NCBI RefSeq assembly: GCF_007990635.1
Contig: NZ_AP019846.1
Location: 1,116,001 to 1,180,000, forward strand
DNA from: Leptotrichia hongkongensis
GTDB taxonomy: Bacteria > Fusobacteriota > Fusobacteriia > Fusobacteriales > Leptotrichiaceae
Length of the DNA stretch: 64,000 bases
Reading direction: 5' to 3'
The first letter of the stretch is position 1. Every line of letters starts with the position of its first letter. The position numbers were made by a program, and so were the translations under genes. Positions 1 to 64,000 of this stretch are shown here, piece after piece. The notes beneath the pieces are model-generated. The model saw nothing but the letters and a program-made list of their open reading frames with translations, was not told the origin of the DNA and did not search any database.

Positions 1-897
1 GTAAAAGACACAAGTCTACTGCAGTAAATACTATAGAAGCATATTTTCGTTTGCATATTTTACCATTTTTTGATAAAATTGAAATAAATAAGATTACTCC
101 TTTTATGATTAGAGAATGGCAGAATGAGATGTTAGAAAAGAAATACAAAAACGGACAACTGTTTAGCGAAAATTCTAAATCTAATATTTATGCAGCATTG
201 AAAAGCATGTTTAACTGGGCTAGGAAATATCAAGGACTAGATGAAAATCCTTGTAAAAATATGGGATCTTTTGGAAGCAAAAAAAATCGTTCGGAAATGA
301 AAATTTGGTCTTTAAACGATTTTGAAAAGTTTGTCGAAGTTTTAGAGTTAAAAAATAAAGAGAAAAATGGAAAATATTCTGATTCTATTATTATGTTTAA
401 AATTTTGTTTTGGACCGGACTTAGAATTGGTGAACTTTTGGCTCTTTCTAAAAATGATGTTAATTTGGAAGAAAAATTTATTGACGTGAATAAAACTTTT
501 TCACGTATAAATAAAAAGGATTATATCACTACTCCAAAAACTCTAGGCTCTATAAGAAAAGTTTTGTTGCCAGAAACTCTTATTTCAGATTTACAATTAT
601 ATTTTTCTGAAACTTGAAACTTATGTTTCGTAATGACGATAATATGCTAGAATTTTTAATTTAAAAAGTTCGCAACTTAGATACATTCTAGAGAAATACA
701 GTTTACAAGCAAATTTGCCAAAAATACGCCTTCACGACTTTAGGCATTCTCACGCTTCGTATTTATTATTTATCCAAGCCGACATTACTGCTATCAGCAA
801 ACGACTAGGACACGATAATTTGCAAACTACTATAAATACATATTCTCATTTATATAAGGATGCGAACATTCAGTTAATGGAAAAATTGAACAAATAA
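1..897 (+). pseudogene. Tyrosine recombinase (phage/ICE-type integrase), 5' truncated by window and frameshifted
   Basis: Site-specific recombinase that would cut and rejoin DNA through a catalytic tyrosine. The frame is open from base 3 (before the apparent TTG at 51) so the gene begins outside the window. Visible parts are the SAM-like core-binding domain, the first catalytic Arg box (TGLRIGELLAL, about 410-450), and in another frame HDFRHSHASYLL (H-x-x-R) and LGHDNLQTTINTYSHLY ending in the nucleophile Tyr. The first frame stops at 615-617, a second frame reads LMFRNDDNMLEF to 662, and a third frame (from about 661) reads LRYILEKYSLQANLPKIRLHDFRH. Two one-base shifts therefore separate the halves. 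All catalytic residues survive, so this is either recent decay or sequencing error. It marks a present or former mobile element lying to the left. Confidence 0.85.
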
Positions 898-1308
898 TTT
901 CAAAAATTTATTTAAAAAATAGAACTTTTATAGAACTTTATAAATTTATAAAATATCATATGTTACATATTTTATAGTGTATTATAACAAAAATTCTATT
1001 TATGATTTACATAAATAGAAAATCTGAAAAAGCTAAATAAGCGATTTTAAGCAATAAAAAATCATCGACAATAAAAAGTATGGCTAACTTAATTTTAGGC
1101 TCTTATACGCTCTCTATTGCGATGATTTTTTCTTACATTGTATTCAATTTTCTGATTATACTAAATCCTGTTTAAATAACGAATTTATTATGAATTTTTT
1201 ATTTGCAAGTAATTGCATAAATGCCTTTCATTTTAAAAACGGTTAAGCATAATAATTTTTCATAAGTTGATATTTTTATTTTTATATCTGTAATGTATAT
1301 TTTTTCTT
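898..1308. other. Gene-free AT-rich stretch after the integrase
   Basis: No credible coding region. It holds a perfect 10-bp hairpin just after the integrase (arms 947-956 and 967-976), a larger inverted repeat at 1056-1131 listed separately, and at about 1157-1205 a stretch resembling the intergenic repeat seen near 19170 (core reading ATACTAAA followed by a TTTAAATAA-like segment and GAATTTATTA). No tRNA or obvious attachment core was recognised. Confidence 0.4.
1056..1131. repeat. Long-loop inverted repeat near the broken integrase
   Basis: A 12-bp arm AAAAAATCATCG at 1056-1067 is repeated inverted as CGATGATTTTTT at 1120-1131, with a 52-nt interior. Read on the plus strand it could be a small structured RNA ending in a U tract, or the ends of a short element. 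No family recognised. Confidence 0.45.
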
Positions 1309-1638
1309 TCAAAAATTTATATCTTTTGCCATAAAGGCCGTTAATACAAACCTTAAATTTTTTACATTTTTATGTTGGGAAATTACTACAAAATAATTCA
1401 ATTTTTCAATTTTTTTTTGATAAAAATGCTCTTTTCGAGATTTTGACTGTTTTGTTACAAAATCTGGATTTCCAAGTACTTCTTTTATTATTTCCAGTGA
1501 GATTTCAGGATGTTTTGGAAAAATATGTTCTTCAAACTGATTTTTGCTCATCACTACTTTTTGATGCAATTTAGCTTTAAATTCGTAAACTTCTATTCGT
1601 TTACCTGTCTTTGTATATCTAATTTTTTCCTGTATCAT
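1309..1638 (-). CDS. PBECR-type (barnase/EndoU/RelE-like) putative nuclease domain protein
   Basis: 109-residue protein. The C-terminal two thirds carry the pattern HIFPKHPEIS ... IIKEVLGNPDFV ... FVLTAFMAKD, typical of the phage-barnase-EndoU-colicin-RelE (PBECR) group of small RNase-like domains found as phage, toxin and mobile-element effectors. The assignment is by motif resemblance, not by catalytic proof. The ATG lies 2 bp after the murJ stop and its Shine-Dalgarno AGAGGA is formed by the last codons of murJ, so translation is probably coupled to murJ. No antitoxin or immunity gene is visible next to it. It could instead be a regulatory RNA-binding relative of the fold. Confidence 0.6.
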   Translation of the reverse strand: MIQEKIRYTKTGKRIEVYEFKAKLHQKVVMSKNQFEEHIFPKHPEISLEIIKEVLGNPDFVTKQSKSRKEHFYQKKIEKLNYFVVISQHKNVKNLRFVLTAFMAKDINF

Positions 1639-1640
1639 AC

Positions 1641-3155
1641 TTATCCTCTATTTAAAACTCTTTTTAGCATTTTTTCGATTAAATCTTTTCTAAAAATTGA
1701 AATCAAGATAGACCATATTAGAAGATAAATTACAGCAAATGCTGTTAAATTAATTGCAATGCTAAATCTTCCTATTATGTTCAGTCTTATCATTTTAGAA
1801 ACATAAAATGAAACGCCTGATGTAGCAAATGTAACTATAAGTATTACAAAATATTTAAATGTTCGTAACTTCACGTATCGTCTTGTTAATGATGTATATA
1901 GTATAAGGAAATTTACCATTGCTGCAAATGATGTTGCAAACGTAAGTCCAACATGTCGGTATTGTTTATATAGCAGCCAGTCTAAAAGAATATTAATTCC
2001 AATTCCTGTAAATGAAGAAATTACTGGCAAAGTTCTATCCTTGAACACATAATGGCTTCTTGTAAGAAGGTGTATTGTTGAGAAAAATAATAGCCCGATT
2101 GCATAAAATTGCAATGTTTCAGATGTTATTACTACACTTTTTTCACTAAAATGCCCTCTTTTGTAAATTAATGTCACAATTTCCTGTGCATAACCAAATA
2201 GTACAACTGAAGAAGGAACAATTAAGAATGCTAACATATATAATCCCTGATGAACTACTCTTCTTACTGTTTTTATATTATTTTTTACTACAGCCTTTGA
2301 TAATGTAGGAAATATCACTACTGCCAACGAAATAGCAAAAACTCCTATTGGCAATAAATATAGCCGGCTTGCATAATTTAAGGCACTGGCTGTTCCTGCA
2401 GGCAACATTGTGGCAAAACGGTTGTCTATAATTTCGTTTATTTGATATCCAAAAATACCTATTAATGTTGGAATCATTAATTTAAACATTTCTATAACAT
2501 ATTCATCTTTTAAGTTAAATGTAAATTTATACGTTTTCATTATTTGAAAAAATTGCGGAAGCATCATAGCAAGCTGAAAAACTCCTGACAGTAAATAAGC
2601 TATCCCTAATCCATAAATTCCCATCTTATTTTTTAAAAGAAGTGTTCCAATTATAATTGTTAGATTAAAAACAATTCCCATTGATGCTGCTACTGCAAAC
2701 TTTTTATAATTATTTAATAACGATGATACTACTCCAGAAAGTGCAATAAATAAAAAATAAAAAGCAACTATTTTTAAAAGCATATTAGCTGTTTCAAATC
2801 GTTCAGGATCTGCAAATCCTGTTGTTATTTTTAAAATTTGTCTTGAAAACAAAATCATTAATATTGACATTGTTGATGTAAATGCAACTATTAAATTTAA
2901 TACTGAAAAGACAAATTCATCCGTCCTCTCTTTTCCTTGTTCTTCAATCCCACGATTATAAATTGGGATAAAAACTGTACCAAGAGATCCTTCACCAAAT
3001 AATGTTGTAAAGAAATTTGGGATCTTTGTGGCACTAAAATATGCATCTGTCATTCCTGTTGCACCAAACACGCTTCCGATAATCATTTCACGAACAAGTC
3101 CTAAAATACGGCTTAGCATATTTATAATCATTACTATAAAACTAGATTTAAACAT
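1641..3155 (-). CDS. murJ: Lipid II flippase MurJ (MviN family)
   Basis: 504 residues, the usual length for MurJ, an inner-membrane transporter of the MOP exporter superfamily that moves lipid II across the membrane for peptidoglycan synthesis. About 14 hydrophobic segments are visible. The N-terminal signature SRILGLVREMIIGSVFGA followed by TDAYFSATKIPNFF is diagnostic, including the conserved Arg residues of the substrate cavity. The start codon overlaps the scpA stop by one base (TAATG), indicating translational coupling in a ribF-scpA-murJ operon, with the small PBECR-like gene as last member. Confidence 0.95.
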   Translation of the reverse strand: MFKSSFIVMIINMLSRILGLVREMIIGSVFGATGMTDAYFSATKIPNFFTTLFGEGSLGTVFIPIYNRGIEEQGKERTDEFVFSVLNLIVAFTSTMSILMILFSRQILKITTGFADPERFETANMLLKIVAFYFLFIALSGVVSSLLNNYKKFAVAASMGIVFNLTIIIGTLLLKNKMGIYGLGIAYLLSGVFQLAMMLPQFFQIMKTYKFTFNLKDEYVIEMFKLMIPTLIGIFGYQINEIIDNRFATMLPAGTASALNYASRLYLLPIGVFAISLAVVIFPTLSKAVVKNNIKTVRRVVHQGLYMLAFLIVPSSVVLFGYAQEIVTLIYKRGHFSEKSVVITSETLQFYAIGLLFFSTIHLLTRSHYVFKDRTLPVISSFTGIGINILLDWLLYKQYRHVGLTFATSFAAMVNFLILYTSLTRRYVKLRTFKYFVILIVTFATSGVSFYVSKMIRLNIIGRFSIAINLTAFAVIYLLIWSILISIFRKDLIEKMLKRVLNRG

Positions 3156-3889
3156 TAATTAATTTCCTTTCTTGAATTTTGCATTGACTTAATAAAAAAG
3201 TTTTTTTCTTCGACAATTATGTCAATTTCTCCATTTTTAAACATATCTAGAATACAAAGAAATAAGGTTACTATTCTAGATTTTGAAAATTTATTCCTTA
3301 ACAGTTGATTAAACTGCACTTTTTTATCATTTTTTATAATATCAGAAACTTCATTATAAGCATCTTCTGCTGAATAACTGTCTTCTTCCAAATTTAAAAT
3401 CATTCTATTTTGAGAATCATTTTTTTCTCTTAGCCTTGTATTGACCAAGTTTTTTAAACTTTTAAATAAATTATCTAAATTTAGGCTTGAGATATCATAT
3501 TCTATTATTTCATTTCCCATACTTTCAGTACCTGTTCTTGTATATGGAATATTGTATTCATTTTCATGTTTTGAAAATAATTCTGAAATCTCTTTGAATA
3601 ATTGATATTCTATTATTTTTTTCTCTAAATTTTCAATTTTTTCTAATTTTTTGTCCCTATTTAATACTGAATAAGCCTTAATTTCGATTAAATCAGTCGC
3701 CATTATCAAAAATTCAACTTTTATTTTTAGATTTAACTCTTTTTGAGCATGAATATATCCTAAATAATCATCTATTATTTGTGAAATATTTATTTCATTA
3801 ATGTCCATTTTCTTTTTTTCAATTAAATGAATAAGTAAATCTAAAGGACCTTCAAAATTATCAATCTTAATTTGTATTATATTTTCCAT
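3155..3889 (-). CDS. scpA: Segregation and condensation protein A (kleisin)
   Basis: 244 residues. ScpA is the kleisin subunit that bridges the SMC heads with ScpB in the bacterial condensin and supports chromosome segregation. The N-terminus IDNFEGPLDLLIHLIEKKK is the family signature, followed by ISQIIDDYLGYI; the C-terminal winged-helix region (about 190-240, SKSRIVTLFLCILDMFKNG) is also present. It lies 7 bp after ribF and shares one base with murJ. No scpB is found next to it in the window. Confidence 0.93.
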   Translation of the reverse strand: MENIIQIKIDNFEGPLDLLIHLIEKKKMDINEINISQIIDDYLGYIHAQKELNLKIKVEFLIMATDLIEIKAYSVLNRDKKLEKIENLEKKIIEYQLFKEISELFSKHENEYNIPYTRTGTESMGNEIIEYDISSLNLDNLFKSLKNLVNTRLREKNDSQNRMILNLEEDSYSAEDAYNEVSDIIKNDKKVQFNQLLRNKFSKSRIVTLFLCILDMFKNGEIDIIVEEKNFFIKSMQNSRKEIN

Positions 3890-3896
3890 ATTTTAC

Positions 3897-4898
3897 CTAT
3901 TTTTCTTTTTGATATTTTTTACGCCAATACGAGATTTTATTTTTCCAGTAATCTACATCATTTCCAATCTGTTCTTTTAATTCATCTACAGAATTAAACT
4001 TTTTCTCACTTCTAATATTTTCCAAAACTTCAATGAGAATTATTTTCCCATATATGTCCTTTGAAAAATCAAAAATATTTGTTTCAACGCTTAATATACC
4101 AATATCTACCGTTGGGTTTCTACCAATATTCATTACCCCATTATAAATTTTCTCATCGTCTTCAATATGAACTTTTACTCCATAGACTCCAAATTCTGGA
4201 TAAATTTTGTTCTCAAATCGTAAATTTGCTGTAGGAAAGCCCAGCACACGTCCCAGCTGTTTACCATAAACAACTTCTCCAAGAATAATAAAATTATGTC
4301 CAAGAAGTTCTCTAACTTTTTCAAAATTTCCTTCTTTAATATAATTCCTAACTCTTGTACTGCTTATTATTTCTTTATTCTCATCTCGCACAGGTTCCTG
4401 AACATTAAGCTTTATATTTTTTTCTTTTAGAAGTTTTTCAAGTGTACTTACATCTCCAGATTTTTCTTTTCCGAAAGTAAAGTTAAACCCACAATAAACT
4501 TCTTTAGCATTTAAAGTATCCACAAGTACTTTTTCTACAAACTCTTTCGGTGTATAATTCCTAACTTTTTCAAATTGCTCCAGATAAAGATAATCAATTC
4601 CATTTTCATTCAATAAATATGCTTTTTCAGAACAAGTTGTTATTTTAGTCTGTTTATTTTTCGGATATTCATTAAATGTATAGACAATTGATTTTAAATT
4701 CTCTTCTTTAGCTTTATTTACAGATTTTTTTAAAATTATCTGATGCCCCTTGTGAACACCGTCAAAATTTCCCAAAATTACAATATTTTTATTTTGTTTT
4801 ATTTCTTTAAGATTTTTACTATAATCAGGAATCTCTATATCATTATGATATTCGATAATATCCTTTATTTCCGCTGAATTCTCTACAATGAATTTCAT
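3897..4898 (-). CDS. ribF: Bifunctional riboflavin kinase / FAD synthetase
   Basis: About 333 residues. Converts riboflavin to FMN and then FAD. The N-terminal adenylyltransferase domain shows GNFDGVHKGHQ (HxGH-type nucleotidyl transfer motif), GFNFTFGKEKSGD and STRVRNYIKEG; the C-terminal kinase domain shows VVYGKQLGRVLGFPTANL. A TTG codon precedes the ATG; I chose ATG at 4898 because an AAGGA Shine-Dalgarno lies about 10 bases upstream of it. First gene of the ribF-scpA-murJ operon. No FMN riboswitch was recognised upstream. Confidence 0.94.
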   Translation of the reverse strand: MKFIVENSAEIKDIIEYHNDIEIPDYSKNLKEIKQNKNIVILGNFDGVHKGHQIILKKSVNKAKEENLKSIVYTFNEYPKNKQTKITTCSEKAYLLNENGIDYLYLEQFEKVRNYTPKEFVEKVLVDTLNAKEVYCGFNFTFGKEKSGDVSTLEKLLKEKNIKLNVQEPVRDENKEIISSTRVRNYIKEGNFEKVRELLGHNFIILGEVVYGKQLGRVLGFPTANLRFENKIYPEFGVYGVKVHIEDDEKIYNGVMNIGRNPTVDIGILSVETNIFDFSKDIYGKIILIEVLENIRSEKKFNSVDELKEQIGNDVDYWKNKISYWRKKYQKEK

Positions 4899-5023
4899 CA
4901 AACTTCATTCCTTTTTTATTTAATTTATCTCTGCTTATTAGATTTTATCACAATTTTATTTTAATGTATAGTATAAATGGAAAAATTGTTTAACTTGAAA
5001 ATTATATAACAGAAAAAACACAT

Positions 5024-5065
5024 AAAAATAGCCATAAACTCATATGTTAAACGAATTTATGACTA
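5024..5065 (-). terminator. Rho-independent terminator of the bactofilin gene
   Basis: On the minus strand, arms TAGTCATAAA and TTTATGGCTA (plus-strand 5056-5065 and 5029-5038) pair with one wobble and are followed by a short U tract (plus 5024-5028). It sits 25 bp after the bactofilin stop. Confidence 0.6.
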
Positions 5066-5089
5066 AACTTGTATTTAAATTACAAATCT

Positions 5090-5608
5090 TTATAATTGAA
5101 TATTTTCTTTATTTTCATTTGCTTTTATTTCTGGCTCTTTAGGCTTCTTTTCTTCTTTTTCTTTTTTTGCTTTAGCATCTTCTTCTTTTATAAGAGCTAT
5201 TTTAATTTTTTTTCTTCCTTCGAATATTCCACCTTCTTGTATTACAAATACAGCTGAAGTTATTGTAGCATAAACCTTACCTGTACCTCCTATTTCAACT
5301 TTATCTGCTATAATTTCTCCAGAAACTTCTCCATCTACAACTACTGTTTCGGCAGTAATGTTTCCTTTTACCTGCCCTGTCTTTCCAACGTGAACAAGTT
5401 TATTTCCTTTAATATCTCCATTTAAAACTCCTTCCATTTTAAATACAGAATTTGATTCGATAGTACCTGTTATAGTTGTCTCCATTGAAATTGTGCTGAT
5501 ACCATTTACGTTTTCGTCATTGTTTGCAGAAAATTGTCTGCTAAGTCTGTCTTCGCTTTCTCTTCTTTCTCTCGACTTTTTATCATTGTTGCTAGAAAAT
5601 AGTGCCAT
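5090..5608 (-). CDS. Bactofilin (polymer-forming cytoskeletal protein)
   Basis: 172 residues. Central bactofilin (formerly DUF583) beta-helix from about residue 40 to 135, seen as short repeating Gly/Val turns (TTITGTIESNSVFKMEG, GDIKGNKLVHVGKTGQ, GNITAETVVVDGEVSG). Bactofilins assemble nucleotide-independent filaments that scaffold wall-modifying enzymes. The Ser/Arg-rich N-terminus (1-35) and the Lys/Glu-rich tail (140-172) are disordered, as usual in the family. An M15-type peptidase gene, a common functional partner class of bactofilins, lies two genes upstream, but an operon is not shown. Confidence 0.9.
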   Translation of the reverse strand: MALFSSNNDKKSRERRESEDRLSRQFSANNDENVNGISTISMETTITGTIESNSVFKMEGVLNGDIKGNKLVHVGKTGQVKGNITAETVVVDGEVSGEIIADKVEIGGTGKVYATITSAVFVIQEGGIFEGRKKIKIALIKEEDAKAKKEKEEKKPKEPEIKANENKENIQL

Positions 5609-5679
5609 TTTTGATTCCTTTCTTAAAAAAATATTAAATTTTTGTATTATAAAATTATAAATAGATTCTTTATAATGTT

Positions 5680-5708
5680 ATTGTACTACATTTTATCTAA
5701 TTTTTCAA
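5680..5708 (-). promoter_or_regulatory. Sigma-70-type promoter of the bactofilin gene
   Basis: On the minus strand a -35 box TTGAAA (plus 5703-5708) and a -10 box TACAAT (plus 5680-5685) are separated by 17 bases, leaving a leader of about 65 bases before the bactofilin ATG. Confidence 0.5.
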
Positions 5709-5778
5709 ATATTTTTTTAATATTATTTTTCAAAACTTAAAATATAATAATCGTTCTATAGCTAGATTTTCTATTTAA

Positions 5779-7294
5779 TTAATTTTGAAAAATATTTAAA
5801 ATACATTTTGAAATATTTTCAATAATATGTGAAGCATTAACAATATACTGATTTTTCACCAATTCATCTGCAATTTTACCATGTAAATATGCTCCAATTC
5901 CAGCAGACTTTATTAAATCGTATTTTTGTCCCGCAAGCGAACAGATAATTCCTGTTAAGCAATCTCCCATTCCACCATTTGCCATATGTGAATTTCCTGT
6001 ACTATTTGCAAAAAGCTCTTCTCCATTTGTAATAATGGTATTTTTACCTTTTAATAGCAAAATTATCTCGTATTTTTTTGCAAAATTTTTTGTTATTTCA
6101 AATCGATTTTTATTAATTTCATCTGTCGAAAATCCTGTCAGTCGTGAAAATTCAACCAAATGTGGTGTCAAAATGCTTCTATTTCTTATTTTTTCAAAAA
6201 GTTCCCTGTTTTCTGACAGCAAATTTAAAGCGTCTGCATCTAATATCAGTTTTATTGTATTCCCTTTATTGTTTTTCTTAATACTGATCAATTTTTCAAA
6301 AATTAAAAATGCTTGCTCACTTTTTCCAATTCCTGGCCCAATTGCAATTACATCGCTGTTTAAGATTTCATTTTCTAATTTTTCGAGATTTTCATTTATA
6401 TTATCAAAATTAATTGGAAAACTCATAGCTTCTGGCACAAATACATTTAATGAAAAGTTATTTTTATCAGTAATTACAGTAGTTAGTCCTGCTCCTGTTC
6501 TCACACACGATTTTGCAACTATATTTCCTGCACCATAAAATCCACTGCTTCCAGCAAAAATCAATACTTTTCCAAAATCTCCCTTATGGGAATCTTCATT
6601 TCTTTTTATACGAAAACTCTTTATTATGTCAGGTGTTAAATAATACTCTTTGACTAAATGATTAATACTAGTTTCGTTCAATCCAATATTTTCAATAATG
6701 ATTTTTCCTAAAAAATCTTTTATTTTTGAATTTAAAAATCCTTTTTTGTAAGTGACAAATGAAATTGTAATATCTGCTTTGACTGAAATTCCCATAATTT
6801 CACCAGTATCGCCATTAATTCCAGAGGGAATATCAATTGAATAAACTTTTTTATTATTGCTTGCTGTATTGATTTTTTGAATGATTTCCTGATAAATTCC
6901 TTTTATTTCTGAATTTAATCCTGTTCCAAAAATTCCTTCAATAACAACATTACATTCAAAAAACAATTTATCCAATTCTTCTATTTTATAAAATATCTTA
7001 ATTCCCATATTCTTACAAATTTCATAATTTATCATACAATCATTACTCATATTTTCATTGCTAATACAAAAATTTTAACATTTTTCCCTTTGAAAATAAC
7101 TGGCGTGCAATTGCATAACCATCTCCGCCATTATTGCCTTTACCACAAATAATAAGAAAATTATCTTCATTTTCATCAATATGTTTTACAAATGAAATTG
7201 CAGCATTTTCCATAAGCACGATACTTGGAATTTTCAAATTATTTATAGCAAAATTATCAATCTTTCTCGTAGTTTCATTTCCACCAAGCAACAT
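5779..7294 (-). pseudogene. nnr: Bifunctional NAD(P)H-hydrate repair enzyme (epimerase NnrE + dehydratase NnrD), split by two frameshifts
   Basis: Repairs hydrated NADH and NADPH: the N-terminal part epimerises NAD(P)HX, the C-terminal kinase-fold part dehydrates it with ADP. Fragment 7061-7294 has the epimerase start (IPSIVLMENAA, ICGKGNNGGDGYAIARQL). Fragment 5779-7050 continues the epimerase (SIDIPSGINGDTGE) and contains the whole dehydratase (FAGSSGFYGAGN, AIGPGIGKSE, NGGMGDCLTG). The gap reads through as KGKNVKIFVLAMKNMSNDC if one A is added in the run at about 7081-7085 and another at about 7052. Each shift lies in a short A/T run, so sequencing error is as likely as decay. The ATG at 7050 is an internal codon, not a real start. 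Confidence 0.88.
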
Positions 7295-7329
7295 TTTTCT
7301 CGCCTCTTTTTATTCTGTATTTATTTAAA

Positions 7330-7962
7330 TTACATTTCTGCAAAGCCAAAATGCATATAATCTCGTGTTCTAAAGTTCGCTCCCCATATCCAGCCTCTTT
7401 TTGTAAATGCTCTCACTACATCGCCATCAGGTTTTATAGAATATGGGTTACTTCCTGGTTGCCAGCTTTTTCCGACAATAGCCTTTCCGTTGCTGTTTAC
7501 CTGTGGATTTTCTTCAGGATTTAAGTCTATCGCCCGCCCTGTGCTGTGCAAACTTTTAAAACTTCCTCTCCATGAATAGCCAATTAAGTTTTTTATTGGA
7601 AATTTCTCTTTTCCTTTATGTATTTCATGAAAAATTTCCTTTACATCATTAGCAAGTACGTCCAAAATCTGAAATCTTTCTGTATCAGACACCTTTTTCC
7701 CGTCTTTTAATCTCCAGACAGGAACTTCCACCCAAACTAGTCTTGACTCAGCTTCTGCTCTTGTAGAAACATCTTTTATCCTATCTTTGACTTTTTGCTT
7801 TAATTCAAAATCTGGATCAGGATTTTCAATTTTCTGCTTTGGCTTGAAAGAATATAAGTTTTCGTAAATGCTGCTTGCTGTACTTAAAGTTGCTGTAGAA
7901 AGAATTAGTGCAATTACGGTTACAAGGCCTCTTCCATTTTTTTTTAAATTTATTTTATTCAT
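7330..7962 (-). CDS. Secreted M15-family peptidase (VanY/endolysin-like peptidoglycan peptidase)
   Basis: 210 residues. An N-terminal signal sequence (about residues 12-30, hydrophobic run VTVIALILSTATLS) precedes the domain. The zinc-peptidase core is visible as SLHSTGRAIDLNP (first His and Asp ligands) and RDYMHFGF (last His ligand), the pattern of M15C-type L-Ala-D-Glu or D,D-peptidases that trim peptidoglycan. The family acts in the periplasm. It is followed after 36 bp by the nnr gene on the same strand. Confidence 0.85.
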   Translation of the reverse strand: MNKINLKKNGRGLVTVIALILSTATLSTASSIYENLYSFKPKQKIENPDPDFELKQKVKDRIKDVSTRAEAESRLVWVEVPVWRLKDGKKVSDTERFQILDVLANDVKEIFHEIHKGKEKFPIKNLIGYSWRGSFKSLHSTGRAIDLNPEENPQVNSNGKAIVGKSWQPGSNPYSIKPDGDVVRAFTKRGWIWGANFRTRDYMHFGFAEM

Positions 7963-8066
7963 TAATTCAACTCCTTGATCTTTATTTATACTAGATTTAT
8001 TTAAACAACTAATTTATATATTTTTTAATTTATTAAATTAATAGTGTTGGATTAATTTCAACTAGA

Positions 8067-9257
8067 CTATATTGTAGGAATTATAATTTCAACACGACGA
8101 TTTTTTTGTTTGCCCTCTGGCGTATTATTTGAAGCTATCGGCTTACTTTCACCGTATCCATGCGTTGTAATATTTGCGTTTACCCCTTGAGAAGCTAAAA
8201 AGGCTTTAACAGAGTTAGCACGATTTTCTGAAAGTACTTTATTATGTTCGTCACTTGCATCAGAGTCTGTATGCCCATCTACTTCAAAAGATTTTATATT
8301 TGCTTCCTTTAATATAACTGCAAGGTTTTTAAGAATTTCTTCTGCTTTAGGACGAAGATTGTATTTGTCTACATCAAAAAAGACTCCAGAATCTAAAGTT
8401 ATTAAAAGGCTATTAGCTTCTATGCTAGGAACAGCTGGAACCATTTTTAATTTTTGAAATCTTGCTGGTTTTCCAACAGGTTTTGCTGCCACTTCAGTCG
8501 TTTTTCCATTATATGTTATTGTTGCTTTTCCTTTTCCATCATTTTCAATTAAAAGGTTTTTAGATTTGTCATGATATTTTCCGCTACCATCATTATTATT
8601 TTCTATTATTAAATTTGGACTATTATAAATAGTATCTTCATCACTTACAACTATACTTATTTCATTATTTTCATCTTTATACATTCCCAAACCATTAGCA
8701 TCAACTTGTAAAGAAATTTTATTTTTATTGTCAACGTATTGTCCTGCTCCATTATTGTCTACTTGAAGATTAACTTCTGTAACATTATTTGTATATTGTC
8801 CTGCTCCTGTTTCATCTCTTTGAATGGTTACTTTTTCATCAGTATATTGTCCTGCTCCATTTCCATCAGTTTGAACAACTTTATTCTCATCGCTAAATTG
8901 CCCAGCTCCATTTTGACCAATCTGCATTGAATAATTCCCACCAATTATATTACTATTTTCGACCTTGACAGGTGTAATTGTAATTCCTGGAACTGAAGAA
9001 ATCTTTTTCGTCATATTCAAAGTAATTTTTGCTCCTGGATTTTCTGTTACAGAAAGATTAGGCATTTCGGGTAGCGAAATAACTGGAATTTCTCCTAAAG
9101 CATACCCTGGTACTAATATTTCATCATTACCAGCTTTTAAATTTTGATTTATTTGAGTATTATTATTCTTGTTGTCAGATTTTTTTGAACAGGCATTTAT
9201 ACAAAAAACTAACCCTAAAATTCCCATTCCAATAATTATATCTCTTCTTTTTTTCAT
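8067..9257 (-). CDS. OmpA-family lipoprotein with NGAGQY repeats
   Basis: About 396 residues. The lipobox INAC gives a lipidated Cys near residue 22. Residues about 110-240 contain five to six imperfect 20-residue repeats built on NGAGQYTD (variants NGAGQFSD, TGAGQYTN, NGAGQYVD, NGLGMYKD), each beginning with a short strand such as KVVQTDG. The C-terminal 110 residues form an OmpA peptidoglycan-binding domain (FFDVDKYNLRP, FEVDGHTDSDASDEHN, LSENRANSVKAFL, NRRVEI). An earlier ATG at 9269 lies inside the Shine-Dalgarno GGAGG, so I take ATG 9257. It likely anchors the outer membrane to the wall. Confidence 0.9.
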   Translation of the reverse strand: MKKRRDIIIGMGILGLVFCINACSKKSDNKNNNTQINQNLKAGNDEILVPGYALGEIPVISLPEMPNLSVTENPGAKITLNMTKKISSVPGITITPVKVENSNIIGGNYSMQIGQNGAGQFSDENKVVQTDGNGAGQYTDEKVTIQRDETGAGQYTNNVTEVNLQVDNNGAGQYVDNKNKISLQVDANGLGMYKDENNEISIVVSDEDTIYNSPNLIIENNNDGSGKYHDKSKNLLIENDGKGKATITYNGKTTEVAAKPVGKPARFQKLKMVPAVPSIEANSLLITLDSGVFFDVDKYNLRPKAEEILKNLAVILKEANIKSFEVDGHTDSDASDEHNKVLSENRANSVKAFLASQGVNANITTHGYGESKPIASNNTPEGKQKNRRVEIIIPTI

Positions 9258-9564
9258 AAAAACCTCCACATTTAATAAATACTTACTTTATTAAAACACA
9301 TGGAAGTTTATTTGCTATTTATTTAATCTTTGAAATATATAAAAGTTTATATTGAAATATGCGTAATATCTAAAATTATTTTATGATATTTTATTATTTC
9401 GAGAAATAAATTTATTTTATATTCCTTTTTAAGAACTCACTTCTTTTAACTATCATAAAGTATATCAAAAAAGAAAAATAGTCAATTTTTTGTTTTCTAT
9501 TCAAAAACTTTTTATATTTTATAATTTTTATTCTTGAATAGAAAAATTTTTAAATTTAAAAATG
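9258..9564. other. Gene-free stretch upstream of the OmpA lipoprotein
   Basis: Very AT-rich; presumably contains the promoter of the OmpA-lipoprotein gene and the end of the methyltransferase transcript. I see no convincing hairpin or coding potential. Confidence 0.3.
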
Positions 9565-10200
9565 TCATTTCTTTAAAACCCACATACTCACAGAAAGCAC
9601 TTCACAAACCTTCTCAATTTTAGAAAATCCAGTCTCTTTTAATAATTTTTCAACATAATCAGCAGATAAAACATTCATTACTTCAGATTGACAACCAAAT
9701 ATTTTCTCAACTTGCTCCTTCCTTGCTCCTCTTGCCAATGCAAATTCTTTCCAATAATTCAGTTGTCTATTTGAAAAAATACTTATTATGAATATTCCAT
9801 CTTTATCAAGACTCTTATAAATTTTTTCCAAAAATTTTTTTGGATTATCAACAAATTGCAAAACCAAAAGACACAAACATAACTGAAAATTTTTATTATT
9901 TGTATAATTTTCAAATTTATCACAAATATACTCTAAATTTTTCAAATTATTACATTCATTTTTTACAATATTTATCATAGTCTCGCTAGGTTCTACTACT
10001 GTTATTTTTGAATCTTTGTAAATATCTGATAAATTTTTGATTTCTAAACTTTGTCCACCTATTGATAAAATATCCTTTATTTCCAAAATTTTATCTTTAA
10101 CTTTTAAAACAGAATTAAATAATATTTCAATCATTAAGTCATACGCAGGTATTTTCTTTCTTATATCTTCTAAATAATTATCAATTATAAATTCTTTCAT
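9565..10200 (-). CDS. Class I SAM-dependent methyltransferase-like protein
   Basis: 211 residues. The order of elements matches a Rossmann-fold methyltransferase: DILSIGGQSLE at motif I (normally G-x-G-x-G, here weak), KITVVEPSETM with the acidic ribose-binding residue, CLCLLVLQFVDNP at motif IV, and FLEKIYKSLDKDGIFIISIF at motif V-VI. The C-terminal part ends VSMWVLKK as in BioC/UbiE-like enzymes. Substrate unknown. The degenerate glycine motif leaves open that it binds SAM weakly. It stands alone on the minus strand, 83 bp after the NUDIX gene. Confidence 0.7.
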   Translation of the reverse strand: MKEFIIDNYLEDIRKKIPAYDLMIEILFNSVLKVKDKILEIKDILSIGGQSLEIKNLSDIYKDSKITVVEPSETMINIVKNECNNLKNLEYICDKFENYTNNKNFQLCLCLLVLQFVDNPKKFLEKIYKSLDKDGIFIISIFSNRQLNYWKEFALARGARKEQVEKIFGCQSEVMNVLSADYVEKLLKETGFSKIEKVCEVLSVSMWVLKK

Positions 10201-10283
10201 AATCTTTCTCCTAATTTAACATTTCAAAATATTCGTACTTTTATTTCAACTTTGAAATTATATGCCTAAATTTTCTAAAAATT

Positions 10284-10820
10284 TTAACACTCTAAATACT
10301 TATAATATCCCTTAAATTCATCATCAGCTTCATTTTCTCCTAGCAAAAACCACTCCAACTCAGCCTTTTGCCCTTCTCTCTCTTCATCCAAAACAAGTTT
10401 ATACCGAAAATCAATATGAATATGCTTCCCTTCACTTTTTAAAGGATTTTCAGGAATATCAATCACATTAACATCTATTAATCCCATATTTTGCATATTT
10501 TTATCAATTTTTGCAAAAAAACCAGTTTCTTCTACAAATTCACGAATAGCAGTATCTATAGGCATTTCACCATTTTCTACATGTCCTGCTGGCAGTAAAA
10601 TAGTTTTTAAATACGGATGTTTTATAAAATAGCATTTATTTTTATTAAAAATAACTGCACTTGCTGATAAATGAACTTTTGATTTTCTGTTTGTCAAATC
10701 CTCTATTTTCGTTTGTGATAATATTTCCGAAATTTTTCCTATTTTTGTTTTCAATTCAGGCTCGTATTCTGCTAAATTTTGTAAATGTTTTTTCAAAAAA
10801 TTTATATTTTCTATTTTCAA
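10284..10820 (-). CDS. NUDIX hydrolase
   Basis: About 178 residues. A complete Nudix box is visible: G-H-V-E-N-G-E followed seven residues later by REFVEETGF, the metal-binding motif of enzymes that hydrolyse nucleoside diphosphates linked to another moiety. The open frame extends to a TTG at 10883, but that part lies inside a dispersed intergenic repeat; a strong AAGGAG sits 7 bases before the TTG at 10820, which I take as the start. Adjacent to folP, it could act in folate synthesis on dihydroneopterin triphosphate, but that is inference from position only. Confidence 0.82.
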   Translation of the reverse strand: MKIENINFLKKHLQNLAEYEPELKTKIGKISEILSQTKIEDLTNRKSKVHLSASAVIFNKNKCYFIKHPYLKTILLPAGHVENGEMPIDTAIREFVEETGFFAKIDKNMQNMGLIDVNVIDIPENPLKSEGKHIHIDFRYKLVLDEEREGQKAELEWFLLGENEADDEFKGYYKYLEC

Positions 10821-10850
10821 AATTTTCTCCTTTTGGATATTTTCTTTAAT

Positions 10851-10957
10851 TTTATAGTAAAACCACTTTAAAACAAAACTCAAAGGCTATGACTATTTAC
10901 TCAAACCCTAAGTTTGTATAATTTTTAATAGTTTAATTTTAAACGGGTTCGAGTATA
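10851..10957 (-). repeat. Dispersed intergenic repeat A, copy 1
   Basis: Reads on the minus strand from TATACTCGAACCCG through TTTAAAATTAAACTATTAAA, GGGTTTGAGTAAATAGTCAT and ending ACTATAAA. Closely matches 24146-24255 (plus) and the interrupted copy at 19252-19455. Lies between folP and the NUDIX gene. Confidence 0.75.
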
Positions 10958-10960
10958 AAA

Positions 10961-12041
10961 TTAAATTTTATTATAAACTTCCAGCATATTCAAAATATCC
11001 CTAGTTTCCTTTACATCATGAACTCTCAAAATCCTTCCGCCATCTTGCACCATTAGACTCTCAAACATCAATGTTCCCATAAGTCTTTCTTCTAACGACA
11101 GTCCAAATATTTTTTCATTAAAACTTTTTCTTGAAATTGCAATCATTATTGGTAATCTCATATTACGTAAATATTTTATCGACTTAATTCTTTCTATATC
11201 TTCAGGCGTATTCATGCTGTTATTTGAAGAATACCCAACTCCCGGATCTATCGAAATTTTTTCTTTCTCAATTCCAGTTTCTAAAATTTCTTTTATCCGC
11301 TCATCAAAATAATTTTCCAAATAATTTTTCAAGTTTGGAATTTCATCAAATCGACCATTATTCATAACAACCAACGCAGGTTTATATTTTTCAACTAATT
11401 TCAATTTTCCTTCCGAAGTGAATCCATTGAAATCATTAATAATATCAATACCCGAATCCAGTCCTTTTTCAATAACTTCCTCAGTATCACTATCTAAAGC
11501 CAGCACAATATCTGGAAACTCCTTTTTCACAGCCTTAATATATTTTTCAATCCGATTCCATTCTTCTTCTGCCGAAATATCATCAAAATTAGGCTTCGAT
11601 GATTTCCCCCCAAATTCAAATATTTTAGCCCCATTCCTAATATCTTCCTCAATCCGCTTCAAAACCTTATCTAGACTCGAATTTATCCCACCATCATAAA
11701 ATGAATCTGGCGTAATATTCAAAATTGAATAAATAACTGATTCAGTTGTCAAATCAAACTCAAACCTATTCCCGTTCCAAATCAGTCTATTTTCTTGTAA
11801 AATCTCTTCCAATTTTTCAATTCCATTTTCAAATTCAAAACTATTTTCCATTTTCAAAATCTCAATCAGTTGTTTTAATTCTGAATATTTAAAAATAGCT
11901 GTAATCCCTTCATTTTTATTAAATGAAAAAATATTCTTTTCTTCAAAAATTCTCAAATTTACGTAATTCTTCTTTATTTCCATTAAATTCAATAACAATA
12001 TTTTTTGAATCCTTATTCTTAATTTCATTAATTTTAATCAT
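10961..12041 (-). CDS. folP: Dihydropteroate synthase (with a probable one-base error near the N-terminus)
   Basis: Condenses 6-hydroxymethyl-dihydropterin diphosphate with p-aminobenzoate to dihydropteroate; the target of sulfonamides. The barrel begins at YSILNITPDSFYDGG and shows IFEFGGKSSKP, DSDTEEVI, DIINDFNGF, ISIDPGVGY and AISRKSF. An N-terminal extension of about 100 residues precedes it. The uninterrupted frame starts at 12028, but its first 30 residues look like a shifted frame; the other frame from ATG 12041 reads MIKINEIKNKDSKNIVIEF and joins at FENFEEKNIF if one T is removed near 11944. I therefore give the longer span. Folate operon member after folC. Confidence 0.88.
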
Positions 12042-12108
12042 TTTTTTATTTCTTTCCCTTCTTGAATGGTATGCCTGTTTTTTTGTTTTAATATTTATTC
12101 TGATTAAA

Positions 12109-13496
12109 TTAAAAACATTTTTCAATAACTTTTTTTACTTCTCCTAACAAGTAAAATGATCCCACTACAAAAATACACTCATCTTCATTCTCCCTCAATT
12201 CCAATGCTTTCAAAAAAGCCTTCTCAATATTCTTTTCAGAAATTATAATATTTTTAGGATTTTCAATTTTTTTATCTTCAAAATATTTTTTCAAAATCTC
12301 TGAATCCAATTTTCTTTCTTCATTATTCGGCTCTGTAAGTATAAAATTATCTCCAGCTATTTTTAAAAGATTCACACATTTCTCAACTTCCTTATCCTTC
12401 AAAAATCCAACTACAAAAATCTTTTTCTTATTATCAAAATTCTTTTTAACATAATCTACAAATGCCTCGACACTATCCTCATTATGTGCCACATCCAAAT
12501 ACACATTTTTAATTTTCTCAACTTTTTCCATTCTTCCTTCAATTTGCAATGTTCCCAAAGTTCTGTCCAAGATTTCCTCTGTATTTTCTACACTATTTTT
12601 AGAATCATCACAAAATCTAAAATACCACATCAAAACTGTTGCCAAATTCTCTAGTTGTTGCTCTCCTTTTAGTCCAAATTTAAAAAATACTCATTATTTT
12701 TAAAATTTTTCCCAAAATCATAATTTCCAATCATTTCAGCTTTAATTTTATTTTGAAATTCTAAATCGTTTGCAGATTTTAAATCTTCTTTTTCGTAAAT
12801 ATTTTGGCTATTCTCTTCTATATTTTCCATTTTTTCAATTTTTATATTTTTTTCAGCTAAAAAAATATCACAATTTTTATATTTTGCTTCTTTTTCCAAA
12901 ATTTCATAAACTACATCTATCTGATTTGGAGCAATTATAACATTGCTCTGTTTTCTTATAATTTTTGATTTTGTTTGACAAATTTCCTCAATCGTATTTC
13001 CCAAAATATTTTTATGATCAATCCCAATCTTTGTAAAAATAGTATAATCAATTTTTGAAACTGCGTTCGTTGCATCCAGTTCCCCTCCAAGCCCACATTC
13101 CAAAATCAGAACATTCACATCCTTATTTTTAAAATGTATCATCGCAATCAAAAACACCATTTCAAAATACGATAAATCATTTTCCAAATCCAAATCTAGT
13201 TCATTCAAAACCTGTCTTAACTTATTTTTACACTCTTTAAATTCCAATTCTATAATTTCAATCCCATTAACCTTAATCAATTCATAAATTGTCCTTATTT
13301 GAGGACTCGTAAATAATCCAACTTTATATCCCATTTCACACAAAATGCTATTAATCATATAACAAGTCGAACCTTTCCCATTCGTCCCGCTAACATGAAT
13401 GACCTGAACATCGCTCGCTGGATTATTCATTTTGTCCAAAATTTCTGCAAGCAATTTTACTCTTTTCTTTTCCCCATATAATGATTCTTTCATCAC
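12109..13496 (-). pseudogene. folC: Folylpolyglutamate / dihydrofolate synthase, one frameshift
   Basis: Adds L-glutamate to dihydropteroate or to folates. The N-terminal fragment (12669-13496) has the P-loop HVSGTNGKGSTCYMINSIL and LECGLGGELDATN; the C-terminal Mur-ligase-like fragment (12109-12645) has NVYLDVAHNEDSVEAF and VVGFLKDKEVE. The frames join as LNLDLKGEQQLENLATVL if one base is added at about 12665. Start is GTG 13496 or the adjacent ATG 13493; AGGAG lies just upstream of both. Two catalytic halves are fully conserved, which argues for a recent event or a sequencing error rather than an old pseudogene. Confidence 0.88.
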
Positions 13497-13560
13497 TTTT
13501 TTCTCCTATTTTTGTAAAAATTATCATTTGTTAAGTTTATTTTGATATTCCAACTTAATT

Positions 13561-14109
13561 CTAATCATCTATTCCTACTTTCCCCACAAGCTCCGTAATC
13601 AAGTAAATATGTGTCAAAGTATCTCCTTTATCTAAATTATCAACACTTTTCTTCCCACCTAACCCTAACAATGGAACAAAACAAAAACTTTGATTATATT
13701 CTAATTCTCCATATCTTTTTACAGCCTTTTCATATAATTTTAAATCAAAATAATCATCAGTAAATGTTTTTTCAGTATATATAAATTTTAAAAAATATCC
13801 CATATTTTTTAACATTATCTCAAAATCCTCATATCTATACTGAACTATATCTATAAATCCATTTTCTTGCCATGTTATTACATCTGCAAAAGCTGTTGTA
13901 AACAAAGGTATTGACTCTTTTCCTCTAAAGTAAGTTTCTTCTACTAATTCTTTATAATCATCTGGATTTATTACTCTTAGATACCCATTCAAAAAACTTC
14001 CTAAGCCATACTTTTTCCATATTTCTATCATTTCTTTAGGGACTAAGTCTCTGTATCTTTCTATAACTTCTTCTGGCATATCTTTCTCTTTTTTAAAATC
14101 TCTTAACAT
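13561..14109 (-). CDS. GAD-like / Tdi1-type immunity protein, copy 1
   Basis: 182 residues. N-terminal GAD-like domain (VPKEMIEIWKKYGLGSFLNGYLRVINPDDY, residues about 22-55, then ESIPLFTTAFADVITW) and a C-terminal part resembling the T6SS immunity protein Tdi1 (LYEKAVKRYGELEYNQ, CFVPLLGLGGKKSVDNLDK). Proteins of this family protect against polymorphic toxins, commonly NAD-degrading or ADP-ribosylating types. No toxin gene is adjacent. The 3' half and the N-terminus are nearly identical to the gene at 14672-15220, but residues about 95-120 differ strongly. Confidence 0.75.
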   Translation of the reverse strand: MLRDFKKEKDMPEEVIERYRDLVPKEMIEIWKKYGLGSFLNGYLRVINPDDYKELVEETYFRGKESIPLFTTAFADVITWQENGFIDIVQYRYEDFEIMLKNMGYFLKFIYTEKTFTDDYFDLKLYEKAVKRYGELEYNQSFCFVPLLGLGGKKSVDNLDKGDTLTHIYLITELVGKVGIDD

Positions 14110-14121
14110 TTCGCTTCCTCA

Positions 14122-14634
14122 CTATTTATTAAATTTACTCTGATATTCCTCCATTTTCTTAAACAATTCTTCTTCTTCTTTATCTCCAGGAACTTTACCT
14201 AAATATTTATATTCAAAATAGTCTATCATTTCATTATGACCAGATGAACTGCCTAAGCATTCTGTATAATCATAATCCATTTTTAAAGTCCTTTTTTCAT
14301 CCACTATTATTGTTATTGCTTGCCAAAGTACTTGTTCATATTCTATAAATAACTGTTTTAAAGATTTTGATAATTTATATAATTTGTCCCATCTTTCATA
14401 ATATTCATCTTCATTCACATTATATATTTCAGGTATATCCTCAGAATAAATATAATCTGTACTTTCTTTTGTGTTAAAGAAAAAATATACTCCTCCACTA
14501 AAATCATCATTTATATCTGCATGAAAATAAAATTCCTTCCATTCATCTGGTATTGTATCATTTATTTGCTGTGTTAGTGCACTTATTAACTCATTTTGTC
14601 TTTCAAAAAATTCTTCTTGCCATTCTTTTTTCAT
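14122..14634 (-). CDS. YezG-like (DUF600) immunity protein
   Basis: 170 residues. The pattern of an amphipathic N-terminal helix, INDTIPDEWKEFYFHADIND, GGVYFFFNTKES and a terminal acidic region GDKEEEELFKKME resembles the YezG/DUF600 family, whose members neutralise the nuclease domains of Bacillus LXG toxins. It lies between the two GAD-like genes on the same strand with gaps of 12 and 37 bp. No cognate toxin is visible here, so it may defend against toxins of neighbouring cells. Assignment is by pattern only. Confidence 0.65.
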   Translation of the reverse strand: MKKEWQEEFFERQNELISALTQQINDTIPDEWKEFYFHADINDDFSGGVYFFFNTKESTDYIYSEDIPEIYNVNEDEYYERWDKLYKLSKSLKQLFIEYEQVLWQAITIIVDEKRTLKMDYDYTECLGSSSGHNEMIDYFEYKYLGKVPGDKEEEELFKKMEEYQSKFNK

Positions 14635-14671
14635 AATTTATCTCCTTTCTCTCCAACTAAATTGTGATATT

Positions 14672-15220
14672 TTAATCATCTATTCCCACTTTCCCCACAA
14701 GCTCCGTAATCAAGTAAATATGTGTCAAAGTATCCCCTTTATCTAAATTATCAATGCTTTTCTTCCCACCTAATCCTAACAACGGAACAAAACAAAAACT
14801 TTGATTATATTCTAATTCTCCATATCTTTTTACAGCTTTTTCATACAACTTTAAATCAAAATAATCATCAGTAAATTCTCTCTCATTATATATATCACAA
14901 AAAAAATATTTTATCCCTGATGCCATTATATCAAAATCTTCTTCCCTGTAAAAAATTATTCCTATATATTTATTATTTTCCCAAGTTATCACATCAGCAA
15001 AAGCTGTTGTAAACAAAGGTATTGATTCTTTCCCACTAAAATAAGTCTCTTCTACCAATTCCTTGTAGTCATCTGGATTTATCACTCTTAAATACCCATT
15101 CAAAAAACTTCCCAATCCATAATTTTTACAAATTTCTATAATCTCATCTGGCACTTGCCCTTTATATTTTTCAATAATTTCTTTTGGCATTTCTTTTTCT
15201 TTTTTAAAATCTCTTAACAT
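14672..15220 (-). CDS. GAD-like / Tdi1-type immunity protein, copy 2
   Basis: 182 residues, paralogue of 13561-14109. Shared: MLRDFKKEK start, GLGSFLNGYLRVINPDDY, GKESIPLFTTAFADVITW and the last 60 residues. Different: residues about 92-118 (ENNKYIGIIFYREEDFDIM then KYFFCDIYNEREF). This mosaic layout suggests a duplicated immunity gene in which the toxin-contacting face has been exchanged or has diverged. Transcribed in the same direction as the other immunity genes, upstream of the YezG-like gene. Confidence 0.75.
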   Translation of the reverse strand: MLRDFKKEKEMPKEIIEKYKGQVPDEIIEICKNYGLGSFLNGYLRVINPDDYKELVEETYFSGKESIPLFTTAFADVITWENNKYIGIIFYREEDFDIMASGIKYFFCDIYNEREFTDDYFDLKLYEKAVKRYGELEYNQSFCFVPLLGLGGKKSIDNLDKGDTLTHIYLITELVGKVGIDD

Positions 15221-15260
15221 TTGTTCATCCTCTCATAAATACTCTAAAAAATTAATTTTA

Positions 15261-15733
15261 TTATTTGTATTTATCCATTATCCACTTATTCTTAATATAA
15301 TTTTCTTTTATTTTTTCAGTATTTCCTTTATCAAAAAAATCTTTTATAGCTTCACAAACAAATTCTTTATCTTCTATGAACATATTTAAAGGAACTTTAT
15401 GCAGATTATTATCTATTAAATCTGGATAATTTGGATAATATGTCAATGCTATCGGTGCATTTGGATTTATATAATAATAATATTCATAATCTTCTTCCTC
15501 ATCTTCATCAAATACTTCCAAAAAATTTTTCCATTTAGTATTTTTATGCTTAAACTTTTAGATATATAATGATTATTTTCTACTACATCAATCAAATCTA
15601 ACCCTGCTACTTGTGAAACATATTTAAATTTTAGTAACTTTTTATATTTTATTTCAAACATTTCTAATGCTTCTTCTAAATCTACTTTATTGCCATTTAT
15701 TTGTCTTATATAATAATTAGTTCTTTTACACAT
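15261..15733 (-). pseudogene. Unrecognised small gene of the immunity cluster, one frameshift
   Basis: Two overlapping fragments, 15467-15733 and 15261-15521, join as SLSIKNTKWKNFLEVFDEDEE when one A is added in the A run at about 15538-15542, giving a protein of about 156 residues. It is rich in charged and aromatic residues (EEDYEYYYYINPNAP, PLNMFIEDKEFVCEAIKDFF) and has no signal or membrane segment. It starts 10 bp after the preceding gene. By position and character I suspect another immunity protein; I do not recognise the family. Confidence 0.6.
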
Positions 15734-15743
15734 TTTTTATTGC

Positions 15744-16021
15744 TCACTTCGTTGTTTTCTTATAAATTCTATCTATTTTCGCTTCAGAGATTAATCCTTT
15801 TTTTCCAAATTTTACATAATCATAAGGAAATTTATTTTTGCATTTCCAGTCGAATATTTCCTCTATTTCTGGTTCTATTAACAATTTCATTTCATTTATT
15901 TTTTCATTCATATCCGTTTCTTCCGTATAATCATCCCATACGTGAAAAGTAGTTAATCCTTCTTTTTTATTAAATGTTATAAAAACAACAGCATCACTTT
16001 CACCAGTTGGTTTTCCTCTAT
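15744..16021 (-). other. Displaced C-terminal part of the 16022-17209 gene
   Basis: An open frame without its own start encodes RGKPTGESDAVVFITFNK, LTTFHVWDDYTEETDMN and about 60 further residues to a TGA at 15744-15746. Adding one T to the T5 run at about 16034 joins it to the upstream frame as EIQIFSILDRGKPTGE, making a protein of about 487 residues. Confidence 0.65.
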
Positions 16022-17209
16022 CTAAAATCGAAAAATTTGTATTTCTTCAACTTCATTTTTTTCTATCATTTCTTTTATTCTTTTATCTGTTGATGTATCT
16101 AAATATTTTAATGAATTATTTTGATTTAGCCAACCATCATCTGTTCTTAATTTTACATAATTATTTTCAAATGAATGAAAATCTAAATACCATTTCATCT
16201 GTTCATACCATTTTAACTCCTTTTCTTTGTTACCTATATATTTACCTTTTATATATGCCACCCTTATTTCCACCATATACAAATCTTCCTCTTCCATAGA
16301 AATATTAGTTGCTCCTTTTACATCCAGTTTTTCTAGTGCTTCAAAATATGGAGTAAAATCAAAATCCGTCTTATGCATTGTCAAAACATATTCACAATAT
16401 CTATCTATCGCTTCAACCGGGTTGCTAAGTATCTTTATATTTTCTATATCGCCATTTTGTATTGCATATACAATTCCATCTTTTAAATGTGTCTTCACAA
16501 ATAGCGTTGTTTCAATTTCATTTTCATTTCCTTCATATCTTGTATCCAAAAAACTCATAAAATCCGTACATGTTCCGCCCAATGATTTCAAATCAAATTT
16601 CGGCATAAATTGTTCCATCCATTTATACCATTTCTTTTGTTTCCCTTTAGGAATTTTATACGAGTCCATATATCCATCAAAACTATCCCAGCTGTTACAA
16701 GGTAATACAGATCCGATTCCACTAGTTCCAAATCCACTAAACTTATAAAAATAAGCCATCTTTATTTTTTCTGGAAGAGAATAATACCTGTTTATTTCTT
16801 TAGATATAGTTTTATTTTCCTCTTTATCACATAAGTTATTTCCATAAAAATCTCTTTCAATCTCAATTATTGTATTACTACATTCTAATCCTAAAAACGT
16901 ATTACCAAGTTCTCCTTCTTTTGTATATTCTAATTTTGTATCTAAATCTACTCCACCAAAAAGTTTAGAGTTTTCCTTTAAAATTTTTCCAGTTCTAGGC
17001 TGATATTTGTATACATATTTCAATAACCAATCTTTTCCCCCTTCTTTAAAAGGTGTCAATATGTCGTATGAATTTTCATTCTTGTAAATATCTTCTTTCA
17101 ATATTTGTAATAAGTTTTCAGATATATCCTCGTATTTTCGCCAAAAGATATATTCAGAATATTCTTTCATTAATTTATAAAATTTTTCCTTAGTTATTAA
17201 CTCTATCAT
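16022..17209 (-). CDS. Large unrecognised protein of the immunity cluster (C-terminus frameshifted)
   Basis: 395 residues in this frame, about 487 with the displaced tail (15744-16021). No signal peptide or membrane segment. Aromatic- and acidic-rich (DWLLKYVYKYQPRTGKIL, YFYKFSGFGTSGIGSV, KKWYKWMEQFMPKFDL, FTPYFEALEKLDVKGA). I do not recognise a family. It is first in a run of five closely spaced minus-strand genes, of which three are recognisable immunity genes, so an immunity or toxin-sensing role is a reasonable guess. It starts 37 bp after folE in the same direction. Confidence 0.65.
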   Translation of the reverse strand: MIELITKEKFYKLMKEYSEYIFWRKYEDISENLLQILKEDIYKNENSYDILTPFKEGGKDWLLKYVYKYQPRTGKILKENSKLFGGVDLDTKLEYTKEGELGNTFLGLECSNTIIEIERDFYGNNLCDKEENKTISKEINRYYSLPEKIKMAYFYKFSGFGTSGIGSVLPCNSWDSFDGYMDSYKIPKGKQKKWYKWMEQFMPKFDLKSLGGTCTDFMSFLDTRYEGNENEIETTLFVKTHLKDGIVYAIQNGDIENIKILSNPVEAIDRYCEYVLTMHKTDFDFTPYFEALEKLDVKGATNISMEEEDLYMVEIRVAYIKGKYIGNKEKELKWYEQMKWYLDFHSFENNYVKLRTDDGWLNQNNSLKYLDTSTDKRIKEMIEKNEVEEIQIFRF

Positions 17210-17245
17210 ATTTTTTCTCCAAACTAAAAAAATATCCTTAAAATT

Positions 17246-17836
17246 TTATTTTATCCCATCCAAAAACTCCTTCTTCCTATCCACATTCTCCTTAAATTCA
17301 CCACTATAAAAAGAAGTTCTAGTCACAGAACCAATTTTATTAACTCCTCTCATTTCAATGCACATGTGTCGTGCCTCAACCACTACAGCAACTCCCAGTG
17401 GATTTAGTATTTTTATCAATTTTTTTGCAATATTTACAGTAATTTCTTCCTGAACACTTAATTTTCTTGAAATAAATTCCACAAGTCTTGGTATCTTGCT
17501 AAGTCCAATAACTTTATTCTCTCTCGGAATATATGCAACATGCACTTTTCCAAAAAATGGTAGCATATGATGCTCACACATTGAAAAAAAAGGTATTTCC
17601 TTTACAAGCACCATTTCCTGCGAATCGCCTAAATCTACATCAAATAATTTATAATTTTCAAAATCATCTACACTTTTTGTACTCAGAATCTCTTCATACA
17701 TTTTTGCAACTCTTTTAGGAGTCTCAATAAGCCCTTCTCTATCGGCATCTTCCCCAATATTTATTAAAATTTCACGTACTGCGTTTTCAATATTTTTTAA
17801 TCTCGTTTCTTTATCTATGTTTTTGTTTTTTTTCAT
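17246..17836 (-). CDS. folE: GTP cyclohydrolase I
   Basis: 196 residues, standard length. Catalyses GTP to 7,8-dihydroneopterin triphosphate plus formate, the first step of folate synthesis. Zinc-binding and active-site residues are present: FSMCEHHMLPFFGKVHVAYIP (Cys and His ligands), KVIGLSKIPRLVEF, SVQEEIT and the later Cys in ARHMCIEMRGV. It follows folK after a 446-bp gap and precedes the immunity-gene insertion, so the folate genes are split into folB-folK, folE and folC-folP. Confidence 0.96.
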   Translation of the reverse strand: MKKNKNIDKETRLKNIENAVREILINIGEDADREGLIETPKRVAKMYEEILSTKSVDDFENYKLFDVDLGDSQEMVLVKEIPFFSMCEHHMLPFFGKVHVAYIPRENKVIGLSKIPRLVEFISRKLSVQEEITVNIAKKLIKILNPLGVAVVVEARHMCIEMRGVNKIGSVTRTSFYSGEFKENVDRKKEFLDGIK

Positions 17837-18282
17837 TTTCTTAACCTTTCTTTTTATTTCTATAACAAATGCTACTCCTCAATTCATCTTGGTAAATTTT
17901 ATTCTCATATTTATATATTTAGTCTATATTTATTACATGATTTTATCTTCGTAATAATAAATAATTACTAACTTAACATTATTCATCTTTAGTAAAGAAG
18001 ATGAACTCCTTTATAAATAATAGTTATTTAATTATATTTCTAAATTTATTCAATTACATTAATAATTGTTAAATGAGTTTTTACATTTTTTAGTTTGTAG
18101 CAATATATTATTCTAAATAAAATAATAATTAAACGTCCGATAATTTAATTTAAAAATTCAAAAATATAAGAATTATGATAATTCTTTTTATTGTATACAA
18201 TATTTTAATTTGATCTATTAATTTTATAATTATTGGTTTTTCAAATTTTTCAATTTTTGATCCCCTGCTTTAACTAACTCAT
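17837..18282. other. Gene-free AT-rich stretch upstream of folE
   Basis: 446 bases without a coding region. Contains a perfect 8-bp hairpin, TTCATCTT / AAGATGAA, at 17982-17989 and 17998-18005, with no U tract on either strand. It could be an operator or leader structure for folE. No riboswitch consensus was recognised. Confidence 0.35.
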
Positions 18283-18726
18283 TTATTTTTCTGCAATTTC
18301 TTCTTTGTAAAAATACTCTCCATCATAAATTTCACTCAATGGAACTAGTACAAATAATCTATTCAGCATTTCCTTATGTGGAACTATCAAATCAGGTTCG
18401 TTAATTTTTTTATCTGAAAAAATCAAAATATCAATATCAATCGTTCTTGGTCCCCATCTAATTTCCCTTTTTCTATCTAGTTCAGCTTCAATTTTATTTA
18501 TGATTTTTAAGATTTCTCTTGCTGAAAAATCAGTTTCAATCTTAATTACTGCATTTAAAAACAAATCTTGCTCTAAATATCCAACAGGAGTTGTTTCGTA
18601 TAATCCTGATTTTTTCAATACTTCAATTCCTTCAATTTTTTCAATTGCTTCAATAGCTTTTTGAATATATTCTTCTCTTTTTCCAATATTACTACCCAAA
18701 CTTAAATAAACTCTATTTTTAGCCAT
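18283..18726 (-). CDS. folK: 6-hydroxymethyl-dihydropterin pyrophosphokinase
   Basis: 147 residues. Transfers pyrophosphate from ATP to hydroxymethyl-dihydropterin. Family motifs: YLSLGSNIGKREEYI at the N-terminus, GLYETTPVGYLEQDLFLN, and the signature RWGPRTIDIDILIF with the metal-binding Asp residues, followed by PDLIVPHKEML. It lies 28 bp after folB in the same direction. Confidence 0.95.
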   Translation of the reverse strand: MAKNRVYLSLGSNIGKREEYIQKAIEAIEKIEGIEVLKKSGLYETTPVGYLEQDLFLNAVIKIETDFSAREILKIINKIEAELDRKREIRWGPRTIDIDILIFSDKKINEPDLIVPHKEMLNRLFVLVPLSEIYDGEYFYKEEIAEK

Positions 18727-18754
18727 TTTTATTTTATCCCTTTCCTTGCTCCGC

Positions 18755-19105
18755 CTAATCTTTTATCTGAATTTCAACACTGTCAAAAATTCCATTAATT
18801 GGAACTGCTAATTTTCGTATATTTACTTGCACATATTCAATTTTTTCATTCATTTTTTTCATCTCTTCTATAATATCCAAAGCCAATGTTTCCAGCAAAT
18901 CTACTCTGCTTGCTTTAACAATTTCCTCTATTTTTCTATAACAATCTCCATAACTCAATGTACTATTTATGTCATCATTTTTAATGATTTCCTTTGAAAG
19001 TGAAATGATTAAATCAATTTCAATATTTTGTCCAATTTTTTTTTCTTCTTCATAAACACCTATATATGAATGAAATTTCATGTTATTAATCTTTATTTTA
19101 TACAA
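18755..19105 (-). CDS. folB: Dihydroneopterin aldolase
   Basis: 116 residues. Cleaves dihydroneopterin to hydroxymethyl-dihydropterin and glycolaldehyde. Motifs: MKFHSYIGVYEEEKKIGQ with the conserved Tyr and Glu, STLSYGDCYRKIEEIV, and LLETLALDIIEEM. The start codon is TTG (19105), supported by GAGGT 8 bases upstream; an ATG at residue 9 is the alternative. Forms an operon with folK. Confidence 0.93.
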   Translation of the reverse strand: MYKIKINNMKFHSYIGVYEEEKKIGQNIEIDLIISLSKEIIKNDDINSTLSYGDCYRKIEEIVKASRVDLLETLALDIIEEMKKMNEKIEYVQVNIRKLAVPINGIFDSVEIQIKD

Positions 19106-19169
19106 TTGAATCTACCTCATTTCTATTTAAAGTTTGTGTATATTTTAACATATAAAATCTTAAAAATAA

Positions 19170-19455
19170 ATAGTGTTAATACTAAACTCCGCCTAAATAA
19201 GAAATTTATTACAAACTTATTTGACAGAGTATAAAACCTAGTATTTTTAATATATACTCGAATCCATTTAAAATTAAACTATTAAAAATTATATCAATAC
19301 TAAACCCCATTTGAAAAAAGAAATGATTTCCTATTTCACTTTCTGACAAGGGGTCTTGACCCCTTGCTAAACGGAATTATAAAAACTACATTGTTTTAAT
19401 AGGGAATAGTATAACTAAGGGTTTGAGTAAATAGTCATAACTTTTGAGTTCAGTA
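19170..19455 (+). repeat. Composite of dispersed intergenic repeats (repeat A copy 2, interrupted)
   Basis: 19252-19293 matches the left part of repeat A (TATACTCGAATCCA, TTTAAAATTAAACTATTAAA) and 19412-19455 the right part (GGGTTTGAGTAAATAGTCAT). About 120 bp are inserted between them, beginning with a second repeat unit (AATACTAAACCCC, also at 19173 as AATACTAAACTCCG and, weaker, at about 1157) and including a palindrome. Together with flanks this fills most of the 487-bp gap between folB and the small lipoprotein gene. Confidence 0.65.
19347..19366. repeat. Perfect GC-rich palindrome
   Basis: CAAGGGGTC / GACCCCTTG with a two-base centre. Strikingly GC-rich in this AT-rich context, inside the segment that interrupts repeat A. 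Could be a protein-binding site or a hairpin; no U tract follows. Confidence 0.6.
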
Positions 19456-19524
19456 ATTTTTGTTTTTTAAATTACAAACAATACAAAATAACATGATAAA
19501 TTTTAATATTTCTAAATTTTTCTC

Positions 19525-19558
19525 AAAAAAAGAAGCAGAATCATAAAAATTCTACTTC
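19525..19558 (-). terminator. Rho-independent terminator of the small lipoprotein gene
   Basis: Minus-strand arms GAAGTAGAAT and ATTCTGCTTC (one G-U pair; plus 19549-19558 and 19532-19541) followed by a U tract at plus 19525-19531, 35 bp after the stop. Confidence 0.75.
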
Positions 19559-19592
19559 CAAGCATAACAATCTATTTAGATAAACTTACAAA

Positions 19593-19775
19593 TTAAAAAC
19601 GATTTCCATACTTATCCTCACAATAGACATTTCCATTGTATTTTTTGTAACATTGTACGCCTCTTTCTTCCCATCTTTTATTTACTCTGTTCCAATAACT
19701 CGGACTAAACAGTTCACAGCTTGCTACACTTAGTCCCAACAAAATTACAGCCAGAATTCTAAATACATTTTTCAT
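19593..19775 (-). CDS. Small lipoprotein
   Basis: 60 residues. Lys/Arg start, hydrophobic segment ILAVILLGLSVASC with a lipobox Cys at about residue 20, then a short mature part (NRVNKRWEERGVQCYKKY) with two more cysteines. Probably an outer- or inner-membrane lipoprotein of unknown role. A GTG at 19784 is in frame, but AAGGAG overlaps it; the ATG at 19775 is 8 bases after that Shine-Dalgarno, so I use it. A 16-base T tract lies upstream of the likely promoter. Confidence 0.8.
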   Translation of the reverse strand: MKNVFRILAVILLGLSVASCELFSPSYWNRVNKRWEERGVQCYKKYNGNVYCEDKYGNRF

Positions 19776-19811
19776 AGCGTTCACTCCTTTGTATTATTTT
19801 ATCCTTACTAA

Positions 19812-19862
19812 ATTATATATTTGCTATAATTTTATCATAGTTACTATTTTTTTTTTTTTTTT
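19812..19862 (-). promoter_or_regulatory. Likely promoter of the small lipoprotein gene with an upstream T16 homopolymer
   Basis: On the minus strand a -10 box TATAAT (plus 19812-19817) has only a weak -35 (CTATGA at 17 bases). Six bases further upstream lies a run of 16 A on the minus strand (T on plus, 19847-19862). Such tracts can act as UP elements and can vary in length by slippage. Confidence 0.4.
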
Positions 19863-19910
19863 GATTTATCTTATAATTTTATTATAAAGGACGAATACCA
19901 CATTTTTAAA

Positions 19911-20813
19911 TTATAGTTTTTCTACTAGATCTTTCAAGTAATCTTTTACTTTATCTTTTAATTCTTCATGTCTTAATCCAAATTCAACGTTTGCAACAAA
20001 CATCCCAAATTTATCTCCAGTATCGTATCTTAATCCATCAAAATTATACGCATACAATTTTTCACCATCGTTCTTCATTGCCAAAATTGCATCTGTCAAC
20101 TGAATTTCTCCACCTTTTCCAGGTTTTGTCCTTTTTAAATATGAAAAGATTTCAGGCTCTAACACATATCGCCCTAATGCCGCAAGATTACTCGGAGCTT
20201 CAGCAATTGATGGTTTCTCAATAAAATCTTCTACTGCCACTGTTTTTTCGTCAATTTTCTTTAATGGCTTTATTATCCCATATTTTGAGACATTTTCGTG
20301 AGGAACTTCCTGTACTCCTAAAATTGTACCGCCTTGTAGTTCATTATATTTTTCTACAAGCTGTTTTGTAACAGGACTTTGCCCTTTATCTTTATCAGTA
20401 TAGATAATATCGTCTCCTAAAAGCACAACAAATGGCTCATCTCCTACAAATGCTTCTGCACAGCTTATTGCATGCCCTAAACCTAATGGTCTTTTTTGAC
20501 GAACATAATAAATATTTGACATTTCAGAAATATTGTTTACTATTTTCAATAAATCTTTTTTCCCTTTTTCTTCTAATGTTTTTTCCAGTTCATAAGAATA
20601 ATCAAAATGATTTTCTATTGATCCCTTATTTCTTCCAGTAATAATAAGAATTTCTTCAATCCCAGCAGATACAAGTTCTTCTACAAGATACTGTAATGCA
20701 GGTTTGTCAACTATTACAAGCATTTCTTTAGGCTGTGCTTTGGTTGCTGGTAAAACTCTAGTTCCAAGTCCTGCTGCAGGTATAACAGCTTTTCTTATCC
20801 TTTTGATGCTCAT
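19911..20813 (-). CDS. galU: UTP-glucose-1-phosphate uridylyltransferase
   Basis: 300 residues. Makes UDP-glucose for glycans and lipopolysaccharide. The nucleotidyltransferase signature KAVIPAAGLGTRVLPATKA with the catalytic Arg and Lys is at residues 8-26; PKEMLVIVDKPALQYLVEE, VVLLGDDI, FIEKPSIAEAPSNLA and KGGEIQLTDAI follow in order, as in GalU. It is a single gene on the minus strand. Confidence 0.95.
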   Translation of the reverse strand: MSIKRIRKAVIPAAGLGTRVLPATKAQPKEMLVIVDKPALQYLVEELVSAGIEEILIITGRNKGSIENHFDYSYELEKTLEEKGKKDLLKIVNNISEMSNIYYVRQKRPLGLGHAISCAEAFVGDEPFVVLLGDDIIYTDKDKGQSPVTKQLVEKYNELQGGTILGVQEVPHENVSKYGIIKPLKKIDEKTVAVEDFIEKPSIAEAPSNLAALGRYVLEPEIFSYLKRTKPGKGGEIQLTDAILAMKNDGEKLYAYNFDGLRYDTGDKFGMFVANVEFGLRHEELKDKVKDYLKDLVEKL

Positions 20814-20860
20814 AATTTCCCTCCTAAATATTTTTCAACATTACTTTTATTATTTTTTTA

Positions 20861-21403
20861 TTAAAATATATGTCCATCATCAGAATATGTAACTTTTACT
20901 GCCAATGGCTGGAATAAATTTAATTTTTCAAAATAATCTTTTGCTTTTAAATTAGCTACTAATTGACGTTCTTTTGTCTTTAAATTATATTCATATTTTC
21001 CAATTATAATGATACTTTTTTCATCTGGAAATTGTACGTAGAAACGCACTATTTCTTTATCTGGCAATGGAGTTTTTCCAAGATTTTTGGTATCAATTTT
21101 TGCAAAAAAATCTTTATAATCATTAAATTTTTTATAAAATTCTTTTTTAAAATCATCATTGGTAGTTGTTGGAGCCACTTTTATGGCAACTCCGACATTT
21201 GCATTATAATCCTCATCTTCAATTGTGTAATATGCCATTTTTACTTTATCTCTATCGCAAAAAATATCATTTGTTCTTTTTTCAGATTGTATCTTTTTTA
21301 TAACTCTTTCTAAAAAAGTATCAGGATTAGGAGCAAAACTGCACGTATCACTAAATCCTTGCGCCCCAACTAAAAATATAAGTGAAAATATTAGTTTTTT
21401 CAT
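20861..21403 (-). CDS. Secreted protein of unknown function
   Basis: 180 residues from ATG 21403, which follows GGAAGGA by 10 bases; the open frame runs further upstream but that part is hydrophobic and unlikely. Residues 1-18 (MKKLIFSLIFLVGAQGFS) form a cleavable signal peptide. The mature protein has two cysteines near its N-terminus (DTCSFAPNPDTFLERV, DIFCDRDKVKMAYY) and no recognised domain. Likely periplasmic. It sits 47 bp upstream of galU and 114 bp after the PH-domain gene. Confidence 0.7.
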   Translation of the reverse strand: MKKLIFSLIFLVGAQGFSDTCSFAPNPDTFLERVIKKIQSEKRTNDIFCDRDKVKMAYYTIEDEDYNANVGVAIKVAPTTTNDDFKKEFYKKFNDYKDFFAKIDTKNLGKTPLPDKEIVRFYVQFPDEKSIIIIGKYEYNLKTKERQLVANLKAKDYFEKLNLFQPLAVKVTYSDDGHIF

Positions 21404-21517
21404 TTTATCTACGTCCTTCCACATCTCTAATTTATCAATATGTCTAATTATATCATAATTTAGTAAATAATTGTAATAAATTTTTTGAAAAATTATTACA
21501 ATTCTCAACATTTACTA

Positions 21518-22024
21518 TTACAAGAGTTCTTTCTTTTTCTTATCAAATTCTTCTTGTGTTATTCCCCCCTCATCAAGTAATCTTTTAAATTTCATAATTT
21601 CATCAGCTACAGATAATTTTGGAGAATTTTGTGTTTTTTTCATTTCTTCTATCGAATTATTTACAGCGTTTATAAATGGAATAAGTGTTTTTTTCAATAC
21701 ACTTTTTACTCTAAACATAGAAGCTCCATCCCATATTTCTATCTCGCCTATAAATAAACCTTTTTTGTATTTGACAGCATTTACTTTGCTAAGAGGAATC
21801 TCAATTTGATTAACCCCAAAAAGCATTCCTTTATCCAAAAAAATAATTCTCTTATTAGTTGAAACGACAAGCCACGTATGCCCATCATACACTCCTGAAG
21901 TCGCATAAGTAATAATCTCATCATCATTAATAATATTTGTCAGCTCTTTAACTTCTTTTTTTGTTCCTAAAATTAATGACCCTGATTTTGAAAGCATTTC
22001 CTTTATATCCTTCAAGCTTTTCAT
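21518..22024 (-). CDS. Bacterial PH-domain protein with C-terminal SHOCT motif
   Basis: 168 residues. Residues about 30-120 look like a bacterial pleckstrin-homology domain (EIITYATSGVYDGHTWLVV, STNKRIIFLDKGMLFG, IEIPLSKVNAVKYKKG). The last 30 residues (ADEIMKFKRLLDEGGITQEE, then FDKKKKELL) are a short C-terminal SHOCT helix pair. Cytoplasmic, function unknown; such proteins are often membrane- or oligomer-associated. Divergent from the S24 regulator gene. Confidence 0.8.
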   Translation of the reverse strand: MKSLKDIKEMLSKSGSLILGTKKEVKELTNIINDDEIITYATSGVYDGHTWLVVSTNKRIIFLDKGMLFGVNQIEIPLSKVNAVKYKKGLFIGEIEIWDGASMFRVKSVLKKTLIPFINAVNNSIEEMKKTQNSPKLSVADEIMKFKRLLDEGGITQEEFDKKKKELL

Positions 22025-22192
22025 ATCTATGTTTCCTTTCTTGAATCAATATTTTATACAATTAATTGTACTATGTTTTTAGAAATTAAGCAAAGAAAAT
22101 TTAAATTTTTATAAAAAATTTTACTATTATAATTCCTATTAAGCAACTAATTTTATAAAAATAATGATTTCAAATATAATTTTTATATTTTG

Positions 22193-22221
22193 TTGCATTT
22201 TAGGAACAAATATGTTATAAT
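22193..22221 (+). promoter_or_regulatory. Promoter, with operator-like palindrome, of the S24 repressor gene
   Basis: TTGCAT (22193-22198), 17-base spacer, TATAAT (22216-22221). In the spacer, GGAACAAATATGTT carries AAC-N6-GTT half sites resembling Gram-positive SOS-type boxes, a plausible autoregulatory operator for the downstream repressor. The operator reading is inference. Confidence 0.55.
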
Positions 22222-22247
22222 AAAAATATAGATGTGGAGGAATTAAT

Positions 22248-22907
22248 ATGAATATTGGTAAACGGTTAAAGGATTTACGAAAGGAAAATTCTTTATCAAT
22301 GGATTCCCTTGTTGAAAAATTAAATAGGGAATATAATCTTAACATAACTAAAAGTATGATTTCACGTTGGGAAAATAATTTATCTGAGCCAAGCAGCAAG
22401 TTTATTACAGCTTATGCAAAATTTTTTAATATTGACTTAAATTATTTAGCTGGAATTACAGATATAAAAAATCCAGCTCCAGAGCCTTTAACTCCTATCG
22501 AAATATTGGAGATCCCGATGTATGGAAAGGCAAGTGCTGGTACAGGCTATATAAACCTTTCAGAAGAGATAGGCAGTTATCCAGTACCACAAAACATTTA
22601 TAGAAAAGGAATTTTTGCAATTAAAGTTTCTGGTGAAAGTATGACTGGTCTTGATAAAAGTATTCCTGATGGTGCTATTGCCATTATTGATCCTGAACTT
22701 TGCAGTAATCCAATAAGCTTAAACGGTAAAGTTTGCGTTTTTGAATATAATGATGAGACATATATAAAACAATTAATAATAGACAAACAGGGAATTATCA
22801 GATTACGTTCATTTAATCCTGGTTATGATGATATTATTGTTTTAAATACAGAATTATTATATTGTAAAGGCAGAGTAATCAGAACTTTTGTAGAAAATCA
22901 ATGGTAA
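22248..22907 (+). CDS. XRE-family repressor with S24 (LexA/CI-like) self-cleavage domain
   Basis: 219 residues. The N-terminal helix-turn-helix (residues about 1-70) shows GKRLKDLRKENSLSMDSL, TKSMISRWENNLSEPS and FFNIDLNYLAG. The C-terminal S24 peptidase domain has the cleavage region (Ala-Gly-like, KASAGTGY), the catalytic Ser in KVSGESMTG and the catalytic Lys in YIKQL. This is the layout of phage CI and related stress-responsive repressors that cleave themselves with RecA. It leads a plus-strand cluster with two tiny genes after 21 bp, and has its own promoter. Confidence 0.9.
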   Translation: MNIGKRLKDLRKENSLSMDSLVEKLNREYNLNITKSMISRWENNLSEPSSKFITAYAKFFNIDLNYLAGITDIKNPAPEPLTPIEILEIPMYGKASAGTGYINLSEEIGSYPVPQNIYRKGIFAIKVSGESMTGLDKSIPDGAIAIIDPELCSNPISLNGKVCVFEYNDETYIKQLIIDKQGIIRLRSFNPGYDDIIVLNTELLYCKGRVIRTFVENQW

Positions 22908-22928
22908 AAATAAAATGGAGGTATAAAG

Positions 22929-23108
22929 ATGTCTAATAAAAATCAAGAGGAAAAATTTGAATATATAGAGATAAATGGAATTAAAATACCCATTTTATCG
23001 ACTTTAGATTCTGAAACTGATACAGTCTCATTTGTTGACGGAGCAAAAGAATATCTTGAAAATTTAAATAATAAAATAAAGGAGGATAAGAAAAATGACA
23101 TTAGTTAA
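22929..23108 (+). CDS. Very small acidic protein after the S24 repressor
   Basis: 59 residues: begins MSNKNQEEKFEYIEI, then NGIKIPILSTLDSETDTVSF, and ends in a charged helix. A good GGAGG lies 7 bases upstream of the ATG. Its last 14 bases overlap the start of the next gene. The size, the S24 regulator upstream and the tight spacing are like a toxin-antitoxin or phage early-gene arrangement, but I do not recognise the family. Confidence 0.65.
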   Translation: MSNKNQEEKFEYIEINGIKIPILSTLDSETDTVSFVDGAKEYLENLNNKIKEDKKNDIS

Positions 23109-23451
23109 AGGTCCTATTTCTGCAGTTATAGATGAAAACGGTAATTTTGATTTCAAAAAGGATAAATTAGAATATCTAAAAGAAATAAAAAAATATAGTA
23201 TTGACAAGTTAAGCAAGGAAGCTCAAAAATATAATTTGTCTAATGATAAACGAGTAGCTTTACTAAATAAGTCAGAAACATTCCAGTATATTAAATGCCT
23301 AATTTCTGATAGCTTTGTATATAACAATAACGGTATTCTAAGAGATGAAGACAGAAAAAAACTTTTAATATCACTTAACAAAGTATTTTTCCGTGCTTTG
23401 GATATAAGAAAAAATGCAAAACAGAAAAAATTAAATATAAAAGAAGCTTAA
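23095..23451 (+). CDS. Small hypothetical protein, third gene of the S24 operon
   Basis: 118 residues, Lys-rich and predicted helical (DKLEYLKEIKKYSIDKLSKE, NKSETFQYIKCLISDSFVYN, LRDEDRKKLLISLNKVFFRA). AAAGGAGG is placed 9 bases before its ATG, inside the preceding gene. No signal peptide or membrane segment. Together with the 59-residue protein it may be regulated by the S24 repressor. Function unknown. Confidence 0.7.
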   Translation: MTLVKGPISAVIDENGNFDFKKDKLEYLKEIKKYSIDKLSKEAQKYNLSNDKRVALLNKSETFQYIKCLISDSFVYNNNGILRDEDRKKLLISLNKVFFRALDIRKNAKQKKLNIKEA

Positions 23452-23574
23452 TACTATTTCCTATTTATATAGCACAAATTAATTTTAATAATTTTATGAA
23501 TCTTCTGTTTTTTGAACTCCAACTATTTAATAAATAAAATTTTCAAAATTTTAGATATTTTCTAAATAAAATAG

Positions 23575-23603
23575 TTGCAATTTTAAAAAAAATACATTAT
23601 AAT
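23575..23603 (+). promoter_or_regulatory. Promoter of mscL
   Basis: TTGCAA (23575-23580), 17-base spacer, TATAAT (23598-23603), 35 bases before the ATG, with a GAAAGGAG Shine-Dalgarno. Confidence 0.65.
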
Positions 23604-23638
23604 AAACGGTATAAAATTTTGAAAGGAGAATTGCTTTA

Positions 23639-24070
23639 ATGTTTAAAGAATTCAAGGAATTTATCTCAAAAGGTAATGTAATGGATTTAGCAGTTGGAGT
23701 TATCATTGGTGCTGCTTTTGGAAAAATAGTAACTTCGTTAGTTGACGATATAATTATGCCTATTATTGGAATTATTTTAGGAAAAATTGATTTTTCAAAT
23801 TTAAAAATAGTTATTACTCCTGCTACTGGAACAACTCCAGAAGCTGCAGTAAAATATGGATTATTTATTCAAAATATAGTTAATTTTTTAATTATGGCAT
23901 TTGTTATTTTCTTAATGGTAAAATTTGTGAATAAATTAAGAAAACCTGCCGCCAAAACTGCAGAAGAAGTTATTGAAGCTGTTCCAACAAAAGAAGAAAC
24001 ATTATTGGCTGAAATTAGAGATATTTTAAAAATAAATAATAAAATAGTAATCGGAAGTTATTCATATTAG
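23639..24070 (+). CDS. mscL: Large-conductance mechanosensitive channel
   Basis: 143 residues. Pentameric channel that opens under membrane tension to release solutes. The N-terminal signature [20 protein letters not shown] leads into TM1 ([19 protein letters not shown]); TM2 is [20 protein letters not shown]; the C-terminal bundle helix ends [13 protein letters not shown] slightly extended tail ([10 protein letters not shown]) overlaps the terminator hairpin. Confidence 0.96.
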
Positions 24071-24087
24071 ATTTACTTCCGATTTTT
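24049..24087 (+). terminator. Rho-independent terminator of mscL
   Basis: Arms ATCGGAAGT (24050-24058) and ACTTCCGAT (24075-24083) followed by a U tract; the left arm lies in the last codons of mscL. Confidence 0.75.
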
Positions 24088-24145
24088 GTTTCTAGTTTTT
24101 ACATAATTTTTGATAAAATACAAAATTTATTAAAAAAATTAAATA

Positions 24146-24255
24146 TATACTCAAACCTATTTAAAATTAAACTACTAAAAATTATATAAATTTAGGATTT
24201 GAGTAAAATAGTCATAGCCTTTTGAGTTTAATTTTAAAGCAGTTTTACTATAAAA
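24146..24255 (+). repeat. Dispersed intergenic repeat A, copy 3
   Basis: TATACTCAAACCTA, TTTAAAATTAAACTACTAAA, GGATTTGAGTAAAATAGTCA and CAGTTTTACTATAAAA in order, matching copy 1 (10851-10957, other strand). The ends contain ACTCAAA / TTTGAGT inverted words. Confidence 0.75.
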
Positions 24256-24281
24256 TATTTAAATTAATAAACAATCCCTAG

Positions 24282-24328
24282 AAAAAAATCAGAAGAAAAT
24301 CTAAAAAAGATTAACTCCTGATTTTTTT
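24282..24328. terminator. Bidirectional terminator hairpin between mscL and autotransporter 1
   Basis: AAAAAAATCAG (24282-24292) and CTGATTTTTTT (24318-24328) pair; the stem has T runs on both strands, serving the convergent mscL and autotransporter-1 transcripts. A minor inner hairpin (AAATCT / AGATT) fills the loop. Confidence 0.65.
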
Positions 24329-24355
24329 ATTATTTAGACATATCTTATTTAAATT

Positions 24356-27300
24356 CTAGTAAATAGCTCTAAATCCTATTCCACCTCTTACATTCTTGCC
24401 TTTAGTGTCATATCCTCCATTTACTGTCACTCCAAATCTTGTATTGTCTACTCCAATATTCAAGTCAAATTTACCATTCCCTCGTCTGTCATCCTTTTCT
24501 CCCCTTATGTTAAACCAGTCTGCCGTCGTATATCTTACTCTTCCTTTATTGTTCACTTCTCCAACTTTCCCTAGTTCATTCTCATAAGATGCTGTCAATC
24601 CTACTGATAAATTTGTTCTTACTGCTAGTGGCTGCACATATTTAAATTCAACACCAACTTCCGGTTTTACTGAAAAATAATCGTTTCCTTTTACTTCCAG
24701 CCTCATTTCCCCTGTATCTTCCTTAATGTTGTTGAATCTTCCATATTCCATCTTTAATGCTCCGTAAGGACGCAAATGCGTTCTCTCGCTCATTCTTATA
24801 TCGTAACCTAAGTCTGTCTTAACTGCCGCTCCATAAGAATGATAGTCAGATTTCGCCTCGAATATCTCATCTACTACAAGATATCTACGTCTCATTTCAT
24901 TAAGGCCCGCAAATACATCTCCACCTATTGTCCATTGCAATGCTCCGTTATAGTCTTTCTTAGGTGACATTTTCTTGAACACTCCGGCTTTAATCATTGT
25001 CTGATTTTCACTTGATTTTCCAATATCCTTGAACTTGAATCTGTTAGTCACAGCACCTGCATACCATCCTGAACTGTTGCCAAGCTTGATTGCTTCATCT
25101 TCATGAACATATGCGAATCCATAAGAATTGCTTGTATAGTTAATAATTCCTGCAGTATCTGTGTTGTATTCATCTCTCATGCCAAATACTTTAATCTTGT
25201 TATTCTGTTTAGACGGATTTCTCCACTCTTTTTTCAGATAGTTGAATTCCTTGTCTAGCATATTTCCTGTCGAATTGATTCTTTGCTGAGTGTTTCCATA
25301 TTGATGTCCCATCATTTCATCTATTGCCTGGAAGAATAGAACCTGTTCATTATTTCCTATACCGCTTATTTTATCAAATAAAGTTTTTTCTCTTGTTCCA
25401 AGTCCTTCTACACCGTACCTTTGTTCAAGTCCATCTAAGAAGTTATATGTATCTGTAACTTCTACAGGATTAGGTTCTTTTCCAGCCCAGAAAGTATAAG
25501 GAATTTTAGCCATATACGCATTTTCTATTGTTCCATCTGTTTGATTTTGTGCAACTGTTGCCATCCAAGTCAATGATCCTGAATAGATATTCCAGTCTTT
25601 TATTTGAGGATTTTGTTTTATCATTTCATTGTATGGGTCTAGTATTTTCTTATCTAGTTGAATATATTTACTTGTAGTATTTTCTGCTGCTTCGGCACCT
25701 ATAATAAGATCCGCTTTAGTTAAGCCGCTTAATGTGCTTAATCCTTGAATAGGATTAGTAAATCTCTTACTTGAAGTATCTATATACATTCCTATTGTAG
25801 AAGTCTGCATTGCCTTATATTCTTCAGCTGATGAAGTAGCAATCGTAGGCACTACAGGATTTCCGTTTACTGTTATTGTTCCTACACTTGAACCCTTAGG
25901 TACTTCTATTGATACTCCCATCAATCCTTTTCCAAGGCTGCTTTGATTTCCATCTGCTTTTTCATCTATAGAACCTTCACCTTGTATAATCATCGTTTTA
26001 TAGTTTTTGATTATTCCAAGGTTATTTCCTGCAATATCTCCTTTAGCAAGTATTCCAACTGCAGATTTTGCATCTAAAATTATGTCTCCATGATTTTCAA
26101 TTGTTGAACCATTCTTAACAACCACTCCAACCACTTTTTCAAGTCCAGTTCCATTTGATCTGATTGTTCCGTAGTTGTATCCGTATGCTCCGTTATCTAA
26201 ATACATTCCTGTAGTATTACTTGCATTTAGATTTATCGTTGCTCCTGCTGCATTAATTACTTTTGTTCCTTGACCTGTTCCATACATCCCTATACTAGAT
26301 GGACCTGTCACGTTAATAGTCCCATTATTTATAATATTTCCTGTATAAGCTCTTTTACCTGCAGCAATTTCACTTTGTGTTGGAGTAAATCCTGCAGCCA
26401 TTCCAACTGCATATCTATTATTCAATGGATTGTTATCATCTATAAACGAAGCGCCTACTGTAATATTCTTTCCTGCAGCATTTGTTGCTTCTCCTCCATG
26501 AGTACTATATATTCCAACATTTCCAAATCCGCTTCCAAAGTTTATATCTGCATTGTTTGTTACTTTTCCAGCTGAATACAATCCATAGTTATATGAACCT
26601 GTAGAAGTTAAGTTTGTATTATTAATTACTTCTGCACCTGCTCTAGCATCTGCTGAATATATGTAAACTGTTTCATTGCCAAGATTACTTATACTTGAAA
26701 TATCACTTATAATTTTATTTCCTGTTCCACTTGTTTTTGATTCGTTGATAAATCCAAACGAATTATCTCCTATTGATAAATTGCTTCCAGAATGTGCTCT
26801 TACAGTTTGACCGCTTCCATTTGTATAGACTGCCGCAGCTTTTTCAGTACCTACATTTATGCTTCCAGAATTAAGATTTACATCTCCACCTGAACTATAT
26901 ATACCTGTACCACCTGCACCAGTATTTATTGTTCCGTTATTATCAACTGCATGTCCATATATCCCAACTGAATTATCTCCCACTGTTATTATTCCGTTAT
27001 TTGTTATTTTATCAGTTGCTTTTGTATAAATTCCTACACTTGGTTTCTTGGTTGCTGCATCAACAGGGTTATTCAATGTAATTATACCCGCATTTACAAG
27101 TTCTGTTCCTTCTGTAATTAATCCATAACCCCTGTGTCCTGATACGTTTCCATTATTTGTCAGAAGTACGCCATTTCCTTTTACATATAGTCCTACAACG
27201 CCTCCTGTTGTTCCAACTGTATCGACAAGATTTACATTTGTATTATTTGTCTTAACTCCTCCAGATGCATTGTCATAAAACAATCCTACTCCTGTTTCAG

Positions 27301-30300
27301 TATTTGATCCGCTATATTTCAGTTCAAGTGTTCCTGCACTAACGTTACTTCCATCTTTTATAAATATTCCTGTTCCTTTATCTTTAACTTCTATTCCGTA
27401 ATTTGTCAGTAAGTTAACATCTGAATTTTCAGCATATACTCCAATTCCTTCTGTACCTTGAATTACTATGTCAGAACTTCCTGTTCCATTCAATGTGACA
27501 GTATTACCTAATCCGTTAGATACAATTCCAACAGCTTTATTTCCCGTCATAATAATTTTTCCTTCGTTACTGATAAGCCCGTTTGCTCTAGTTATATTTG
27601 TGCTTGCATGAGCACCTGCTAACTTATCAGTTTTACCATAAATTCCTACAGAAGTATCTCCGTTTACAGTAAGCGTTCCTTTATTTAATATTTCTAATGT
27701 TTTTGCTGTACCTAATGTACCGTTAGCAATATTTTTATCTGTTCCATAATCCTGTAAAGAAGTTCCTGAAGTAAAGGCTGCCATTCCTACACCTTCGCCA
27801 GTTATATTTATATTGGCATTCTGATCATTTATCAGTTTACTTCCATTTATTCCATATGCACCAATACCTTTGTCAACATTTATCAGATTTTTATTATGAA
27901 TTGTTCCATAACTTACATTTAACGCAGTTGTTGACGCTACATTTCCGCCTTTTATATCAACAGTTCCTTCATTGTTATACATGTTGCTTGTATTATCAGT
28001 TGCACTGGTATTTGATCCCATAACAAGCCCTTTACCTGTAAGAGAGCTTACTGTCATTCCATTTGCTATATTAAATTTTTCATTTGATAAACCAAGACTC
28101 TTGTTAAATTCATTAGTTGCATCATCTAAATCTAGGTTAGTATTTAAATTGAATATTCCATTAATATAGAATATTTTATACTTTTTCCCGTTAGAATTAA
28201 AATTGGAAGGATTTATTTTCATTTCAGTCATAACCTGTGATGATCCTGCTGATGATCCAGTCCAGTTTGTTGTATTTCCATCATATGCAGCTAAAACTAC
28301 ATTGTCTCCAGTAAGTTTAACACTAACATTCTGCATACCGTTATATTTAGTAGCTGTTCCTGCTGTTGCAGTATAATCAGAAGTTTCTCCAGCTTTTAAA
28401 ATACCATCTGACATGTTTATTGTTGTAGCGCCTGTGAAGTTTACTTTTGAGTTAGCTCCAGCAAAAAATGGTGTTGATTGTGCATGATTTCCTGCATTAT
28501 CACCTTGATTAGCTGTTCCAACACTGTTAGTTGTTACCTCAGTTTCATGGTAGATATCTCCACCGCCAAAATTAACCAATCCTCCATTAAGAGCTACTAA
28601 CGCTCCACTTTTACCTGTCTGCACTTTATTTGCATTTTTATTCAAGTTTACAACTGCTCCAGTTCCATCAGCAAAACCTGCCATACCATTAATTTTCAGA
28701 TTGTCTTCAAAAGTAACAGTCGAACCTGAACCTTTAGCATATCCTCCAATATTTTCATACAGATAAGGCTTTGTTTCCTGGTCTTTCTTAGCCCATTCAC
28801 TTACTGAGTCAGCTTCTTTCTTTAATGTAACTTTACCTCCTGCTTCAGCATAAGCTAATAATCCTCCAAAACCTTTTGCTGAAGTTTTTTCATGAGCAGT
28901 AATTTCTCCGCCGTTTTTCGCTACATAAGCTACTGGAGTAGACTCTGTTCCATCAGCAAACTTTTTATATCTCCCAGTTAGAACAACATTACGTCCTATA
29001 TTAATTTCACTAGGTTTTCCTTCAAATCTTTTAGCTTCATTCGAAATCATTCCGTGAACGCTATTTTGCCATTTTCCATCTGAATAAGCTATTATTGTTC
29101 CAGTTGCAGCCTCGTTACTAGCATCATTATATGAAATTTTTCCATTAAGATTTGCTGTTCCGTAATCTTTAATATCTCCTGTCATTATAGGTACAGTTGT
29201 TGTATCGCTACCCTCATGTTTATTAGTACTCATAGCTGCATCTAAAACAGTTCCATTTTCTGAAACCATCATAATACCATTTTTAGCATATTTACCAAAA
29301 CTAATATCAATATCATTAACTTGTAAGGAATGAACTTCATCTCTATTAAAGTCAGTACCTCTTGCAGCATCTATAGCTCCTAAATCTTGTGAAGGCTTAA
29401 TTTCAGCTACCTGTCCATTAATTGTTTCTTTTCCTCTTTGACCAGATCTTGCGTATATTCCTATATTATTTTCAACATAGTTGGCATCACCTGTTCTTTC
29501 TGTTTCAATACCACCATTTCTTATAGTAGTTGTATTTCCTGCTGCTGTTTGAGTTCCAGAATTTGCCATATTTAATTGATTACCAATAATTGCTTTTGCT
29601 CTTATTTCTCCTTGATATATTCCAACTCCTGATTTTTCCCAATTAGCTTTTCTAATAGGTCCATTTCCATCGTTTGATATATATTGATTTGAACTGTTAG
29701 TAGGAGAATCATAGAATGCTTTTCCAGCTAAACTAATTCTATTATTGAATAACATTACAACGTTTCCATCACCATAAGATTCTGGAGCTTTATCAAGTTT
29801 TAATGAAGGAGTCAAACCAGTATTGTATAAATCTTGAATTATTCCACTACCTTTTAAATTATTAAAGTTAGGAGAATATCCCAATCCAGAATAAACAATA
29901 TTATCTGCTCCTTCTAACTCGTATTTACCTGTACTAGTTATTTCAAATGAACCTTGAGCTCCAAGTACAGAGTATACAATGTTTTTATTTGACGTAATTT
30001 TTGCATCAACTTTTCCAATAAATCCTCCACGTTGCTTTGGCGCTCCTGCCCAGTAGTTATGAGAAGCTATCGTATCATAAGTTGCTGGGTAGATATAGAA
30101 TAAAGTGTTCTCATTCGCTTTTATTCCTTTGCTGTCGTCTCTTTCAATATTTACCAATACATTATTAAATTGTAGCCTACCTGAATGCCAAGTTTCTATT
30201 GAAAGGAAATTTGCTCTTCCATATAGATGCCCTTTAATATTTGAAAGTGTTCCATCCCAAACTGTATGTATTCCTATTGCTCCATCATGATTTCCACTAG

Positions 30301-31519
30301 TTTTCCCTGCGTTATTTCCAGCATTGTCTGATACATTTCCGGCAACATACACTTCAACATTTCTTGCTTCAAATCCTACTGGATCAGGTTTTGGTTTTTT
30401 CATATTTGCAGCTGATAACCCTTGAGCTGTATTAGCTCTTGCTCTTGTATCATAAGACTTATTAAAATACAGTGTCGCTGCAGTTCTTGGTGTCCAGTTA
30501 GTTCTTCCTCCACTTGAATAGGAAAAATTTCTTATATTTCCGTTTATTCCAGAATTTGGAGTTAATTTACCTGTAACTGGATTATATCCTGTCCAAAATT
30601 TATTATTGCCTCCATCCGTCCAGTTAGGCGTTTTATCAGGATCATTTCCATCAGAACTGTTATGCCGTGCATCATTAAAAGACTTAGTGTTATCAACTTG
30701 ATGAACTCCATTTTGAGTTCCACATGTAAAACAGAAATCCGTAAATGGATTTGTATTTGGTGTGGGTAAGTTTAGACTTATTGTCGGTGTAGCAGGTGTT
30801 GGTATATTCAATGAAGGCGGCAATAAGTTTGGCACACCAATCGCACTTAATTGCGGTACAGGTACAGATACTCTTGGTGCTTCCACAGGATCTCTAGACA
30901 CATCTTTTGGTCTTATTGAAGCGTCTACGTTTAATGTAGATAATGGCTCCTGTCTAGGTGAAGTACTTGAAATTCCATATCCTTTGTTTGATAATCCCAA
31001 TCTTGCATTTGAAGATGCAGAATATGGATTTGTTGAAGTTGGCAGCTCTTTATATTTTGAACTTAAAGGTGAAGTATATCTTTCAAATGCATCTTCACTT
31101 CTCTGGAATATGCCTTCATAAGGATATTTTTCTTTCTTATCTCCACGTCCTTTATATGTTCCATTCCAATTATTATTAAAGTAGTTCATCCCATACTGCC
31201 ATGAACTCCATGGAGATTTTACCACATGGTCTCCTTGCTCCATCAATTGAATTAATTCTAAATTCGCATCTTTTAACAATTTATCATTTTCTCTTCTTGT
31301 TTCTTTGAATTTCTGATGTATATTTTTAATTGATGTAGATATTTCTTCTTTTTGAGTTTTAATCTCTTTATTTGCTGTTGTCGAAAACAAGTTATTTCTT
31401 ACCATAACAAGTCCTGTCAGTAAAAACATAAACAGTGCAGAATCTGTATATTTAAAATCTTTTGTTCTTTTTGCTAATGAACATAAATCCTGCTTAACTT
31501 TTCGTAAATTATTTGTCAT
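24356..31519 (-). CDS. Giant type V autotransporter adhesin, copy 1
   Basis: 2387 residues. Order: basic N-terminus MTNNLRKVKQDLCSLAKRTK, hydrophobic export segment at about 30-45 (ALFMFLLTGLVMV), a coiled-coil-like stretch with LELIQLMEQGDHV, the conserved SPWSSWQYGMNYFNNNW module, a Pro-rich linker (about 190-245), then about 1700 residues of beta-helical passenger built on repeats of the type NNGTINVTGPSSIGMYG and GNNSVGIYGH. The last about 300 residues form the autotransporter beta-barrel ending GGIGFRAIY with a terminal aromatic residue. It is expected to be displayed on the outer membrane as an adhesin. Monocistronic, with its own promoter and a downstream terminator. Confidence 0.95.
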   Translation of the reverse strand: MTNNLRKVKQDLCSLAKRTKDFKYTDSALFMFLLTGLVMVRNNLFSTTANKEIKTQKEEISTSIKNIHQKFKETRRENDKLLKDANLELIQLMEQGDHVVKSPWSSWQYGMNYFNNNWNGTYKGRGDKKEKYPYEGIFQRSEDAFERYTSPLSSKYKELPTSTNPYSASSNARLGLSNKGYGISSTSPRQEPLSTLNVDASIRPKDVSRDPVEAPRVSVPVPQLSAIGVPNLLPPSLNIPTPATPTISLNLPTPNTNPFTDFCFTCGTQNGVHQVDNTKSFNDARHNSSDGNDPDKTPNWTDGGNNKFWTGYNPVTGKLTPNSGINGNIRNFSYSSGGRTNWTPRTAATLYFNKSYDTRARANTAQGLSAANMKKPKPDPVGFEARNVEVYVAGNVSDNAGNNAGKTSGNHDGAIGIHTVWDGTLSNIKGHLYGRANFLSIETWHSGRLQFNNVLVNIERDDSKGIKANENTLFYIYPATYDTIASHNYWAGAPKQRGGFIGKVDAKITSNKNIVYSVLGAQGSFEITSTGKYELEGADNIVYSGLGYSPNFNNLKGSGIIQDLYNTGLTPSLKLDKAPESYGDGNVVMLFNNRISLAGKAFYDSPTNSSNQYISNDGNGPIRKANWEKSGVGIYQGEIRAKAIIGNQLNMANSGTQTAAGNTTTIRNGGIETERTGDANYVENNIGIYARSGQRGKETINGQVAEIKPSQDLGAIDAARGTDFNRDEVHSLQVNDIDISFGKYAKNGIMMVSENGTVLDAAMSTNKHEGSDTTTVPIMTGDIKDYGTANLNGKISYNDASNEAATGTIIAYSDGKWQNSVHGMISNEAKRFEGKPSEINIGRNVVLTGRYKKFADGTESTPVAYVAKNGGEITAHEKTSAKGFGGLLAYAEAGGKVTLKKEADSVSEWAKKDQETKPYLYENIGGYAKGSGSTVTFEDNLKINGMAGFADGTGAVVNLNKNANKVQTGKSGALVALNGGLVNFGGGDIYHETEVTTNSVGTANQGDNAGNHAQSTPFFAGANSKVNFTGATTINMSDGILKAGETSDYTATAGTATKYNGMQNVSVKLTGDNVVLAAYDGNTTNWTGSSAGSSQVMTEMKINPSNFNSNGKKYKIFYINGIFNLNTNLDLDDATNEFNKSLGLSNEKFNIANGMTVSSLTGKGLVMGSNTSATDNTSNMYNNEGTVDIKGGNVASTTALNVSYGTIHNKNLINVDKGIGAYGINGSKLINDQNANINITGEGVGMAAFTSGTSLQDYGTDKNIANGTLGTAKTLEILNKGTLTVNGDTSVGIYGKTDKLAGAHASTNITRANGLISNEGKIIMTGNKAVGIVSNGLGNTVTLNGTGSSDIVIQGTEGIGVYAENSDVNLLTNYGIEVKDKGTGIFIKDGSNVSAGTLELKYSGSNTETGVGLFYDNASGGVKTNNTNVNLVDTVGTTGGVVGLYVKGNGVLLTNNGNVSGHRGYGLITEGTELVNAGIITLNNPVDAATKKPSVGIYTKATDKITNNGIITVGDNSVGIYGHAVDNNGTINTGAGGTGIYSSGGDVNLNSGSINVGTEKAAAVYTNGSGQTVRAHSGSNLSIGDNSFGFINESKTSGTGNKIISDISSISNLGNETVYIYSADARAGAEVINNTNLTSTGSYNYGLYSAGKVTNNADINFGSGFGNVGIYSTHGGEATNAAGKNITVGASFIDDNNPLNNRYAVGMAAGFTPTQSEIAAGKRAYTGNIINNGTINVTGPSSIGMYGTGQGTKVINAAGATINLNASNTTGMYLDNGAYGYNYGTIRSNGTGLEKVVGVVVKNGSTIENHGDIILDAKSAVGILAKGDIAGNNLGIIKNYKTMIIQGEGSIDEKADGNQSSLGKGLMGVSIEVPKGSSVGTITVNGNPVVPTIATSSAEEYKAMQTSTIGMYIDTSSKRFTNPIQGLSTLSGLTKADLIIGAEAAENTTSKYIQLDKKILDPYNEMIKQNPQIKDWNIYSGSLTWMATVAQNQTDGTIENAYMAKIPYTFWAGKEPNPVEVTDTYNFLDGLEQRYGVEGLGTREKTLFDKISGIGNNEQVLFFQAIDEMMGHQYGNTQQRINSTGNMLDKEFNYLKKEWRNPSKQNNKIKVFGMRDEYNTDTAGIINYTSNSYGFAYVHEDEAIKLGNSSGWYAGAVTNRFKFKDIGKSSENQTMIKAGVFKKMSPKKDYNGALQWTIGGDVFAGLNEMRRRYLVVDEIFEAKSDYHSYGAAVKTDLGYDIRMSERTHLRPYGALKMEYGRFNNIKEDTGEMRLEVKGNDYFSVKPEVGVEFKYVQPLAVRTNLSVGLTASYENELGKVGEVNNKGRVRYTTADWFNIRGEKDDRRGNGKFDLNIGVDNTRFGVTVNGGYDTKGKNVRGGIGFRAIY
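24357..25321 (-). repeat. 3'-terminal duplicated segment, copy in autotransporter 1
   Basis: 965 bp encoding the beta-barrel and the motif EMMGHQYGNTQQRINSTG. By eye it is identical to 31854-32812 except for one block (24897-24911 here, coding AGLN). Identity starts one base inside the stop codon and ends abruptly at 25321. Confidence 0.85.
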
Positions 31520-31852
31520 TTTTTTATTCCTTTCTTTTTATATTTTAATGTACCTAGTGACTAAAAAATTAATTCAAAAAATTAATATTTAGATTAAATT
31601 TATTATTTTTTTTGTACTTCTTATATGTTACATATATAAAATAATATGCTCTTTTTTTTATTCTATCAAAAACAATAAGATAAATCAATACAATTTTAAA
31701 AATATTTTTATTTTTTATTTCATAATCAAACATATTTCTTATAATATATTTAAAATATAGAAATACTATTGCTTATTTAAATTACAGAAATAAATTAAAA
31801 TTATTTTTATAAAATTATATTTAAACTTCTTGTTTAAATTTTTTTATCAAAC
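31520..31852. other. Intergenic region between autotransporters 1 and 2
   Basis: 333 bases, no coding region. Holds the putative autotransporter-1 promoter and leader, and near autotransporter 2 an ATTTAAAC / GTTTAAAT hairpin (31819-31826, 31832-31839) that may be a weak terminator of the latter. Confidence 0.4.
31641..31669 (-). promoter_or_regulatory. Putative promoter of autotransporter 1
   Basis: Minus-strand TTGATA (plus 31664-31669), 17-base spacer, TATTAT (plus 31641-31646), giving a leader of about 115 bases before the ATG. Confidence 0.45.
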
Positions 31853-34800
31853 TTAGTAAATAGCTCTAAATCCTATTCCACCTCTTACATTCTTGCCTTT
31901 AGTGTCATATCCTCCATTTACTGTCACTCCAAATCTTGTATTGTCTACTCCAATATTCAAGTCAAATTTACCATTCCCTCGTCTGTCATCCTTTTCTCCC
32001 CTTATGTTAAACCAGTCTGCCGTCGTATATCTTACTCTTCCTTTATTGTTCACTTCTCCAACTTTCCCTAGTTCATTCTCATAAGATGCTGTCAATCCTA
32101 CTGATAAATTTGTTCTTACTGCTAGTGGCTGCACATATTTAAATTCAACACCAACTTCCGGTTTTACTGAAAAATAATCGTTTCCTTTTACTTCCAGCCT
32201 CATTTCCCCTGTATCTTCCTTAATGTTGTTGAATCTTCCATATTCCATCTTTAATGCTCCGTAAGGACGCAAATGCGTTCTCTCGCTCATTCTTATATCG
32301 TAACCTAAGTCTGTCTTAACTGCCGCTCCATAAGAATGATAGTCAGATTTCGCCTCGAATATCTCATCTACTACAAGATATCTACGTCTCATTTCAGGTA
32401 CAAATACATCTCCACCTATTGTCCATTGCAATGCTCCGTTATAGTCTTTCTTAGGTGACATTTTCTTGAACACTCCGGCTTTAATCATTGTCTGATTTTC
32501 ACTTGATTTTCCAATATCCTTGAACTTGAATCTGTTAGTCACAGCACCTGCATACCATCCTGAACTGTTGCCAAGCTTGATTGCTTCATCTTCATGAACA
32601 TATGCGAATCCATAAGAATTGCTTGTATAGTTAATAATTCCTGCAGTATCTGTGTTGTATTCATCTCTCATGCCAAATACTTTAATCTTGTTATTCTGTT
32701 TAGACGGATTTCTCCACTCTTTTTTCAGATAGTTGAATTCCTTGTCTAGCATATTTCCTGTCGAATTGATTCTTTGCTGAGTGTTTCCATATTGATGTCC
32801 CATCATTTCATCAAAAGCTTGAGTTAATAACGCTTGTTCATTTTTACCTATACTGTTTAATTTATTAAATAAACGTTTTTCTTTTGTATCAACACCTTCT
32901 ACACCGTATCTTTGTTCAAGACCATCAGTAAAGTTCCATGCATTTTCTGTTTTAAGAACAAAATCTGTATATGGAATTTTTGCAAGAATAACTTCTTTTA
33001 TTCCGTCTCCGTTATCTTCTAAAACACGATTAGCATGCCATGTTAATGAAGCTGAAATAGTTTCCAAATTATACGATGCTCCTGCAGCAGTTATGAGCTG
33101 ATTGTATTTAGGCATAAATCCAGATAATATATTTTTCCCAACTTTTATTGCTTTACTATTTGTTTTTTCAGCTATTTCTGTTCCTATTATCAAATCATTG
33201 CTTACAGTAGGATCAAATCCATCTATCCAGTCAATAGGTCTAGTTCTACCTAAAGTATCTACATAAATTCCTACATTAGAAAAAGCATAGTTTACTAATT
33301 CAGGATCAGGTCCTGGGGTAAAATCATGAATATCTACTAATCTTCCATCTATATAAACTTTGTTTGGAGATACAATATGAGTGCTTCCTGCCGAAGTTGG
33401 CTCAAATGTTGCAGAATTTTCTGCCACATATCCTACTGCTCCATTAGTTGCTGTTACAGAAGCATTAGCAGCATCCTCCATAGTTCCTGCACCAGTATAT
33501 GTACCATTTTTACTTCTTATTCCAGTAGATCCTGTACCTGATATTCTAATTGTTCCATAGTTTTTAATAATACCATTTCTTATATAAACTCCATAAGAAT
33601 TTTTTACATCAATATCAATTGTTCCTCTATTTTCAAGCGTTGCGCCATCCAAAACAGCAACACCAATTATAGATTCTTTATTTGTATCATTATTATATCT
33701 TCCAGAAATAATAGTACCTGTATTTAGTCCATAAGCACCATTTTTCAAATACATTCCATAAGCACCCTTTAGATCTCCTGAAGCAGTCAAGTTTATTGTA
33801 CCGTGATTTTCAGCTCTTGAGCCAGCATCTTCTGCAAACATTCCTATCCCATAGTCCCCTGTTACATTTATTGTGCCATAATTATATATTTTCCCGCCAT
33901 TTTTTGCAGCCATTCCTAATGCATAATATCTATTTGCAGGATTTGAGGAAGTTATTTCAGATTTACCTACTGTTATTGTTCCATTATTATAAACAATTCC
34001 ATTATTTGAAGCAAATGCTCCTGCACTTCCTACGCTATTTCCAAAGTCTACAACTCCATTATTATTTATAACTGCATTATCAACAGCGTAAAATGCTGTA
34101 CTATTAAATCCAGAAGAAAAAATTGAAGTTTCACTCGTTACAGTTCCTAAAGGGCCTGCTTTATACACATAAACACTTTTAGATCCTATATTTGCAGTCG
34201 ATGTTGATGTACCTGTAAAATTGTTTACTCCATTATCTAGTATCGCAAACCCAAATGATCTGTCTCCAACCGTTATATTTCCTGAATTATTAATTATTAC
34301 GTTATTGTCCCCATAAACTCCAACTGCATCGTTTCCAGTTACTATATTTCCTGTTATATTTAGATTTCCATTTTTCTTATATATTCCTAGGCCTTCATTT
34401 CCAACTGTTATATTCCCCAAAGAAGTTACATTTCCGTTTTCAGAATATATTCCTAAAGATTTTGTACCAGCATTAATATTTCCTAGATGATTTATAACTC
34501 CTGCATTAGGAGCATATATTGCCATACTAGGATCATTTCTGTCACTTGAATCTCCAACTGTTATATTTCCGCTATTAATGATATTATTGGGATTAGAAAT
34601 TGTACTATATGAGTGTATTCCTATTGATTTATCTCCTAATAGCAATATTGTTTTTGACGTATTTACATTTTTATTTGTAAATATACCTTTTCCTGTTTGT
34701 CCATTAATAGTAGATATGCTACCACCATTCGCAGTTATATCCGAACCATCAGAATAAAATCCTACACCATTTTTGTTTAATGTAATTACCGCGCCATTAT

Positions 34801-37800
34801 CTATAATTGTTCCAACTTTAGTTACACTTCCTGCACTATTTGATATTTTAGAATATACTCCGACTCCAATGTCTGATGCACTTAGTCCAGAAGATGTTGA
34901 AACATCAATATTTGAACCATTTCCTAACGTTATTCTATGTATCCCTGCGCCTGATAAGGCCTGGTCATCAATAGCTAATATTCCTATAGCCGAACTTGTC
35001 CCCGTAGACTTTATAATTCCGTTGTTCACAATTTCTATTTCTTTCGTCCCTGTTGCTGGAACTGTACTTCCTAAATAATTAATTCCTGCAATTCCTGTTC
35101 CACCATTTCCAATTTCAACTATTCCGCTAGAATTATTTTGCGCTAATGCTCCGTTAGAACCTAAAATACCTACTGAATCTGTTCCTGTAGTTTTTATTGT
35201 TCCATTATTATATATTTCAGCATATTCCCCAACAATACCTACCATTCCTGTACCAGTCAAATTTATTGTTCCATTATTTGTAAGGATTACATCATTTCTA
35301 GGATATCCTGTATTATTTTTCTGTGCAATTCCTAATTTTGCTTTATCTCGTAATGAAGCAGGAGCTGTTATTGCTCCACTTCCTGATATCACAGAATTAT
35401 TTGTTATACTTGAAGAAGAAAATTCTGATGTTAAGTAAGCATCATTGACATTATCCAAATTAGAATTAATATCTACTGTTAACGGAACTCTAGTTGCTTT
35501 ATATGGAGTATATGTTCCAGAAGCACCTATTACATTCAATCCTGTTATTGAACCTGTTCCTATTGATGTAAGATTTGACACTAGCTCTCCGCCAACATTT
35601 CCTCCATTTCCTTCTGCAACTATAAGAGTTGAGCCGTTTTGCATATTTAAATTAAGAGTTTTTGTTGATGCAGAAGATATAATTTGTGATAATGGGCTAC
35701 CAGAAGCATTTTTCACATAAAAAGCAGTTCCGCCATTGGCTATTGTTGCTGTGCTATTTGCACCACTCATAATAAGTTGCGATTTATCGCTTGAAGTTCC
35801 AGATCCATAAAATAATAAACCTTTATCCGCTACGTTCAATGTTGCATTATCTAGTTCAATATCAGAACCACCTTTTGCATAAAGTGCAACTGCACCATCT
35901 CCGTCAACGGAAACCGAACCATTTTTTAATTTAGTTATTGCATTTGTTGTACCCTCAGATGAAGCATAAATTCCCATTGAATCTTTACCTTCCACTGCAA
36001 TGCTACCACCTGTCATATCATATTTAGCACCATTATTATAAATACCTACAACTCTTGTTCCTTTTAATCTTATATCGCTGGAACTTGTTCCATAACTTAT
36101 TTTATTGCTGTTATTCTTACCATTTATTGCTATTCCTATCGAATCATTAGAATTTGTAACTGTTATTTTTCCAGCACTTTCAGCTTTTCCGCCATTATAG
36201 GCCATAAGCCCAATAACATTCTGTCCTCCAGAACTTACAGTTATATCTCCTGTATTTTTTACTTTTGGAACAATAGCATCTGTATGATTTATAGTTCCAT
36301 TTGCAAGCATTACTATATTAAATCTTTTATTTGTATTTTTTGTAATATCTGTTGGTGCTAAAGGATCAGGATCTCCAATATATGCATTTCCAGGATTTAC
36401 ATTAAGGTTTCTAATAACATTTATCCCGTATCTATCTGTCCTAAATAGTACACCTCCATCTGCTGTATTTGCAAAGTCAATACTGTTAATATGGGTATCT
36501 CTTATATTAAAGTCTGCTTCTCCTTTAGTAATAGCGCTTGTTGAATAGCTTCCTTTCATATAATCTGATTTTCTTAGAAAACCAACATTTTCTTTTCCAT
36601 CTACCAATATGTTTAAATTGTATATATTACCTATTAAATCATCTCCGGTTCTATTTGTATTATCTAATGTTTTAGCAACCGTTACTCCATGTACAGTTCC
36701 AGCTCCACCTTGACCCATTGCAGACGGATTATTAGAACCTATACCAGTTTGATAGTTATAAACACTCATATTTCCTGTACCTATAGTATAAGTCGTCGAA
36801 GCAAATGGTCCTGTTGAAGGATTCATTGTGTGTTCAGAATATGTATCTGTTCCAAATCCCGATCCACCTATAATTTTTGAAATTGATATTCCGGCATTGT
36901 GACTTCCTTCAAGCGTTATTTTTCCACCATCTCCATTTATTATCGTTTCATCATAATATATTGCATCAGTGTCTACTGTTTTCCCTGGAGTTTCTCCATT
37001 AAAAATGTTAGGAATTCTTATTCCATAGCTTCCTCTTACTACATTAGGAGTCCCAGGGTCTACACTTGTAACATTAATATCTCCTACCCTAACATACGTG
37101 TTCAACGACCCTTTATTCCCCCAAGAAGCTTGTTTTGCTGTATTAAGCGCCCCTCCATTTATTCTTCCAGCAGTAGGTTCAAAATTAAACTCTGAAAAAT
37201 CTATCCCTATACTGTCAACACTTTTTACATTTATTGTACCTTTATTATTCATTTCAGAAGCCCAAGGTCTATACGTGACCTCTGCATATCTATTTGATAT
37301 TATATTCGAATTAATAGGCTGATATTGAGCATAATCTTCAACCATTGCGGACATACCTATAAGATAAACTCCCAATGCATCATCAGAAGTATTTACGGCT
37401 GGTCTAGAAGAAGATCTTTCCAAATTAAATACTCCATTATTATTGAAAATAGATTCTTTTGCACTTGCAGCTTGCATTTCCACTCCAATTGTCAGATGAG
37501 GTTTCCCTGTAGAAAGAGTATCTGCCGCTGACCTTCCGTATAAATTCAAATTACCATTAAAATTTACAATCATAGGATCATAACTTGAAGCAACATGGGT
37601 TCCATTAATACTCATAAATCTTATAGTATTTGTAAAAGGTTTGTAGGCTGCTCCTGCTCCTCTATTTCTCGGATTTTGTGTATTATTCATTAGAGTCCAA
37701 TTTCCAGATACTGTTGATTCTAAAGCCTCTCCTGGCTTTATTGAAGCTCCCGAATTAGTTTGCTGATATTGAGTAAAACTAAATACTGTCTGTGGAGATG

Positions 37801-38917
37801 AAGCAGTCCCTGTTCTATACGAAGTAAGACCTCCATATTGAGTGTAGACTGCAGGAGCATTGGTTACCACACTTCCTGCTCTTGCGTCAGAATAACTTGT
37901 TATTGCAGGATTGGGATTAGACTGATCAAATGTCCAAGTACCTGCTACCGTTCCAGTTGCAGTCGTACTTCTTCCTTGATTTACTTTTTGCCCACTATAT
38001 GTAAATGAATTATTAACACTAAAACCATCATCTACAATAGATACAGTAGTTCCGCTTGCATTTGCATCAGCATTTGCATTATTTATTATTGTATTAGGTT
38101 CAGAAAAAAACGAGACTCCTTGCATATCTTGAGCAAATCCTGTTGCTACTTCATTCAACGCTGGAGGGTTGAATACGTTAGGATTTATATTTGACAAAGA
38201 TTTTTCTTTAAATGTTACAGTAGTGACAGGTGGGATTGAAAAATTAATATGAGGTGCTACCGTAGCAGGATTTACATTTAAATTGGGCAAAGTTGGTGCA
38301 TTTATATTTATTGATGGATCAATTATTAAAGGTTGTCCTCTATCTGGTACAGGTACTGTCCCAACTAGTCCATAATCAAGTCCATTCCTTCTATTGCTAA
38401 GCGATGAAGACGGATCAGCATCTTCATTACCTGAATTTATCGGTAATCTAGAATAAGACTTGCTATTTGGTGAAACATTATTTACCCACCAGTTTCCTCT
38501 ATTTAATTTTCCTTCATAAGGATATTTCTTTTTTTTATCTCCGAGACCTTTAAAAGAACCTCTCCAGTTGTCATAATAATAATTAATTCCATATTGCCAA
38601 GAGCTCCAAGGTGATTTAATCACATGATCTCCTTGTTCCATTAGTTGAATTAATTCTAAATTACTGCTTTTTAACAATTTATCATTTTCTTCTCTTGTTT
38701 TACTAACTTTTTTCTTCATTTCTTTGGTAAAATCTAAAACTTTACCTTTTTGAGATTCTAATTCTGAATCTTTTGATTTTGCAAATGAAATATTTTTAAC
38801 CGAAATAAGACCTGTGAGTAAAAATACAAATAGTGCAGAATCTGTGTATTTAAAATCTTTGTGCCTTTTAGCAAAAGAACATAAATCTTGTTTGATTTTT
38901 CTCAAATTATTAGTCAT
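31853..38917 (-). CDS. Giant type V autotransporter adhesin, copy 2
   Basis: 2354 residues with the same architecture as copy 1: MTNNLRKIKQDLCSFAKRHK start, export segment (ALFVFLLTGLISV), LELIQLMEQGDHV, SPWSSWQYGINYYYDNW, linker, about 1700-residue repeat passenger (NNGTINLTGTGMVGIVG, YNNGTITVGKSE), then the barrel. The N-terminal 110 and C-terminal 330 residues are conserved with copy 1, while the passenger has diverged widely. In the barrel GGDVFVPEMRRRYL replaces GGDVFAGLNEMRRRYL, a two-residue loss confined to a conserved strand. SD AAAGGAG precedes the ATG. Likely surface adhesin. Confidence 0.95.
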   Translation of the reverse strand: MTNNLRKIKQDLCSFAKRHKDFKYTDSALFVFLLTGLISVKNISFAKSKDSELESQKGKVLDFTKEMKKKVSKTREENDKLLKSSNLELIQLMEQGDHVIKSPWSSWQYGINYYYDNWRGSFKGLGDKKKKYPYEGKLNRGNWWVNNVSPNSKSYSRLPINSGNEDADPSSSLSNRRNGLDYGLVGTVPVPDRGQPLIIDPSININAPTLPNLNVNPATVAPHINFSIPPVTTVTFKEKSLSNINPNVFNPPALNEVATGFAQDMQGVSFFSEPNTIINNANADANASGTTVSIVDDGFSVNNSFTYSGQKVNQGRSTTATGTVAGTWTFDQSNPNPAITSYSDARAGSVVTNAPAVYTQYGGLTSYRTGTASSPQTVFSFTQYQQTNSGASIKPGEALESTVSGNWTLMNNTQNPRNRGAGAAYKPFTNTIRFMSINGTHVASSYDPMIVNFNGNLNLYGRSAADTLSTGKPHLTIGVEMQAASAKESIFNNNGVFNLERSSSRPAVNTSDDALGVYLIGMSAMVEDYAQYQPINSNIISNRYAEVTYRPWASEMNNKGTINVKSVDSIGIDFSEFNFEPTAGRINGGALNTAKQASWGNKGSLNTYVRVGDINVTSVDPGTPNVVRGSYGIRIPNIFNGETPGKTVDTDAIYYDETIINGDGGKITLEGSHNAGISISKIIGGSGFGTDTYSEHTMNPSTGPFASTTYTIGTGNMSVYNYQTGIGSNNPSAMGQGGAGTVHGVTVAKTLDNTNRTGDDLIGNIYNLNILVDGKENVGFLRKSDYMKGSYSTSAITKGEADFNIRDTHINSIDFANTADGGVLFRTDRYGINVIRNLNVNPGNAYIGDPDPLAPTDITKNTNKRFNIVMLANGTINHTDAIVPKVKNTGDITVSSGGQNVIGLMAYNGGKAESAGKITVTNSNDSIGIAINGKNNSNKISYGTSSSDIRLKGTRVVGIYNNGAKYDMTGGSIAVEGKDSMGIYASSEGTTNAITKLKNGSVSVDGDGAVALYAKGGSDIELDNATLNVADKGLLFYGSGTSSDKSQLIMSGANSTATIANGGTAFYVKNASGSPLSQIISSASTKTLNLNMQNGSTLIVAEGNGGNVGGELVSNLTSIGTGSITGLNVIGASGTYTPYKATRVPLTVDINSNLDNVNDAYLTSEFSSSSITNNSVISGSGAITAPASLRDKAKLGIAQKNNTGYPRNDVILTNNGTINLTGTGMVGIVGEYAEIYNNGTIKTTGTDSVGILGSNGALAQNNSSGIVEIGNGGTGIAGINYLGSTVPATGTKEIEIVNNGIIKSTGTSSAIGILAIDDQALSGAGIHRITLGNGSNIDVSTSSGLSASDIGVGVYSKISNSAGSVTKVGTIIDNGAVITLNKNGVGFYSDGSDITANGGSISTINGQTGKGIFTNKNVNTSKTILLLGDKSIGIHSYSTISNPNNIINSGNITVGDSSDRNDPSMAIYAPNAGVINHLGNINAGTKSLGIYSENGNVTSLGNITVGNEGLGIYKKNGNLNITGNIVTGNDAVGVYGDNNVIINNSGNITVGDRSFGFAILDNGVNNFTGTSTSTANIGSKSVYVYKAGPLGTVTSETSIFSSGFNSTAFYAVDNAVINNNGVVDFGNSVGSAGAFASNNGIVYNNGTITVGKSEITSSNPANRYYALGMAAKNGGKIYNYGTINVTGDYGIGMFAEDAGSRAENHGTINLTASGDLKGAYGMYLKNGAYGLNTGTIISGRYNNDTNKESIIGVAVLDGATLENRGTIDIDVKNSYGVYIRNGIIKNYGTIRISGTGSTGIRSKNGTYTGAGTMEDAANASVTATNGAVGYVAENSATFEPTSAGSTHIVSPNKVYIDGRLVDIHDFTPGPDPELVNYAFSNVGIYVDTLGRTRPIDWIDGFDPTVSNDLIIGTEIAEKTNSKAIKVGKNILSGFMPKYNQLITAAGASYNLETISASLTWHANRVLEDNGDGIKEVILAKIPYTDFVLKTENAWNFTDGLEQRYGVEGVDTKEKRLFNKLNSIGKNEQALLTQAFDEMMGHQYGNTQQRINSTGNMLDKEFNYLKKEWRNPSKQNNKIKVFGMRDEYNTDTAGIINYTSNSYGFAYVHEDEAIKLGNSSGWYAGAVTNRFKFKDIGKSSENQTMIKAGVFKKMSPKKDYNGALQWTIGGDVFVPEMRRRYLVVDEIFEAKSDYHSYGAAVKTDLGYDIRMSERTHLRPYGALKMEYGRFNNIKEDTGEMRLEVKGNDYFSVKPEVGVEFKYVQPLAVRTNLSVGLTASYENELGKVGEVNNKGRVRYTTADWFNIRGEKDDRRGNGKFDLNIGVDNTRFGVTVNGGYDTKGKNVRGGIGFRAIY
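31854..32812 (-). repeat. 3'-terminal duplicated segment, copy in autotransporter 2
   Basis: 959 bp counterpart of 24357-25321, six bases shorter because of the altered block at 32397-32402. Sequence upstream of 32812 is only distantly related to copy 1. Confidence 0.85.
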
Positions 38918-39094
38918 TTTATTCTCCTTTTTTTGTTAATAAATCATTTTTATAGGAAATTCTATGAAATCAGTAATTTTTATACAATATATTCTTATTA
39001 ATTTTATGCATTTACTTCCTAACAAAAAATATTTAGTTAAAATAGTTATTATAAAATCGCCGTAATTCTTTAATTTTAGTTTATCTATTTAATT

Positions 39095-39126
39095 CAGATG
39101 TAATATTAAATTACATCTGTTTTTTA
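39095..39126 (+). terminator. Strong plus-strand terminator hairpin without an assigned gene
   Basis: CAGATGTAAT (39095-39104), loop ATTAA, ATTACATCTG (39110-39119), then TTTTTT. The U tract is on the plus strand only. It may end a small RNA transcribed rightward from upstream of autotransporter 2. Confidence 0.7.
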
Positions 39127-39275
39127 TAAATTTATTATAATTGCGATTATATTTTAATCAAATTTTATATCTGTACTATTATATCAGATAATTAAAAAAA
39201 TACAACTTTTTTTATGAAAACATTATATAAATCTTTTATTTAAATTATAACTTATTTAGTTTAAACTTTAGTTAA

Positions 39276-39308
39276 ATAAAAAAACAGCAAAACCGAAATT
39301 CTGCTGTT
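39276..39308 (-). terminator. Rho-independent terminator of autotransporter 3
   Basis: Minus-strand arms AACAGCA and TGCTGTT (plus 39302-39308 and 39283-39289) followed by a T tract (plus 39276-39282), about 60 bp after the stop. Confidence 0.65.
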
Positions 39309-39366
39309 CTTAATTTTTTAGGGTATTTTATACCTAAAACTATTATTTTTTCAAAATTACATAGGC

Positions 39367-42300
39367 CTAGTAAATAGCTCTGAATCCTATTCCTGCTCTT
39401 ACATTCTTACCTTTAGTGTCATATCCTCCATTTACTGTTACTCCGAATCTTGTGTTGTCCACTCCGATATTCAGGTCAAACTTACCGTTTCCTTTTCTAT
39501 CGTCTTTTTCTCCTCTGATTCCGAACCAGTCTGCTGAAGTATATCTAACTCTTCCTTTGTTGTTTACATCTCCAACTTTTCCTAGTTCATTCTCATAAGC
39601 TGCAGTCAATCCTACTGATAAGTTAGTTCTTACTGCTAGTGGTTGAATAAATTTGAATTCCATTCCTACTTCTGGTTTAACAGAGAAGTAATCGTTTCCT
39701 TTAACTTCTAGTCTCATTTCCCCTCTGTCTTCCTTGATGCTGTTAAATCTTCCGTATTCCATCTTCAATGCTCCATAAGGACGGAAATGTGTTCTTTCGC
39801 TTAATCTTATGTCATATCCTAAGTCTGTTTTTAAAGCCGCTCCATAAGAATTGTAGTTAGATTTAGCTTCAAATATATCGTCTACAACAAGGTATCTACG
39901 TTTCATTTCGTTTATACCTGCAAACACGTCTCCACCAATTGTCCATTGTAATGATCCGTTATGATCGCTGCTAGGTGACATCTTTTTGAATACCCCTAAT
40001 TTAATCATAGTTTGGTTTTCTTTTGATTTACCAATATCTTTGAATTTGAATCTGTTATTTACAACCCCTGCATACCATCCGTCAGAGTTACCCATCTTAA
40101 TTTTTTCATCTTCGTGAACATAAGCCACTCCAGTAACATTACTTGTATAGTCAATAATTCCTGCAGTATCTGTGCTGTATTCATCTCTCATACCAAATAC
40201 TTTGATTTTGTTATTTTGTTTAGATGGATTTCTCCAGTCTCTTTGAAGGTGATTTAACTCTTTATCTAGTAAGTTTCCTGTAGCGTTAATTCTTTGTTGA
40301 AGGTTTCCGTATTGGTGTCCCATCATTTCATCAAAAGCTTGATATAACAACACTTCTTCGTTATTTCCTATTCCATTTAATTTTTGGAATAATTGATTTT
40401 CTCTTGAACCTAAGGCTTCCACACCATATCTTTGTTCCAGTCCGTCAGCAAAGTTAAATGTATCAGTGCTATTTACTGGTGACTCCTCTCTTCCTGTCCA
40501 TTCTGTGTACGGAATTTTAGCCATATATAGACTTGTTATTACTCCGTTTGAATCCAATGTTGGAGTCGCTATCCATCCTATTGAGCCCGAATACACATTC
40601 CACTTGATATTTGGATTGTTTAACATTGCTATTCTATATGGATTTATTATGTTAGGATCATTTACTAAAATGTATTTGCTAATTGTTGATTCTGCAGCTT
40701 CAGATCCAATAATTAAATCTGCTTCACTTGTCAAATTTTGCAATCCGTCTATTGATTTTGTATAGTTAACCCCTGAAGTATTTATATATAATCCAATGCT
40801 AGAAGCTGATACAGATATTGGATTTTTTGCCATTGTATTTACAACTACTGGTGTTTGAGGTACTCCATTCACAGTAATTGTAGCAGTTGGGACTCCCGCA
40901 GGTGCATCAATTTTTACTCCTCCTACTCCCTTTCCTGTTGCAGGCACTGTATATTCATAAATTGTATCTTCATCTTTTGTGCTTCCATTTACTTTTATAG
41001 TTCCATAGTTTTCCACTGTTCCACCTTTTAAGTAAACTCCCACACCGTTTTTCGCATTTATGTCGATAGTCGCACCTTTATTATTTATCAATTTTGAATT
41101 TTTTCCAAGATATACTCCAACTGTATTTGTGTAAGTCCCTGAACCTGTTGTAATTGAGTTATTGTTTATTGCAGTTGCTCCATTATCAGCATAGATACCT
41201 GTTGTGTTACTTGCGTTCAACACGATATTTCCGTCATTTGTCGCTGTACTTCCCGCACCACTTGCATACATACCGATACTATGTTTCCCGTTTACATTAA
41301 TTGTTCCTTTATTTATTATGTTACCTGTATCAGTTGTTTCATATCCTGCACCCATACCTATTGAGTACAGAGGAGCCAGATTACCGCTACTGTCAACAGC
41401 TGAAATATCTGATTCTCCTACTGTGATTGTTCCGTTGTTTGTTGCAGTTCCGCCTTTAATACTGTAAACTGCCACATTTCCCGAACCATTTGAAAAATCA
41501 ATATTTCCATTATTTGTTACTGTTCCAGCTGAATAAATACCGTAATTTTGTCCTCCTGTAGAAGTTATATTTGTAGAATTTGTTACTGTTCCTGATGTAT
41601 CACTTGAATAAACGTATACATTCTTATCTCCTAGTCCTACATTTGAAATTTTAGAATCTATTGCATTTCCTGTCCCAACATTTACAAATCCAAATGAATT
41701 GTTTCCTATATTAAATGCAGTTCCACTATTTGTAACAGTCTGTCCGCTTCCTACTGTGTAAACCCCAACTGCTTCATCTGTTCCTGTTGTTATTGTTCCA
41801 CCTGTCAAATTTACATTTCCACTTTGAGAATATATTCCAATTGCTGCATTTCCTATTTTCAAGTTACCTGAATTTTCTGCATTATATCCATAAATCCCAA
41901 TTGTATTATTTCCAGAATCTATTGTTCCAGTATTTTCAAGTGTTACAGTATTGTGCTCAGTGTAAAGTCCAACGTTAGGGCTAGTAATTGAAGCTGAATC
42001 TCCCAATGTTATTGTTCCACTGTTCTTGGCTGTATATCCTGGTGTTCCAGTTGCATATATTGCTGTATTTCTATCACCTGTCATAGTGATTTTTCCTGTA
42101 TTTTCCAGTATTACCCCTGGAGAAAGTGCCGCATCTGGTTTGTAAGAAATTGCAACCGAATCATTTCCTGCTGATTCTATTAATCCTGGATTGTTTATTG
42201 CCTGTGTTGTAGAACCTTCTGAATACAATCCTGTTGAATTAGAACCTATTGTAATTTTACCTGCATTTTCAATCAATGAATCCTCAGTTCCATAGATAGC

Positions 42301-45300
42301 TGTTGACTTATCACCAATTGTCATAACTCCTGTTGCTTTGTTGTATAGTTCTCCAAACTTAGCATACATTCCAGTAGAACCTGCACCACTTAAATTAATT
42401 GTTCCTTCATTTGATAATGTAACCTTATTTCTTGCATACAGACTCTTGTTATTTTCCTGAGCCATTGCAACCTGATTAGCCTGTGTTCCTGTAATAGTCT
42501 TAGTATTTGCATTCGTTATTGACGAATTTGAAATTTCAAGCTGATTGAATGCATCGTTGGCATCATCCAAGTTTACATCCTGATTAATTGTAAGGTTACT
42601 TAAGTATAGCATAAATGTCTTATAGTCAGTTCCATTTATATGTGCTCCTGTAGCTTTTGAGACAGCATCTCCTGTTGTATCAGACAAGTCCATTCCAACA
42701 TTTTGAGCAATAAATAGTCTTGACCCCTGCTTCATATCTAGCGTAAGATTCCCTAAAGTTGTATTTGTTCCATCTCCAAAATTATTTTTTGCCCATCCTT
42801 CAATTTGAGTTTTTCCAAAGTTACCGCCATTTCCTACATAATAAAAGGCATTTCCTCTGGTATTAGGAGTAGTTCCACCTTCAATAGTCGCATTCATCTT
42901 TCCATCTATAGCAACTTTTCCTGAACCATCTTCACCAAGATAGAATAGTAATGATTTTTGCCCTGTAGTTGCTGTTCCTGTTCCTTTTAATGTAATCTTA
43001 CCTTTATCAGCATCATAGTTTACTGCTCCCTCATATGCTTTTACAGTGTGGTCTCCAACTTCCAGTGTGGCATTTTCACCTGAATATACCCCAATTGATT
43101 CTGCTTCTTTTACATTAGCGTCCACATTTATACTGTTTGTACCGCTGCTTAAAAGTTTTGAATTTTTACCGGCAACAATACCATAAGAACCCTTTTTAAC
43201 TTTATTTCCTGAGCCATCTAAATATTCATACACTCCAGCAGAACCACCTGCACCATCATTTACTTTTACAGTTCCTGTGGATGTCGTTGTTACATCAGCA
43301 GTATTAGTTGAATTATCTCCAATAACTAATCCTGTAACTCCATTTCCTTCAGCTGTAGTAGTTCCACCATAATTTAATGTACCATTTGTAATCAACACAC
43401 CTGTTGAATTATCACCTTTTACACTAATATCACTTGTTGAAGCAAGTGTTCCCGATGGGTTACCAGTTCCTTTAGTCATATATACACCAACATTAGTTGC
43501 TGTTCCTGTTCCCTTCAACTCAATTTTTCCTGAGTTATTAAGCTGTCCACCACTAGTTGCCATTCCAATTCCATTGATAATCGTATTACCGCTTATTGTT
43601 TTACCTGCATTATTTACAACATCCGCATTTACCCCAACCATTCCTATTGATGAATCGCCATCTAAAGTGATTGTTCCATTATTTATTGCTTTAGGTGTTC
43701 CAGGTGCATCTGTTGATACTGACCCTTTACCTACTCTCATAGCTATATTTTGTCTTTTTTCAGTACTGCTGACATTAATTGTTCCAGCTGCATCATTTGT
43801 TATATCATCAGCAGCATTCGCAATCAAAACCATACCGGTATTACCTTTACCACCAGAAACATTTATTATTCCATTATTTTTTACTCTTCCTTGATATGCT
43901 CTTATTGAAGTAGCATTGCTATAATTAGAATCTTCTATAACTGCTATTCCTGATGACAATGAATTTACTGGATTATTCTTGGAATCAACTCCTGCATCCC
44001 CACTTACATTAAGTATTCCAGTATTTTCCATCGTACTATTAGGTGCTACACGTGAAGACCATTTCATACCATAGCTCGCTGTACCGCCTATATTCATCTT
44101 ATTTGCATTTGTAACTTCTACAAGCGAAGGTGAATCAGGAGCATAAATTTGAATTCCTATTGATTTTTCACCACCAAAATCAATTGTTCCATTATTTGTT
44201 AAAACATATTTACTATTAACTCTTCTATCGTCATTCTCAAAAGTTAATATCATACCAATTTTATATCCTGTATACCCAGCAGCAGTTCTATTTATATCAA
44301 CAGTTGTCCCACCTAGTAACGGTGCAAGAGTTAACGGTGCAGAAGCTCCTTTGGCTAATCCACCAATAGTTGCAAGCGTCGTTTCAGAAGCATCTGTTAT
44401 TGTTCCTGTATTAACTATTTCTCTTTTACTTCCATTTGGCCCGTAATATGTATCTGTTTGAACTTCAAATCCCACTGTCAAAGGTCCAACCAAATTAACT
44501 GTTGCTTTGTTATCAAGTTTAACATCTGTATTTGCTGGTGCATTATCCATTGTAGCTGCCCGAGAACCACCAACTAAAAAATTTTGTGCATTATATCCTC
44601 TTCCCGCATTTCTTTCAGATTGTTTTTGAGTTTCATTAAGTGGATTTTCTGAATTAACTGTTAAATTAGTTGTTAAATTGTAATTTGTTTCTGTATCAAA
44701 GTATGATTTTAATAAAACACTTCCTGTATTATTCCAAGAATGTCTTAATGACGGATAACCATCTCTAAGTCTTCCTTTAGTACCTGGAGCATTAGCTAAA
44801 ACCGAAAAAGCATTAAGATCAAAATCATAATTATAAGCTCCACCATTTACGCTACTTCCACAATCTGCCATATAATTACAGTAAGAACCTAGCTGTATAT
44901 TAAAAGTCGGTGGTGCTGGTAATTCTGGCAATTCTGGCAACCCAATAACTGGTTTTGGTGGTGTAAAGCTAATTGTTTCTGGTAATGTTGGTGTAACCAC
45001 ACTTTTTGCCGCTATTACAATTGGTGATTTATTTACATTTCTTGGACGTATTCCTGCACGTACTTCAAAAGGTATAATTGGCTCTTTTACCGATTTTACA
45101 CTGGCTATACCATATCCTTTTGCTGAACCTGAAGCAGAATTTGCTTTTCTATTTTTGTCTAATAGACCATAGTTACTACTGTCTGGTGATATTGCCCTTT
45201 CATAAATATTAGAACTTCTTTCAAATATACCTTCATAAGGGTATTTTTCTTTTTTATCTCCTCTTCCTTTGTAAGTTCCATTCCAATTATTATTAAAATA

Positions 45301-45636
45301 ATTAATTCCATATTGCCAGCTGCTCCAAGGAGATTTAACAACATGATCTCCTTGCTCCATTAATTGAATCAGTTCAAGATTCGTACTTTTTAATAATTTA
45401 CTATTCTCTCTTCGTGTTTCTTTAACCTTTTGATGTATACTTTTTATTGAAGATGAAATCTCCTGTTTTTGATTTTCTGTGCTTTTATCTGTAGTTTGCG
45501 AAAACAAATTACTTGTAATCGATACTACCCCTGTCATTAAAAATGTGACCAATGCAGAATCTGTGTATTTAAAATCTTTTGTTTTTTTTGCAAATGCACG
45601 TAAATCTTTTTGCAAATTTCTAAGATTATTTGTCAT
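39367..45636 (-). CDS. Giant type V autotransporter adhesin, copy 3
   Basis: About 2089 residues. Same layout as copies 1 and 2: MTNNLRNLQKDLRAFAKKTK, export segment ALVTFLMTGVVSITSN, LELIQLMEQGDHV, SPWSSWQYGINYFNNNW, Pro-rich linker (TPTLPETISFTPPKPVIG), repeat passenger (NNGTITVGESDIS, NSTGVLITNGTLNYGG), and a barrel ending AGIGFRAIY. The barrel is similar to but clearly diverged from the other two. The open frame extends to ATG 45684, which has a good GGAG, adding 16 residues; I use 45636 because MTNNLR is where both paralogues begin. Predicted surface adhesin. Confidence 0.93.
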   Translation of the reverse strand: MTNNLRNLQKDLRAFAKKTKDFKYTDSALVTFLMTGVVSITSNLFSQTTDKSTENQKQEISSSIKSIHQKVKETRRENSKLLKSTNLELIQLMEQGDHVVKSPWSSWQYGINYFNNNWNGTYKGRGDKKEKYPYEGIFERSSNIYERAISPDSSNYGLLDKNRKANSASGSAKGYGIASVKSVKEPIIPFEVRAGIRPRNVNKSPIVIAAKSVVTPTLPETISFTPPKPVIGLPELPELPAPPTFNIQLGSYCNYMADCGSSVNGGAYNYDFDLNAFSVLANAPGTKGRLRDGYPSLRHSWNNTGSVLLKSYFDTETNYNLTTNLTVNSENPLNETQKQSERNAGRGYNAQNFLVGGSRAATMDNAPANTDVKLDNKATVNLVGPLTVGFEVQTDTYYGPNGSKREIVNTGTITDASETTLATIGGLAKGASAPLTLAPLLGGTTVDINRTAAGYTGYKIGMILTFENDDRRVNSKYVLTNNGTIDFGGEKSIGIQIYAPDSPSLVEVTNANKMNIGGTASYGMKWSSRVAPNSTMENTGILNVSGDAGVDSKNNPVNSLSSGIAVIEDSNYSNATSIRAYQGRVKNNGIINVSGGKGNTGMVLIANAADDITNDAAGTINVSSTEKRQNIAMRVGKGSVSTDAPGTPKAINNGTITLDGDSSIGMVGVNADVVNNAGKTISGNTIINGIGMATSGGQLNNSGKIELKGTGTATNVGVYMTKGTGNPSGTLASTSDISVKGDNSTGVLITNGTLNYGGTTTAEGNGVTGLVIGDNSTNTADVTTTSTGTVKVNDGAGGSAGVYEYLDGSGNKVKKGSYGIVAGKNSKLLSSGTNSINVDANVKEAESIGVYSGENATLEVGDHTVKAYEGAVNYDADKGKITLKGTGTATTGQKSLLFYLGEDGSGKVAIDGKMNATIEGGTTPNTRGNAFYYVGNGGNFGKTQIEGWAKNNFGDGTNTTLGNLTLDMKQGSRLFIAQNVGMDLSDTTGDAVSKATGAHINGTDYKTFMLYLSNLTINQDVNLDDANDAFNQLEISNSSITNANTKTITGTQANQVAMAQENNKSLYARNKVTLSNEGTINLSGAGSTGMYAKFGELYNKATGVMTIGDKSTAIYGTEDSLIENAGKITIGSNSTGLYSEGSTTQAINNPGLIESAGNDSVAISYKPDAALSPGVILENTGKITMTGDRNTAIYATGTPGYTAKNSGTITLGDSASITSPNVGLYTEHNTVTLENTGTIDSGNNTIGIYGYNAENSGNLKIGNAAIGIYSQSGNVNLTGGTITTGTDEAVGVYTVGSGQTVTNSGTAFNIGNNSFGFVNVGTGNAIDSKISNVGLGDKNVYVYSSDTSGTVTNSTNITSTGGQNYGIYSAGTVTNNGNIDFSNGSGNVAVYSIKGGTATNNGTITVGESDISAVDSSGNLAPLYSIGMGAGYETTDTGNIINKGTINVNGKHSIGMYASGAGSTATNDGNIVLNASNTTGIYADNGATAINNNSITTGSGTYTNTVGVYLGKNSKLINNKGATIDINAKNGVGVYLKGGTVENYGTIKVNGSTKDEDTIYEYTVPATGKGVGGVKIDAPAGVPTATITVNGVPQTPVVVNTMAKNPISVSASSIGLYINTSGVNYTKSIDGLQNLTSEADLIIGSEAAESTISKYILVNDPNIINPYRIAMLNNPNIKWNVYSGSIGWIATPTLDSNGVITSLYMAKIPYTEWTGREESPVNSTDTFNFADGLEQRYGVEALGSRENQLFQKLNGIGNNEEVLLYQAFDEMMGHQYGNLQQRINATGNLLDKELNHLQRDWRNPSKQNNKIKVFGMRDEYSTDTAGIIDYTSNVTGVAYVHEDEKIKMGNSDGWYAGVVNNRFKFKDIGKSKENQTMIKLGVFKKMSPSSDHNGSLQWTIGGDVFAGINEMKRRYLVVDDIFEAKSNYNSYGAALKTDLGYDIRLSERTHFRPYGALKMEYGRFNSIKEDRGEMRLEVKGNDYFSVKPEVGMEFKFIQPLAVRTNLSVGLTAAYENELGKVGDVNNKGRVRYTSADWFGIRGEKDDRKGNGKFDLNIGVDNTRFGVTVNGGYDTKGKNVRAGIGFRAIY

Positions 45637-46030
45637 CTTTTTACCTTGTATGATAAATATATAATTAACTATATAAAATATCATACTCTCCTTTCTTTTT
45701 TATTAACTTTTTTTAATTAAATTTAAAATTATTACATTTACATACTTTTTATATTTAGTTCTTTAATATCATAGCTATTATTTGTAATAAATTCAAATTT
45801 TTTCACTTATTTTTATTTCCAATTTATTTTGATTTAATATATTTTAATATTAGAAAATAATAAGTTTAATATATTTTTTTACAATTTAACTCCTTAGTCA
45901 CTATTGCATCAAAATGTATTAATATGTATAATAAAGAAAAAGTCATTACTTTTTTTAATTTTGAAAAAGAATTATATTGTGCTATAATGTATCTTAGAAT
46001 GTAAAAAATATATAAAATATGGAGGTTTTT
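45637..46030. other. Divergent intergenic region between autotransporter 3 and the 46031 gene
   Basis: About 390 bases, highly AT-rich. Contains the possible 16-codon leader extension of autotransporter 3 (to 45684) and, at 45961-45988, the promoter of the rightward gene. No other coding potential seen. Confidence 0.4.
45961..45988 (+). promoter_or_regulatory. Promoter of the small membrane-protein gene
   Basis: TTGAAA (45961-45966), 16-base spacer, TATAAT (45983-45988), 42 bases before the ATG at 46031. Confidence 0.55.
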
Positions 46031-46588
46031 ATGGATTTAGAAAATAAAAAAAGTGACGAGGATTTCTTAGCCGAAGAAAAAAAATCTGAAAATGAAAAAA
46101 ATGAACGGCATTTTAATAACGTTGAGTCATTAAATAAAATAAGAAATGAAGTAATTGGTAATTCAAGCATTGAACAAAACAGATCAAATAATTTTGAATC
46201 AAATTCCAGCAATACAAATGATTCAATTACACTAACTTTGGATGCACTAACTACTAAAAATATGAAATTTATGGCAACAGTTATAAAAGTTTTCTCAGTA
46301 TTAGGAATTATTGTGGGAGTTTTCCAAATATTTGCATTCTTTATTGGAATCCTAACAATTATAATATCACTAAAATTCCTTAAATCAGCAAATGCTTTAG
46401 AAGAAGCTCTACTTATGAAAGATGAAAACAAATTAAAACAATACTTTAATGAGCAATCTAAAGCCTTGAAATTATACATTATCTTTATAATTGTCAGTAT
46501 TGTTATATGTATTGTTGTTTACGGATTTATCATCGCTGCATTTATATCGGGGGTTTTAAATAATTCTTCTTACTACAATTCATACTAA
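46031..46588 (+). CDS. Small membrane protein (DUF5362-like)
   Basis: 185 residues from ATG 46031; an in-frame ATG at 46019 lies within the GGAGG Shine-Dalgarno and is rejected. Residues 1-75 are charged and probably disordered and cytoplasmic. Two hydrophobic regions follow: FSVLGIIVGVFQIFAFFIGI continuing into LTIIISLKF, and LYIIFIIVSIVICIVVYGFI. Between them FLKSANALEEALLMKDENKL is a conserved-looking amphipathic segment as in DUF5362 proteins. Function unknown; own promoter and terminator. Confidence 0.75.
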   Translation: MDLENKKSDEDFLAEEKKSENEKNERHFNNVESLNKIRNEVIGNSSIEQNRSNNFESNSSNTNDSITLTLDALTTKNMKFMATVIKVFSVLGIIVGVFQIFAFFIGILTIIISLKFLKSANALEEALLMKDENKLKQYFNEQSKALKLYIIFIIVSIVICIVVYGFIIAAFISGVLNNSSYYNSY

Positions 46589-46610
46589 AAAATAGAATTT
46601 TACATTATAA

Positions 46611-46650
46611 TAGGAAAAGCTAAAAATTAATATCTGCTTTTCCTAATTTT
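46611..46650 (+). terminator. Rho-independent terminator of the small membrane-protein gene
   Basis: TAGGAAAAGC (46611-46620) pairs perfectly with GCTTTTCCTA (46636-46645), followed by a short U-rich tail. Confidence 0.7.
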
Positions 46651-46827
46651 TATATTAGTTTTCTTTATTCTTTAAATTAAGACTAAGATTTTTTGAAAAT
46701 AGAAATGATATTAAATAGAGTTTAGTGCCATAAATTATATAGTTTCTCAAAAAAATTATAATCATTCTTAATTTCCTTACAAGAAATTTAATAAAAGATT
46801 ATGATTTCACGATTATAAACAAAACAA

Positions 46828-47742
46828 TTATACACTTGATATCACTACTATCTTTATTTTCCCAACATCTCTATAATTTTGATTAAATATAACTCCCCAT
46901 ATCAAATTAACATTTTTATCTTCTATAATATTTGAAATTCTTTCTGTTATCTGCCTAATATATTCTAATGAAACATCTTCTGCTGCAATAAAATTTATAA
47001 GAACTCTTTTAGCATCCTCTAATTTCCCTTCAAATAAATTATTTTTCTTTATCTGTTCAATTATCTTATCAACAGCATTGTCGCCTTTTGCTTCTCCAAC
47101 ACGAATAATGGTATCCTTTGAATCTTGAAGAACTGATTTTACATCCAAAAAGTCAATATTCATAAATCCAATTTCCGTCAGAATATTTACAATGCTCTCA
47201 ATACCTTCCTTTATAATAAAGTTAGCTTTTTTATAGGCTGTTTCAAGAGAATTTTTGCCAACATAATTATACAGCTTTTCATTCATAACAACAATCATGC
47301 TATCTGCAAGTTTTTCAATCTTCTTAATACCTGTATTTGCAATCTTTAAATTCTCGAATCCTTCTAGATAAAATGGACGTGCGATAATACTGACAGTAAA
47401 AATTCTCAATTTTTTTGCAACTTCAAGAATAACAGGCATTATTCCACTTCCAGTTGCCCCTCCAACTCCTGCAGTCAAAAATAGAATATCTGTTCCCTTA
47501 AGCAATTCCCGAAATTGATTTTCACATTGAAGTGCCACTCTCTCGGCCTGCTCTCTGCTGCATTCCTTAACCCCGGTATCTAAAAAAATCTTTTTTTCAG
47601 CATGACTTCGCTCATAATTCTTACTATCTGTATCAATTGTTATATATTCAACCTTTCTTACTCCTGAAGCTATCATAAAATTAACAAAATTTATCCCCAT
47701 CCCACCAATTCCAATAACTTTTACACTCATTTTATCCTTCAT
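46828..47742 (-). CDS. Divergent FtsZ/tubulin-family paralogue
   Basis: 304 residues. N-terminal GTPase domain: VKVIGIGGMGINFVNFMI (T1), YITIDTDSK, tubulin signature AGVGGATGSG (canonical FtsZ has GGGTG), SIIARPFYLEGFENL. The catalytic T7 loop NIDFLDVKSVL keeps both Asp residues. The T3 region with the usual LGAGANP motif is missing (LDTGVKECSREQAER), and there is no disordered tail or C-terminal peptide for FtsA/ZipA binding. It is therefore probably not the division FtsZ but a specialised filament former. Start may be ATG 47730, which has AAGGA just upstream. Isolated on the minus strand. Confidence 0.85.
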   Translation of the reverse strand: MKDKMSVKVIGIGGMGINFVNFMIASGVRKVEYITIDTDSKNYERSHAEKKIFLDTGVKECSREQAERVALQCENQFRELLKGTDILFLTAGVGGATGSGIMPVILEVAKKLRIFTVSIIARPFYLEGFENLKIANTGIKKIEKLADSMIVVMNEKLYNYVGKNSLETAYKKANFIIKEGIESIVNILTEIGFMNIDFLDVKSVLQDSKDTIIRVGEAKGDNAVDKIIEQIKKNNLFEGKLEDAKRVLINFIAAEDVSLEYIRQITERISNIIEDKNVNLIWGVIFNQNYRDVGKIKIVVISSV

Positions 47743-47892
47743 ACTAATCCCACTATTGCAAATACAAAGTATTGCAAAATCTCCCTTCTATTGAAAATAT
47801 TTAATTTTGAAATTATTTTTTGTTTATAGATGTATTTTAGCAGATTAAAAGAGGTATTTCAAGAATGAAATTTAATAAAATATTTTTTCATG

Positions 47893-48285
47893 TTAATATA
47901 ATTTATTTAAAAATTCAGAAAAATTATCAGCTACAAATTCTTTTTCTTGTGTTTCATGTAAATATAGGATAACTTTTTTATCATCATCTAAACATAAAAC
48001 ATTTCCTGATGGATCCAAACCAAAAGGAATTAAATTCATACGAAATAACTCTTCAAATTGATAAATATTTTCTTCATCCTCTCTATTGTATGATATTAAA
48101 TCTTTAAAAATTTTCTCCTTCGATACTTCAGTATCAAAAATATTTTTATTAGGATAACCAGCATTGTTATTTTCTATACATCCTTTCAAATCATTTGGTA
48201 ATAAAACACTGTATTTTTTTTCTATTTCTTGTATTTCCTCTTTATTTTCTAAGGGAATTACATATTTCCAATTTATATTATTCAT
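47893..48285 (-). CDS. SUKH (SMI1/KNR4) family immunity protein
   Basis: 130 residues from ATG 48285 (AAGGAG 9 bases upstream; the open frame to 48366 overlaps the nuclease gene and is not needed). SUKH fold: EIQEIEKKYSVLLPNDLKGC, NNNAGYPNK, LIPFGLDPSGNVLCLDDD and VADNFSEFLNKLY at the end. SUKH proteins classically neutralise HNH/EndoVII nuclease toxins, which fits the gene directly upstream (13 bp gap). Last gene of the dynamin-HerA operon. Confidence 0.88.
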   Translation of the reverse strand: MNNINWKYVIPLENKEEIQEIEKKYSVLLPNDLKGCIENNNAGYPNKNIFDTEVSKEKIFKDLISYNREDEENIYQFEELFRMNLIPFGLDPSGNVLCLDDDKKVILYLHETQEKEFVADNFSEFLNKLY

Positions 48286-48298
48286 ATTCAATCTCTCC

Positions 48299-48937
48299 TT
48301 ATCTATTTTCTTGTCCTCCACCCCATATAGCTTTACCACCTGTATGTGCAGTCTTATTATGTACATCTGTTTTTACTAGTTGCATTTCTCCAATTTTTTC
48401 ATTATGATGCCATGTATATCCTCTTGGTGTTTCCCCATTTTCTATCATTTCAAGTTGTTGTTCATTAAAGTTTTTTCTTAATATTTCATCATTTTGAACT
48501 GTTTCTTTTAATTTTGAATTACACTCTTTAAATTGATTCTTATCTGTTGCATTGTAATTTTCTTTGGACAACTTAGTATCAAATACTGATTCAAACTCTG
48601 GGAAAACACCTTCAACTTTAAGTCCACCTACTTCTATACTTTTTTTGTTATAGGCTACTAGTGTAGTGTCATGTTTTATTCCTTCAAGCCATGAATTTAA
48701 AGTTTTTAACTGAATTGTTCCATTTTTATCTTTAATAGCATTTTCTATTAAAGAATCAGACATACCATTTTCTTTCAGAATATTTTTCTCTTCATTAGAT
48801 AATCCTATTTCCTTAACTATAGGTTCATCCAATTCACTCGTATTCATATTTTTATTTTCTACAGATTTTGCAATTTCTGCCAGAGAAGACTTTTCAATCC
48901 CTGCTTCTGACAATTTTAATACCATAGATTCTATCAT
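48299..48937 (-). CDS. WHH-type HNH/EndoVII nuclease (toxin or effector)
   Basis: 212 residues. The C-terminal about 100 residues form the WHH variant of the HNH/EndoVII fold: VFPEFESVFDTKLSKENY, QFKECNSKLKE, then GYTWHHNEKIGEMQLVKTD and HNKTAHTGGKAIWGGG with the catalytic His pair. The first 100 residues are helical and charged with no signal peptide, LXG or PAAR module, so there is no visible secretion tag. Its ATG overlaps the (frame-corrected) stop of the ATPase gene as ATGA, and the SUKH immunity gene follows at once. This suggests an effector acting inside the cell as part of the operon. Confidence 0.88.
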   Translation of the reverse strand: MIESMVLKLSEAGIEKSSLAEIAKSVENKNMNTSELDEPIVKEIGLSNEEKNILKENGMSDSLIENAIKDKNGTIQLKTLNSWLEGIKHDTTLVAYNKKSIEVGGLKVEGVFPEFESVFDTKLSKENYNATDKNQFKECNSKLKETVQNDEILRKNFNEQQLEMIENGETPRGYTWHHNEKIGEMQLVKTDVHNKTAHTGGKAIWGGGQENR

Positions 48938-49133
48938 TTTATATTACCTCCTGTAACAACAAATTCTCTCCATACAGAATATATTTCAAGGGCATCTTTA
49001 CCTTCTAAAGAAAATTCTTTCATTAAACTTTGAGAAATAGCTAATTTTAATTCATTATCTTCGATTTTTACACTTCTTTCAATTAAATTTACTAATTCCC
49101 TATTTAAATCTTCAAAATTACTTCTTGTAATAA
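48934..49133 (-). other. Displaced C-terminal part of the HerA-type ATPase
   Basis: An open frame without a start codes LIITRSNFEDLNRELVNLIE, RSVKIEDNELKLAIS and about 30 more residues, ending TGA at 48934-48936. Adding one A to the A6 run at about 49137 joins it to the ATPase (NNLKKLIITRSN). The TGA then overlaps the nuclease ATG, a coupling that supports the corrected reading. Confidence 0.65.
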
Positions 49134-52100
49134 TTAATTTTTTAAATTATTCTTATCAACAATTAAATTAGTAACCATTTTAGATAATTTTTCAAAATTA
49201 TTGTTTTTCCATATTTTTAATTTTTCAGTTTTTCTGTATTCATCTAAAAGTTCTAAAACCTCTATTTTCTGTATTGTTGATAATTTAGACTTAGTTAAAG
49301 TGTTGTCTATATACTCAATATTAGGCGTAATTTCCTGATTAACTTTAGTTTTTAATAATAATTTCAATAATTCTTGTTTTAATTTACATTCATCAATCTT
49401 TTCTGTATATTCTCGAGTATAATTATACAGTTCTTCTTTTCCTTCAAATTTATTAACTTTACACAATACAGGCTCTATCCAATCATTTTGATAAACTACA
49501 GCAACTCCTTTAGGTAATTTTGCAATTTCATCTAACTGTTCATCTTTTAAGGCTGCAGCTTTACCAGCCAATCTTCTATCAACCTCATCAGGTAATCTCA
49601 TAATAATCTTTGTATTTGTATTTCTGATTGCTGAAACATCAACTGCATTAGGAGATTGATCAGCTATAATAAATCCTTCTCCATAAGTTCGCATCTCCGC
49701 TATTGCATTTGATAGCATTTCTACTGATTTTCCTGAAACATTGGAACTTTCTGAATTTTGTTCAGTTGAAACTCTTTTTAGTATATTGTGAGCTTCTTCT
49801 AAAACAGTAACATGTTTTAGTTTTGAATTCATTTCTGTTGCTTCTGACATTCTGTATTCATTCAATCTCATCACAAGTATTCCCATAATAAGTGATTTTG
49901 TTTCTAAAGAACCAATTCGGCTTAAATCAATTATAACATTTTCATCAAATAATATTTTATTATCTATCTCATCCGAAGCAAAAATTTGACCATTTAATCC
50001 ATTAGTTAAAGATTTAATTCTAGTTACTAATGAACCGATGTAATTCCCCTTTAATTCCTCAGAATATGCTGAATTTTCAATAACAGTCCACAATTCTTTT
50101 TCTAAATCAGCAAACGTCGGGAATAACTCATCCGAAATTCTATTTACAGATTCCACTAAATCCCATCCACAATCTTCATAAGCACTTAAAACTGCATCTT
50201 TTAATACAGCAGGCATTGCCGCATACATTGGCCAGCACACATTAAATATTTCTATTAATCTATCCACATGCTCTAATACATGAACAGATTTTGGAAATTT
50301 AAATGGATTAATTCTTAATAATTCACTAAAATTAGGATTAGTTCCCAATACAGTTACGTTATTTTTATTCCCAAAAACATTTTTGTATTCCCCTTTAGCT
50401 GGCTCAATTATCATAAATTTTATACCAACTATATCTAATTGATCCAATATTTCATATATTGTATTACTTTTACCAGATCCTGTTGAACCTGTGATGAAAG
50501 TATGCATTGCAAGGCTTTCTCTATTTAATCTAACCTTAGTCTTTGTTTCTGTACCCATATTGTAAATATTTCCTAAATTTATACTTCCAAAAACTTTTTC
50601 ATTATTTGATGTCATAACTTCTTTAGCAAAATCTACATGTTCAATAACAGGAAATCCAGGAACAGATTTTCTCGGGAAACCAATATGTAAAGCTAATTCA
50701 TTACCACTAACTGTTACAGTTGGAGTTACTGGTATTGCGATTTGGGAAATATTGTTATATAAAAATAATGGATGATAAAAGTTTTTTATATATTTTCTTA
50801 TTTCATTAACTTTTTCCTTATCACTCCATGAATTTACAGCAGAAACTTCTACTCCTGTATTTGTTCCACTCATTAATGCCTTATAAGTAGAAGCTGCAAT
50901 TTCTGAAGTATATGAATTTTCAGAAACAAAATATGCCGCACATTCCCATAATCCTAAACTTTCAAATTCTTTTATTCTTTCAAATTGAATATCTAATTTT
51001 TCTAATATGTTGGAAATACTTTTATTTTCAATATTCATTGTTATATTTTGAGAATTTCCTCGTTGCATTCCTTTTGTTTCAGTATTACTTTGATTCGTTC
51101 CATAAGTATCGCCCATACTGGTTCCAGAAGTATAAGAATGATTTTCTGAAGTAGATTCTGTTGTAGTTGTTCCTTTAGTATGCGTCTTTCCAAATCCAGC
51201 ACCTAAACTATTTATTCCCATAGAAAGTACACCAGCTCCTATCAAGCTAGCTCCTCCTGTCATAGGAGCTAACAATAAACCTGCTGTACTTACTGCCATT
51301 GAAGTTACGCCTGAAATTTTACCAATAGCATCTTTTTCAGTATAACTTTCTGATTTTGATGTACTCTGCGAAGTTGTCTTTCCGTAAGTCTCAGATGAAT
51401 TTGTAGTATAACTTTTACTTTCTGATTTTCCTGTTGTAAAAGCATTAGCAACATTTATTGACTCGTTTACAGAATAATTTACTTGAGATTTTGAAAATGG
51501 TATTAATTGGGTATAGATATTTTCATAGTTCTTTCTTATTTCTGCAAGTTGTCCTTGTTCTACTCCATTTGCAATTATTATTCCTGTATATTTTTGATTT
51601 TGCATTGATAATGCCAATTTTTCTAGTCCTTGCACAAATGAAACGTTATTTTTTTCATCTATTTTATCATTTGCAACACACGAAACAGCAGAAATGTTAT
51701 TGATTTTAATTTTATCTAAAACATTCTGCATTTTATTATTTGTGTAATTTTCTGTCTTTATACCAGGAAATTGCCCATTTAACGCATTTTTTAAAGTATC
51801 TCTTAAAGAATTTATAGTGAAATTTGAATTTAATGATTTAACTCCCATATAAAAATCAGTTTTTTCTCCATCACTATCTATTATAATGAATATAGCACAT
51901 TTCATAGAAATCAATGAATTATACACACTTGCAAACTTATAAGTTGAATATTCGTCTTTTTCATATATCATTTCAGTAATTTTAAAAAATCTTATAGTAT
52001 CAAATAAATCTTCATTTTCGGAAGAAAACGGAACTACTTCTAAATCTTCCAATTTTGTCAGATAATTTTTTAACAATACATCATCTACAATTTTAATGGC

Positions 52101-52181
52101 ATTATTAAAATTCTCCTGAATAGATTTTTGTTCAGGTATATAATTATTTTTAGCTATTGTTTGCAATTTATCGTCATACAT
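49134..52181 (-). CDS. HerA/FtsK-like ATPase (DUF87-type) with hydrophobic insert
   Basis: 1015 residues here, about 1080 with the displaced tail. Residues 1-240 have no recognised domain. Residues 250-283 and 336-380 are Ser/Thr-rich and flank a Gly-rich hydrophobic segment (291-331, SMAVSTAGLLLAPMTGGASL) that could insert into a membrane. The motor domain has Walker A TGSTGSGKSNT (about 564-574), IEPAKGEY, Walker B VTVLEEAHN (about 791-799) and the sensor region GFIIADQSPNAVD, the pattern of HerA/VirB4-type hexameric DNA or protein translocases. It is placed between the dynamin genes and a nuclease gene, so it may be the motor of a defence complex. Confidence 0.88.
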   Translation of the reverse strand: MYDDKLQTIAKNNYIPEQKSIQENFNNAIKIVDDVLLKNYLTKLEDLEVVPFSSENEDLFDTIRFFKITEMIYEKDEYSTYKFASVYNSLISMKCAIFIIIDSDGEKTDFYMGVKSLNSNFTINSLRDTLKNALNGQFPGIKTENYTNNKMQNVLDKIKINNISAVSCVANDKIDEKNNVSFVQGLEKLALSMQNQKYTGIIIANGVEQGQLAEIRKNYENIYTQLIPFSKSQVNYSVNESINVANAFTTGKSESKSYTTNSSETYGKTTSQSTSKSESYTEKDAIGKISGVTSMAVSTAGLLLAPMTGGASLIGAGVLSMGINSLGAGFGKTHTKGTTTTESTSENHSYTSGTSMGDTYGTNQSNTETKGMQRGNSQNITMNIENKSISNILEKLDIQFERIKEFESLGLWECAAYFVSENSYTSEIAASTYKALMSGTNTGVEVSAVNSWSDKEKVNEIRKYIKNFYHPLFLYNNISQIAIPVTPTVTVSGNELALHIGFPRKSVPGFPVIEHVDFAKEVMTSNNEKVFGSINLGNIYNMGTETKTKVRLNRESLAMHTFITGSTGSGKSNTIYEILDQLDIVGIKFMIIEPAKGEYKNVFGNKNNVTVLGTNPNFSELLRINPFKFPKSVHVLEHVDRLIEIFNVCWPMYAAMPAVLKDAVLSAYEDCGWDLVESVNRISDELFPTFADLEKELWTVIENSAYSEELKGNYIGSLVTRIKSLTNGLNGQIFASDEIDNKILFDENVIIDLSRIGSLETKSLIMGILVMRLNEYRMSEATEMNSKLKHVTVLEEAHNILKRVSTEQNSESSNVSGKSVEMLSNAIAEMRTYGEGFIIADQSPNAVDVSAIRNTNTKIIMRLPDEVDRRLAGKAAALKDEQLDEIAKLPKGVAVVYQNDWIEPVLCKVNKFEGKEELYNYTREYTEKIDECKLKQELLKLLLKTKVNQEITPNIEYIDNTLTKSKLSTIQKIEVLELLDEYRKTEKLKIWKNNNFEKLSKMVTNLIVDKNNLKN

Positions 52182-52193
52182 TTTTTACACTCC

Positions 52194-52745
52194 TTAATTA
52201 TTATCATTAAATAGAATTATTCCACCTGCTACCAATACAGCACCACCAACAGCACCCACAACAAATGATTTTGCCACAAGTCCGCTTAATAATAATACTC
52301 CTCCAACTCCAGCTACGACCATACCTGTCTGTTTATAATTTATTGAATTATTTCTATTATTAGTTGTTTTCTGGAATCTTACGGAAGATTTATTAGTAGT
52401 ATTTCCATTATTTGCTTTACTTCTATCTGAATTTGTCGTTTTCCCAGCAAATAAATGCTTTCTAACTTTTCTTAACAAATTCATTCTTTCTCTTGAAAAA
52501 TTGAACATCAAGTCTTTCAGAAGTTGTTTATAGTATTCTTCTGTCCAATTTGCTACATTCAAATCTAATTTCTGATTATCCTGTTCTTTATATAGAGCAT
52601 TTCCTATATTTTCTTCTGCATATTTAACCATTTCTTCACCTTCATTTGATTTAGGCGATACTGTAAAACTTGTATAAATCTGTGTTCTTACTCCATTAAT
52701 ATTTCTTTCACTAACTGCCTTTAAAAATTCTGAACTCAACATCAT
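52194..52745 (-). CDS. Small protein with C-terminal glycine-rich membrane hairpin
   Basis: 183 residues from ATG 52745, 8 bases after AAGGAG (a GTG at 52754 is too close to it). Residues 1-100 are soluble and possibly a conserved domain (FLKAVSERNINGVRTQIYTS, EEMVKYAEENIGN). An Asn/Thr/Ser-rich linker (105-140) follows, then two glycine-zipper-like membrane segments, GMVVAGVGGVLLLSGLVA and VGAVGGAVLVAGGIILF. Gly-rich hairpins resemble those of membrane-inserting effectors or assembly factors. Lies 12 bp before the ATPase gene and 18 bp after the large dynamin. I do not recognise a family. Confidence 0.75.
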   Translation of the reverse strand: MMLSSEFLKAVSERNINGVRTQIYTSFTVSPKSNEGEEMVKYAEENIGNALYKEQDNQKLDLNVANWTEEYYKQLLKDLMFNFSRERMNLLRKVRKHLFAGKTTNSDRSKANNGNTTNKSSVRFQKTTNNRNNSINYKQTGMVVAGVGGVLLLSGLVAKSFVVGAVGGAVLVAGGIILFNDNN

Positions 52746-52763
52746 TTTTATCACTCCTTCTTA

Positions 52764-55127
52764 TTATATTTCTAAAATTCCATTTACTCTATTTTGAATA
52801 TTTTCTAACCAAGCTAACTTACTATTATTTTCATTAATTATATTTTCCAAATTATTATTTTCGCTTGCAAATCCTTTTAATTCCTCTAATTTTTCATTTA
52901 ATTTACTATCTAATTTATCTGCTTCTTTTCTAAAGTTTCTTTTAATCTTTGTAATTGTATCATCTATATATTTTTCTGTTTCTTCTGAAATTTCAAAAAA
53001 ATGATTAATTGGCGAACTGAAATATCTTTTAGCAAATTCCTCGCCTTTAACATATCTTATTTCTTCATAAATTTCTTCTTCAACATAACTAGGCTCCCAA
53101 AATTTAATCCAACCAAAAAAACCGCTCTTTTTCTGATTTTTTACTGTCTTAGTTCTTCCAGTAGCAACACTCTTTTCTTCAGCAATACTTTCAAATATTA
53201 AATTTGCATTCATAGAATCTATATCTCCTGAAATGAAATCCAATGGATCTATTTCAATATTTGCAATTTTAATATCTTCTGATAAAGATTTTAACTTATC
53301 TTTATAGCTTTTAACTAACTTATCATACATATTTTTTACTTTTTGTTCTACCGTTTCTTCTAATTTTATTTGTACTTTATTGTCTAAATTTTTAGTTTTT
53401 GTTTCAAATTCATTAGTTTTTGACTCAATTTGATAATCTCTAAATTCTTGTCCTTGTTGTCCATATATTATTTTTTGAATTTCTTGTTGAACATTTTCAA
53501 AAATAGGTCTGATACTTTCTTTTATTTCATTACCATTTAAACTTTCTACCTCTTCCAAGAATTTTTTACCACCTTCAGCATCTTTTAATTTATTCTGTAT
53601 CTCATCAATAGCTTTAGTTATTTCAGCTTGTTTTTCTCTATTTGATAAGATTTCTTGTTTTACATTTTCAAATGACTTTGCACTTTCCAGTCTTGAATGA
53701 AATGTTTCATAAATATTTTTTATTTTAGCTGTTTTAGAATATTTTTCAACATAAAGTTTTATTGCTTCTTCAATAGAAACTATCCCAGAATGTATTAATG
53801 CTTCCCGCTTCATTCCTTCTGATTTTTCTTCTTTATCTTCACTAGAACTCAATTCTTTGGCTTCTTCTATTTGTTTATTAAGTTTGTTTCTCATACTAGG
53901 AGTTGCTGGTGCATATTTTTCTAAATGAAATTCTATATTTTTATTCATTTTTTTTACTTTATTAATTACATCTCTTACATTATCATCCAATTCATCTAGT
54001 TCATCTTCAGAATATCCTACAACTCTATGATTTTTTAAAATTGTTCTTATATCTAATGCCGTTAAAGCCGAAGCTGGATAAACATTAGGATTTTTTATCC
54101 CCTTATCTTCAAGATATTTCTTTACTTTTTCTATAGAACTTTCAACATCATCTTCTCCTTTTCTAAAGTTATCCAATTTATTTACAACAAATATATATCT
54201 ATCTTTAGATTGTTTACCACCAACTTTCATACTGTCAGCAACCATTTCTAATAAATTGCTGTCATCGTTTACTGCCAATTGAGTTGCATTCAAGACATAT
54301 AATACCAATGTTTTTGATGTTTCATTTAAATTTCTCATTGTCATTCTCTGATGTTCAGCATCTCTTGAATTATTTGGACCTGGAGTATCTACTAATACTA
54401 ATGAAGTATCATCCGAAGATACAAAAGGTATATCGCCATTTATTTCTATTCGTGAAACACTTGAATCTGAATTAAATCTTTCCATATCCTCTAGTTTTAA
54501 ATTTGGATTGCTCTCAATACGAATATTATTTTTATCAAAAATACTAGCTTCAAATATATCTTTATCTTTATCTGTAATTTCAGTTACTATTGCAGTACAC
54601 GCTTCCTGTTTTGCAGGCATTAATTTTTTTCTTAATAAGGCATTTATTAAAGTTGATTTTCCAGCACTCATTGTTGCTATTACATTTACTGGGAATTTTT
54701 CACTTAATGCCATTTCAAAAGAATGCTTCAAAGATTTGTCATTTAATTCTTGAAAAGGTCCATTTTGAATATCATAAAATATTTCTTCAATTGCTTTTTC
54801 TTTATCGCCTAATTCCTGTACGGCTTCATGTATTACATGCATTCTCACATTTTCTGGAAACACTTTTCCATTCTCTGTTTCTATTCCTTCTCTTCTAGCA
54901 TTTTCAACAACAAACTCTACATCTTCATAATCTAAACTAGTTCCTTTAAATGTAATTTCAAATTCCTCTTCCAACGTATTACATTCTTCAAACAAAATTC
55001 TCGGAAAATCCTCAATCCATTCTTGTAATCTTTTATCAGTTAAATCTAATACTTTTAATTCTTTCCCCTCCAACATAACTTCTGTTTCTACTTTATATGG
55101 GTTATATTTGATGTATACCTTTTTCAT
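52764..55127 (-). CDS. Bacterial dynamin-like GTPase (full length)
   Basis: 787 residues. GTPase motifs: P-loop ATMSAGKSTLINALL at 151-165, where Ala replaces the first Gly of the usual G-x4-GKS; G2 Thr in EACTAIVTE; G3 LVDTPGPNNS at 245-254; G4 VVNKLD at 314-319. The rest is long alpha-helical and coiled-coil (about 400-780), with a predicted membrane-contact region near FFGWIKFWEPSYVEEE. Residues 1-110 are an extra N-terminal domain. Dynamin-like proteins remodel or fuse membranes. Third of three dynamin genes in a tight operon with the small membrane protein and HerA-type ATPase. Confidence 0.9.
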   Translation of the reverse strand: MKKVYIKYNPYKVETEVMLEGKELKVLDLTDKRLQEWIEDFPRILFEECNTLEEEFEITFKGTSLDYEDVEFVVENARREGIETENGKVFPENVRMHVIHEAVQELGDKEKAIEEIFYDIQNGPFQELNDKSLKHSFEMALSEKFPVNVIATMSAGKSTLINALLRKKLMPAKQEACTAIVTEITDKDKDIFEASIFDKNNIRIESNPNLKLEDMERFNSDSSVSRIEINGDIPFVSSDDTSLVLVDTPGPNNSRDAEHQRMTMRNLNETSKTLVLYVLNATQLAVNDDSNLLEMVADSMKVGGKQSKDRYIFVVNKLDNFRKGEDDVESSIEKVKKYLEDKGIKNPNVYPASALTALDIRTILKNHRVVGYSEDELDELDDNVRDVINKVKKMNKNIEFHLEKYAPATPSMRNKLNKQIEEAKELSSSEDKEEKSEGMKREALIHSGIVSIEEAIKLYVEKYSKTAKIKNIYETFHSRLESAKSFENVKQEILSNREKQAEITKAIDEIQNKLKDAEGGKKFLEEVESLNGNEIKESIRPIFENVQQEIQKIIYGQQGQEFRDYQIESKTNEFETKTKNLDNKVQIKLEETVEQKVKNMYDKLVKSYKDKLKSLSEDIKIANIEIDPLDFISGDIDSMNANLIFESIAEEKSVATGRTKTVKNQKKSGFFGWIKFWEPSYVEEEIYEEIRYVKGEEFAKRYFSSPINHFFEISEETEKYIDDTITKIKRNFRKEADKLDSKLNEKLEELKGFASENNNLENIINENNSKLAWLENIQNRVNGILEI

Positions 55128-55157
55128 TTTTTTCTTTTTCCTTTCTCTAAAAAACTT

Positions 55158-56516
55158 TTACATTTCTAATATTTTTCTTTCTAATAATTTTATACCTGAA
55201 TTTTTCAACAGCATCTCATATTTATTATTTTCTATCTTTTCATCAGATATTTTACAATTATAATATTTAGATAAATTCCAATATTCTTTTTTAAATTTTC
55301 TTGCTAATTCATCCACATCTTCCAGCATATCTTCATTATGTATTTCATCAAATATTTTTTGCTTTGCAAGAAAACCAGCATGTGCAGAAATTGGACAAAC
55401 TATCGGATCTTTAAATCCTATTTTTTTTAATTCTTTATTCACATTCATTATGGTATCTTCAATAGAATCTTCTCCTTTCCTAAAACTATCTAATTTATTG
55501 ATTACAAAAATAATTTTGTTATCTTTCTTATTTCTAAAAATATAATTCAAATAATTAAAATTATCTGTACTGCTTATATTTTCAGCATTAAGCACATATA
55601 ATAAAACATCATAATCTTTTTCTTTTAATTTTTTTCTGTTATAGATTTATCATCGCTTCTCAATGAAGAATTTATTCCAGGAGTATCTATAAAACATACT
55701 TTATTTTTATCAAAGCCTCTAAAATAACTTGATACCAGTATTTTATCTTGGGTATTATTCTTGTCATTTTCTAATAATGTTTCTTGTGTTGCATTTAAAG
55801 AAAGTTCATTATCAAATTCATAAATATTTCCATCTTCATAAGGTTTATTATAAATATAATGCAATTTTTCAGTACAAGCTTCATTTGTTACCTTACTAAT
55901 CTTTTTCCCTATTAAAGCATTTATAAGCGTTGATTTTCCCGCACTCATTGTTGCTGTAATTAATACTTTTTTCTCTTTTGATTATTAAAATTATTATTTT
56001 CTTTCCAAAGTTTTATATAATCTTTTAACCCATTAAATTCTTGGATAATTTCTCCATTTTCATATAAAATGTTATATAAATCCATAAATTTTTGAGGAAA
56101 TTTATATAATTCTTCAAACTCTTTAATAATTTCATGCGCCTTCTCTTTTTCATAAAAAGAATTGATATACAAGCAATCACATAACAAGAAATATTTAAAT
56201 TTCATAAAACTTTTGTTTCTAAATGATTTAGTTATGTCTATTTCTTTTTCATCCTCGTTGTTTTTTAATAATTTTATTTTATACATTTCTAAGATTTTCT
56301 CTGAAAAATATCTGTAGAATATTTATTTTTAAAGTATTCCAATGTTTTGTAATACATATTTCTAAATTCAAAACTTTCTTTTGAGTATGTAGTTTTAAAA
56401 ATTAACTTCTTTATATTTTCTATTATCTGCTGACTTTTGCTTTTATTTTCATATCTAAATATTAAATTTCGCTGCATTATTTGAGAATTCCTAAAAATAT
56501 CTAATGCTATTTCCAT
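55158..56516 (-). pseudogene. Short dynamin-like GTPase, copy 2, with three frame breaks
   Basis: Four fragments (56289-56516, 55960-56286, 55625-55948, 55158-55595) align in order with copy 3 and with the GTPase half of the large dynamin. Joins: FQRKILEMYKIKLL (one A near 56294), KRKKVLITATMSAGKSTL (one A near 55976), and SITEKKLKEKDYD (one A near 55630). The restored protein is about 450 residues: a helical N-terminal region, P-loop ATMSAGKST, G3 FIDTPGINSS and G4 VINKLDSF. It ends soon after the GTPase domain, so it lacks the long helical stalk of a full dynamin. Confidence 0.75.
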
Positions 56517-56545
56517 TTATCTTTCCTTTCTTTAAAAATTTAAAC

Positions 56546-57839
56546 CTACATTTCCAATATTTTCTGTTCTAATAATCTAATTCCTGAATTTATTAATAAG
56601 GTTTCGTATTTATTATTTTGTAATTCAGTTATGTTATTATCATAATATTTTGACAAATTCCAGTATTCTTTTTTAAATTTTCTTTCTAACTCTAATAATT
56701 CATCTAGCATATCTTCATCTTGAATTCCACTATATAAATGCTGTTTAGCTAAAAAACCAGCATGTGCGGAGATTGGACAAATTATCGGATTCTCAAATCC
56801 TACTTTTAATAACTCCTTTTTAACATTTTTAATACTGTCTTCAATGGAATCTTCTCCTTTCCTAAAGCTATCTAATTTATTAATTACAAAAATAATATTA
56901 TTACTCTTTTTATTTTGTAAAATATAATTCAGATGATTAAAATTATCTGTACTACTCATATTTTCAGCATTTAATACATATAATAAAATATCATAATCTT
57001 CTTCTTTTATTTTTTTTTCTGTTATAGACTTATCATTACTTCTTAATGAAGAATTAACACCAGGAGTATCAATTAAGCAATAACTATAATCATCATTCTT
57101 TAACATTCTAAAATAAGTTGATACATAAATATTTTTTTCGATTTTTTATATTATTTTCTAATAATTCATTTTCTGTTGCATTTAAATTCAATGATTTGTC
57201 ATATTTATAATTTTTATTATCCTCAAAAGGTTTATCATAAAAATAATGAATTTTAGCCGTGCATGCTTCATTAGTAACCTTACTTACCTTTTTTCCTATT
57301 AAAGCATTTATAAGTGTTGATTTTCCCGCACTCATCGTTGCTGTTAATAATACTTCTTTTTTCTTTTTAGCTAACTCGTTAATCTTTGTTTCTAATAAAT
57401 TCTTCTACATATTCTTTACTATTTTTAAATTTATTTAAATCTTTTTTCAATAGATTTCGTATCTAAACAATATTTTTTAAAATTTTCTAATTTATTTTCT
57501 CTAAAATAGAAATGTAAGTCTTTTGCTAATTCAAATTTGTAATTTGTTAACATACAAATACAATATATATCACATAATAAATAATTTTGGTACTTGTGAA
57601 GTTTGTTAATTTTATCTTTTATTTCTAGTTTACTAAAATTTCTTTTTACTCTTATTCTTTTATTAGTTAATTCACTTCTTAATAATTTTAAATATTCCAT
57701 ACTAAAATAATCATTTCTATTATATTTTCCAACAAAGAATTTTAAAATTTCAAAATAACTTCTTTTAAATGTTCTTCCGCTTGGAATATTGGATTATTAC
57801 TTTTATTAGATATTTTTAAACTTTTAAAAATAATTTCAT
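56546..57839 (-). pseudogene. Short dynamin-like GTPase, copy 3, with several frame breaks
   Basis: Tandem paralogue of copy 2. Fragments 57431-57700, 57108-57335 and 56546-57106 plus short unassigned frames give, in order, an N-terminal region (from ATG 57839 after CAGGAGG; NKSNNPIFQAEE, SYFEILKFFVGKYNRND, YQNYLLCDIYCICMLTNY), EYVEEFI, INELAKKKKEVLLTATMSAG (P-loop), CLIDTPGVNSS and VINKLDSFRKGEDS. At least five one-base shifts are needed, all in A/T runs. The C-terminal 150 residues are close to copy 2. First gene of the operon. Confidence 0.7.
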
Positions 57840-57899
57840 TTTATTTTTCCTCCTGACTACTAAACAACTAATTTCTTTCAAAATTTTTACACATTCACA

Positions 57900-57928
57900 A
57901 TTATATCTTAATTTCAAATATTTTTCAA
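57900..57928 (-). promoter_or_regulatory. Promoter of the dynamin-HerA-nuclease operon
   Basis: Minus-strand TTGAAA (plus 57923-57928), 17-base spacer, TATAAT (plus 57900-57905), about 60 bases before ATG 57839. Confidence 0.6.
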
Positions 57929-58033
57929 ATTTTTTATTAACTTGTTTCAATAAAAATTCAGATTCATAGTTATTTATGTTTTTTATTTTTAAATAATATC
58001 ACAAACTTTTTATTTAAAATCCAATTTTTATTA

Positions 58034-58900
58034 TCACCACCACTCTATCTTCGGCATTTTAAAATTTTTATCAAATTCCATCAAAAACTCTTTATACGTA
58101 GGAACAATTATTTTTCTAGAATCCTCATATTTAAGTGTATTCTTTAATGAAACTATATATGCATTTCCAAGTTTTCTTGTTACTTCAGACATTATCGAAC
58201 CTGGAACATTAAAATACACATACGGAATCATTGATTCTGCTAATTTTTCTTCCAAATTATTTTTTTTCACATCTTCTTCTATAATATCTTTAATTCTCTT
58301 TTTTATAGCAGGAACTATTGTCCACATCGAATTATTAATTCTAAATTTCTTGTCAATTCGATAAACCATAACATCCCAAATTCTTTCAATTGAAGTTTTA
58401 ATATCAAAGTCAGGCCCTGCCATCAAATCAAATGGATGAATAATATATCCCCCAATACCTGGTCGATTATTTCTACGGCTACACATTATTCTCTTTCCAA
58501 TTGTAAGATTATCTTTGTTAGATGCGGCTTCTTCAACAATTTTTTCTAATTCCTTTTCTATTTCTTTTGGAATTTTGTTTTTGTTTTTTTCCAGTTCTTC
58601 CTGTTCATCCACAATTGCCATTTCCTGCTTGCATATATCTTCTTCAGCTATAATTCCTAAAAGATTTGATACTATTTCCAATGCTTCTTCCTCGTCAGCT
58701 CCATCTGCATAAATAGTGATTTCTGAACCCATTTTAATTCCAAAACCGCTTAACATCAATGGAGATTTGTTTTTTATTTTTTTTCCACCATACTCAATTA
58801 CAATTTTACTTTCAAATTCTCGTGCTTTTTGCATAACCTCTTTAGCAAAATATATGTCTATTCCGTAGCGGTAATTAAAAGTTATTGTTTTACTAACCAT
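58034..58900 (-). CDS. HPr-like domain protein lacking the active-site histidine, fused to an unknown domain
   Basis: 288 residues. Residues 1-90 have the HPr fold pattern (GIDIYFAKEVMQKAREFESK, NKSPLMLSGFGIKMGSEITI, EEALEIVSNLLGI). Where phosphocarrier HPr has GLHARPA, this protein has GIDIYFA, so the phosphorylated His is absent; a Ser lies near the regulatory Ser position. Residues about 95-130 are charged helix. Residues 135-288 are an unrecognised domain (GKRIMCSRRNNRPGIGGYII, IERIWDVMVYRIDKKF). Probably a regulatory or binding module. Lies 47 bp after the WYL regulator gene and 190 bp before the dynamin operon. Confidence 0.75.
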   Translation of the reverse strand: MVSKTITFNYRYGIDIYFAKEVMQKAREFESKIVIEYGGKKIKNKSPLMLSGFGIKMGSEITIYADGADEEEALEIVSNLLGIIAEEDICKQEMAIVDEQEELEKNKNKIPKEIEKELEKIVEEAASNKDNLTIGKRIMCSRRNNRPGIGGYIIHPFDLMAGPDFDIKTSIERIWDVMVYRIDKKFRINNSMWTIVPAIKKRIKDIIEEDVKKNNLEEKLAESMIPYVYFNVPGSIMSEVTRKLGNAYIVSLKNTLKYEDSRKIIVPTYKEFLMEFDKNFKMPKIEWW

Positions 58901-58947
58901 TTTTCTATCTCCCTTACCTAATGTGTATTCAAAATACTTGTTAAAAT

Positions 58948-59880
58948 TTAATCTTCCAATATTTTAACTCTATCTCCTTGGCTTCTAAGCCACATTTTAA
59001 TTCCTTCTTCTCCGTAAATTTCAGCCCAAATCGTATATTTTTTCATATTATTTCCCAAATTTTCCTCTTTCTTTATTTCTGCCGTCGGCAACCTATCCAG
59101 AACTACTTCTTTCAACCCTGTATATTCAAATTTTACTCTATGTAATTTTCCTGAATACATAAATTGTATTCTTTTTCTAAATTCCCCATCTTCAAATCTT
59201 GAACTATATGGAATATCAAATTTTTTATTTGTATTTCTAACTTCCGTTATTCTGTCAATCCTAAAGACAATTGGTATCTCATCGTCTTTATTTACCATAA
59301 ATACAATTAGATAAAAGTAAAATTCTGAAAACATTATTGAAAGTGGCTTTACTGCATGAAATTTCTTTTTTCCAATGTTAGATGTATATTCAATTTCTAT
59401 AATTTTTCTGTCGGTAATGTATTTAGATAAATCCCAAATTGATTTAAGGAGAGGCTTTCCATGTTGTAATTGAACATAGTTAAATCTCTCATTTTTTATA
59501 ATTTTTTCAATTCTCTTATAGCTGTCGTTACTGGCTGCCTGATTTGCTATTTTCCTTAAAAGAATCTCTAATTCTTCCTTGCAAAATGCTCTACTTTCCA
59601 GCAGTATTTTACTAATTGCCAATATTTCTTCATTAGTAAATACATTTATATTCACATCTTTTTGCAGCTCATAGCCCTCTTTTTGCCAATTATATACGAC
59701 CTTGCTTTGGTTTTTTTCAGCATAATAACTGTTTAATGTATCAAAATCACGCTGAATACTCTTTTCACTAACTCCATATTTCTCAGACAATTTTTTCTTT
59801 TTTAAAATTTCCCCTTTTTCCAGTTTTTCCTTAATTTCTATAAACCTAAATAACTTCTCTGTTTTTACTGACTTTTCCAT
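58948..59880 (-). CDS. WYL-domain transcriptional regulator
   Basis: 310 residues. N-terminal HTH of DeoR/HTH_11 type (KKLSEKYGVSEKSIQRDFDT, residues 30-50), a helical middle region, and a WYL domain (ITDRKIIEIEYTSNIG, VKPLSIMFSEFYFYLIVFM, IPIVFRIDRITEV) followed by a C-terminal extension ending LRSQGDRVKILED. WYL proteins sense ligands or nucleic acids and commonly control phage-defence loci. It heads the HPr-like/dynamin region, and GGAAAGG lies before the ATG. I infer that it regulates this locus. Confidence 0.88.
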   Translation of the reverse strand: MEKSVKTEKLFRFIEIKEKLEKGEILKKKKLSEKYGVSEKSIQRDFDTLNSYYAEKNQSKVVYNWQKEGYELQKDVNINVFTNEEILAISKILLESRAFCKEELEILLRKIANQAASNDSYKRIEKIIKNERFNYVQLQHGKPLLKSIWDLSKYITDRKIIEIEYTSNIGKKKFHAVKPLSIMFSEFYFYLIVFMVNKDDEIPIVFRIDRITEVRNTNKKFDIPYSSRFEDGEFRKRIQFMYSGKLHRVKFEYTGLKEVVLDRLPTAEIKKEENLGNNMKKYTIWAEIYGEEGIKMWLRSQGDRVKILED

Positions 59881-60077
59881 CTTTCACCTTTCCATAAAAT
59901 TTAGCGAATCAATATTTTCATTTTATTTATAATTTGTATATCCTTAGAATTATACCTCAAAAAAAGACTTTTCCAATTTATAATGAATTATATCATAATA
60001 AGTTGGACACTTTTTGTCCATATCTACAAAAATTTATAAAATTATTAACTTTAGTAAAGTTATTTTAAATAAATCAA

Positions 60078-60111
60078 CAAAAAAATCACAGCTAACTTAA
60101 TAACTGTGATT
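60078..60111 (-). terminator. Rho-independent terminator of the Panacea/PemK pair
   Basis: Minus-strand arms AATCACAG and CTGTGATT (plus 60104-60111 and 60084-60091) followed by a T tract (plus 60078-60083). Confidence 0.7.
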
Positions 60112-60132
60112 CTTATTCTTAAAATACTTTCA

Positions 60133-60513
60133 CTATTCTAAAAGTCCTTCCATAATTTCATTGTGAAATTGCTCCACTTTTTCCACTATTTCTAAAAATG
60201 GCTCTTCGTAATCTAATTTCAAATCTCCTATTATAACACTTGTATCTATTTGCTGTCTTGGTATTGAAACTATTCTGTGTGTTCTAACATAGGACAATCT
60301 TGTCAAATTTATTTTAGGAAATTTTACTGGATCTATTTCTATATCGTATATCGGATTTACGTTTGCTCTATTTGAAATACTTGAGATAGGAAGGACTACA
60401 TAATCATCATTAACAGGACTTTTTAGTACTAATGCAGGTCTTGATTTAATGGAATTTCTTTGTAATCTCATATCATAATATTGGGTTAAACATTTGACTA
60501 TTTTACCTATCAT
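60133..60513 (-). CDS. PemK/MazF-family endoribonuclease toxin
   Basis: 126 residues. PemK/MazF fold pattern: IVKCLTQYYDMR, KSRPALVLKSPVNDDYVVLP with the conserved Arg-Pro and Ile-Ser turn (PISSISNR), and NLTRLSYVRTHRIVSIPR with a later Thr/Ser-rich strand. MazF-like toxins cut mRNA or tRNA and stop growth. Its ATG shares one base with the stop of the Panacea gene (TAATG), so the pair is translated together with antitoxin first. Confidence 0.82.
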   Translation of the reverse strand: MIGKIVKCLTQYYDMRLQRNSIKSRPALVLKSPVNDDYVVLPISSISNRANVNPIYDIEIDPVKFPKINLTRLSYVRTHRIVSIPRQQIDTSVIIGDLKLDYEEPFLEIVEKVEQFHNEIMEGLLE

Positions 60514-61004
60514 TAAACCATCACTTTATAATCTTCAAATTCATCATAATACATATCCCACATATAATCATAAGGTCTTACTTTTTTTGCATCTTCTCTT
60601 ATATCTTCCATTTTAATTTTCACATTTCCATTTTCTTCCTTTTTAAGTCCTTTTCGTGAGTTAAGCCATGAAGTTTCTTTATGTGTCAATGCACTTAATT
60701 TCCACGAGGCTAATGCCCCGTATTCTTGAATTATGTTATTTATTATGTATTTACTTTCGCTTTTTATATCTTCTGTTTGTGCATTTATACCATCTTCAGT
60801 AAAAACTGTTCTAACCTCCCTAGAAACAGGTCCATACTTCCACCCCTCAAATACTTCGTTAAAAAGAGGCTGATTTAAAATAGCAAATGTTTCTCTCTGT
60901 GAAAAATATAATAATTTTTGCAATTTCATTTCATCAATAATTTCTTCTGTTACTCTTTTATATTCATTGAAAATATACTGAGCAACATTTATTATTTTTT
61001 CCAT
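60513..61004 (-). CDS. Panacea-domain (DUF4065) antitoxin
   Basis: 163 residues. The pattern AQYIFNEYKRVTEEIIDEMKL, LQKLLYFSQRETFAIL, FNEVFEGWKYGPVSREV and SALTHKETSWLNSRKG is the Panacea (SocA/GepA-like, DUF4065) domain, a versatile antitoxin platform that pairs with many unrelated toxins. Coupled to the downstream PemK/MazF-like gene, which I take as the toxin. No other gene is linked. Confidence 0.85.
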   Translation of the reverse strand: MEKIINVAQYIFNEYKRVTEEIIDEMKLQKLLYFSQRETFAILNQPLFNEVFEGWKYGPVSREVRTVFTEDGINAQTEDIKSESKYIINNIIQEYGALASWKLSALTHKETSWLNSRKGLKKEENGNVKIKMEDIREDAKKVRPYDYMWDMYYDEFEDYKVMV

Positions 61005-61094
61005 ATTACCATCTCCTTAACTACTATTTAATAATTAAATTATACCCTTTTTACTACAAAAGTGCAATCAAAATTTTTAATATTGCATTTCCTT

Positions 61095-62042
61095 TCAATT
61101 CTTTCTACCTCCACCAATCTTCTCAAAAACAATTGACTTTGTCACTACATAAAGCAAAATCGCTATTAATAACGGCAATACAATTGATGTCAATAAAATT
61201 ATTCCAATAATAACTGGCGTATTTTCAACTAAGTCTTTTGATATAACATTTATTTCTTTTGAGAAATTATCAATCTTGACTTTTGCACTGTCAATTTGTC
61301 CTGGAATATTAAAAATACTCTTTGATTGATCTAATGAAAGCATTTCGTCTTTCACTTTATTTAGCTTTCCTAAATCCTGATTTAGCTCAACAATTGCAGG
61401 CTCTTTATATTCTTTTTCAAAATAGCTCGAAATTGTCGAGTTTACAAATATCGCACTTGGTAAAACTATGTAAATATAAAGTAATATGAAAAACGAATAT
61501 TTAGAAATCTTTCTAAAAATTCTTGTAACTTTGTTTTTATAAATAGTATATGGAAAAATTGTGATTAATGAAATAAACGTCAAAATTGTAGCTAATTTTA
61601 CTTTAAAAATTTCATAATAAATAGTTTCCAGCTTCAGTATAACAACGCTCGCAAGTGACACTTTCCATAAAATATTTATCATATCGTAAATAGGCTGAAT
61701 AATGTCTCCAATCTCAATTTCCATTCCGACAATCATACTGACATTAACCGTACTACCTTCAATAATATCCGTAGTTCCTTTCAAAAGCGACAATGTTAAA
61801 AACATCTTTTTAGATTCTTCATAAGTTTTTTCCAAGTACGGCATTGTTAAATTTTTAAAAAAGTTAAAAATCGTATGTTCAAAGATTTTATCCATTATTC
61901 CAAAAATACATAAAATCAATCCAATTACAATTAATATTTTAACCAATAGGTTCTTGCTATCTGATTCCCATTTAGGAGAATCATTTTTCTTCATTTTTTT
62001 TTCTTCATTTACTGTTAATACAGCTTCTTTTCTTTCTTCCAA
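61095..62042 (-). CDS. Multi-pass membrane protein of unknown function
   Basis: 315 residues. Hydrophobic segments at about 34-53 (LVKILIVIGLILCIFGIMD), 125-145 (WKVSLASVVILKLETIYY), 150-168 (ATILTFISLITIFPYTIY), 180-203 (YSFFILLYIYIVLPSAIFV) and 275-300 (PVIIGIILLTSIVLPLLIAI). A periplasmic helical region (205-270, LGKLNKVKDEMLSLDQ) lies between the last two. The N-terminus is charged. I do not recognise a family. It stands between the toxin-antitoxin pair and tcdA on the same strand. Confidence 0.7.
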   Translation of the reverse strand: MEERKEAVLTVNEEKKMKKNDSPKWESDSKNLLVKILIVIGLILCIFGIMDKIFEHTIFNFFKNLTMPYLEKTYEESKKMFLTLSLLKGTTDIIEGSTVNVSMIVGMEIEIGDIIQPIYDMINILWKVSLASVVILKLETIYYEIFKVKLATILTFISLITIFPYTIYKNKVTRIFRKISKYSFFILLYIYIVLPSAIFVNSTISSYFEKEYKEPAIVELNQDLGKLNKVKDEMLSLDQSKSIFNIPGQIDSAKVKIDNFSKEINVISKDLVENTPVIIGIILLTSIVLPLLIAILLYVVTKSIVFEKIGGGRKN

Positions 62043-62189
62043 TCAATTTCACTCCTTTTTCTATTTCAATTGTTTTCAAACATTTATTAAGAGGTACAAA
62101 CTTGCTTAATAATTTATTTTAAAAGTTATAATATTAAAACTAAGTTGTTAAATAATTTAAATAATTAAGATATTTAACATTACCTATAT

Positions 62190-62978
62190 TTAATCCCACT
62201 CCAATAACTTTCTCACTACATAAGAAGCTAGTACAAGACCAGCTGCTCCTGGGACAAACGAATTACTTCCAGGCGTAGTTTTTCTCGGAATTTTATTATT
62301 TTCCCTAAATTCAGTTGGCATTTCTTCCTTAAATAGTTCTGACTTATTTGGATGTACAGGTATTTCTTTTGAAAATGCAACTGGAACATTTATAATCCCT
62401 TTCTTTTTCAAAATACTTCTGATAGTTCTTGCCATTGGACAAACAGAGGTATTTTTTATTTTTGCAATTTCTATCATTTCAGGGTGCATCTTGTTCCCAA
62501 ATCCCATTGAAGAAATAATATTTATGTTATTTTTCACACAATATTCAATCAGATTAATTTTACTCCCGATGACATCGATAGCATCCACAACAAAATCATA
62601 TTTGTTATTTCCCAAAACTTCATCTACATCGTCATAAACTAATCTTTTTACAAGTTCAACCTTACAATCTGGATTAATGTCCAAAATTCTGTCTTTCATA
62701 ACATCAATCTTAGACTTACCGATTGTGCTTCTAAGCGAATGCAGCTGTCTATTAATATTCGACTCCGAAATCTCATCAAAATCAACCATAGTAATTTGCC
62801 CAACTCCTGCACGTACCAAAGCCTCCACAGTATAAGAGCCAACCCCGCCAACTCCAAAAATTATAACTCTAGATTTTCCCAATTTCTCAATCCCTTCTTC
62901 CCCAACCATCATAGAAAACCTAGCAAATGTCTGATTTTTATCACTCATTTTTAAATTATTTCCCCTTTCAATATCCAT
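62190..62978 (-). CDS. tcdA: tRNA threonylcarbamoyladenosine dehydratase (ThiF/MoeB superfamily)
   Basis: 262 residues. ATP-dependent cyclisation of t6A37 in tRNA to ct6A. E1-like motifs: FSMMVGEEGIEKL, VIIFGVGGVGSYTVEALVRA (nucleotide site), DEISESNINRQLHSL, DFVVDAIDVIGSK, SSMGFGNKMHP and the region SVCPMARTIRSILKKKGI; the C-terminal GSNSFVPGAAGLVLASYVV is typical of TcdA/YgdL. ATG 62948 (MSDKNQ) is an alternative start; neither has an ideal Shine-Dalgarno. Confidence 0.92.
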   Translation of the reverse strand: MDIERGNNLKMSDKNQTFARFSMMVGEEGIEKLGKSRVIIFGVGGVGSYTVEALVRAGVGQITMVDFDEISESNINRQLHSLRSTIGKSKIDVMKDRILDINPDCKVELVKRLVYDDVDEVLGNNKYDFVVDAIDVIGSKINLIEYCVKNNINIISSMGFGNKMHPEMIEIAKIKNTSVCPMARTIRSILKKKGIINVPVAFSKEIPVHPNKSELFKEEMPTEFRENNKIPRKTTPGSNSFVPGAAGLVLASYVVRKLLEWD

Positions 62979-63465
62979 TTTTCTTTTCTCTATCTAAAAT
63001 TTTCTCATATTATATCATAAATCTAGAAAATGTAAATAGCGAGAATATAAATTTTTTTATTATAAAGTTTTTATTTGACACCTTTAATTTACTCTATTCT
63101 TATACTATGAATCCTGGATTAAGTAATAAATGTTTTATAAATTTTTGAATTGTATATTTAACCCTAATACAATTTCTGTTTTACTATTTTTTGCAGGATT
63201 GCTCATTGCCGTAAATTCTTATCTTGCATGAAAGATTTATCCTGACAAATAAAAACTTCCCCAGTTTATTAAGATAAAAAAATTATATTTCAATTATTTG
63301 GAAATACTAATTTTTAATTCTTTGTTGAAAAAAATTTTAATATATTCGTTGTTTAAATACACCATTTGTATTAAATATTTATAAAATAAATATAATTATT
63401 GAAAAAAATATTAATTTATAATATAATACTTTTGCATAAATTAAAAGAAAGGAAAAAAGATACTT
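62979..63465. other. Gene-free divergent region between tcdA and htpX
   Basis: 487 bases, no credible coding region. 63106-63150 weakly resembles the intergenic repeat unit of about 1157-1205 (ATGAATCCTGGATTAAG compared with ACTAAATCCTGTTTAAA). The htpX promoter is at 63399-63427. Nothing else identified. Confidence 0.35.
63399..63427 (+). promoter_or_regulatory. Promoter of htpX
   Basis: TTGAAA (63399-63404), 17-base spacer, TATAAT (63422-63427), 38 bases before the ATG at 63466. Confidence 0.6.
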
Positions 63466-64000
63466 ATGTTTATAAATACTATGAAAACAGGTTTTTTAAT
63501 GTTTGGATTAGTTTTTCTCTTTGTAGCAATTGGTGGTATATTGGGAAATCAGCAAGGGGCATTGATTGGACTTCTGATTGCTGGGGGAATGAGTTTTTAT
63601 AGCTACTGGTTTAGTGATAAAATGGTTATAAGAGCTTATAATGGACAGGAAGTTACTCCTGAAAATAATCCAAGATTGTATCAATTGATACAAAGATTAG
63701 CTAAAAACGCCAATTTACCAATGCCAAAAATTTATATAATTCCAGAACGTCAGCCAAACGCCTTTGCAACCGGAAGAAATCCTCAAAATGCCGCAGTTGC
63801 CTGTACTGCTGGATTACTAGAAATGATGGATGACAATGAACTGGCTGGAGTTATGGCTCACGAATTAGGTCATATAAAGCATCGTGATATTTTGGTTAGT
63901 ACAATTGCTGCCACTTTTGCCGGAGCTATTGCCAATATTGCAAGATTTTTACCTTATGTTTCAAGCGGAAATAATAGAGATGGGAATAGAAGAAGAAATA
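63466..64000 (+). CDS. htpX: Membrane zinc metalloprotease HtpX (3' end beyond window)
   Basis: 178 residues visible, gene runs off the window. Begins MFINTMKTGFLMFGLVFLF with an N-terminal membrane helix and a second at about residues 32-50 (GALIGLLIAGGMSFYSYW). The M48 zinc-binding motif is visible as GVMAHELGHIKHRD; PKIYIIPERQPNAFATGRNP is also a family hallmark. HtpX degrades misfolded membrane proteins in envelope stress control. An AAAGGA Shine-Dalgarno is 13 bases upstream of the ATG. Confidence 0.93.
   Translation, partial: MFINTMKTGFLMFGLVFLFVAIGGILGNQQGALIGLLIAGGMSFYSYWFSDKMVIRAYNGQEVTPENNPRLYQLIQRLAKNANLPMPKIYIIPERQPNAFATGRNPQNAAVACTAGLLEMMDDNELAGVMAHELGHIKHRDILVSTIAATFAGAIANIARFLPYVSSGNNRDGNRRRN

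Follow-up and report, generated by a model that had tools for sequence, protein, structure and literature searches.

A tailless FtsZ paralogue of Leptotrichia with a conserved T7 loop and a predicted loss of its own gamma-phosphate contacts

Leptotrichia carries a non-canonical FtsZ paralogue, here termed B, whose sequence indicates that most of the residues with which a subunit handles its own gamma-phosphate and catalytic water have been lost, while those that it lends to the neighbouring subunit stay. We tentatively propose that B is a minor subunit of the cell's own FtsZ filaments, whose dynamics it alters, a reading to which we give somewhat less than an even chance. As a rule, FtsZ works as a lone, self-sufficient GTPase. 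The control of the ends and turnover of its filaments is an open question. The setting is a lineage that yielded no FtsA and in which SepF is the sole anchor seen.

The genome that carries B is that of a Leptotrichia, 2.28 Mb in size and 99.7% complete. Coordinates below refer to the window, that is, the whole stretch of 64,000 nucleotides that was analysed.

46828..47742, minus strand: FtsZ paralogue B, an open reading frame of 304 amino acids, possibly 300 amino acids from Met5

Met5 (47730) is preceded by AAGGA and may be the true start. B is a member of the Tubulin/FtsZ superfamily, in its FtsZ branch. The Pfam domains Tubulin (PF00091; residues 7-161, 99 bits, E 4e-28, cut-off 33) and FtsZ_C (PF12327; residues 212-300, 46 bits, E 6.5e-12, cut-off 27) were both recognized, and an AlphaFold2 model made from 47 sequences has the FtsZ fold with a mean pLDDT of 91.6, matching S. 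aureus FtsZ with a TM score of 0.92. Judged against the FtsZ equivalog TIGR00065, B falls outside in its score (221 bits, under the cut-off of 295.2; the canonical copy scores 383.5), T3, T4, and tail, and inside in its T7. The genome encodes four FtsZ homologues, A (canonical), B, C (325 aa), and D (282 aa). B had been described in the earlier note as a second-type FtsZ, which is right in that it is a non-canonical paralogue beside a canonical ftsZ, but it is one of four such homologues rather than one of two.

All 13 genomes of the genus, as well as one sister genus, have an orthologue of B (54-82% identity); none was found in the remaining 19 family genomes searched. A scan of genome contigs with B as the query returned a single relative, an orthologue in Leptotrichia sp. 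oral taxon 879. B is under purifying selection, with a median dN/dS (Nei-Gojobori) of about 0.13, the corresponding values being 0.11 (A), 0.20 (C), and 0.43 (D); D is the least constrained, with a value that is based on low-divergence pairs. The Pfam domains, the modelled FtsZ fold, and the orthologues under purifying selection in 14 genomes lead us to count B as a real gene.

A canonical ftsZ had been sought elsewhere in the genome, as its absence would have made B the division protein. It was found in the dcw cluster, immediately after ftsQ, with all motifs and the C-terminal peptide DFVLPPFFEE; therefore, B is not the division protein. The identity between B and the genus's own canonical FtsZ is about 37%. 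None of 20 Leptotrichiaceae genomes yielded an FtsA, the best match reaching 74 bits against a cut-off of 176, whereas 12/13 other Fusobacteriota passed this cut-off; in these, FtsA immediately precedes FtsZ wherever the two positions were compared. For this reason, the earlier remark that B cannot dock FtsA/ZipA does not apply in this family. SepF was present in all genomes searched, as a single copy in the 20 Leptotrichiaceae, and is the sole membrane anchor detected there. As a separate observation, two full-length ftsZ genes lie in tandem in another genome (G085; L067:4366-6821).

The nucleotide-site and catalytic motifs of B are as follows (E. coli FtsZ numbering; counts refer to the 14 orthologues).

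47689..47712, minus strand: T1 loop GIGGMGIN; G20, G22, and N24 kept, G23 replaced by Ile
47626..47634, minus strand: T2 loop DTD; Asn43 replaced by Asp in 14/14
47551..47583, minus strand: T3 position LDTGVKECSRE; shortened, without the gamma-phosphate-binding G-A-G
47443..47463, minus strand: T4 loop GGATGSG; G107 replaced by A/S in 14/14
47359..47376, minus strand: T5 PFYLEG; ribose-contacting Glu retained in 14/14
47281..47283, minus strand: T6 Asn154 (N165 of E. coli, a guanine contact); retained in 14/14
47137..47169, minus strand: T7 catalytic loop GFMNIDFLDVK; N, D, and D retained in 14/14

FtsZ contacts the guanine and the ribose through N165, F182, N186, and E138. In all 14 B proteins, G20, G22, N24, G105, G106, G109, E138, N165, N186, N207, D209, and D212 are retained and the N-x-D-x-x-D signature of T7 is present; F182 is Tyr, N43 is Asp, R142 is lost, and G69-A70-G71 of T3 is missing. 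T4 reads GG[AS]TGSG, in one case GGAAGSG, where the FtsZ reference has GGGTGTG. The C-terminal linker and conserved peptide are absent. Our residue table thus agrees with what had been noted for B, namely a missing T3, GGATGSG at T4, a retained T7, and an end right after the fold without a C-terminal tail, since the protein stops at the last strand, KIKIVVISSV. The lost T3 and the altered T4 also fit the earlier prediction that B would handle GTP unusually. Among 50 distinct FtsZs from viral contigs, used as a control, 49 had a Gly-rich T3 and a GxGGGTGTG T4, and in the single exception both loops lie beyond the readable part; the loss of T3 is therefore unusual.

The part that these residues play is known from S. 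aureus FtsZ filaments, where residue numbers are those of E. coli plus one. A71 and A73 of T3 and G108 of T4 bind the gamma-phosphate mimic, the catalytic water is held by G72 of T3 together with D210 and D213 of the next subunit's T7, the Mg2+ waters are organised by N44 and D46, and T3 contacts H8 of the next subunit (PMC8936486).

If B co-assembles with FtsZ, its T7 loop would trigger hydrolysis of the GTP bound by the FtsZ subunit under it, and its own pocket would bind a guanine nucleotide without reading the gamma-phosphate. The interface above B would consequently be weak or nucleotide-insensitive, and B, being tailless, would reach the membrane through FtsZ alone, which is presumably tethered by SepF. 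Filaments would then turn over more, or the Z ring would acquire break points. The intact T7, the guanine and ribose contacts kept in B, the FtsZ fold, the purifying selection, the presence of SepF, and the tailed FtsZ in the same cell support this proposal, for which the Agrobacterium and chloroplast FtsZs described below offer precedents. Against it, B stands alone and away from the division cluster, no conserved partner operon being seen across 14 genomes, and the genes upstream of it vary from genome to genome. Moreover, T7 and H8 of B are kept no better than the rest of the protein, such that the sequence does not favour co-assembly over self-assembly: T7 is 45% identical to that of the genus FtsZ, ranking 65th of 293 windows, and the top loops and the region of T7 plus the start of H8 each show 40% identity.

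Compatible with any mechanism is the idea that B descends from an ancient tailless second FtsZ of the Fusobacteriota and keeps its older role, an origin that is a serious candidate though we would not yet back it. B groups with the tailless second FtsZs of Fusobacteriaceae in the best tree (support 87/94), and Ile23 (Val in one), Ser102, Ser110, and Leu217 are common to both. However, B and the tailless groups are long branches, a tree without these groups puts B in the Leptotrichia FtsZ lineage (support 95), and the AU test did not reject that placement (p 0.375). The second FtsZs of other Fusobacteriota (F1 and F2; 314-332 aa) are tailless like B and have Ile23 and Ser110 in common with it, but they keep T3 and T4, and F1 has a fixed position next to gpmB-like and rodA/ftsW-like genes. 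A tailless second FtsZ with intact T1-T7 occupies a fixed site beside genes of these two kinds in eight genomes of one genus (L058-L062, L065, L066, and L075), and a different tailless FtsZ group occurs in two other genera (L063, L064, and L070).

Self-assembly, in which B would form a homopolymer of its own and thus a cytoskeletal filament separate from the Z ring, seems to us rather unlikely. Both faces of B have diverged from FtsZ together, as if B subunits had co-evolved with each other, and the complete fold and strong purifying selection would suit such a polymer. T3, which both contacts the next H8 and binds the gamma-phosphate (PMC8936486), is nevertheless missing, making the usual GTP-driven self-assembly improbable, and B has neither a membrane tether nor an operon partner. 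The earlier suggestion of a clade-specific cytoskeletal element survives in its first half, as B is restricted to the genus (13/13) plus one sister genus, but no conserved operon links B to cell shape.

Less probable again, and in our view unlikely, is that B forms no filaments and acts as a one-sided capper or sequestrant of FtsZ ends or monomers, a negative or nucleating regulator. The combination of T7 catalytic residues retained in 14/14 proteins with a vanished gamma-phosphate site is what such a factor would show, the sister paralogues C and D are further along the same path, and FtsZ is known to be regulated by capping through MciZ, SulA, and MinC (PMC11938149). These three offer a possible analogy for B in the regulation of filament ends, but they bind the T7 face, whereas a T7-donating paralogue would bind the nucleotide face. 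T1, most of T4, T5, and the guanine contacts are still present in B, which exceeds the need of a pure cap.

Two further readings can be set aside. Motifs have been lost in B, yet a decaying, functionless duplicate is highly improbable and is ruled out by the selection signal (dN/dS about 0.13) and by conservation, the gene being intact in 14/14 genomes and its promoter-like and leader sequence being kept. A phage or plasmid tubulin of the PhuZ or TubZ type has a negligible chance of being correct: the PhuZ profile matched weakly (27 bits, versus 221 for the FtsZ profile), B has an FtsZ_C domain, its nearest solved structures are bacterial FtsZs, the phage and plasmid matches are ordinary FtsZs with <36% identity, and B is fixed in the chromosome across the genus. 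No phage protein nearer to B than FtsZ turned up. With its FtsZ C-terminal domain, B is not close to phage tubulin. A possible further tubulin homologue in another genome (G003) proved to be a false match, a type IV secretion-type ATPase by sequence.

The sister paralogues lie elsewhere in the same genome.

G000:C1, about 176.9-179.5 kb (L050:4857-5834 and 6671-7519), outside the window: paralogues C and D

C and D adjoin each other, and in five genomes a gene for a toxin of the ToxN/AbiQ type (type III toxin-antitoxin) lies between them (L049:2947-3504 and equivalents); L050 had no Rfam match. A tree placed C and D in the Leptotrichiaceae FtsZ lineage with support of 100/97. G20, G106, G107, N165, N186, and T3 are missing from C, and essentially all of T1, T3, T4, T5, and T6 from D; N207 and D212 are kept in 10/10 proteins of both, and D209 in 10/10 (C) and 9/10 (D). 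Compared with the FtsZ of the genus itself, C is 90% identical in T7 but 36% in the nucleotide-face loops, and D 85% and 19%, respectively. This contrast was equalled by only 4 (C) and 5 (D) of 303 circular label shifts and is not seen in B (40% vs 40%). The model of D has the full FtsZ fold (pLDDT 90.4; TM about 0.9 to solved FtsZs). These features suggest that C and D are what natural one-faced FtsZs would look like.

In an FtsZ filament, T7 is exposed at the growing end (PMC8936486), so that a protein with a good T7 face alone, such as C or D, could dock only at the minus end, on the nucleotide face that is exposed there. Binding at the end opposite to the growing one is expected to nucleate or stabilise FtsZ filaments (PMC11938149). 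An extension that we hold to be doubtful is that B, C, and D form a graded tailless set in which the T7 activator is kept and the nucleotide face is lost stepwise, with C and D nucleating, anchoring, or capping minus ends in the manner of gamma-tubulin. The steps would be the loss of the gamma-phosphate sensor in B, of Asn165 and the T4 glycines in addition in C, and of nearly everything in D. A 235-aa FtsZ relative in another genome (L056:7121-7828; G009) is further degenerate, with no Pfam match and a T7-like MVTLDLADLKTV.

B has the fold, FtsZ_C, and the T1, T5, T6, and T7 chemistry in common with the canonical FtsZ of the genus, but differs from it in lacking T3, the linker, and the C-terminal peptide, in its altered T4 and T2, and in its location outside the dcw cluster. 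Tailless FtsZ paralogues are already known: Agrobacterium tumefaciens, of another phylum, has, in addition to a single full-length FtsZ, extra copies that lack the linker and the C-terminal peptide and are thus tailless like B (PMC13170164). In the chloroplast ring, FtsZ1 tunes the stability of FtsZ2 filaments (PMC8142252), a tuning between two FtsZs like that proposed for B, but both are active FtsZs and evolved independently. FtsZl1 and FtsZl2 are, like B, FtsZ-superfamily proteins found beside a normal FtsZ; FtsZl1, which occurs together with vWA genes, lacks a C-terminal domain recognisable as that of FtsZ, and FtsZl2 has an additional C-terminal region of ~300 aa (PMC2875224). B shows none of these traits, having no vWA neighbours, an FtsZ_C domain, and no extension.

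FtsZ paralogues in which T7 is kept but the gamma-phosphate loop or the whole nucleotide site has gone were not described in the limited literature searched, which also yielded no paper on Leptotrichia FtsZ or on degenerate FtsZ paralogues. One-faced FtsZ mutants were reportedly used by Du et al. in 2018 to work out filament polarity, and Leptotrichia appears to hold their natural counterparts. If confirmed, this would mean that bacteria, like eukaryotes with gamma-tubulin, can turn a tubulin-family duplicate into a filament regulator.

Two features adjoin B in the window.

46019..46588, plus strand: convergent gene for a DUF5362 small membrane protein, adjoining B in 10/14 genomes
47834..47862, minus strand: predicted sigma-70 promoter TTGAAA-17-TAAAAT with an extended -10, a consensus match also found before several orthologues

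A 5′ stretch, GAAGGGAGATTT(T)GCAA...TTTGCAA (window 47745-47800), is conserved ahead of B in 10 genomes; within the genome, its core motif is found at a single place. A structured RNA leader was considered and rejected, as the folding did not surpass that of shuffled sequences and there was no Rfam match. Further upstream, a colicin-type DNase/WHH nuclease toxin domain, overlapped by a SUKH immunity gene, lies at 47893-48937, and adjacent genes for a HerA/Mad8-like ATPase and a dynamin/AriA-like GTPase, possibly an anti-phage system, at 49134-55127. The HerA/dynamin-like pair stands beside B in the source genome alone, with a HerA relative also in L038; a functional tie of B to this island was discarded because the neighbourhood is specific to the source genome. 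On the other side of B, three giant open reading frames of 2105-2387 aa follow one another at 24356-45684, of which that at 39367-45684 is autotransporter adhesin-like by sequence.
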